IMG/VR virus record: IMGVR_UViG_3300035698_004514
Location: 1-27,653 of that record
Direction: 5' to 3' (one strand)
DNA: 27,653 nt
DNA from: a virus
The translations under genes were made by a program, and so were the position numbers. Each line of letters opens with the position of its first letter. Position 1 is the first letter of the stretch. Below are positions 1 to 27,653 of the stretch, piece by piece. The notes under the pieces are model-generated. The model did no database searches, had not been told where the DNA came from, and saw only the letters and a program-made list of their open reading frames with translations.

Positions 1-5
1 GCCAT
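1..5 (-). CDS. Start of a further gene cut by the left edge
   Basis: An ATG at 5-3 follows a GGAAGAGGAG Shine-Dalgarno stretch that overlaps the stop of the 50-residue membrane protein upstream. Only the first codon and two bases are inside the window, so nothing can be said of the product. By position it continues the head operon after portal and MuF. Confidence 0.4.
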
Positions 6-7
6 GA

Positions 8-160
8 TTATCTCCTCTTCCTTCCCGGCCTCATCGGTTCGATATACCGCGGAGCCTTGCTCTCCAATGCACCAAGACGCACAAAGATACAAATAAGTAT
101 GATGGTCTGGACGATCATCACGAGCAGGAAAATATCAAGAACTCCTGATTTGAATATCAT
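8..160 (-). CDS. Small single-span membrane protein (50 aa)
   Basis: This 50-residue protein starts at an ATG that overlaps the stop of the preceding gene as ATGA, so it is probably translationally coupled. Residues about 8-28 form one hydrophobic segment (LDIFLLVMIVQTIILICIF), followed by a basic tail ending PGRKRR. It therefore looks like a one-span membrane protein with a charged cytoplasmic end. Tiny membrane proteins in head or lysis clusters of phages include holin-like and spanin-like proteins, but nothing here identifies one, so function is unknown. It is too short for most gene callers. The overlaps on both sides and the Shine-Dalgarno of the next gene inside its end support it being real. 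Confidence 0.6.
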   Translation of the reverse strand: MIFKSGVLDIFLLVMIVQTIILICIFVRLGALESKAPRYIEPMRPGRKRR

Positions 161-306
161 TTCTTATTGTCCTTTTTCAGGATAACTTTCTCTTTCTTTT
201 TCAGTTCATCCGGCTTTGTCCTCGTGCGGAACCAGCGGCCATCCTCCATGCGGTATTTCCACTTCGGACCAGACGGTCCCAGGTATTCTACCCAATTCTT
301 TTTCAT
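157..306 (-). CDS. Small basic protein (49 aa), unknown function
   Basis: A 49-residue lysine-rich protein starting MKKNWVEYLG and ending LKKDNKK. Its ATG overlaps the stop of the MuF gene as ATGA, and the Shine-Dalgarno GGAGGAG sits a few bases upstream inside that gene. Its own stop overlaps the start of the next small membrane protein, so the three form a tightly coupled string. The middle holds tryptophans and charged residues (WKYRMEDGRWFRTRTKP), suggesting a small folded or nucleic-acid-contacting protein. I do not recognise the family. Position downstream of MuF suggests a head-assembly or packaging accessory role, which is inference only. Confidence 0.6.
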   Translation of the reverse strand: MKKNWVEYLGPSGPKWKYRMEDGRWFRTRTKPDELKKKEKVILKKDNKK

Positions 307-1079
307 CTCACTCCTCCGTATATCTGCGCGCCTGTATTCCCGGCAAATCCGGGATCCGGATCAACGTTTGGTATTCGCGGCTCTCGATCAAACATGCCAC
401 GTCTTTCGGCCTCTGCCCTGCTGATCGACCGCACCTGGCATCGACAGTTATAACCATTAGGCGGCCACCATCGTTTCCACACATCGTGGAATCTGTCCGC
501 CCAAACTCCATCCATTGCTGCGTGAGTCGGTCTCGATCGCGCGTCCTCTGGGTTGAAGTATTCGAAGAACGGAAACTCCTCCGCCATCAGAGGGTTGTCC
601 ATTTCGCGCCACAACCCCGCGTTGTACGCCGTGTTGACATTGGTGCGATAGACCGTCTCCAAATGTGCAGGCGTCAACGTCTTGGCGGCCATCTCTCGCA
701 ACATGTCGTTCACTTGTTTGGCAAATTCTCGTTGTGTTATCCCCTCTTTCAGGATGTTCTCTACATGGCCCTTGATCTGCTCGACAAGATTCTGTCGAAA
801 TACTCTTGCGACAGACCATGCTCGTTGTTCGTACAGGTCTGCGGTGAGATTGATCGATGGGTCTGTCTTGAGAACCGGGTTCCTATCCGTCCAATATTTA
901 ATCGCCTCATCTGGTGTAACCTCGGGTAACGATACGCCTGCATTAGAAGCAAACTCCTCAAGCTCACCCTCTGTCGGTAAAGCAACCCCAACGCGCTTTG
1001 CGTCTGACAAGAGCCGTGCTCGCCCCGCAAGGTCTGCCCAAACCATTGTTGTTTGAAGCGAGCGCGTGAACGGGAACAT
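303..1079 (-). CDS. Mu gpF / SPP1 gp7-like minor head protein
   Basis: This 258-residue protein carries the C-terminal signature of the phage Mu gpF / SPP1 gp7 family (MuF domain): a YRTNVNTAYNAG segment, then RPTHAAMDGVW and WWPPNGYNCRCQVRS. Family members are minor capsid proteins that associate with the portal during procapsid assembly. It lies directly after the portal, as in Mu-like and SPP1-like phages. The ATG at 1079 has a poor, very close Shine-Dalgarno (AGGA), and the frame stays open upstream past the portal stop (IEDYWTDEE before the ATG) to an A11 run. The true N terminus may therefore be longer, or the protein may be made partly as a frameshift product of the portal gene. The downstream 49-residue gene overlaps its stop. 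Confidence 0.88.
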   Translation of the reverse strand: MFPFTRSLQTTMVWADLAGRARLLSDAKRVGVALPTEGELEEFASNAGVSLPEVTPDEAIKYWTDRNPVLKTDPSINLTADLYEQRAWSVARVFRQNLVEQIKGHVENILKEGITQREFAKQVNDMLREMAAKTLTPAHLETVYRTNVNTAYNAGLWREMDNPLMAEEFPFFEYFNPEDARSRPTHAAMDGVWADRFHDVWKRWWPPNGYNCRCQVRSISRAEAERRGMFDREPRIPNVDPDPGFAGNTGAQIYGGVR

Positions 1080-1102
1080 TTCCTCATCAGTCCAGTAATC
1101 CT

Positions 1103-2680
1103 CTATGTGTGAAAACGGTTTTTTTTTTTGACCAATCGACCCAAAACTTTAGATAGCTCGGCCTGTCCTATTTTGAGTGCGGCATCGAAAATACGATCCG
1201 ACTCACTAACCTTGCGCTCTCCGTCCGACGTATCAACAAACTCTTCGGGTCCCTCACTGTAATCCGTTCCCTGCGGGAACCTGCTTGCGTCATCAAGCCC
1301 TTGTGTGCCGCCTTGCGGAGTCGGCAGTCCAGGTTGCTGCATTTGCGGGCCACCGAAGGAATCGTCCGGGTCTTCCGGGTCAGCCCACTTGATGCCGTAC
1401 TTCTCTCCGAACCACCTCTTGCTGATAGGTTTTAGTTGCGCGATTTGCAATTCGCGTTGAAAGACGGCACCCTTATCCTCGGGGTGCCGAGGATTAGATT
1501 TTAATTTCGGAACGACAAAATCAGGGTGGTCTACTTTATCTCCGAGATAATTCATTCGCAACATCGGTTTAACGAGTTGTTGCGTCATGCACTCATCGAT
1601 CATACCAGCATCACGAATGAGTTTATCCGAGAACGGGTCGAGCTGCACAGAAGCCATTGCCCGACTGGCATTACCCTCCGGGACGTTTATTGATAGCGGA
1701 GCACCGAGCAGTATTTTTGCTACCGCATCGTCAATATATTTGATAAAACTTTGCATGACCTCATAGGATTGCCCGCCGATCTCCTCAAATTTAATGTCAA
1801 GATTCGCGGGTTTAGCGAGAGCACCCGACGCAGAAAAATAGGTGAGCATTTTGATAGCGTTCTGAATGTCCGTCTCGTTTGCGCCGTCATGAATATCTAT
1901 TATCGGAACGAGACCGGATCGCTCAAGAATAGTCATCAATCTTCGCAACGCCGCATTCACCCAGAAGAAAGGCCAGTACAAGGTATCAGCTTCTCCACGG
2001 CCCCAACGAGAATTATAAAGCATCAGCGATGATGTACTATCCTGAACTCCGTAGGTGCAAACGACAAAGTGGTCTTCGGCAATAACCGTACCGGATTCCG
2101 GGGTGGTGTACATCTCACCCTTGAGGACAAGCTCGCCTTGCTTGTTGAAATCAAAGAGCGCCTTCTGTCGATATTCGATAGCTCTTGGAACGATGTAACC
2201 GGATGGCGGTATCTCCATCTTACGCGACACTTCGCCGTTAAGAGGATTTGTCGTCTTGATTTCAGTCCACGGCCAAATAATCTCTCCGAACGATACACCC
2301 TGAAATACAGCTTCAAGAATGTTTTTCCGTACTTGAACAAAATTCGGTATCTGCTTTATGAGTTCTTCGACGGCACGGGCGTATGGCTCATCCTCTTTGC
2401 TCTGGGCTACGATTGTCCAATCGGCCCCGGCCACAGGGTCCATACGGCGATCTAATGCCGCTGCAATCATGTGATACTTTCGCATTTTCTTGTATGCGTT
2501 AGCATCTTTCTCCAGAGCAAAAGCCGGGTCGGTAGGGTCTCGGTCCCAATTATCGAAGATGTGTTTTCGGGATTTTACAATATCTCTGTACTCTGCCTTA
2601 AGGTGTTGAAACATCCGAGTCGATGCGTCGGTTGGAGTCATTGCCGCTGAAGGATCGAACTGTTCTGTTGTGATCGCCAT
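1103..2680 (-). CDS. Portal protein, DUF935 / Mu gp29-like
   Basis: A 525-residue protein of usual length for the DUF935 (Mu gp29-like) portal family. Portals form the dodecameric DNA entry ring of the capsid and dock the terminase. Recognisable family features are the N-terminal MIAAALDRRMDPVAGADW region, the GVSFGEIIWPW segment, FFWVNAALRRLMTILERSG in the middle and a LLGAPLSINVPEGNASRAMA segment around residues 330-350. Its ATG overlaps the terminase stop as TAATG. The C-terminal 90 residues are low-complexity, rich in G, P, Q, D and S, and end in a KKK stretch encoded by a run of eleven A residues on the coding strand, nine codons before the stop. Confidence 0.88.
   Translation of the reverse strand: MAITTEQFDPSAAMTPTDASTRMFQHLKAEYRDIVKSRKHIFDNWDRDPTDPAFALEKDANAYKKMRKYHMIAAALDRRMDPVAGADWTIVAQSKEDEPYARAVEELIKQIPNFVQVRKNILEAVFQGVSFGEIIWPWTEIKTTNPLNGEVSRKMEIPPSGYIVPRAIEYRQKALFDFNKQGELVLKGEMYTTPESGTVIAEDHFVVCTYGVQDSTSSLMLYNSRWGRGEADTLYWPFFWVNAALRRLMTILERSGLVPIIDIHDGANETDIQNAIKMLTYFSASGALAKPANLDIKFEEIGGQSYEVMQSFIKYIDDAVAKILLGAPLSINVPEGNASRAMASVQLDPFSDKLIRDAGMIDECMTQQLVKPMLRMNYLGDKVDHPDFVVPKLKSNPRHPEDKGAVFQRELQIAQLKPISKRWFGEKYGIKWADPEDPDDSFGGPQMQQPGLPTPQGGTQGLDDASRFPQGTDYSEGPEEFVDTSDGERKVSESDRIFDAALKIGQAELSKVLGRLVKKKNRFHT
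1119..1129 (-). other. A11 homopolymer, candidate slippery site
   Basis: The coding (minus) strand has eleven consecutive A residues near the 3' end of the portal gene. A net minus-one shift here enters the frame of the MuF protein, which is open from upstream of this run through its ATG. This would fuse the portal to MuF through a short linker reading PFSHIEDYWTDEE. The run and the open frame are seen directly; slippage is inference. Confidence 0.45.
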
Positions 2681-3972
2681 TACTGGAAGAATCCTCCTCC
2701 GTGTTGGAATACAGGAGAATCAGGCATTAACATAGAAACACGAGCGACCCCAGACCGCGCTTGCCATAACGCGAGAGCACGAGCTATCACGCAATCGTCG
2801 TGCATCCCCTCGGGATGTCCATAGCTGATATTGCCTGTGCGTCCTTGAATCATTTCGAATGCTTTCATTTCGTTGTTTGCAAGCTCGTCCTTGAGTATGG
2901 CGACTTCTTTGCGATCAAACCTGATAATGAGATTCTCACACAGGTCCCGTTTTGATTGCGGGGTGAAGACGTATGGCTCACATTGCACTCCTGCCGACTG
3001 GAGTTGCGGTATAACGACATCGCCAATGCCGGTCGAATCGACAAGAGCTTTTGCTCGCCATTTCTTGCAGACATGCGCGACTCCTTGAATTAAGACATCC
3101 CAACCGATGTGATTGCGACGGTAAATCTCGACCTCGACGGGTACTCCTGTTGTAATATCAAAGACGGTGACAACCGTCCAATCCTGCTTACGACCGAGAT
3201 CGACACCAGCAACATACGTACGGTTCGACTGCGGAACCTTGCCGGTCTCCGCCGTTGCACACTCATCCACATTGCGAATCGCTGCAAGCTCATCCTCAAG
3301 GAATTCAGCGAGTATCTCTTGTCGATAGAGCACCTCCGTCAAATCTTTGCTGATTTTGTCGAGTTCGATTGGTGACAGATATGGGTTCGCGTGACTCGGG
3401 TAGTGGAACGAGGCGTATTCTGGATGATCTTCCGACTGCCCTTTGATGAACATCTTCCATAACCAATTGCGTCCTTTGGGTGTAGTTTGAAACGTCGCCC
3501 CTCCCTGCTTGTCCATGAGCGACGGTCTTAACACCTCTGTCCACGCAGCCTCTCGACATTGAGCCGCCTCGTCTACGAAGATGTGCTTCGGCCCTTCTCC
3601 GCGGATCAAATGATACTTTTCGAGGGATAGCCAATCTATGTGTGCGCCGCTGATAAGCCTCATGCGGTGATCTGATTCGTTCTTGTACTCGATGAAGTCT
3701 TTGAATGTGGCGCAGAATTCCTCCCACTTCGGCAAAATCCCGATCCGGTATGTCGGGGCAGTCCACCAGTATAGGGCTGGCACTTCCATTGCCTTTTTGA
3801 ATAGCGAGTTCAATCCGTGACACGTCTTGCCTCCACGCCTCCCGGCTACTACGACTTTGAATCTTGCTTTGCTCCGTTCGATGGCCTGCTGCTGCGCATG
3901 GGGGTAGAAGTCAACCTTGACTTTGATTTTTTGCTTTCGTTTTTTGGAGGCTTGAGCAGTCGATTTCCCCAT
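2680..3972 (-). CDS. terL: Terminase large subunit
   Basis: The DNA-packaging motor ATPase and nuclease (430 residues). The ATPase domain shows a Walker A AGRRGGKT at residues 43-50, Walker B IFVDEA at about 131-136 and a TTPKGRNWL coupling segment. The RNase H-like nuclease domain shows GVDLGRKQDWT (acidic residue about 258), ALVDSTG (about 312) and the C-terminal MHDDCVIARAL, supplying three metal-binding acidic positions. Length and motif order are normal for phage terminases. A GAGG Shine-Dalgarno supports the start, which lies 124 bases inside the preceding terminase small-subunit ORF. The stop overlaps the portal ATG as TAATG. Confidence 0.93.
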   Translation of the reverse strand: MGKSTAQASKKRKQKIKVKVDFYPHAQQQAIERSKARFKVVVAGRRGGKTCHGLNSLFKKAMEVPALYWWTAPTYRIGILPKWEEFCATFKDFIEYKNESDHRMRLISGAHIDWLSLEKYHLIRGEGPKHIFVDEAAQCREAAWTEVLRPSLMDKQGGATFQTTPKGRNWLWKMFIKGQSEDHPEYASFHYPSHANPYLSPIELDKISKDLTEVLYRQEILAEFLEDELAAIRNVDECATAETGKVPQSNRTYVAGVDLGRKQDWTVVTVFDITTGVPVEVEIYRRNHIGWDVLIQGVAHVCKKWRAKALVDSTGIGDVVIPQLQSAGVQCEPYVFTPQSKRDLCENLIIRFDRKEVAILKDELANNEMKAFEMIQGRTGNISYGHPEGMHDDCVIARALALWQARSGVARVSMLMPDSPVFQHGGGFFQ

Positions 3973-4310
3973 GTGACCTCAAATTCTTTTTTCTCCTCGA
4001 TCTTTACATTCTGCTCAATTGTCTGTCTGTGCTGCCAATGATCTTTATTGCGGTTGCAAAGAAAAAAGAAAATAGAAGCTTCTTTACCCCTCGCGCAATT
4101 CTTTAGGAGATAACCCTCGACTTTTTTTAGTACCGAAAGTTCCGCTTCCTCTACTTCCCTCACAAATATTTCATCTTTTTTTAATGCTGAGTAAAATGTT
4201 GTGCGATCTATCCCTACTGACCCGCACGCTGCTGTTCTCGTCGCTCCCGCTCTAAGTGCGACTAACAATCTTTTTTTTCTTTTGACGTCGAATTTGTAGG
4301 GTTTAGCCAC
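3849..4310 (-). CDS. terS: Putative terminase small subunit
   Basis: A 153-residue protein directly upstream of the large terminase. Residues 10-50 form a helix-turn-helix-like segment (KKRLLVALRAGATRTAACGS then IDRTTFYSALKKDE), the usual DNA-recognition module of small terminases. A helical middle is followed by a basic, serine-rich tail. Small terminases bind the packaging site and deliver DNA to the motor. The call rests on the helix-turn-helix plus position. The last 41 codons overlap the start of the large-subunit gene in another frame, longer than usual. That tail may be genuine, or the gene may once have ended earlier. Confidence 0.72.
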   Translation of the reverse strand: MAKPYKFDVKRKKRLLVALRAGATRTAACGSVGIDRTTFYSALKKDEIFVREVEEAELSVLKKVEGYLLKNCARGKEASIFFFLCNRNKDHWQHRQTIEQNVKIEEKKEFEVTWGNRLLKPPKNESKKSKSRLTSTPMRSSRPSNGAKQDSKS

Positions 4311-4320
4311 TCTGATTCCT

Positions 4321-4875
4321 CTACGGCAGTTTGAGTTTCGTCAGCGATATATTGATATTCGCTTTCAATCCATCGTCCACAGCTTCAGTTTCGACGAGAT
4401 ATTCTGTGGCATTTGCAAGCCCACGCCATATTCCATTCCCGCCTTTTCCGCCGACTGAACCGATCTGGGGGTGGTCTCCAGACGCGCCAAAGTGGCCGTG
4501 CCAATTCATTCCAGAGCCAACTGTGATTCCAGACGCTTCAACCCCTTCTCGCAGAATTGTGGATACCGTTCGGAGTGATGCGCCATCGTGGATATTGTTC
4601 AATGCCGCAGTTGTTCCACTTCCACCCGGATAGGACGGGGTTCGCGTTACCGTTACGCCTGTGAATGTGTTTGCATGGACTTCTATCTTGGCAAAATATC
4701 GGTGGGTTGCATCGTCAGGGATTCTGATGAGGTAGTAGAATTTGTCCCCGGCAGATGCAAGTGCGTGATCATCTTGGTGGGTATCAATCCACCCGATGAA
4801 TCCGAGGTACTCTTCGAAGCTCATCCCCAGCACGTTCATCGGGGCTACGTCAGAATCGTGGTATCCCATTCCCAT
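4321..4875 (-). CDS. Unknown protein at the head of the packaging operon (184 aa)
   Basis: First gene after the promoter at 4946-4919, about 37 bases from the predicted transcript start. The longest ORF begins at a TTG (4893), but the ATG at 4875, preceded by a GGGGG stretch, is the better start. The protein has no signal peptide or membrane segment. It is rich in glycine, histidine and threonine, with glycine-rich turns such as SVGGKGGNGIWRG and HGHFGASGDH, and a beta-rich C terminus (ANINISLTKLKLP). This composition resembles virion surface or receptor-type proteins more than enzymes, but I do not recognise the family. Its place between the early block and the terminase suggests a late, virion-related role. 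Confidence 0.65.
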   Translation of the reverse strand: MGMGYHDSDVAPMNVLGMSFEEYLGFIGWIDTHQDDHALASAGDKFYYLIRIPDDATHRYFAKIEVHANTFTGVTVTRTPSYPGGSGTTAALNNIHDGASLRTVSTILREGVEASGITVGSGMNWHGHFGASGDHPQIGSVGGKGGNGIWRGLANATEYLVETEAVDDGLKANINISLTKLKLP

Positions 4876-4918
4876 TTGCTTAACCCCCGACAAGAGAATT
4901 TCACTGTTTCATACCGGA

Positions 4919-4946
4919 AGTATACAGGATGTAAAAAATTTGTCAA
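4919..4946 (-). promoter_or_regulatory. Sigma70-type promoter for the packaging/head operon
   Basis: On the minus strand TTGACA (4946-4941) is followed by a 16-base spacer and TATACT (4924-4919). The predicted transcript starts near 4912 and reads into the unknown protein, terminase, portal and MuF. The hexamers and spacer length are identical to those of the promoter at 19979-19952. The 60 bases upstream are AT-rich. No convincing terminator for the preceding early block is seen between 5031 and 4947. Confidence 0.8.
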
Positions 4947-5031
4947 GCAAGAAAATAAAGAAAGTGCCTATATTTATTTATGGGGCTGACGTGATAATCG
5001 CTACTCCTTTCGTTAGAATAATTCTCGTGGA

Positions 5032-5535
5032 TTATCTGAATGTCAGCTCCGTCTCGGCTTTGACTTCGTCGATTATTTTCAGCGCGCTCTCTCGAAGTGT
5101 GGTAGGACTGATGGAGGCCAGGTTGTATATTCTGCCGCGAACCGTATTCAATGCACAGAGAATATTGACTGTGTTAGATCCCGTCCCCGACTCGGCTTTG
5201 ACTTCGTCGATTATTTTCAGCGCGCTCTCTCGAAGTGTGGTAGGACTGATGAAGGCCAGGTTGTATATTCTGCCGCGAACCGTATTCAATGCACAGAGAA
5301 TATTGACTGTGTTAGATCCCGTCCCCGACTCCACCCCGACCTGCTCGATGAACTGCTCTCGGGACTGCCCTTTGAAGCGCGGGAATCCCTGCCGGTCCAT
5401 CGCGTCCGTTAATTTGTCGCACTCCGCTTCCGATTTCTCAAGCTGGAATTCGACCCGGCGGATTTCTTCGCAATAGTTCGCTCGCATATCCCGAATCATC
5501 TGCCCGACCTCTTCCTGAAATACGTTTTCCATCAT
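5032..5535 (-). CDS. Unknown helical protein with a tandem internal duplication (167 aa)
   Basis: The start is taken at the ATG at 5535, which follows an AGGAGG Shine-Dalgarno overlapping the stop of the RusA-like gene. The N-terminal half (about residues 1-65) is acidic and probably helical (QMIRDMRANYCEEIRRVEFQ). The rest consists of a 46-residue unit, ESGTGSNTVNILCALNTVRG to IIDEVKA, repeated twice with one amino acid difference (F to S), and a short tail. I do not recognise the family. The unit length and predicted mixed helix/strand suggest a small self-contained domain. As the last gene before the packaging promoter, it likely belongs to the replication/recombination transcript. Confidence 0.7.
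   Translation of the reverse strand: MMENVFQEEVGQMIRDMRANYCEEIRRVEFQLEKSEAECDKLTDAMDRQGFPRFKGQSREQFIEQVGVESGTGSNTVNILCALNTVRGRIYNLAFISPTTLRESALKIIDEVKAESGTGSNTVNILCALNTVRGRIYNLASISPTTLRESALKIIDEVKAETELTFR
5053..5328. repeat. 138-bp in-frame tandem duplication (two copies)
   Basis: Copies at 5053-5190 and 5191-5328 are identical except for one base (5114 G versus 5252 A). The period of 138 is exactly 46 codons, so the reading frame of the 167-residue gene is kept. Confidence 0.95.
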
Positions 5536-5546
5536 GATGCCTCCTC

Positions 5547-6107
5547 CTATTCCCACGGCCAGATCGTGACCACAACCCGATGTCGCGCCTTGTCTGGCTC
5601 GTGTATCTTGGTGTGTGAGTCATTGTAGACCCATTTATCCGGCTGGTATACTCCGGGCATGAGTTCATCGAACAGTGCGTCGATTATGAGCTTCGGGCAT
5701 GATTCAAGATCCGCCGCCTCCACCTCACATTTTGCCTTTTCGGTGATCGTATCCCATTTCCAGTAGACCAGCATTTTGTATTGATACTTCCGTTCTGGCA
5801 ACCGGCGACTCCCGACGTGCGACCGCACGAATTTCTTGTAATTGCGGCCCTTTGTCGACAGCCGTCTCCCCCCGCTTTTGAGGTTTTCGTAGGCTGTGTT
5901 CGAGCTTGGCGGCTTGCCGGGGATGGTGAACCTGAAGGGATCTCCTGACATCATCTGGTCCAATTTTGATTGATCGGCATGTACGATGTAGGCGAGGTCT
6001 AAAATATCTGTACAGCTCCGAATGTTACCATTGGGATACAGGACTTCCCATTCAAACTCGTTTCTCCGTGTGAATACTCCGTTATGCTGTTTGACCCATT
6101 CGCTCAT
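5547..6107 (-). CDS. rusA: RusA-like Holliday junction resolvase
   Basis: A 186-residue protein. From about residue 58 it shows the RusA pattern: an N-terminal FTIPGKPPSSNTAYENLKS (typical PPS-N motif), a central beta strand, then AADLESCPKLIIDALFDEL and a YNDS motif near residue 165 that would supply the acidic metal-binding residues, and a final beta strand RHRVVVTIW. RusA enzymes are small dimeric endonucleases that resolve Holliday junctions or trim branched DNA before packaging. The first 55 residues are extra compared with the usual 120-residue family length and look like a small separate domain. It follows the DnaB helicase, consistent with processing replication or recombination intermediates. 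Confidence 0.75.
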   Translation of the reverse strand: MSEWVKQHNGVFTRRNEFEWEVLYPNGNIRSCTDILDLAYIVHADQSKLDQMMSGDPFRFTIPGKPPSSNTAYENLKSGGRRLSTKGRNYKKFVRSHVGSRRLPERKYQYKMLVYWKWDTITEKAKCEVEAADLESCPKLIIDALFDELMPGVYQPDKWVYNDSHTKIHEPDKARHRVVVTIWPWE

Positions 6108-6140
6108 GATTTCGCCTTTTCGCCGTCGCGTTAGTGGTCC

Positions 6141-7469
6141 TTAAAAGTCAATCCCGCCGCCGAGTTCCCTCACTCGATCTGGCCCGAACGTCACGAATTC
6201 ACCGGCAAAGTGCAGGTAAATCGTCCCTGTTTCCCCGTGCCTGTTCTTGGCAACAATCAGTTCTGTCTCCCCGTTATTCTCGCCGTCTGCGAATCCAGGT
6301 CGATGGAGTAGCATCACCACGTCGGCGTCCTGTTCTATCGCTCCTGATTCCCGTAGGTCGGATAATCTCGGGCGTTTATGGTCCCGCTTCTCGACATCTC
6401 GGTTCAGTTGCGCATTGACGATCACGGGAATGTCAAGCGTCTTCGCCACGATCTTTAGCATCCGGCTGTTGTTGCTTACCCGCTCTTCTCGTGAGACCCG
6501 CATATCGTCCGATTGCATGAGCTGGAGATAGTCGATGAATATGGCGTCCAGGCCTCCTAATTCCTGAATGATCCGCCGACATTTGGATAGCACATGCTTG
6601 ACCGTAATGTCCGAGGAATCGTCGAGAAGGCACCGGAATTCATTTATATCCGCGGAAGCATCTATTGCCTTCAGCGTGAGCGCCTCCGAGTGAATTCCGC
6701 TCGATACGACCTTCGTATTGATCTTTGCTATGCTGGCAATCATCTTTTCAAGCACGTCCCTGATCGACATCTCTATCGAGAAGAACGCCACGATTTTACC
6801 GTCTCGGCAGAAGTCCTCCGCGAGATTCATTGCGAGGGATGATTTCCCGACACTCGGTCTTGCGGCGAGGATGTAGAGTTGCGATTTCTGGAAGCCTCCT
6901 GTCATGGCATTGAAGGCCGGGAATCGTGTTTGCAATCCGTGTCCCTGCTTTTTCTCGCCTTTGGATATTATCTCGCCAAGGATTTGTGATATTGATTTCT
7001 CTTGTTTCTTGAATATCTCTCCGGACAGGTCGAAGACAACCCGCTCGACGTCGTCTATGAATTCTCGCAGATCGCCTGTGTGGGTTCGGATTTCTTCCGT
7101 GGACTTGGAGAGCTTCCAGAGTATCTCGCGCCTGATGTACGACTCTCTGATATTGCTCGCATGGTATTGCAGTTGCGATTCGGTGGTAATCCATATGTTA
7201 TCCTGGACGATGCGCTGTAGGCCCTGATAGCCGTCCACCTTGTCGATGGTCTTGTGCTCCTTCATGTAGTCGCCGATCATCACCACGTCGTATTGAGGCT
7301 CTACCGCCTCCACCTCTTCGATAGCTTTCCAGATGTGGCGATTGGCAATACTGAAGAAATACTTGGCCTCGATGATGCCCTGCGCGACGATATACGCCGT
7401 GGAATCATAGAGCAGTGTTGCTATCAGGATGTTCTCGTTTTCTATCGATGTTGGGATGCTGTGTTCCAT
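6141..7469 (-). CDS. dnaB: Replicative DNA helicase, DnaB family
   Basis: A 442-residue protein with the full DnaB layout: an N-terminal helical domain (residues 1-100), a linker (about 100-175) and a RecA-like motor. Walker A is ARPSVGKSS (203-211), followed by the FFSIEMS segment. Walker B is IFIDYLQLM (about 310-318). The C-terminal LRESGAIEQDADVV and KNRHGETG (arginine-finger region) are present. It would form the hexameric ring that unwinds the phage fork. The ATG has a strong AAAGGAG site and lies inside the 3' end of the initiator gene, so the two are coupled. The order initiator-with-iterons then helicase parallels the lambda O-P arrangement, with the phage supplying the helicase itself. 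Confidence 0.95.
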   Translation of the reverse strand: MEHSIPTSIENENILIATLLYDSTAYIVAQGIIEAKYFFSIANRHIWKAIEEVEAVEPQYDVVMIGDYMKEHKTIDKVDGYQGLQRIVQDNIWITTESQLQYHASNIRESYIRREILWKLSKSTEEIRTHTGDLREFIDDVERVVFDLSGEIFKKQEKSISQILGEIISKGEKKQGHGLQTRFPAFNAMTGGFQKSQLYILAARPSVGKSSLAMNLAEDFCRDGKIVAFFSIEMSIRDVLEKMIASIAKINTKVVSSGIHSEALTLKAIDASADINEFRCLLDDSSDITVKHVLSKCRRIIQELGGLDAIFIDYLQLMQSDDMRVSREERVSNNSRMLKIVAKTLDIPVIVNAQLNRDVEKRDHKRPRLSDLRESGAIEQDADVVMLLHRPGFADGENNGETELIVAKNRHGETGTIYLHFAGEFVTFGPDRVRELGGGIDF

Positions 7470-7989
7470 TTGTGCTCCTTTCGAGAAACTCTTCTTTGAG
7501 GATTCTGACCCGCTCGATTTCGTCTGGTGACGGCTCGCTCATTTCCGGGGGGCGCTGCTGCCCCAAAGCAGAGCGTTCCCCTATTTCTTCTTTCTTAATT
7601 CTTCTTCTATTATAGGCGGCCATTTTTGTCCACGGTTTTTGGCCATTTTTGTCCACGGTTTTCCCGTTATTTACGCTACCGTGGCCATTTTTGTCCACGG
7701 CTCTATGTAAGTCCTTTGGTATGTATATACTTATGGCTCCGTTTAGGCGCTCGATGGTGATATAATCCTTCTTTTCTAATTCTGCGAGATTCCTTCTGAT
7801 TGTCCTTGCGGACGTGCCTCTTTTTTCTGCCAATACCTTAAGCGATGGCCAGCAATATTCGGACGAAATGCAGAACGATCTGATAACGAGAAGTGTCCTG
7901 AATGCTCCGTCAGACAGCTCGCACTCGACCTCCTTGAGCGGCACGATCTGATATGGTGATTTTTTATTTTGCTTTGGCTGATACGACAT
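7405..7989 (-). CDS. Winged-helix replication initiator (lambda O-like in role)
   Basis: A 194-residue protein from the ATG at 7989; the longer form would start at a TTG at 8007. Residues about 20-95 form a winged helix-turn-helix of the replication-initiator type (ELSDGAFRTLLVIRSF, then WPSLKVLAEKRGTSARTIRR, then LAELEKKDYITIERLNG). The middle (about 100-130) is a hydrophilic linker encoded by the iterons, and the C-terminal part is charged and helical. Family members bind iterons and load helicase. The next gene is DnaB helicase and the iterons are inside this gene, which together make it the probable origin-binding protein. A 41-residue ORF overlaps its start. Confidence 0.8.
   Translation of the reverse strand: MSYQPKQNKKSPYQIVPLKEVECELSDGAFRTLLVIRSFCISSEYCWPSLKVLAEKRGTSARTIRRNLAELEKKDYITIERLNGAISIYIPKDLHRAVDKNGHGSVNNGKTVDKNGQKPWTKMAAYNRRRIKKEEIGERSALGQQRPPEMSEPSPDEIERVRILKEEFLERSTNGTQHPNIDRKREHPDSNTAL
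7582..7614. other. AT-rich tract beside the iterons (possible unwinding element)
   Basis: A stretch of about 33 bases, almost all T, C and A on the plus strand (A and G on the coding strand), abuts the first iteron. In lambda an AT-rich purine-strand tract next to the O-gene iterons is where the origin opens. The similar position suggests the same role here, but this is inference from layout. Confidence 0.5.
7618..7700. repeat. Three 18-bp iterons inside the initiator gene, candidate replication origin
   Basis: GGCCATTTTTGTCCACGG occurs perfectly three times, at 7618-7635, 7641-7658 and 7683-7700. The start-to-start spacings are 23 and 42 bp, close to two and four helical turns. Spacing 23 is not a multiple of three, so the same DNA is read as VDKNG in two copies and as PWTKMA in the third. 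Selection is therefore on the DNA, not the peptide. Iteron 3 also lies in a CCGTGG...CCACGG inverted repeat. Confidence 0.85.
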
Positions 7990-8089
7990 ACGTATTGACC
8001 TCGCCAATAACCCTTAAAATATGGACGTGCCCTTTGGCGGCAAGACCGGCAATGTCTCCTCCTGAATGCCTCATTTCAGCAATTCTCAT
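7964..8089 (-). CDS. Small coupled ORF (41 aa), unknown function
   Basis: A 41-residue ORF starting MRIAEMRHSG. Its ATG overlaps the stop of the 74-residue gene as ATGA, with a GGAGG Shine-Dalgarno upstream, and its 3' end overlaps the start of the initiator gene by 26 bases. It may be a real small protein (alternating hydrophobic residues, HVHILRVIGEVNTYVV) or mainly a device that couples translation of the initiator to the upstream gene. No family recognised. Confidence 0.55.
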   Translation of the reverse strand: MRIAEMRHSGGDIAGLAAKGHVHILRVIGEVNTYVVSAKAK

Positions 8090-8310
8090 TTGCCCTCCAC
8101 CTCCCCCTTGATCTTGTCAAGCAGTGCGCTTTCGTCCGCGCACTTATCGCACACAACCTTGCGATTTACCCATCTGGGGTTGTCGTTGCAATCACACTGG
8201 TCTACCATGCCCTCCAGTGCCTCCACAAGCTCATCGTGGAAGTTGTAACGGGAATAGGCGCTATCCCCTTCTGGGGAGAGTTCTAATGTCCTGCCCGTCG
8301 CTTCATCCAT
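8086..8310 (-). CDS. Small protein with RYNFH module and four cysteines (74 aa)
   Basis: First gene after the promoter at 8485-8458 and leader RNA A. A 74-residue protein with an N-terminal segment SAYSRYNFHDELVEALEGMV, a CDCN...VCDKC four-cysteine group that could bind zinc, and a helical end ESALLDKIKGEVEG. The RYNFH segment and the ALLD-IK end match the C-terminal part of the 215-residue protein at 16075-16722, so the two share a module of a kind widespread in phage small proteins. Function is unknown. An AAAGGTAG site supports the ATG at 8310. Control by the leader terminator would make it, and the initiator behind it, regulated together. Confidence 0.75.
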   Translation of the reverse strand: MDEATGRTLELSPEGDSAYSRYNFHDELVEALEGMVDQCDCNDNPRWVNRKVVCDKCADESALLDKIKGEVEGK

Positions 8311-8332
8311 TTCATCTACCTTTCAGCCCACG

Positions 8333-8383
8333 AAAAAACCCTTCAAGCGGCACCACGCCAATGGCAGAGACTCGAAGGGTTTT
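8333..8383 (-). terminator. Long-loop intrinsic terminator in leader A
   Basis: Arms AACCCTTC and GAAGGGTT (8381-8374 and 8344-8337) with a 29-base loop, followed by a T6 run, located just before the Shine-Dalgarno of the gene at 8310. Its position between promoter and start codon marks it as an attenuator rather than an end-of-operon terminator. Confidence 0.65.
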
Positions 8384-8450
8384 GATCGCGGGTATTATCC
8401 AGCGATAGGTTTTAATTGTCTTGGCGTTTACCATTATCTCTGCCTTTTCC
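8333..8450 (-). ncRNA. Leader RNA A: structured 5' leader with terminator and loop-upstream pairing
   Basis: Transcribed from the promoter at 8485-8458 towards the 74-residue gene. Elements in RNA order: GGCAGAGA (8444-8437), ACGCCAA (8427-8421), a small hairpin ATCGC/GCGAT (8406-8385), terminator 5' arm ending ACCCTTC (8383-8374), UCUCUGCC (8370-8363), UUGGCGU (8361-8355), terminator 3' arm GAAGGGUU and U run (8344-8333). GGCAGAGA pairs with UCUCUGCC, and ACGCCAA pairs with UUGGCGU. Both 3' partners lie in the terminator loop, giving a pseudoknot-like alternative. The same order occurs in leaders B and C. I do not recognise a known riboswitch class. Confidence 0.7.
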
Positions 8451-8457
8451 GTCCCTC

Positions 8458-8485
8458 ATCATACCGCATCGATTTCACCTGTCAA
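8458..8485 (-). promoter_or_regulatory. Sigma70-type promoter for leader A and the replication genes
   Basis: TTGACA (8485-8480), 16-base spacer, TATGAT (8463-8458) on the minus strand. It begins right after the stop of the upstream small gene, in an AT-rich context. The transcript would start near 8451 and enter leader A. Confidence 0.8.
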
Positions 8486-8500
8486 CACTTATTTTATTTT

Positions 8501-8698
8501 TTATCCGCGGTTCATTGCGTATTCAATCGCGTGCTCGCTTATCGGCGTCTTGAGCACAGTTACCTCTACATCTGTCATGCCACCATCCTTGTCGGTGAAT
8601 TGCGCCCTATAGGCCACGGCCAGAGCCGCGATACCGGGCGACATAACGATTTCCCGGTGCGATATATAGTCGTGGAATGTCAGGCAGTTACCGGTCAA
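8501..8698 (-). CDS. Small protein, TTG start likely (65 aa)
   Basis: A 65-residue protein. The Shine-Dalgarno GGGAGGAG overlaps the end of the RecT-like gene and sits seven bases before a TTG codon at 8698, so TTG is the probable start. The only ATG further upstream lies before that site inside the RecT-like gene. The sequence has a short hydrophobic helix (SPGIAALAVAYRAQF) and a beta-like segment MTDVEVTVLKTPIS. No family recognised. It is the last gene before the promoter at 8485, so it ends the recombination block. Confidence 0.6.
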   Translation of the reverse strand: MTGNCLTFHDYISHREIVMSPGIAALAVAYRAQFTDKDGGMTDVEVTVLKTPISEHAIEYAMNRG

Positions 8699-8702
8699 CG
8701 GA

Positions 8703-9896
8703 TTACTCCTCCCGCTTCGCATCGTAATAGTTCTTGATTTCCAACTCGACCTTGCGGAGATCAGCCGGGTGGAGGATTTTCACGAGCTGGACGATAGACT
8801 CAATTTCGGGATGCTCGTCGAGGACAAAGCCAGTCGTGTCGATCACCGATTGGATAGCGAAAGATTCGACGGGGTAGACTTCCGAAAGATTGTCGAGAAT
8901 CCACGTGCGCAGCTTCTCCACCGCATCGACCGAGGTCTCGAGTTTGCCTATCAAGTCCTGCGCGTTTTCGAGTGTGAGCTTTGCCTCATCATCGACGATA
9001 TATGTCGCCTTGAGGCGTTCCTTCCATTTCACCTCGTCGGGCTGGAGTTTGTTTTTCAGCGACTTGATTTCCCCGAGTTTCGCGGGAGTGATTTCCGGCG
9101 CGAGTTTGATGGTCGGCTTTGGCTTGGCCTTGGGTTTCGCCTTTGCCTTTGGCGGCGTTTCTTTTTTCTTAGCTGGCGCAGGCGGCAGATTCAATCCAGA
9201 AGAGTTCTCCGCTTCTATTGCTTCCGCTTGCATGGCATCAAGTTCGTCAATCTCCTCTGGCGTAAAGGCAGACCCCAATCCCCCAAGAAGATCGCCTCCG
9301 ATAATTTTTGCGGCGCGTGTGTATGCTCTTGAGTACAGCATGATTGCCGGGTCTGATTTCCACGGAGTGTTATCTTTCACAAGCCACTTTGCCTTCGCCA
9401 TCTCGATAGTGAATATCCCCGCAACCGACTTCCAGCCTTGACGGTGCAAGATCAAATGACAGATTTTCTCATCCCATTCAACGATCTCGGTTTTTACGCC
9501 GCCGCCTTGCAATTTGTACTCGTAGGCATGGACCCCGACCTGTATATTCCCGGCCCGGACATACCCTTTTTTATCCTTGTATGCGGGCATGATGTGCATC
9601 TCTCTCATGTGGATCGTCGGCAATCCCAACTCGTAACCGAGGGCGATCTTGAGGAAGGTTTGCGCCTTCGTTCTTTCGACTGGATCAACGGGTTTTTCCG
9701 AGTAAACAATCCCGCTCTTGATGAAGTTATCGGCGGCAAGCTCCATCCTCTGCCATGCGGTCTGGTCCACGTCCACCATGCTTTTGCTTGTGATATGTTC
9801 GACCTGGCTTTCGAGGAGCAACTCTTGTAGGTTCTCCGCCCTCTTCTGTGCCTGCTCTAACGTTTCCGTTGGGCTGTTATTCAGTTGCGTTTCCAT
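8703..9896 (-). CDS. recT: RecT-like single-strand annealing protein with extra C-terminal domain
   Basis: A 397-residue protein. Residues about 45-230 resemble the RecT / Bet group: a long DNA-binding core with LKIALGYELGLPTIHMREMH and a closing helix MLYSRAYTRAAKIIGGDLLG, the position where RecT proteins have their R-x-A-x-x-R-A-like helix. A low-complexity linker rich in lysine, proline and alanine follows (PPKAKAKPKAKPKPT, about 255-275). A helical C-terminal domain of about 120 residues is not typical of short RecT proteins. RecT anneals complementary single strands made by its partner exonuclease. The RecE-like nuclease lies two genes upstream, supporting the pairing. The start has a GGAG site. 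Confidence 0.72.
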   Translation of the reverse strand: METQLNNSPTETLEQAQKRAENLQELLLESQVEHITSKSMVDVDQTAWQRMELAADNFIKSGIVYSEKPVDPVERTKAQTFLKIALGYELGLPTIHMREMHIMPAYKDKKGYVRAGNIQVGVHAYEYKLQGGGVKTEIVEWDEKICHLILHRQGWKSVAGIFTIEMAKAKWLVKDNTPWKSDPAIMLYSRAYTRAAKIIGGDLLGGLGSAFTPEEIDELDAMQAEAIEAENSSGLNLPPAPAKKKETPPKAKAKPKAKPKPTIKLAPEITPAKLGEIKSLKNKLQPDEVKWKERLKATYIVDDEAKLTLENAQDLIGKLETSVDAVEKLRTWILDNLSEVYPVESFAIQSVIDTTGFVLDEHPEIESIVQLVKILHPADLRKVELEIKNYYDAKREE

Positions 9897-9933
9897 GTTG
9901 ATTCTCCTTATTATTTGTTGCGTTTAAGTGATT

Positions 9934-10416
9934 TTACCCTTCCGTTTTAGAGACGATGCTTCTCGCCAATTCCATTCTCCCATTATGTCTTTGTCTCGCA
10001 GCCTCCCGAGCCGCGAGCTTTTCTTTTTCCGCGGCCTTCTTCGCGGCCGTTGCCTCTCGTTCTAACTCGTTTATTATTCGTGGAATATCCTCCTGCCACG
10101 GACCGTCAGCTATCCAGTCGCCGTCGGCATAAACGCGGATGTACCCCTCGGGGACTTCCGGTCCGCTCCAGTCGCCGTCGGCATAAACGCGGATGTACCC
10201 CTCGGGGACTTCCGGTCCGCTGTGGGCAGGCGCATGATCTGGAATTACATAAACAGAGCAGTATTCATTCCTGTTCCAACTGTTCACAAGAAGGTATTTC
10301 CCGGAGCGAATCGTCAGGAAATGGTTTCTGAAACCGTCGCGCCATCGGCATTTGCTTTTTAGATAGTAGGATGCTTGAGCTGTTATCTCGCAAAACCTAC
10401 TCCTGGACAACTCCAT
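9934..10416 (-). CDS. Unknown protein with tandem 18-residue duplication (160 aa)
   Basis: Lies between the RecE-like and RecT-like genes. The 160-residue protein has an aromatic N-terminal domain (TAQASYYLKSKCRWRDGF, VNSWNRNEYCSVYVI). Then comes the 18-residue unit SGPEVPEGYIRVYADGDW repeated exactly twice, and a C-terminal charged helix (ELEREATAAKKAAEKEKLAA) that probably forms a coiled coil. I do not recognise the family. Its position suggests an accessory to the RecE/RecT pair, but nothing in the sequence proves it. Confidence 0.7.
   Translation of the reverse strand: MELSRSRFCEITAQASYYLKSKCRWRDGFRNHFLTIRSGKYLLVNSWNRNEYCSVYVIPDHAPAHSGPEVPEGYIRVYADGDWSGPEVPEGYIRVYADGDWIADGPWQEDIPRIINELEREATAAKKAAEKEKLAAREAARQRHNGRMELARSIVSKTEG
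10114..10221. repeat. 54-bp exact in-frame tandem duplication
   Basis: Copies at 10114-10167 and 10168-10221 are identical over all 54 bases, encoding two identical 18-residue units. A perfect match implies a recent event or active maintenance. Confidence 0.95.
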
Positions 10417-10417
10417 A

Positions 10418-11263
10418 TTAATCTCCTTTCATTTCAGGTTTAGTGTCAAAGTCCGGCCCCTTGTAACTTGGTTTCTTGCCGAGATAGCGTTTCTTCTCAT
10501 ATCCGGTCGGCCATGTATCTATCCGGATACATTCTGCGAGTCTCTCCATCGCCTCCTCGTTTTCGTATCGCTTCTCTTCAAGATCGACGATCCCGATTTC
10601 CCACACGCCTACGCGGTATGGCGGCTTGACTTCCACCGCGATGAGGAGCACGGTCTCGATCTCAAGCCCAGGGAGGCATACCCCGATCACCGCCTTGTGA
10701 AATGCGAGTTGCGATTTATAATCGTAGGAGTATAGCGCGTCGTACTCGAATTTGTCAAGGTCCGCGCATTTTTTCAGGTCGCAGAGGAACGGTCCGAGCA
10801 GGATGTCTGGCCTCGCCTGGCACTCGATCCCGCAATACTCCCCGCGCGCGGTCGCCTCGGTGACGATAGATTCATGCGCGAATACCTCGCCGGCCAAGCC
10901 GTGGGCACGCAGGCTGGCCTCCATTCCGCGGATCGCCACACCCTCTTTCGAGTTCATGATGAGCAGCCCCGCGTGCTCCTTTTTCCAAGCCAGTCCGGCT
11001 TTTTCCGATAGCTTCATGCCCTCGGGAGCGATTGCATATTTCGATTTGAACTCGCCCTCGCCGTCGAGCATCAGGCAATGGATCGCGGTTCCGAGTTCCA
11101 TCGGGCGAGTGGTAGTGCGCTCGGCCTTCCCGGTCTTGATGTCGTGATATGCTGACGGGTTGTGGCGGAAGGTCTTGAGGTGCGAGGACGTGAGTACGCA
11201 CTTGCGCTTCTCGTTGTAGGTGTCGAGATGTTCGGTGATTAGTCCAATGTCTTCGGGTTGCAT
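10418..11263 (-). CDS. recE: RecE-like exonuclease (PD-(D/E)XK, exodeoxyribonuclease VIII type)
   Basis: A 281-residue protein with the order of motifs seen in the nuclease domain of exodeoxyribonuclease VIII: RPMELGTAIHCLMLD near residue 53, CQARPDILLGPFLCDLKK at about 149-166 with the catalytic D followed by D-L-K, then a YDYKSQLAFHKAV helix with the Q-x-x-x-H/Y pattern. Such enzymes chew one strand of duplex ends to expose single strands for RecT annealing. The length fits the stand-alone phage version lacking the long E. coli N terminus. It sits between the SbcC-like ATPase cluster and the RecT-like gene. Confidence 0.8.
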   Translation of the reverse strand: MQPEDIGLITEHLDTYNEKRKCVLTSSHLKTFRHNPSAYHDIKTGKAERTTTRPMELGTAIHCLMLDGEGEFKSKYAIAPEGMKLSEKAGLAWKKEHAGLLIMNSKEGVAIRGMEASLRAHGLAGEVFAHESIVTEATARGEYCGIECQARPDILLGPFLCDLKKCADLDKFEYDALYSYDYKSQLAFHKAVIGVCLPGLEIETVLLIAVEVKPPYRVGVWEIGIVDLEEKRYENEEAMERLAECIRIDTWPTGYEKKRYLGKKPSYKGPDFDTKPEMKGD

Positions 11264-11291
11264 GATTTAGCTCCTTTCGATTTGTTGAACG

Positions 11292-11729
11292 TCAATATTC
11301 CACCCCTCTTTTTTTATCGAATGTGATATCGCAATTCATAGAGAACCTGCATTTAAGCGACTTCTCGATGGCGTCGGCGTAAGCAGTTGCGATGCTTCGT
11401 TGTCTGGATGGCTTTTTTAGTTCCTTTAGAACAGCAGCTTTCACCTTCTCCGCGTTCTGATCGAGCCATTCCTTTAACGCGCTTGTTGCAGCCTCGCGGA
11501 TAGACTTTCCGGCCATGATTTCGAGAAAGTCAAACTGGTTGTCGTAACTGCTCGGAGTTTTCAAGCCGTCTTTGTTGACTTTCACGGCCAGTGCCATAGA
11601 TACGGCCTTGCCGATTAGCTCGTCGGCATTCCCAAGTTGCGACACAATCGCAGCTTGAATTCTTCTGTCCAGCGCCTCTCGAACTAACTCCTTCGATACT
11701 TCCATTGATACCATTGCGTTGCCGGACAT
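11292..11729 (-). CDS. Unknown helical protein in the recombination block (145 aa)
   Basis: A 145-residue mostly helical protein with a clear AAAGGAG site that overlaps the stop of the ATPase gene. It has repeated helical segments (VSKELVREALDRRIQAAIVS, EAATSALKEWLDQNAEKVKA) and a C-terminal basic stretch with two cysteines (CRFSMNCDITF). No known family recognised. Its place between the SbcC-like ATPase and the RecE-like nuclease suggests it serves the same DNA-end-processing pathway. Confidence 0.7.
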   Translation of the reverse strand: MSGNAMVSMEVSKELVREALDRRIQAAIVSQLGNADELIGKAVSMALAVKVNKDGLKTPSSYDNQFDFLEIMAGKSIREAATSALKEWLDQNAEKVKAAVLKELKKPSRQRSIATAYADAIEKSLKCRFSMNCDITFDKKRGVEY

Positions 11730-11741
11730 GTCGTACTCCTT

Positions 11742-13130
11742 TCAGAAAAGAAAATCGTCGTCAACTTTGAGTTTTTCGAATGGACATTCCTTGCAACCGC
11801 CTTCTTTCTCTGCAAGGCAATCACCCTCTCGATTCACGATACAGTTCCCGGTGTGTGACCGGTGTGTGATTGGTGGCAAGGCGGTGTCTGGTTTGGCCTC
11901 GCGAATCTCGCCCTCCTCGATAATCACCGAGCATTCATCGCCGTCACCGACGCGCTCGATCCAGATCTGTGCGCCGGCTTCCGCCGTCATCTGATGAATC
12001 ATTTTCAGGGAATCGTCGTCAAGCAGCGAGCCGTCGCGGATGAGCACGACTCGAAGCTCGGGATTGGTCGCAAGAGCCATCGCCACCGATACGCGGAGAC
12101 GTTCAGCGCCGGACGCCTGATCGAGAGGAAGGTTGTTGAACGTCACGCCTCCGTCGGAGAAACCGAGGCCCTCGACGGGGAATTTCGCGGAGGCTATCAT
12201 GTCGGATTTCTTCTTGTCGATCTCTGTGAGCTTGGATGTCATTAAGCGGTAATCGTGTTTTAACTTCTGGACTGCCTCCATGTTATCGCTGTAACGATCC
12301 CACGCGCGGACGGCCGCGTTCTCATTATCCGCGTTTTCGATCTGCTGTTTGGTCACGCCCTCGTTTTGATCTACGAGGGCATTAACGATCTCGTCGAGGT
12401 CTTGCACCCTGTCTTGTGCCTCCTCGCTACCCTGATTGGCCTCTTTGAGCTTCTTTTTCAGTAGATCGATTTGGTCCAAAATGTCTCCGACCGACTTTTC
12501 AAATGATGCGAAATCCTCGATAGCGTGAGTTAGATCAGCGCGTTTGAGCGCGTTGCCAGTATTAATCGCCTGTCTCCGCTCAAGTTCTTCCATCAATATC
12601 GCCACGCTGACTTTGCCTTGTGGTCTCGGGAAATCCGGCTTCACCGGCTCCAAGATCTCCCGGCCTTTCAGCCTCCGATCCTCGTAAATCGACTCGTAAT
12701 CCTTGTCGAGTTCTGTCGTATCGACGCCGGTGATCTTCCGCAATAATTCGGCCTGCTTCCGCGGTTCCGCGATAGAGAATGCGAGGGGGTCGGCAGAATG
12801 TTTGTTGAAGATTCTGTCGAGGAGTTTCTGTGGCGAGCTGGTCGCGTTTCCGTCAGCGTCGGAAATCCGGAGATAGCTGCCCTTCTCGGTGAACGTCCGC
12901 TCGACTTTGTACTCTCCGAGGTCGGCGGTGATCGTCGCCTTCGCTTCTCCTTTGCGAATCGGCTGGTCGGGGATGAGCGATTTACCGCCGAGCAGATACG
13001 CGATTGAGTCGATCACGGAAGTTTTTCCCGCGCCGTTCCGGCCTCCGATCACGACCATTGATCCGTCCGGCGTGATGTCGATTGCCACAAGTTTTTTGAC
13101 GTTCTCCGCCTGTAGTCGAATGATCTTCAC
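11742..13130 (-). CDS. SbcC/Rad50-like AAA ATPase with C-terminal cysteine cluster
   Basis: A 462-residue protein starting at GTG (13130) behind an AAAAGGAG site. Walker A is GGRNGAGKTS at residues 29-38. Residues about 150-300 are coiled coil. An ABC-type signature QASGAERLRVSVAMALA and a Walker B region LRVVLIRDGSLLDDDS follow, as in Rad50/SbcC-type ATPases shortened to one hinge. The C terminus adds four cysteines (spacing 7, 7, 2) ending CKECPF, which could bind zinc or an iron-sulfur cluster. In phages such ATPases accompany recombination nucleases and may act in end processing. No SbcD-like nuclease is visible in the window. Expression follows leader RNA B. Confidence 0.85.
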   Translation of the reverse strand: MKIIRLQAENVKKLVAIDITPDGSMVVIGGRNGAGKTSVIDSIAYLLGGKSLIPDQPIRKGEAKATITADLGEYKVERTFTEKGSYLRISDADGNATSSPQKLLDRIFNKHSADPLAFSIAEPRKQAELLRKITGVDTTELDKDYESIYEDRRLKGREILEPVKPDFPRPQGKVSVAILMEELERRQAINTGNALKRADLTHAIEDFASFEKSVGDILDQIDLLKKKLKEANQGSEEAQDRVQDLDEIVNALVDQNEGVTKQQIENADNENAAVRAWDRYSDNMEAVQKLKHDYRLMTSKLTEIDKKKSDMIASAKFPVEGLGFSDGGVTFNNLPLDQASGAERLRVSVAMALATNPELRVVLIRDGSLLDDDSLKMIHQMTAEAGAQIWIERVGDGDECSVIIEEGEIREAKPDTALPPITHRSHTGNCIVNREGDCLAEKEGGCKECPFEKLKVDDDFLF

Positions 13131-13157
13131 GATTAAACTCCTTTTCTTTATACCAGC

Positions 13158-13208
13158 AAAAACACCCCTGGAAATTGACCACCGCGAAGAGGCACAACCA
13201 GAGGTGTT
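13158..13208 (-). terminator. Long-loop intrinsic terminator in leader B
   Basis: Eleven-base arms AACACCTCTGG and CCAGGGGTGTT (one G-U pair) with a 26-base loop and a T5 run, placed 28 bases before the GTG start of the ATPase gene. Confidence 0.65.
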
Positions 13209-13274
13209 ATTGCCGGAGAATATCCAGCGGGACTTGTTTTGTTATTCGCGGTAGCCATTTTACGTTGCCTTTCG
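13158..13274 (-). ncRNA. Leader RNA B, same architecture as leaders A and C
   Basis: Between the promoter at 13309-13281 and the ATPase gene. RNA order: AGGCAAC (13270-13264), ACCGCGAA (13252-13245), hairpin GCUGG/CCGGC (13228-13212), terminator 5' arm AACACCUCUGG (13208-13198), GUUGUGCCUC (13198-13189), UUCGCGGU (13188-13181), terminator 3' arm CCAGGGGUGUU with U run (13171-13158). ACCGCGAA pairs perfectly with UUCGCGGU in the terminator loop, the counterpart of ACGCCAA/UUGGCGU in leader A. The AGGCA/UGCCU pairing is shorter than in A. The CGCUGGAUA segment is shared with A. Confidence 0.7.
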
Positions 13275-13280
13275 GGCCTC

Positions 13281-13309
13281 GTAATATCAAGATTGGGATT
13301 CTGTGTCAA
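13281..13309 (-). promoter_or_regulatory. Promoter for leader B and the ATPase/RecE/RecT genes
   Basis: TTGACA (13309-13304), 17-base spacer and a weaker TATTAC (13286-13281) on the minus strand. It overlaps the short gap after the zinc-protein gene and would start transcription near 13274. Confidence 0.6.
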
Positions 13310-13323
13310 TGGAATTCTTGAAA

Positions 13324-13581
13324 TTATAATTCGATCTCGTGCATAGAATACACTGCGTCGATCTCCTCCTGTTTACGCTTCCATACGCGGAATGCCATGT
13401 CTCTCTCGTTTTTCAGCCTCATGATTTCAGAGCGGAGACGTTCGAGTTTTGTATTATGATGTTCGCATGTGTCATCCGGCTCGACAACGACGAAATTAAG
13501 GCCATGATGGCAGAACCTTCTCGGGTCTTTCGGCCCATAATTCTCGCACGTCGCGCAGCGTTTCTTCGGTTGCTCGCTCAT
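13324..13581 (-). CDS. Small zinc-ribbon-like protein with C-terminal coiled coil (85 aa)
   Basis: An 85-residue protein from the ATG at 13581, which follows a GAAGGG site; a longer GTG form is less likely. The N-terminal half has KKRCATCENYG, RFCHHG and DTCEHH, four cysteines spaced as in small phage zinc-binding proteins. The C-terminal half is a charged helix (LERLRSEIMRLKNERDMAF) likely to form a coiled coil. Function unknown; zinc-binding plus coiled coil suggests a small DNA- or protein-binding accessory. It is followed by the promoter of leader B. Confidence 0.7.
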   Translation of the reverse strand: MSEQPKKRCATCENYGPKDPRRFCHHGLNFVVVEPDDTCEHHNTKLERLRSEIMRLKNERDMAFRVWKRKQEEIDAVYSMHEIEL

Positions 13582-13582
13582 G

Positions 13583-13666
13583 TTATTTCCCTTCACTAAA
13601 AAATAGACTCTTGATTTCGTCGGCGGTCATTTCTGGCTCGCCGTAACAGCAAATGTCAATACCCAT
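13583..13666 (-). CDS. Possible 27-aa ORF, coupled to its neighbours
   Basis: A 27-residue ORF (MGIDICCYGEPEMTADEIKS...) whose ATG lies inside the preceding 22-residue ORF and whose stop is two bases before the zinc-protein start. It has no strong Shine-Dalgarno of its own. The gap-free chaining is the main support. Confidence 0.4.
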   Translation of the reverse strand: MGIDICCYGEPEMTADEIKSLFFSEGK

Positions 13667-13724
13667 CCGTTTCGTTTTCAACGAAACCAGCGTTGTGCAT
13701 GAAAAGATACGGGTCGAATTCCAT
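13656..13724 (-). CDS. Possible 22-aa ORF with good ribosome site
   Basis: ATG at 13724 behind GAAAGGAAACT encodes 22 residues (MEFDPYLFMHNAGFVENETD..). The Shine-Dalgarno is good, and translation would end inside the next small ORF. It may be a leader peptide or a true small protein. Confidence 0.4.
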   Translation of the reverse strand: MEFDPYLFMHNAGFVENETDGY

Positions 13725-13740
13725 AGTTTCCTTTCTAATT

Positions 13741-13781
13741 GGGTCGTCGGCATCAGACAATAATCGACGACCCTGTGTCAA
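13741..13781 (-). promoter_or_regulatory. 9-bp perfect inverted repeat with a possible weak promoter
   Basis: GGGTCGTCG (13773-13765) and CGACGACCC (13749-13741) on the minus strand form a perfect 9-bp inverted repeat with a 15-base loop. It sits between the 62-residue gene and the 22-residue ORF. TTGACA (13781-13776) with TCTGAT (13757-13752) at 18 bases could be a weak promoter overlapped by the repeat, making it either an operator or an RNA hairpin. There is no T run, so it is not an ordinary terminator. Confidence 0.5.
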
Positions 13782-13790
13782 AAATACCCT

Positions 13791-13979
13791 TTAACGTTCC
13801 ATCCTTACCACTCTCCTTCCTTCTCCGATCCAGTAGGCAGTATCTTTCACGATATGGGCTGCCAGAGCATGCTGCCCTACAGGCCATAACTCCTCGATGT
13901 AGCGATCGAGGCCTTTATCTTTGATTGCAGCGCGAATCGCCTTGATCTTTTCGGGGCGGAATTTTTTGGGTCGAGCCAT
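13791..13979 (-). CDS. Small basic protein (62 aa), unknown function
   Basis: A 62-residue protein starting MARPKKFRPEKIKAIRAAIK. It begins one base after the stop of the lipoprotein gene, with GAGAGGCGG as ribosome site. The N terminus is strongly basic and the rest mixed helical (LDRYIEELWPVGQHALAAHI). It could bind nucleic acid, but no domain is recognisable. Confidence 0.6.
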   Translation of the reverse strand: MARPKKFRPEKIKAIRAAIKDKGLDRYIEELWPVGQHALAAHIVKDTAYWIGEGRRVVRMER

Positions 13980-13980
13980 G

Positions 13981-14667
13981 TTACCGCCTCTCTTTCACGA
14001 CATTATTTATGTGCGGATTGGCGATTGTCTTAAACGCCGCCTTGACCGCCTGCCGGGTTTCCTCGGGGAGCAACTCGACGACATTCACGACGTCCCTTGA
14101 TATTTCATTGCGTGCTGATTTCAGCTTTTTCCATGCGAGACCCAATGTCCCGAGCACGCCCGCGGCTCCGGTCGCCACCGCTGGAATCCACGGGATGCCC
14201 GCGTCTTTAGCGGTATCCCCGATTGTTTTGATCGTCCCTTTAGCCTCTTTAATTCCCTTCTCAAATGCGTCCTGTTGAGCGTCCCTGATCGCCTGCGCGT
14301 TTTTCATTTCGAGTTCGCTCGTCTGCGCCAAGTGTTTGATTTTCATAATCTCAATTTGCATTTCGAGCTTTGTCTTCGCCGCGCTGTCTGGCAGTTTCGC
14401 CGCCGTGGTTTTGAGGATAGCGATTTGCCCCGGAAGATTCCATTCGATTTTCGGCGGGACGGGATTTGGTATTCCGACGCGGTAGAGGCTCGCTCGAATG
14501 GATGAATCGAGTTGTTTCACGCGCGGATCGTCCGGCGATTCGGACTTCAATGAATCGACCGCCTCCTTGCCCCTCCACGTATTTTCCTTCTCCTCCTGCG
14601 TGTAGCATCCGGCGAGAGACATAATGGCTATGAGCGTTAAAAGAATCGCTCCTGTGATGTTTCTCAT
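13981..14667 (-). CDS. Predicted lipoprotein with C-terminal membrane-like segment (228 aa)
   Basis: The N terminus is a lipoprotein signal: MRN, a hydrophobic stretch ILLTLIAIMSLAGC, and a lipobox SLAGC with the modifiable cysteine at residue 21. The mature part has a charged helical region (about 95-135), then a glycine/alanine-rich hydrophobic segment IPWIPAVATGAAGVLGTLGL at about 160-180, and a basic helical tail. An AAAGGGG site supports the start. Phage lipoproteins are known in superinfection exclusion and in spanin pairs. The early location here, next to the DUF1937-receiver gene, fits a host-envelope modification role better than lysis, but this is inference. Confidence 0.75.
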   Translation of the reverse strand: MRNITGAILLTLIAIMSLAGCYTQEEKENTWRGKEAVDSLKSESPDDPRVKQLDSSIRASLYRVGIPNPVPPKIEWNLPGQIAILKTTAAKLPDSAAKTKLEMQIEIMKIKHLAQTSELEMKNAQAIRDAQQDAFEKGIKEAKGTIKTIGDTAKDAGIPWIPAVATGAAGVLGTLGLAWKKLKSARNEISRDVVNVVELLPEETRQAVKAAFKTIANPHINNVVKERR

Positions 14668-14732
14668 TTGTAACCCCTTTCAATGTTTGGCTTTGTGCTG
14701 ACAGGACACGCGTCCTATCCTAATTTGGTTCT

Positions 14733-14754
14733 TTTTAGCAGCGTTTTAGCAGCG
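14733..14754. repeat. 11-bp tandem repeat at the stop of the DUF1937-receiver gene
   Basis: TTTTAGCAGCG is repeated back to back at 14733-14743 and 14744-14754. It spans the stop codon and lies just beside the 25-bp direct repeat. Confidence 0.85.
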
Positions 14755-15468
14755 TCCGGCACAGACCACGAGCGAGAAATCATCAACGCAGACTTTCGCA
14801 CAGGCGAATGTCGCGAGGCCGGATTGGGTCGTCGCGCGAACAATGGTCGTGTCACTGGATACGATCCAGCGGTTTTTTATCCCGCGAGCTTTTGCCTCGA
14901 GGAGAACCCGGCTGCCGCATTCTCCGCGAGGGAGACCTCCCGGCGACTCGGGGATATTTCCATCACAGACCACGAGCGAGAAATCATCGGAAATGAGGAG
15001 ATTAATTGCATCATCGCGATTCGATGCAAGGCGGAATTTGTCAGGATCGAGACCGGCTTCTTGGATCTGCACGCGCCACATATTGAGAATATCCGGGTCG
15101 TCATCGACGAGGAGAATTTTCCCTGATTTTTTCGCACGGGAGGTATACTCAACCGGGATATTGTGGTGGGCGGCAAAGGCGATTTCCGCTTCAATTCCGA
15201 ATGATTTCAACCAACCATCGAGCATCAGCACCAAGACCTTGTCGCAGGCGAGGATCATTCTGAAGTCAACCTTTTTCCAGAACTCCCAATCTGTCGGGAG
15301 ATCGTGTGCGGATGCGATAGCGTGCCCGTGGACGATAGGGGAGAAAACTATTTCCCCGGCTTTCAACATCTTCGCGGTCTGCTTGCACGCGGCCTTGTAC
15401 CGGGCCAGGCGCACCTCGGGGTCAGGCGAGCTGTAAGGCGATGCCAGATAAATGAGTTCGGCGGTCAT
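14746..15468 (-). CDS. DUF1937 (deoxyribosyltransferase-like) fused to a response-regulator receiver domain
   Basis: A 240-residue two-domain protein. Residues 1-108 fit DUF1937, a family of the nucleoside 2-deoxyribosyltransferase superfamily (IYLASPYSSPDPEVRLARY, GEIVFSPIVHGHA, a W-x-x-W-x-x-x-D segment, LMLDGWLKSFGIEAEI). Residues 116-240 fit a receiver domain: KILLVDDDPDI with acidic residues 122-124, phosphoacceptor D169 in LVVCDGNIP, S204/S205 in WIVSSD and K225 in ACAKVC, so the active site looks intact. The last 13 residues repeat DDFSLVVC and probably replace the final receiver helix. An AGGAG site supports the ATG. It is the first gene after leader RNA C. Plausible roles are nucleotide salvage or signalling gated by phosphorylation. 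No kinase is visible. Confidence 0.82.
   Translation of the reverse strand: MTAELIYLASPYSSPDPEVRLARYKAACKQTAKMLKAGEIVFSPIVHGHAIASAHDLPTDWEFWKKVDFRMILACDKVLVLMLDGWLKSFGIEAEIAFAAHHNIPVEYTSRAKKSGKILLVDDDPDILNMWRVQIQEAGLDPDKFRLASNRDDAINLLISDDFSLVVCDGNIPESPGGLPRGECGSRVLLEAKARGIKNRWIVSSDTTIVRATTQSGLATFACAKVCVDDFSLVVCAGRC
14760..14988. repeat. 25-bp direct repeat, copies 204 bp apart within one gene
   Basis: Identical 25-base copies at 14760-14784 and 14964-14988. The offset of 204 bases keeps the frame, and both copies encode the same DDFSLVVC peptide, once at the phosphoacceptor strand and once at the C terminus. Flanks are not alike. Confidence 0.9.
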
Positions 15469-15485
15469 GAATATCTCCTGTCATT

Positions 15486-15555
15486 AAAAAACGACTCTCC
15501 CCTGGAGCGCAGGGACCTCGCCAAAGGTGGGAGCGCTCGTCGTCGGGGAGAGCCG
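15486..15555 (-). terminator. Long intrinsic terminator in leader C
   Basis: Eleven-base arms CGGCTCTCCCC / GGGGAGAGTCG plus an inner six-base stem GAGCGC/GCGCTC and a T6 run, ending 18 bases before the ATG of the DUF1937-receiver gene. Confidence 0.65.
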
Positions 15556-15614
15556 AAAATTGTCGGTAATTAGAATCATTTGGCGAAGTCCGTTTCAATT
15601 GGTTTTGTACCACC
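15486..15614 (-). ncRNA. Leader RNA C, same architecture as leaders A and B
   Basis: Between the promoter at 15649-15621 and the DUF1937-receiver gene. RNA order: GGUGG (15614-15610), CUUCGCCAAA (15588-15579), hairpin CCGA/UCGG (15566-15553), terminator 5' arm CGGCUCUCCCC (15555-15545), inner arm GAGCGC (15538-15533), CCACC (15530-15526), UUUGGCGAGG (15525-15516), GCGCUC (15510-15505), terminator 3' arm GGGGAGAGUCG and U6 (15502-15486). CUUCGCCAAA pairs over ten bases with UUUGGCGAGG in the terminator loop, matching the equivalent pairs in A and B. The small hairpin overlaps the terminator arm, so the two exclude each other. Confidence 0.7.
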
Positions 15615-15620
15615 GCACGG

Positions 15621-15649
15621 ATTGTACAGGATCGCGTCGGAAGTTGCAA
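15621..15649 (-). promoter_or_regulatory. Promoter for leader C
   Basis: TTGCAA (15649-15644), 17-base spacer, TACAAT (15626-15621) on the minus strand, located just after the ribbon-helix-helix gene. The -10 element is good and the -35 imperfect. Predicted start is near 15614. Confidence 0.6.
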
Positions 15650-15662
15650 GCAAGAAATCCCT

Positions 15663-15827
15663 TTATTTTTTATGTTTCCTATATCGCCTCCGTACCTCGT
15701 CACGGAGCGCGTTGTGAGCTATCGATGACATTGTTTCATCGTCCAGCACGGACACCGCCTTCAGGCGATAGCGAAGCTCTTTCGACATGCGGAATCCCCA
15801 ATATTTCTTGTTATCTTTTTTGCTCAT
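15663..15827 (-). CDS. Ribbon-helix-helix-like DNA-binding protein (54 aa)
   Basis: A 54-residue gene whose ATG overlaps the stop of the preceding gene as ATGA, with an AAAGGG ribosome site. After a lysine-rich arm it reads WGFRMSKELRYRLKAVS then a turn and SSIAHNALRDEVRRRYRK. That is the strand-helix-helix pattern of Arc/MetJ-type repressors, in which the FRM strand would contact DNA and the protein dimerises. It is a candidate regulator of phage transcription, lying directly upstream of the promoter of leader C. Targets are unknown; the inverted repeats near 19953-20051 are candidates by proximity only. Confidence 0.7.
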   Translation of the reverse strand: MSKKDNKKYWGFRMSKELRYRLKAVSVLDDETMSSIAHNALRDEVRRRYRKHKK

Positions 15828-16078
15828 TTGCGTCCCTTTCTCTCTGATATTCCTGTGCCTTTTGCCCGCACGGGATCAACGGTGACTATCACGCGCACGC
15901 AGTCGACCTGCGGATGTATGTCGGCGTACTCTCCGTTTTTTCTGTCGTAGCGGTCGGCTATTGTGCTGGCCCTTAGCGGTGACGGTGAAAGTGTTGTCCA
16001 GTCAAAGTATAGATTATTTCTTGACTTGGTTAGTGTGTTTCGACGGATGACGACAAAGCGTTTTTCAGTTATGTTCAT
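15824..16078 (-). CDS. Unknown early protein (84 aa)
   Basis: An 84-residue basic protein (MNITEKRFVVIRRNTLTKSR...). Its ATG overlaps the previous stop, and its stop overlaps the ribbon-helix-helix start, so it sits inside a tightly coupled cassette. It has beta-like segments (CVRVIVTVDPV) and no cysteine pair or membrane segment. No family recognised. Confidence 0.65.
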   Translation of the reverse strand: MNITEKRFVVIRRNTLTKSRNNLYFDWTTLSPSPLRASTIADRYDRKNGEYADIHPQVDCVRVIVTVDPVRAKGTGISERKGRK

Positions 16079-16722
16079 GGTGTTTTGTCCAGACTCTCCT
16101 TAATCTCGTCGAGAAGTGCTTCTACGCCGGATAGCAACCCTGCGTCCTTGCCGCCATGCACGCGCAGATGGCCTCGACATGCTGTTAGGTAGCCGACCAT
16201 CCGTTCGTGAAAGTTGTAACGGGTGATTATGTCTTGGGCATCCTGCTTATGCACTAATCCCATGTTAACAGTTTTGCCCTTCCATCTCAAGTAATTAAAG
16301 AATGCCGAGTTTGGTATCATCTCTAATATTCTCTTTTCTAATGCCTCTCCTTTCGTCAGATTCTTCTTTGCGACCTCATCAATTATGGATGTTGTATCCG
16401 CCCCCGCTATTTCCGCGTGCTCGACCGATTCTGTCGCCAATAGTTTTGAGACGGCTATATCGGATTTATATTCTGATAGCCATACGGCGGAATGTGCGGC
16501 CTTCCTCGCGGCGAAGGCTGCGGGTCTATCCGGGACCCGCGCCCACGGTATCCCCTCAAACGCGGCCATTGCTGATTGTGTCGTCCGATCCTTTCCCTCT
16601 ATCCAATCGCTGGCCCAGGCTTGGAAAGGGTCTCCATCGTATACCGATAGCGCACATCGTACAGCTATCTCTACCCTCTGTTCTGGCGTTAGCGATAGTG
16701 CGTTGAGCTTGCCGTTAATCAT
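16075..16722 (-). CDS. Unknown early protein with C-terminal RYNFH module (215 aa)
   Basis: The start is set at the ATG at 16722 with an AAAGGAG site overlapping the previous stop; a longer frame from 16770 lacks one. The N-terminal 150 residues are helical and alanine-rich (VEIAVRCALSVYDGDPFQAW, PAAFAARKAAHSAVW). The last 50 residues (ITRYNFHERMVGYL ... GVEALLDEIKESLD) match the 74-residue protein at 8086-8310, and the DNA shares GAAGTTGTAACGGG-like sequence, which suggests a module exchanged within the genome. Function unknown. Confidence 0.7.
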   Translation of the reverse strand: MINGKLNALSLTPEQRVEIAVRCALSVYDGDPFQAWASDWIEGKDRTTQSAMAAFEGIPWARVPDRPAAFAARKAAHSAVWLSEYKSDIAVSKLLATESVEHAEIAGADTTSIIDEVAKKNLTKGEALEKRILEMIPNSAFFNYLRWKGKTVNMGLVHKQDAQDIITRYNFHERMVGYLTACRGHLRVHGGKDAGLLSGVEALLDEIKESLDKTP

Positions 16723-16723
16723 G

Positions 16724-16906
16724 TTACTCTCCTTTTTCGTGAAACATATCAACCCATGTCTCATGCCCATGCTCTACCGCAACTCGGTCAAGAAACTTCT
16801 CTATAATTTCGTTTTCGTCGTGACTAAGTGGCCACGGGTCGGATACCATAAATAGGTCTAAAAGAACACGAACCTCTGACAGTTTAATCTTAAATGTAGT
16901 TTCCAT
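16724..16906 (-). CDS. Unknown small early protein (60 aa)
   Basis: A 60-residue acidic protein (METTFKIKLSEVRVLLDLFM...) with a strong AAAGGAG site that overlaps the end of the ASCH-like gene. It ends two bases before the next gene. Two predicted helices and no recognisable motif. Confidence 0.65.
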   Translation of the reverse strand: METTFKIKLSEVRVLLDLFMVSDPWPLSHDENEIIEKFLDRVAVEHGHETWVDMFHEKGE

Positions 16907-16907
16907 T

Positions 16908-17603
16908 CTAATCTCCTTTATGTTCCTCGAAAGTTACCACCCATGCCCACGCGGAATCAAACGGGTGTTTTTTCCCGTAGCGGGATTGCCAGTAATTCTC
17001 CCAATCATCGAACATCTGTACCCACGGATCATCGTCTGTGCTCTTGTTGGGGATGTCGAGTCGGCAGATGCCACCCGTTGACATCTTGCTCACCCTCACG
17101 CACTCCACAGCCTTTACGGTGTCGTGGTAGCGGACGGCCCCGGCGGGCATGGTGATATTACGTCGGAGACGAGTTGGAATTGTATCGGCAAGACTCTCAA
17201 AATAATATACTCCATCTTCATCGGGTTCAATTCCAGCGGCGGACATATCAGCCGAACACTCCGTCCATCTATCAACATGCCAATCTTCCGTTGCATCAGC
17301 AACGCTATCTCGCATTTCGCGATTTCCATCGTCAGCCGGATAACCTATGAGTAGCGGCTCACCGTCATGCCAGCCTATTATCCTCCACGCCTCTTTCATC
17401 GGCACAACATCTCCGGGGCGGTAGGGTGACCACTCGATAGTATCATGATGCTCGCCATATTCATCCTCGCAGCCAGCCACCCCGTCAGTATCATACCTTG
17501 CCCAATCAAGCGGGACTGGCCTCACCACACATCCAAGCCGTCCTTCTGCTCGTGCGAGTGCCTCACGTTTGTTGAGGTGTATGGGGCGTGGTTTAGACAT
17601 CAT
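16908..17603 (-). CDS. ASCH-like phage protein (231 aa)
   Basis: This 231-residue protein shows the pattern of a family common in phage early regions: an N-terminal segment (LNKREALARAEGRLGCVVRP), YRPGDVVPMKEAW in the first third, TRLRRNITMPAGAVRYHDTV with the small-domain loop, and a C-terminal FDSAWAWVVTFE like the closing W-V-W-V-x-E-F strand. ASCH domains resemble PUA folds and may bind RNA or modified bases. The family function is not established. The start has a GGAGG site and overlaps the previous gene by 11 bases. Confidence 0.62.
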   Translation of the reverse strand: MMSKPRPIHLNKREALARAEGRLGCVVRPVPLDWARYDTDGVAGCEDEYGEHHDTIEWSPYRPGDVVPMKEAWRIIGWHDGEPLLIGYPADDGNREMRDSVADATEDWHVDRWTECSADMSAAGIEPDEDGVYYFESLADTIPTRLRRNITMPAGAVRYHDTVKAVECVRVSKMSTGGICRLDIPNKSTDDDPWVQMFDDWENYWQSRYGKKHPFDSAWAWVVTFEEHKGD

Positions 17604-18051
17604 CGCCTCCCTTCACCACCACCGCCTTTTTCTTGATCTTTTTTGCCACTGCGAACAGCGGGACGAGCGCCCGGAGGTGGTTGTATTTCCCCTCGAATAC
17701 TCTGAAATCTGCAAGAGCATCGACGAGCATCTGCTCCCGTTTGGCCTTGTTGCGAAGGACTTTTACTATCGGGGTGTAGCCTCCGCCGGTCGCAGTTCTG
17801 TCGGGCGAGAGGGAGACATACGCCCGGACCGGATTGGACGATTGCGGGATCATCGTGACAGCGACGCTGATGATTTTACGCGCCTGCCATACCCGGTGAT
17901 CGTGAGCCGCCGTGGCTTCATCCCACTCGAATCTTGAGTGGAGCGAGGTGGATTCATCTCTCGCGTACTCCACAACATCTTCCGCGCGGAGGATGCCGTC
18001 GGATGCGTTCTTTCGGACGATCTCAAGTTCCTGTATGATTTCGGTTTTCAT
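17593..18051 (-). CDS. Conserved-looking phage protein of unknown function (152 aa)
   Basis: The ATG at 18051 with an AAGGAG site is the right start. The longer frame to 18195 reads through the pentanucleotide array and yields only repetitive Arg/Gly/Gln peptide. The protein begins MKTEIIQELEIVRKNASDGI and continues LRAEDVVEYARDES then SRFEWDEATAAHDHRVWQAR. I recognise this as a pattern seen in other phage proteins of unknown function. The middle is beta-rich (VRAYVSLSPDR) and the end basic (KKIKKKAVVVK). It follows the shorter array directly. Confidence 0.72.
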   Translation of the reverse strand: MKTEIIQELEIVRKNASDGILRAEDVVEYARDESTSLHSRFEWDEATAAHDHRVWQARKIISVAVTMIPQSSNPVRAYVSLSPDRTATGGGYTPIVKVLRNKAKREQMLVDALADFRVFEGKYNHLRALVPLFAVAKKIKKKAVVVKGGDDV

Positions 18052-18075
18052 TTTGTTCTCCTTGTTAAATGTTGG

Positions 18076-18180
18076 TTGCCGTTCCTTGCCCTGCCGCGCC
18101 GGACCTTGCCCCGCCCCGACTTGACGTGTCGGGCCTTGTCTTACCGTGCCGTGCCTTGCCTGTGTTGTCATGCCATGCCC
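18076..18180. repeat. Short degenerate pentanucleotide array (about 21 units)
   Basis: Read on the minus strand the sequence runs in five-base steps close to GGCAN (GGCAA, GGCAC, GGTAA, GACAA, GGCGC, GGCAG) with phase kept throughout. It is far more GC-rich than its surroundings. It lies immediately upstream of the ribosome site of the 152-residue gene and ends in the same junction (GCAAC-C/T-AACATTT) as the long array. Confidence 0.88.
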
Positions 18181-18201
18181 GTACGGATCGAGCATGGCAT
18201 G
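18169..18201. repeat. Perfect 10-bp inverted repeat beside the short array
   Basis: CATGCCATGC (18169-18178) and GCATGGCATG (18192-18201) flank a 13-base loop, just downstream of the stop at 18212. There is no T run on the transcribed strand, so it is a hairpin or operator rather than a standard terminator. Confidence 0.75.
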
Positions 18202-18211
18202 ATTGGAACTA

Positions 18212-18862
18212 TTATTTACCGCATACTTTGAACATTCCCCAACCCATTCCGCAGGATTTCTTGCTGTCTGGTCGCCCTTCGCCGATACCGACCTGTAGCC
18301 CGACCCGCACCATCAGAGAGGAGACGTCCTGCACCGAGAATTGATCCAGATCGAATCTAATCTTAACCTTGGCCTCCCAACCCGGACCCCACATAGGCCG
18401 CGGGCGAATGTCACAGACGCCGGTTTCGAGCCTGACATGATGTTCGGAATATATTGGCTTGCCCTTTGTGATTTTGACGAGGGGAGTAAAGTCGTTCCTG
18501 TCAAATCCATCTGGCTCGACGAAAATCGTGAGTTTGGCTCTCGTCATCGCGAATCCGCAAATACGACAGGCGCTGATCGCCGCGTTACGAAACGCCGGAG
18601 CCGGGATTCCGTTCCAGCCTTCTTCGCTGATATGTTTTCCCTGTTCCATGAGCGCTTTGAAGTCCTTCGGTTCTCTTTTCCTTCCCTTTTTTGCCTGCGA
18701 TCCTTTTTCCTGCGTCTCCTTGATCTGGCCCCGCGCCTTTGCCGAGAAGGCGTTCTGGACGTACGGAGTGGTTCCCCGGATTGTAAATTCGACCGTCTTG
18801 AAATTCGGCGGTAAAATCTTCACTTCTGTTACCTGTTTTTTGTCTGCTTTTGCCTTTGCCAT
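18212..18862 (-). CDS. Unknown phage protein with glycine-rich C terminus (216 aa)
   Basis: A 216-residue protein with an AAGGAG site directly after the long pentanucleotide array. It has a basic N terminus, a hydrophobic core with WNGIPAPAFRNAAISACRIC, a beta-rich second half (ETGVCDIRPRPMWGPGWEA) and a glycine-rich end LQVGIGEGRPDSKKSCGMGW. I recognise this as a type found in other phages without assigned function. The glycine-rich loop near the C terminus recalls RRM-like RAMP proteins of CRISPR systems, but no CRISPR genes or arrays are present, and I give that idea little weight. Confidence 0.7.
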   Translation of the reverse strand: MAKAKADKKQVTEVKILPPNFKTVEFTIRGTTPYVQNAFSAKARGQIKETQEKGSQAKKGRKREPKDFKALMEQGKHISEEGWNGIPAPAFRNAAISACRICGFAMTRAKLTIFVEPDGFDRNDFTPLVKITKGKPIYSEHHVRLETGVCDIRPRPMWGPGWEAKVKIRFDLDQFSVQDVSSLMVRVGLQVGIGEGRPDSKKSCGMGWGMFKVCGK

Positions 18863-18887
18863 GATACGCTCCTTAAAGAAATGTTAG

Positions 18888-19143
18888 TTGCCTTGCCTTG
18901 TCTTGCCTTGCCGTGCCTAACCGTTCCACGCCCGGCCTCGCCACGCCTGCGTTGCCTCGCCTCGTCTTGCTTAGCCTGCCAAGCCTATACTCGCCTCGCC
19001 ATACCCCGCCTGGCCTGGCCTTGCCTTTCCTGCGTTGTCTTGCCGTGACGTGCCGAGCCATGCGTAGCCTCGCCACGCCGTGCCTTGCCTGCGTTGCCAC
19101 GACTTGCCTGGCCTTGCCACGCCCCGCGATGCCTGCCGTGCCG
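18888..19143. repeat. Long degenerate pentanucleotide array (about 50 units)
   Basis: About 256 bases of five-base steps near GGCAN on the minus strand (GGCAA, GGCAC, GGCGA, GGCGT, GGCCA), interrupted at a few points by four-base steps, including three CGCA units. It fills the spacer between the 87-residue and 216-residue genes. The gene-proximal edge matches the short array over aaatgttRgttgcc (18879-18892 versus 18067-18080), so the two arrays are related. Confidence 0.9.
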
Positions 19144-19146
19144 CAT
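18985..19146 (-). CDS. Possible 53-aa Arg/Gly-rich ORF inside the long array
   Basis: An ATG at 19146 sits eight bases after an AAAGGAG site that overlaps the stop of the 87-residue gene, the same arrangement as real starts in this phage. The frame runs 53 codons into the array (MRHGRHRGAWQGQASRGNAG...) before TAG. Either the array is partly translated, or it has replaced a gene whose start remains. Confidence 0.3.
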   Translation of the reverse strand: MRHGRHRGAWQGQASRGNAGKARRGEATHGSARHGKTTQERQGQARRGMARRV

Positions 19147-19150
19147 TACT

Positions 19151-19414
19151 CTAATCTCCTTTTTCTTGGCTTTCGTTTATGGAACTCTCTCTCTTCTCCT
19201 TTTTGCTGTTCGTGGTTTCGATTCTGATGCTCCAGAGTCCCCAGGCCATTAGAGCCGCGTGGAGCGCTTCGCCGATTGTCTCGCCGTATTCTGTTGTTTC
19301 GTTCCCGGTTGCTATTTCGTGCCAACGCCATTCTCCGCCCTTGGATTCAATAAGCTCAAGTTTTATCTCTGGCGAGTCTGGCGCTTCCTTGATCGTTGCG
19401 GTGATTAATCTCAT
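19151..19414 (-). CDS. Unknown early protein (87 aa)
   Basis: An 87-residue protein starting MRLITATIKEAPDSPEIKLE behind a GGAAAGAG site. It looks like an alpha/beta fold (KLELIESKGGEWRWHEI, then IGEALHAALMAWGLWSIRIE) with a charged tail. No family recognised. The second gene of the early transcript, it ends directly at the long array. Confidence 0.68.
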   Translation of the reverse strand: MRLITATIKEAPDSPEIKLELIESKGGEWRWHEIATGNETTEYGETIGEALHAALMAWGLWSIRIETTNSKKEKRESSINESQEKGD

Positions 19415-19440
19415 GTCTCTTTCCTTTTTCTGGTCGTGGT

Positions 19441-19920
19441 TTATATTAGCAGGTTACGTTTTCTCGCGTTGAGTTCAATCCTGATTGCGCGTGCCTTCTG
19501 GCCGATGATTCTTTCGTTCCTGCGGTCATCGTTCCATCCGCAATCTCTCGCCTGGATGGTGAGCTTGCCGCATTCGGCGTGGAGTTCTTCGGTCGTCATT
19601 TCTTCAATCGTTTTTTCCTGATTGCCGTTTTCGATTTCCTTGATTGCTTTAGCGATTGCTGGCTTCATTTCGCTCGGAAGCATCAGGGCGCCGAGGCTGA
19701 AGTATGCGCTGGAATTTTTGCCGGCTCTTTCGAGTAGGGCGATCTGGCCGTCGCGAAGGTTGCTGATTTTCCCCGCGCCAAGTCCGATCCGCGTTTCGAT
19801 TGTTCTTCCGTTAGTTTCGATCTTCAGATTTTGGCCTTCTATCGTTGCGACTCTATTGCTATCCCGATAAATCTCTCCCATGTTTCTTTCCTTCCCGGTT
19901 TGTGTTTTCGTGATCTTCAT
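19441..19920 (-). CDS. First early gene, unknown function (159 aa)
   Basis: First gene after the early promoter, about 25 bases from the predicted start. The ATG at 19920 has a GGAGA site; an internal ATG at 19881 (MGEIYRDS) with AAGGAAAG is a serious alternative, giving 146 residues. The N-terminal half is beta-rich (RVATIEGQNLKIETNGRTIE) and the C-terminal half helical (SEMKPAIAKAIKEIENG, LHAECGKLTIQARDCGW). No known family recognised. First genes of early transcripts often take over host functions or regulate the phage programme, but nothing here specifies which. Confidence 0.7.
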   Translation of the reverse strand: MKITKTQTGKERNMGEIYRDSNRVATIEGQNLKIETNGRTIETRIGLGAGKISNLRDGQIALLERAGKNSSAYFSLGALMLPSEMKPAIAKAIKEIENGNQEKTIEEMTTEELHAECGKLTIQARDCGWNDDRRNERIIGQKARAIRIELNARKRNLLI

Positions 19921-19951
19921 GGCGAGGTCTCCGTTTGCTTTATCTGCCTAT

Positions 19952-19979
19952 AGTATATCCGATAGATATACATTGTCAA
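19952..19979 (-). promoter_or_regulatory. Early sigma70-type promoter
   Basis: TTGACA (19979-19974), 16-base spacer, TATACT (19957-19952) on the minus strand, with AT-rich sequence upstream. It drives the early block from 19920 downwards. Its spacer and -10 carry a perfect inverted repeat, so it is probably repressible. Confidence 0.88.
19953..19971. promoter_or_regulatory. Inverted repeat overlapping the early promoter, candidate operator
   Basis: GTATATC-CGATA-GATATAC is a perfect 7-bp inverted repeat covering most of the spacer and part of the -10 element. A bound dimer would block the polymerase. Confidence 0.65.
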
Positions 19980-20034
19980 GGTGTAAAATAAAATAAATGT
20001 GAAGTTTTCAGGGGAACTACATGGCGGGGATATA

Positions 20035-20051
20035 TATATACATTGTATATA
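20035..20051. promoter_or_regulatory. Second inverted repeat upstream of the early promoter
   Basis: TATATAC-ATT-GTATATA, a perfect 7-bp inverted repeat about 65 bases upstream of the first. It shares the GTATAT half-site but has a different centre. It could be a second operator or just AT-rich sequence. The remaining bases from 20052 to 20166 hold only a weak hairpin (20128-20150) and no supported gene. Confidence 0.45.
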
Positions 20052-20166
20052 GGCATTTATGGATTGCCGGATATTAATACCGATTTGAATTTATCTTTTG
20101 CGAAGAGGTGAACTGGGGCGTAGGGCAACTGTTTCCATTTTGGAAATAGTTCGTCAAGGGGGTGAT

Positions 20167-20207
20167 AAAAAGCTCCCTGCACTGAAAGGAGAAAACAGCA
20201 CAGGGAG
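20167..20207 (-). terminator. Strong intrinsic terminator at the end of the tail operon
   Basis: On the minus strand CTCCCTGTGCTG (20207-20196) and CAGTGCAGGGAG (20184-20173) form a 12-bp stem with an 11-base loop, then a T run (20171-20167). Two of the pairs are U-G and G-U in the minus-strand RNA but would be C-A mismatches in the plus-strand RNA, which confirms direction. Confidence 0.9.
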
Positions 20208-20227
20208 ACACGGAGAGAGGTGGAACT

Positions 20228-20434
20228 TTATTTTAGAATGGCAATTTTTTTGTGAACGTAGGTCCAGTAATTTGGACAAGCTTTGCGGTCAAGCTCTGCG
20301 ATCAGTACTGCAATAGATTGCAGAGCTTGTGCCACACGAAATCCGAGATAGGCTTGATGTTCCAATGAATTGGGGTCGGATGCTCGCATAGTGAAGAGCT
20401 GGCAAAGTTTTTTTTGTGTGGGCGTTAGTTCCAT
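20228..20434 (-). CDS. Small protein ending the tail operon (68 aa)
   Basis: The ATG at 20434 follows a GGGAGG site; an earlier ATT-start frame is unlikely. The 68-residue protein is helical (LTPTQKKLCQLFTMRA, YLGFRVAQALQSIAVLIAEL) with an aromatic and basic end. It has one amphipathic or weakly hydrophobic helix but no clear membrane span. Last gene before the terminator. Function unknown. Confidence 0.6.
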   Translation of the reverse strand: MELTPTQKKLCQLFTMRASDPNSLEHQAYLGFRVAQALQSIAVLIAELDRKACPNYWTYVHKKIAILK

Positions 20435-20453
20435 TTGTGCTAAACCTCCCAAT

Positions 20454-21461
20454 TCAATAATTCCCCATTGTATGCTCGTTGAACGTCATGACCCAACGAT
20501 CCCCATACGATGTTACCATTGCCCAAATTTTATCGCCTACCGCGGGGAGCCAATCCGCCAACACTGAACCCCAAGCAGTCCAGGTTAAGTCCGGCACTGC
20601 CGTTGCAATATCAGGGAATGCAGCGCCGTCTAAATCCATCATCAACCCCGCACTCGATGTAATGTGTGCTGGAATATTAAAGTCGGTCAACTCGGCTGTC
20701 CCTGCAGGAATATTTCCGTCGCCATCAAGAATTTTCAAATCACGCGTGATTGCGCCTGCAATGCCGGTGATTTCCGCGCGGAAGGGATAATTAGTCGGGT
20801 AGTTAATATATGGATTTTTATCAGCATCATAGTGTAGCATGGTGACAACGTTTTTCGGTATAAGCCCAATGGAAGATTCCGCGATGTTAGGAACATCTAT
20901 TATGTTGGCTGTGCCTGTAATCGCGTTTCCGCTTTTATCGCATTGTCGAACTATATATTCGTTTGATGTATCCCGCGCATCGGCAGAAACAATTTTTACC
21001 AGCATGTCCTCCCCAAGAAAATCCCCGGTGATTAAATAGGTTTCAGCATAGCCGTCTTCCGTGCGACCATCCGTCATTACAAGCACGGGGGTGCCAATTT
21101 CATATTCCTTATCACTCCCGCTCAGCACTCCAGTTTTGGTAACCGCTCCGGTAAACACCCCGCCGACGTGGATGATTTGCACCCCGTACGATTTATCGGG
21201 AGCCGTTCCAGTGCTGCTTACAATCGCACAAAGCATAACATCAGCCGACAAACTACGGAGATCTGTCCGCTCCATTACTACCCTCGGACGTCGGGCAAAG
21301 CGGTCAGCGCTGGTCACCTCCCCTGAAGCGCTATCAACGGCTAATATTTTAGCGAATTCCTGAACCGGTTTTGTCTCATCGTCTGTGCGCCACGGGACAG
21401 GAGCTTGTCCGCTTTCCTCGGTGACATAATCGTCTCTGCCGCTTTGTGTCTCGTCGCTCAT
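20454..21461 (-). CDS. Predicted tail protein, unknown (335 aa)
   Basis: A 335-residue protein whose ATG overlaps the preceding stop as ATGA. After an acidic, disordered N terminus it is rich in beta strands and small residues (YGVQIIHVGGVFTGAVTKTG, IGTPVLVMTDGRTEDGYAET), ending in tryptophan-rich segments (LTWTAWGSVLADWLPAVGDK). Composition and operon fit a virion component such as a baseplate, spike or fibre-attachment protein. The IGTPVLVMTDG and GDFLGEDMLVKIVS stretches resemble small beta-barrel repeats. No specific family recognised. Confidence 0.68.
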   Translation of the reverse strand: MSDETQSGRDDYVTEESGQAPVPWRTDDETKPVQEFAKILAVDSASGEVTSADRFARRPRVVMERTDLRSLSADVMLCAIVSSTGTAPDKSYGVQIIHVGGVFTGAVTKTGVLSGSDKEYEIGTPVLVMTDGRTEDGYAETYLITGDFLGEDMLVKIVSADARDTSNEYIVRQCDKSGNAITGTANIIDVPNIAESSIGLIPKNVVTMLHYDADKNPYINYPTNYPFRAEITGIAGAITRDLKILDGDGNIPAGTAELTDFNIPAHITSSAGLMMDLDGAAFPDIATAVPDLTWTAWGSVLADWLPAVGDKIWAMVTSYGDRWVMTFNEHTMGNY

Positions 21462-23332
21462 ACTCTCCTCGCATTCTGATCTATACGAGCTTTATCTGCC
21501 TGTTGTTTATCTGTCACGAGTTTACCACGGCCTTTCGTCACTTCCCGTGTGTCATTTAATACGAGGCCGGTAGTCGGTTTCGGGTAAGTCCAACTTACTC
21601 TCGACACTCCAGGACCGACATCGTAATCGTGCCACCCCCAAAATGTGTACGCAGCCGATTCCACGTCTGCAACCATTTGAAGGAATTTCCATTTCTCATT
21701 CAGAGCACGGCGAGCAACCGCTGTGTAGTTGGTGTATCCGTCCGTTACTCCCGATTTTTTGAGCGCGGTAAGATCGCTCGCAAAAACTGTATAAGCCGCA
21801 GAAGCAGCTACGATAGAGAATTTCTCCTCCACATCACCTGCTACAGTAGCATCCCATTTGCCGGTTGTCAAATCATATCTGAATCTCAAATAATCTGATG
21901 CACTGTTGGAGTCGCGTTTACCGCGGGAGACAGTGACTTTGAAAGACGATCCTATTTGATCTATTCCGTCACTACGGTCCAGGGTCGATTTTTCATCGTC
22001 GGTGAGTTTCCCGACTGCGCGATCAAATTCTATCATGCCTGTTTCTGTATCCGTAACCCGCAACGCATGGGGTATTCGTGCATCGTAGTTTTTGACATAT
22101 GGATTTGTCGCAGACCTATCCCCGGTTATTTTCACATACTCCCAGAAATCCCCTGTAGCATATGGTTTTGACCTGCTTCCTGTGCTATCTATTGTACAGG
22201 TAACAGTCCTCAACGGTAGATATTGGTCTGTGTATGTAGATGAAATTCTGAACGCCTTGTAAACATATCTGAGACACGCTACTCGTTTCGCGCGTGCCGC
22301 CGCTTTTTGGGTTGCTGTCAACCCGGCTCCTGTAATATTCGTAACCGGACCATCAGTCCACTGGCCGATGTTTTTGCCGGTTATTTGTTGCCATGCGTAT
22401 TCGAGAATCTTTGCGACAGTAGTACCCCAGTCTGACGCAGCCGTCCATAACGTAATCCACTCGCCATCTTTTGATCCGGAAGTAGCGTCTAAAGTTGCTG
22501 TTTTGTTCTTCCCATCCGACGGAATCACAGGGTCCCACTCGCCAAATGTGATTGAGAACTCAATCTCAACTTCCTCGTCAACCGGAAAATAAACGTCTAA
22601 GTATTTAGGGCGGAACAATCTCATGTTTTCGCTGTTTTCACCACCGCTAATTTTTGTTCCGAGGTCGATAGTTCCGAGGAATTCTTTCTCGTGCTTTGCC
22701 CACAGGATAACAGAGCCGTCGCGTTTAATTCCAATCTGCATGCCAGCCCGCTCAAGAATATCGCGTATAGCCACGTTAGGTTTTACGCACTCATATTCTA
22801 CATCGTCGATAACCTGTTGAAGTCGATTGATATATATGGATTTTACAACTTGCGTAGCTGTGAACCCAGATTTGATTGCCCCTTTTTCCACGGTAAGCAT
22901 TGCCGCTGTAATGTCGTCGAGGATTTGCGAGGCCTGGTAGGCCTCTCCGTCATTCAGAGTGTTGGTCAGATAGCCGGATTTGCCGGTTGTGATGTTGTAA
23001 CGTTTCGCCACCACCCCATAACTCCAGAGTACACGTTTATCAAGCAGGCGAAATGAGTACCAGTTTTTCTCTATTTTCGGCTCGCGGTCTTCGAGCAACA
23101 GATTTGCATCGCGAAAAAACAAATCCTTAATAACGATTTCTGTCCCGTCGTCGCGTATCATCTTGAGGTCACCAGGGGTTTCCTGCGCACCACGGAAGAC
23201 CTCTAACGATGCGTGCGAACATGCAAACACAGATTCATCAGGGTCTACTCCCGGTCTAAACTCCCACCGTACCGGTTGGTTTCCAGGCCGAATCAGGCCG
23301 ATTTTTTTGTAGAATAATTGCGGCGTCGCCAT
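21458..23332 (-). CDS. Predicted tail/baseplate protein (624 aa)
   Basis: A 624-residue protein joined to both neighbours by stop-start overlap. Its N-terminal 150 residues are beta-rich (LIRPGNQPVRWEFRPGVDPD, NWYSFRLLDKRVLWSYGV). A middle segment (VKPNVAIRDILERAGMQIGI then DGSVILWAKHEKE) reads like the helper domain of tail hub proteins, where a helix precedes a two-strand unit. The rest alternates beta strands with charged loops. A hub or tail-tip role is likely from position and this segment, but no family can be named with confidence. Confidence 0.65.
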   Translation of the reverse strand: MATPQLFYKKIGLIRPGNQPVRWEFRPGVDPDESVFACSHASLEVFRGAQETPGDLKMIRDDGTEIVIKDLFFRDANLLLEDREPKIEKNWYSFRLLDKRVLWSYGVVAKRYNITTGKSGYLTNTLNDGEAYQASQILDDITAAMLTVEKGAIKSGFTATQVVKSIYINRLQQVIDDVEYECVKPNVAIRDILERAGMQIGIKRDGSVILWAKHEKEFLGTIDLGTKISGGENSENMRLFRPKYLDVYFPVDEEVEIEFSITFGEWDPVIPSDGKNKTATLDATSGSKDGEWITLWTAASDWGTTVAKILEYAWQQITGKNIGQWTDGPVTNITGAGLTATQKAAARAKRVACLRYVYKAFRISSTYTDQYLPLRTVTCTIDSTGSRSKPYATGDFWEYVKITGDRSATNPYVKNYDARIPHALRVTDTETGMIEFDRAVGKLTDDEKSTLDRSDGIDQIGSSFKVTVSRGKRDSNSASDYLRFRYDLTTGKWDATVAGDVEEKFSIVAASAAYTVFASDLTALKKSGVTDGYTNYTAVARRALNEKWKFLQMVADVESAAYTFWGWHDYDVGPGVSRVSWTYPKPTTGLVLNDTREVTKGRGKLVTDKQQADKARIDQNARRV

Positions 23333-24705
23333 TAGATATATTTACTCTTAACTGCTGATACCCCGGTCCACGATGTCGGGGAAATATTCGTTATATTTTC
23401 CTCGACAGCAGACAAAACACGATATGTGATTGACCATGATGCTGATGCCTCGAATCCGTCTCCGATTGGATTTGCTACAGCCGGTTTACTCCACGATAAA
23501 GGACCTTCCTGCCTTTCGTTGGCTTTAGGGGCGGGGTAAATTGCCTTCAGCAATCCAAGTGCTTGAAACGCAAAACCGGAAACAACTCGCATATTCCCCG
23601 AATATGTAACCCGCTGAAGAAGCGGCTCTGACTGCGCGGAAACATAGCCCGAGTTCGTAGCAGCAAAAACATTTTGAGGATTTTTCGATAGAGTCCTGTT
23701 AACCGAGAACGACATGACTCCGTTAGGCATTGGAAGTGTCCAATGAATTCCGATCCGAATCCTACCAGTCTGCGAGTTCCATTCTATCGGATCGCGGCGC
23801 GTTAAAATTGCCCCAAGCAACCCTGCCGTGATGACTTTCTTGAGTTCGGTCTCGAGTGACACCCGGAAGGTATTTTGAACTGCCTGTACCAAATTAGTCT
23901 GCTTGTATTTAGATTTGAGGATATTGGCTTCTGCTGTCGCGTGCATTACGAGGATGCCATTAAGTTCCCGGCTTGTCACGTTGACTCTCAAGTCCTCGAA
24001 ATTATCTATCTGGATCGGTGTTTCTGTCTCGGTGATCGTATACTGACACCTTGTATCCTCAATATCGGAACTGTAATTATGGGAATTTCGTTTGTACAGA
24101 TTTGATGTTATTTTGAGCGACGACACAGAATCAGAGTACCCCGTTGCCGCAATCTTATTCTCGTATTCGGATTTTGCGGAAGTGCCTTTCGCTGTGATGA
24201 TCGTTCCATTTTTTGTTATCTGGATATATCCTGCTGCATTGATGGCGTAGGTGATCCGCTGGTTAGTAGTAGTGCTCCCCGCGGCCTCTGTTCCTCCCGT
24301 ACCGGTCAGATTCGGAGGATACCACGTGAAGGTCGCTGTGTACGGATACGACAACTCGGTTTTTGCCTCGGTTTGATCGAGCGTGAAAGTCATCTGTGCG
24401 CGTCTATAAGAGTTTGTTGATGCTGCTGTGTACTCAAACCTTTTTTTAGTCACGGCGTCCGTTACAACGGTGATTGTGAAATCCTGATCGAGGTCTGTAG
24501 GTTTCATGCCCGCAAGGAAGGCGTCGAGCGCGGTTTGGAAAGCTGTGTTGGTATTTGCCTGAATTAGTCCTGTGATCGTAAACGACTCTCGCCATGCGAT
24601 AGCCGTACCGTTGAAAATCACAGGCTCGATATGGCGAGGATGCGTAGTTTTCACGTTTGGGAGAGTGTAGCTTCCATAAACTACTGTACGTGATATAGCA
24701 ACCAT
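23332..24705 (-). CDS. Predicted tail protein, beta-rich (457 aa)
   Basis: A 457-residue protein between the short tape-measure-like gene and the 624-residue tail protein, with TAATG overlaps on both sides. It is almost all beta strand with threonine/serine-rich repeats (GYIQITKNGTIITAKGT, TYSGNMRVVSGF) and no enzyme motif. The opening, MVAISRTVVYGSYTLPNVKT followed by AWRESFTITGLIQANTN, resembles distal-tail or tail-tube type proteins in texture only. Structural role is inferred from context. Confidence 0.65.
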   Translation of the reverse strand: MVAISRTVVYGSYTLPNVKTTHPRHIEPVIFNGTAIAWRESFTITGLIQANTNTAFQTALDAFLAGMKPTDLDQDFTITVVTDAVTKKRFEYTAASTNSYRRAQMTFTLDQTEAKTELSYPYTATFTWYPPNLTGTGGTEAAGSTTTNQRITYAINAAGYIQITKNGTIITAKGTSAKSEYENKIAATGYSDSVSSLKITSNLYKRNSHNYSSDIEDTRCQYTITETETPIQIDNFEDLRVNVTSRELNGILVMHATAEANILKSKYKQTNLVQAVQNTFRVSLETELKKVITAGLLGAILTRRDPIEWNSQTGRIRIGIHWTLPMPNGVMSFSVNRTLSKNPQNVFAATNSGYVSAQSEPLLQRVTYSGNMRVVSGFAFQALGLLKAIYPAPKANERQEGPLSWSKPAVANPIGDGFEASASWSITYRVLSAVEENITNISPTSWTGVSAVKSKYI

Positions 24706-25439
24706 TAGAAGTTCCCCGGTGTGCTCTGGCCTCTGTATCGTTCAGCGTTATCAGCCATGCGTTTTGATGCCTCTGCAGACTCTTCAACCGCTTTTCTAAT
24801 TGCAGCAAGGTCTCCAGTGGATAATTGCTGTGATGGATCTATACCAAGAATTGATGCACCTGTCGCAAACTCCTGGCGCGAAATCCCAGCTAACCCGCGC
24901 TGATAACGCTCCCATGCAGCCAAGCTCCGTTGGCCCTTTATCTCTGGCGATTCTTCGCTTTCAGCGATTTTTATCCGCTCTGACAATTCTCTTTTCCGCA
25001 GAACTTCCCGCGGGTCAGTCTCGCCAGCTATGTCTCGTTGAGTTTTCACATCTTCAAAGCGAGCCTTTTCCTGCACCGCCCTTTCAGTCTCGATACCAAA
25101 TAATTTCGCGCCGGATTCCGTGAGGTCTGAAAACGCTTTGCCGAGTTTCTCTGATATTCCTGTTACACTCATCAACGTTGTTACGAGAGATGATATGCCT
25201 CCGATTCCGGTTGCCATACCAACCATGCCCATGATACCGCCGCCACCGCCCAGCATACCCGAGATCCCACCGCCCTGACCCTGCAAACTGGATGGACGTT
25301 GAGCGACAGAACGGCGTGACCGCCGCTCCATATCATCGGCGATCCTGCCTACTTTTGTTTTTGCCTGCTCGCCCTCACGCTCGAGATCAGAATCATCGAG
25401 GTGAATCGGTATGAAAATTCCTTCTTCGGAATCTGGCAT
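24705..25439 (-). CDS. Short tape-measure-like protein (244 aa)
   Basis: The start is set at the ATG at 25439, which overlaps the previous stop as TAATG and has GAGGAAAC upstream; a longer frame would overlap by 52 bases. The protein has a charged N-terminal helix (DLEREGEQAKTKVGRIADDM), a glycine/methionine-rich hydrophobic segment at about residues 70-110 (GMLGGGGGIMGMVGMATGIG, then SSLVTTLMSVTGI), and a long helical C-terminal half. This layout fits a tail tape-measure or minor tail protein, but 244 residues would mean a very short tail, so it may be an accessory tail protein instead. Confidence 0.6.
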   Translation of the reverse strand: MPDSEEGIFIPIHLDDSDLEREGEQAKTKVGRIADDMERRSRRSVAQRPSSLQGQGGGISGMLGGGGGIMGMVGMATGIGGISSLVTTLMSVTGISEKLGKAFSDLTESGAKLFGIETERAVQEKARFEDVKTQRDIAGETDPREVLRKRELSERIKIAESEESPEIKGQRSLAAWERYQRGLAGISRQEFATGASILGIDPSQQLSTGDLAAIRKAVEESAEASKRMADNAERYRGQSTPGNF

Positions 25440-27653
25440 TATGTTTCCTCGAATTGCACCGTAATATCGACGACCTGCATACGCAGCCACGATTCAGGGT
25501 TTGCCGCCTCAATTTTCTGTGTAGCACTTACCCGTGTTGCTTGAAAATGGAATGCCGGAGAATTATCATCTGGAACGTAGTCATCAAAGAGCGCGACAAT
25601 CTCATCGCAAAAATCGTTCAAGCCTTTATCGCCCGTAGTGGCGTTCCCGATAACCGTTTCCTCGGTAAATATATCCCGCTGAAGTTCTACAAATACCGCC
25701 ACGCGAATCGTTTGGGGCCCCCAGCCGGAGTTCTCGTACCGACGAGCACCGCCACCGCTGGTAACAATGCAATACGGTTGTTTCTGCTGCCCTACCATGC
25801 CAAGTTCCGGCACAATTTTCACCAACGTAAACTCGCTAATAGCTCCTGAAATGCGATTCCGAACGGCAATCATCCTATCAGTGAGAGGCGAGGTTTCGTC
25901 GGTAACATAAACCATTCGCGTTACGGTTGGGGCGGAGAGAACTGAATCAGAAGAAGCATCGTACAACTGCACCTCGTAGAAAGTATAATTGGACAAACCG
26001 GATACATCTACTGTTCCCTGTGTGCCAGCCACCCCCGAATAATCCTGACTTGACCATGTGCCCGCAGTTGCTGGAGACCACACCCTGTACAGAATGACAG
26101 TTTTGTCATAATTAACCGAGGAGGGTGTAACGGTTACTGTAAATTTACCATCTGATGTTGCAATAGCGTCGAAAGCAGGCGTGTTTGGCGGCGCGCCTCC
26201 AGAGCCAGACGGGTGATAATTTCCGGTCTCGTAGGCTACGGAACCCGTCACTCCATCCGCTGATTTTACGAGTGCTTTCATATGCCAATATTCCGAACTC
26301 AATGTCCCGAGAGCCTGGATTGTGGCAAGTGAAACCCATGACCCGCTCCACACTGGCGTCGCGCTGTCGTTAGCACTATACTGGAAAGTGACATCTCCTG
26401 ATAACGTCACATTTATGTCGCTTGTGTCGGTCGATCCGCCTGTCCCGAGATAAACCTTCTCAAAAGTCGCTACCTCGGCGGACGTGGAACTCTCGCTAAA
26501 TATTCGAGCAATTTCAGTCGGAATCGTGAAACTCGCCGCCGCGGAAATCGGCCCGTCGAATAGTATGAATTCGGAGTATTTAAGATTTGAATATTCATTG
26601 GTGAGGCGACCACCAAAAATAATAGCCGTTGCTCCATCCGTTTCTGTTTCGATACCTGTAACTGTTCCTGATTCCCACTCTGTCGCTGTACCTCCACTAA
26701 CGCGACCGGCGTAAAGACGTGCCACGTTATTTGTTGCGTCTATCGTTAGCGCGACATAACATTCTTCTGATGTAGACCACGTAGCCCCACCATTTACCTC
26801 GGATGCTGTCGCCTCTAATTTCGCAATCTCTACGGCATCTGCGTCATTTATAATGGCGCGGAGAATTCCCGTCCCATTTGAAATCAGAATAACCACTCGA
26901 TTATTCAAAGCCGTTGTCCCGCCCTGATACGAGGAAAACAGTATTTCATTTGCGCCTGGGTCGTCGCCATTCCAGTTAGGTGTACAGCGTATAACGATAG
27001 TGGTGCTCGATATTGGATAATTCTTACCTGATGAATATCGGATCATCCCTGTATTCGCACAGTCTACCTCGCCACCTGCTACCGTAACACTGCCAGTGAT
27101 GTGAGACTTGCTCCAACCGACAGCGTAATTAAAATCAGTATCACTTGAGTAATCCGCCCACGCGAGAATCGACTTGCTGGCTGACAGACAATCCTTGCCA
27201 AGATTGCGCTGCACAAGCTCCACATCATCATTGGAAAGCTCGACATTGCTCCCGAGCGTCGCCTTTGAAACGTCGAGGCCTGTGCCCTCGGTCATCGATG
27301 CGGTAGCATAGGACAGAGATATACCACCTACCCGTGCATCATTCCCACTCGTGGCGGTCCCAAGGAAGATTATCTTCCAGTAGCGATACGATGCCTCGGT
27401 AAAATCAGAGCCAGAAGGATCGGTCAGCCCTGTTGCAACATCGGCATAAGTAACGTTATCCGCACTACCTTGCACCGTTGCTGTTACAGCGCCGTCGCCT
27501 GTTACCTCTTCTTCCCACGACAAATGATTAAACGATGTAGCAGTGGTCATATCCTGTGCAGGAGAAGTCGCCGTGTAACTCGTGCCGGTTGTGAAAAAGA
27601 CATAATCCATTGCGTTACCGGCATAGAATGCCGCGACGCCAAATAAACCGGTA
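25439..27653 (-). CDS. Large tail protein with LamG- and FN3-like domains and a tail-completion-like end (partial)
   Basis: The 723 residues counted from an internal ATG at 27610 are probably not the whole protein. The frame stays open to the window edge (GLFGVAAFYAGNA before that ATG) and no ribosome site is present, so the start lies outside. From the ATG: residues 1-110 beta-rich; about 150-370 resemble a concanavalin/LamG sandwich (SSTTIVIRCTPNWNGDD, EECYVALTIDATNNVARLYA); about 480-580 resemble a fibronectin type III domain (FTVTVTPSSVNYDKTVILYR). The last 145 residues (RMIAVRNRISGAISEF, TIRVAVFVELQRDIF) resemble small tail-terminator or tail-completion proteins. A fusion of an adhesion module to a tail-end domain is unusual. 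Confidence 0.7.
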   Translation of the reverse strand, partial: TGLFGVAAFYAGNAMDYVFFTTGTSYTATSPAQDMTTATSFNHLSWEEEVTGDGAVTATVQGSADNVTYADVATGLTDPSGSDFTEASYRYWKIIFLGTATSGNDARVGGISLSYATASMTEGTGLDVSKATLGSNVELSNDDVELVQRNLGKDCLSASKSILAWADYSSDTDFNYAVGWSKSHITGSVTVAGGEVDCANTGMIRYSSGKNYPISSTTIVIRCTPNWNGDDPGANEILFSSYQGGTTALNNRVVILISNGTGILRAIINDADAVEIAKLEATASEVNGGATWSTSEECYVALTIDATNNVARLYAGRVSGGTATEWESGTVTGIETETDGATAIIFGGRLTNEYSNLKYSEFILFDGPISAAASFTIPTEIARIFSESSTSAEVATFEKVYLGTGGSTDTSDINVTLSGDVTFQYSANDSATPVWSGSWVSLATIQALGTLSSEYWHMKALVKSADGVTGSVAYETGNYHPSGSGGAPPNTPAFDAIATSDGKFTVTVTPSSVNYDKTVILYRVWSPATAGTWSSQDYSGVAGTQGTVDVSGLSNYTFYEVQLYDASSDSVLSAPTVTRMVYVTDETSPLTDRMIAVRNRISGAISEFTLVKIVPELGMVGQQKQPYCIVTSGGGARRYENSGWGPQTIRVAVFVELQRDIFTEETVIGNATTGDKGLNDFCDEIVALFDDYVPDDNSPAFHFQATRVSATQKIEAANPESWLRMQVVDITVQFEET

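What the first reader, a model, noticed from the sequence alone, without database searches (positions are those of the whole stretch)
8333..15614. Three related leader RNAs with covarying loop-upstream pairing and promoter-proximal terminators
Three separate leaders (8450-8333, 13274-13158, 15614-15486) each lie between a promoter and a gene. They share one order of parts: a 5' strand, a segment S2, a small hairpin, a terminator 5' arm, a 3' strand, the S2 partner, then the terminator 3' arm and U run. The S2 pairs are ACGCCAA/UUGGCGU, ACCGCGAA/UUCGCGGU and CUUCGCCAAA/UUUGGCGAGG: different sequences that keep pairing, which is covariation. In all three the partner lies in the terminator loop, so upstream pairing and termination could compete. 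The genes controlled start the replication block, the recombination block and the DUF1937-receiver gene. It may be a phage attenuator, an antitermination element responding to a phage or host factor, or a new riboswitch-like class.
Basis: partly seen in the sequence, partly recalled or inferred. Interest (0 to 1): 0.88.

Follow-up and report, generated by a model that had tools for sequence, protein, structure and literature searches.

The report
Phage leader RNAs with self-pairing terminators
Three gene blocks of this phage each start with a short RNA that can fold either into a stop signal for transcription or into a competing helix that prevents it, and unrelated phages, including cultured Flavobacterium phages, carry leaders built on the same plan, so this looks like a recurrent and apparently undescribed kind of phage RNA switch.

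Summary
Between a sigma-70-like promoter and a gene there are three leaders, each with an intrinsic terminator (arms of 10-11 bp) whose loop pairs with an upstream segment. The pairing is longer than reported in two of them (13 bp in leaders 2 and 3; shuffle p about 0.001 and at most 0.0003). In leader 1 the stronger upstream helix is "S1" (9 bp), not S2. The "S1" helices of leaders 2 and 3 (5 bp) are not above chance. In nested folding of growing transcripts the upstream helix wins until almost the whole 3' terminator arm is out, so it behaves as an antiterminator. Leaders 1 and 2 are paralogues (z = 6.4). No Rfam family matches. Three leaders are too few for a covariation test, and the only close relative is 99.9% identical. 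However, the same plan recurs in other phages. In 16 Bacteroidota-phage leaders before a replication gene, a 5' hairpin loop and the terminator loop are complementary, with strong compensatory change (score 0.52 against 0.21 shuffled). Copies sit in isolates (Flavobacterium phages snork6-1, tooticki6-1, 11b). A covariance model of that family does not match the window, so the likeness is architectural, not shown homology. Best reading: a cis transcription attenuator. Input and direction are unproven; no ligand evidence.

The parts
8458..8485 (-). Leader 1 promoter, TTGACA-16-TATGAT
   Evidence: consensus scan, 11 of 12 matches
8333..8451 (-). Leader 1 (119 nt to the end of the U run), upstream of the 8086-8310 gene and the replication block
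   Evidence: sequence; fold -34.7 kcal/mol, z -2.35
8436..8444 (-). Leader 1 S1 5' arm GGCAGAGAT (overlaps the possible ribosome-binding region)
   Evidence: 9-bp helix with GTCTCTGCC; MFE antiterminator of growing leader 1
8363..8371 (-). Leader 1 S1 3' arm GTCTCTGCC, in the terminator loop
8421..8427 (-). Leader 1 S2 5' arm ACGCCAA
8355..8361 (-). Leader 1 S2 3' arm TTGGCGT, in the terminator loop
8385..8406 (-). Leader 1 linker hairpin ATCGCTGGATAATACCCGCGAT
   Evidence: predicted fold; CGCTGGATA shared with leader 2
8374..8383 (-). Leader 1 terminator 5' arm AAAACCCTTC
8333..8344 (-). Leader 1 terminator 3' arm GAAGGGTTTT and U run
8312..8434 (-). Leader 1 short open frame, 40 codons, through the terminator; its stop lies one base before the ATG of the next gene
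   Evidence: sequence; coding not shown
13281..13309 (-). Leader 2 promoter, TTGACA-17-TATTAC
   Evidence: sequence; not listed by the scan because the last base is not T
13157..13277 (-). Leader 2 (121 nt), upstream of the AAA/SbcC-like ATPase gene and the recombination block
   Evidence: sequence; fold -35.8 kcal/mol, z -1.55, full-length MFE still the S2 fold
13245..13257 (-). Leader 2 S2 5' arm TGGCTACCGCGAA
   Evidence: 13-bp helix, p 0.001-0.002
13176..13188 (-). Leader 2 S2 3' arm TTCGCGGTGGTCA, in the terminator loop
   Evidence: switch behaviour
13212..13228 (-). Leader 2 linker hairpin GCTGGATATTCTCCGGC
   Evidence: predicted fold
13198..13208 (-). Leader 2 terminator 5' arm AACACCTCTGG
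13157..13171 (-). Leader 2 terminator 3' arm CCAGGGGTGTT and U run
13148..13258 (-). Leader 2 short open frame, 36 codons, through the terminator
   Evidence: sequence; coding not shown
15621..15649 (-). Leader 3 promoter, TTGCAA-17-TACAAT
   Evidence: consensus scan, 9 of 12 matches
15486..15615 (-). Leader 3 (130 nt), upstream of the DUF1937/receiver gene
   Evidence: sequence; fold -43.9 kcal/mol, z -2.68
15579..15591 (-). Leader 3 S2 5' arm GGACTTCGCCAAA
   Evidence: 13-bp helix, p <= 0.00025
15513..15525 (-). Leader 3 S2 3' arm TTTGGCGAGGTCC, in the terminator loop
   Evidence: switch behaviour
15545..15555 (-). Leader 3 terminator 5' arm CGGCTCTCCCC
15486..15502 (-). Leader 3 terminator 3' arm GGGGAGAGTCG and U run
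15484..15579 (-). Leader 3 short open frame, 31 codons, through the terminator
   Evidence: sequence; coding not shown

Best explanation
Each leader is a cis-acting transcription attenuator. RNA polymerase starts at the promoter and first makes an upstream arm (S2 5' in leaders 2 and 3, mainly S1 5' in leader 1). It then makes a linker, the 5' arm of an intrinsic terminator, and a segment complementary to the upstream arm. As soon as that segment emerges it pairs back to the upstream arm and encloses the 5' terminator arm, which delays or prevents the terminator, so transcription reads into the replication, recombination or DUF1937 block. Anything that occupies or melts the upstream arm (a ribosome on the short leader frame, a protein, another RNA) frees the loop, lets the terminator close and stops transcription. 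Shown by computation: the parts, the non-random pairing, the switch order in nested folding, and selection on the same loop-to-upstream pairing in an independent phage family. Inferred: that termination really occurs, that the upstream helix is anti- rather than pro-terminator, and what the input is.
For: Terminators are strong for their composition (z -3.6 to -4.4) and lie between a promoter and a gene in all three leaders. Upstream helices exceed shuffles. In growing transcripts the upstream helix is the MFE from the moment its 3' arm is out until 16-25 nt later, with pair probabilities near 1 in leaders 2 and 3. Upstream arms of leaders 2 and 3 and the S1 arm of leader 1 have no other match of 9 nt or more in the window, which argues for cis action. 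In about 80 unrelated phage contigs, terminator loops pair with upstream sequence about three times more often than loop-swapped or shuffled controls (35 against 12-14 of 115 at score 17 or more; 10 against about 2 at 21 or more). In 16 aligned leaders of Bacteroidota phages the 5' hairpin, terminator and loop-loop helix covary: 96.7% of cells paired, score 0.524 against 0.212 +/- 0.015 shuffled and 0.09-0.13 slid; 5 of 7 loop-loop pairs change on both sides. L020, outside that family, has a 12-bp version (p below 1/1500).
Against: No transcript data. Nested folding ignores pseudoknots: in the Bacteroidota leaders the two 7-nt loops can pair while both stems stay formed, so there the contact could help rather than hinder the terminator. 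The window family itself has no diverged relatives, so its own S2 covariation rests on three sequences. No input signal identified.
Confidence: 0.56

Rival explanations
1. Ribosome-coupled attenuation, as in pyrBI: the short frame that runs through each terminator is translated, and a ribosome close behind RNA polymerase prevents the terminator; S1/S2 pairing with the start region controls ribosome loading.
For: All three leaders have an ATG in or beside the S2 5' arm and a frame of 31-40 codons through the terminator; leader 1's stop is one base from the next start codon. A translating ribosome represses a terminator near the end of a reading frame (PMC4824070).
Against: Open frames are not rare here (44% of ATGs have 32 or more open codons). 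The segment CGCTGGATA shared by leaders 1 and 2 is read in different frames, so conservation is at the RNA level. The ribosome-binding site of leader 3 is poor. Several Bacteroidota leaders have no such frame. Terminators in the first 100 bp of a reading frame can still work (PMC4824070).
Confidence: 0.2
2. Trans action: the short terminated RNA (or its loops) acts on the nascent leader or on a superinfecting phage, like P4 immunity or c4-type RNAs, giving feedback or immunity.
For: Loop and upstream arm are self-complementary and differ between copies in one phage, as expected of self-specific RNAs (sequence).
Against: No second copy of 9 nt or more of the arms tested in the window; in the Bacteroidota family both loops lie in one molecule, so cis pairing should win; the model finds no copy in 299 Flavobacteriaceae genomes, so no sign of use by prophages.
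Confidence: 0.1
3. Ordinary terminators that insulate operons, with incidental pairing of loops to upstream sequence.
For: Intergenic terminators are common; leader 1's best helix alone is only p 0.025-0.04.
Against: They lie downstream of the promoter they would have to spare; leader 2 and 3 helices are p 0.002 or less; strong loop-loop covariation in the independent family.
Confidence: 0.1
4. A metabolite riboswitch, the linker region being the aptamer.
For: Small linker hairpin with a shared CGCTGGATA stretch in leaders 1 and 2.
Against: No conserved core between leader 3 and leaders 1 and 2; no Rfam match at E 1 apart from a sub-threshold microRNA hit; linkers differ between families.
Confidence: 0.04

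Closest known systems
Terminator/antiterminator attenuators of bacterial operons (trp, pyrBI class)
   Same: Promoter-proximal intrinsic terminator competing with an upstream helix in a leader of about 120 nt
   Different: The antiterminator pairs with the terminator LOOP rather than with a terminator arm; no demonstrated peptide or factor; several copies per phage
Kissing-loop RNA pairs such as ColE1 RNAI/RNAII and the loop-targeted attenuators of plasmid copy control
   Same: Two short complementary loops, 7 nt in most Bacteroidota-phage leaders here
   Different: Both loops lie in one sense transcript and one of them is the apical loop of the terminator; no antisense RNA found
Riboswitches whose structure overlaps the terminator (crcB and pfl motifs, PMC2864571)
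   Same: Folding of an upstream structure is expected to control terminator formation
   Different: No conserved ligand-binding core, no Rfam match
P4 and c4-type RNA-based phage immunity
   Same: Promoter-proximal termination in phage leaders with complementary segments
   Different: No separate regulator RNA; all complementarity found is within the leader
Bacteroidota-phage leader family found here (model R1)
   Same: Promoter, upstream arm, linker, terminator whose loop pairs with the upstream arm, then a replication gene
   Different: There the upstream arm is the apical loop of a stable hairpin; R1 does not match the window

Membership tests
Transcription attenuator (terminator/antiterminator leader) | Intrinsic terminator between promoter and first gene | tested here: met
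Transcription attenuator (terminator/antiterminator leader) | Alternative upstream helix that is mutually exclusive with the terminator in the growing transcript | tested here: met
   nested folding only; pseudoknot coexistence not excluded
Transcription attenuator (terminator/antiterminator leader) | Regulated termination in vivo or in vitro | not testable with these tools
   needs Term-seq or in vitro transcription
Bacteroidota-phage leader family (R1) | Match to the covariance model | tested here: not met
   R1 finds L067, L135, L139 (L167, L168 at E 0.11) but not the window
Bacteroidota-phage leader family (R1) | Terminator loop complementary to a segment near the 5' end of the transcript | tested here: met
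   for the window, for the family
Bacteroidota-phage leader family (R1) | Upstream arm is the apical loop of a stable 5' hairpin | tested here: inconclusive
   by eye: leader 3 can form AATTGAA/TTCTAATT around its arm; leaders 1 and 2 show no convincing stem
Any Rfam 15 family | Covariance-model match above the gathering score | tested here: not met
pyrBI-type leader-peptide attenuation | Translated leader frame running through the terminator | tested here: inconclusive
   frames present in all three but weakly significant; homologous segment read in different frames
P4/c4-type RNA immunity | Separate RNA segment complementary to the leader arms | tested here: not met
   no other match of 9 nt or more to the arms of 9 nt or longer in the window; the window may be an incomplete genome
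Riboswitch | Conserved ligand-binding core across homologues | tested here: not met
   leader 3 does not align with 1 and 2

The most novel reading that the evidence does not exclude
A widespread class of phage leader RNAs in which the terminator loop is locked to a 5' arm or hairpin loop by a sequence-variable, structure-conserved kissing or pseudoknot contact, read by shape (by RNA polymerase itself, or by a host or phage protein that recognises loop-loop complexes), gating replication genes in phages of different host groups.
Probability: 0.35. Interest if true: 0.8.

Novelty: new variant of a known kind. Interest (0 to 1): 0.62.

Why it matters
If right, many phages gate their replication and recombination blocks by a built-in RNA switch in the leader rather than by a protein antiterminator. 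Because the arms vary freely while the pairing is kept, sequence-based searches miss it; the architecture search used here finds it. Cultured Flavobacterium phages carry it, so the mechanism can be tested at once.

Tried and rejected
Viral scans with the window's RecT-like, exonuclease and terminase proteins returned only the 99.9% identical contig IMGVR_UViG_3300005915_000150; the ATPase scan also gave three distant relatives without a leader. Scans with the genes downstream of L020 and L078 found only themselves. Prophage loci with the DUF6291 gene showed no clear copy, and model R1 found none in 12 named genomes or 299 Flavobacteriaceae genomes, although it rings in the phage contigs used as positive control (two of those are training sequences). 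Literature searches for phage kissing-loop or pseudoknot terminators found no description; the library is incomplete. A riboswitch reading and a conserved leader peptide were considered and set aside. Methanosarcinales virus vir525, Vibrio phage 1.262.O, Porphyromonas phage005a and Cellulophaga phage phi38:1 gave no convincing copy.
Full report
WHAT WAS CHECKED. The window is a record of IMG/VR with all main genes of this region on the minus strand. The downstream genes are as described: leader 1 precedes a small gene, a replication-initiator-like gene and a DnaB helicase; leader 2 precedes an AAA/SbcC-like ATPase, an exonuclease (DUF3799) and a RecT-like protein; leader 3 precedes a DUF1937 protein with part of a receiver domain.

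ANATOMY. Each leader starts a few bases after a sigma-70-like promoter that lies directly after the preceding gene. The order is: upstream arm(s), linker (with a clear hairpin in leaders 1 and 2), terminator 5' arm, a long loop holding the partner segments, terminator 3' arm, U run. The terminator hairpins fold far better than shuffles (z -4.35, -4.02, -3.62). Helices between loop and upstream part: leader 1 has a 9-bp S1 (GGCAGAGAT/GTCTCTGCC) and a 7-bp S2; leader 2 a 13-bp S2; leader 3 a 13-bp S2. Against dinucleotide shuffles p is 0.025-0.04, 0.001-0.002 and at most 0.00025. The 5-bp S1 pairs of leaders 2 and 3 are not above chance and should not be counted.

ARE THE THREE RELATED? Leaders 1 and 2 are paralogues (global alignment z = 6.4); leader 3 is not significantly alignable (z = 2.4 and 1.7). 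The S2 cores can be lined up as xCGCyAA/UUy'GCGx' with both variable pairs changed on both sides, but three sequences cannot support a covariation claim alone.

SWITCH BEHAVIOUR. Folding of growing transcripts shows the upstream helix as the minimum-energy structure from emergence of its 3' arm until about 16 nt (leader 1, S1 helix), 25 nt (leader 2) and 19 nt (leader 3) later, when the terminator takes over; pair probabilities for S2 in leaders 2 and 3 are mostly above 0.9 when the arm is just exposed. For leader 2 the complete leader up to the U run still prefers the S2 fold. About 14 nt of RNA are hidden in the polymerase (general knowledge), so the upstream helix should be the favoured state at the decision point and read-through the default. 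This is inference from nested thermodynamics.

SHORT FRAMES. Each leader holds an open frame (40, 36, 31 codons) that starts at or beside the S2 5' arm and passes through the terminator. The evidence that they matter is weak: open frames of this length are common in the window (44% of ATGs), and the stretch CGCTGGATA shared by leaders 1 and 2 is read in different frames. Translation as the input is kept as a rival.

SEARCH FOR RELATIVES. No diverged relative of the window's early region was found; the only near one is 99.9% identical. A search by architecture (terminator whose loop pairs with upstream sequence) in about 80 phage contigs fetched through the DnaB helicase found the plan in unrelated phages, with about threefold excess over loop-swapped and shuffled controls (the terminator set includes false positives within genes, so the excess is probably a lower estimate). 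The convincing cases are mostly upstream of replication-initiator-like genes (DUF6291, Lin1244-type) or NUMOD4/HNH endonucleases. L020, with 55.5% GC, carries a 12-bp helix and a linker hairpin like the window.

THE INDEPENDENT FAMILY. Leaders before a DUF6291 gene start at a Bacteroidota-type promoter (TATATTTG or similar), form a 5' hairpin with a mostly 7-nt loop, then a terminator of up to 16-17 bp whose loop holds the complement: GTAAGAG/CTCTTAC, GTAGAAG/CTTCTAC, ATTGAGG/CCTCAAT, GTTGCAG/CTGCAAC, GTCGCAG/CTGCGAC, GTACGAG/CTCGTAC and others. On 16 aligned leaders the named structure pairs in 96.7% of cells (shuffled 81.4; slid 36-52), has 20 pairs with changes on both sides, and a covariation score of 0.524 against 0.212 +/- 0.015; the loop-loop helix alone has 5 of 7 pairs with changes on both sides. 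The structure was read off one member, so the slide control favours it somewhat, but the both-side changes do not come from that choice. Copies occur in isolates: Flavobacterium phages snork6-1 and tooticki6-1 (two each on the plus strand, with different loops) and 11b. Model R1 from this family recovers further members but not the window, and no copy was found in 299 Flavobacteriaceae genomes. So the element looks phage-specific, and the window shares its architecture, not demonstrated ancestry.

CONCLUSION. The best-supported mechanism is a cis attenuator with a loop-targeting antiterminator. Its direction and input are not shown. In the Bacteroidota family the loop-loop contact is sterically compatible with both stems, so there it could also speed terminator closure; the proposed double-mutant test decides.

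Noticed in passing
window 5049-5331 (gene 5032-5556, minus strand): The window carries an in-frame tandem duplication of about 138 nt (46 codons) where the near-identical contig IMGVR_UViG_3300005915_000150 appears to have one copy, judged from the overlapping BLAST segments.
   Followed up: partly
window 14746-15468, minus strand: DUF1937 (nucleoside deoxyribosyltransferase-like) fused to a half-length receiver domain, with a short repeat (DDFSLVVC) at the C-terminus that matches a DNA repeat near 14760 and 14965.
   Followed up: no
window 10113-10221: 54-nt direct tandem duplication inside the gene 9934-10416 (GPEVPEGYIRVYADGDW twice), also present in the relative.
   Followed up: no
L032, L034, L067: The Bacteroidota-phage leaders also sit directly before NUMOD4/HNH homing-endonuclease-like genes, as if the endonuclease had inserted between leader and replication gene.
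   Followed up: no
L167 minus strand near 8412 (snork6-1): A possible third leader of the same plan (AACGTTTG/CAAACGTT) overlapping a small annotated ORF (gp23) that may be spurious.
   Followed up: no
window 18070-19150: The predicted proteins of both strands look low-complexity and repetitive here (runs such as LPCLALPCLTVPRPA), suggesting a repeat-rich stretch; not analysed.
   Followed up: no
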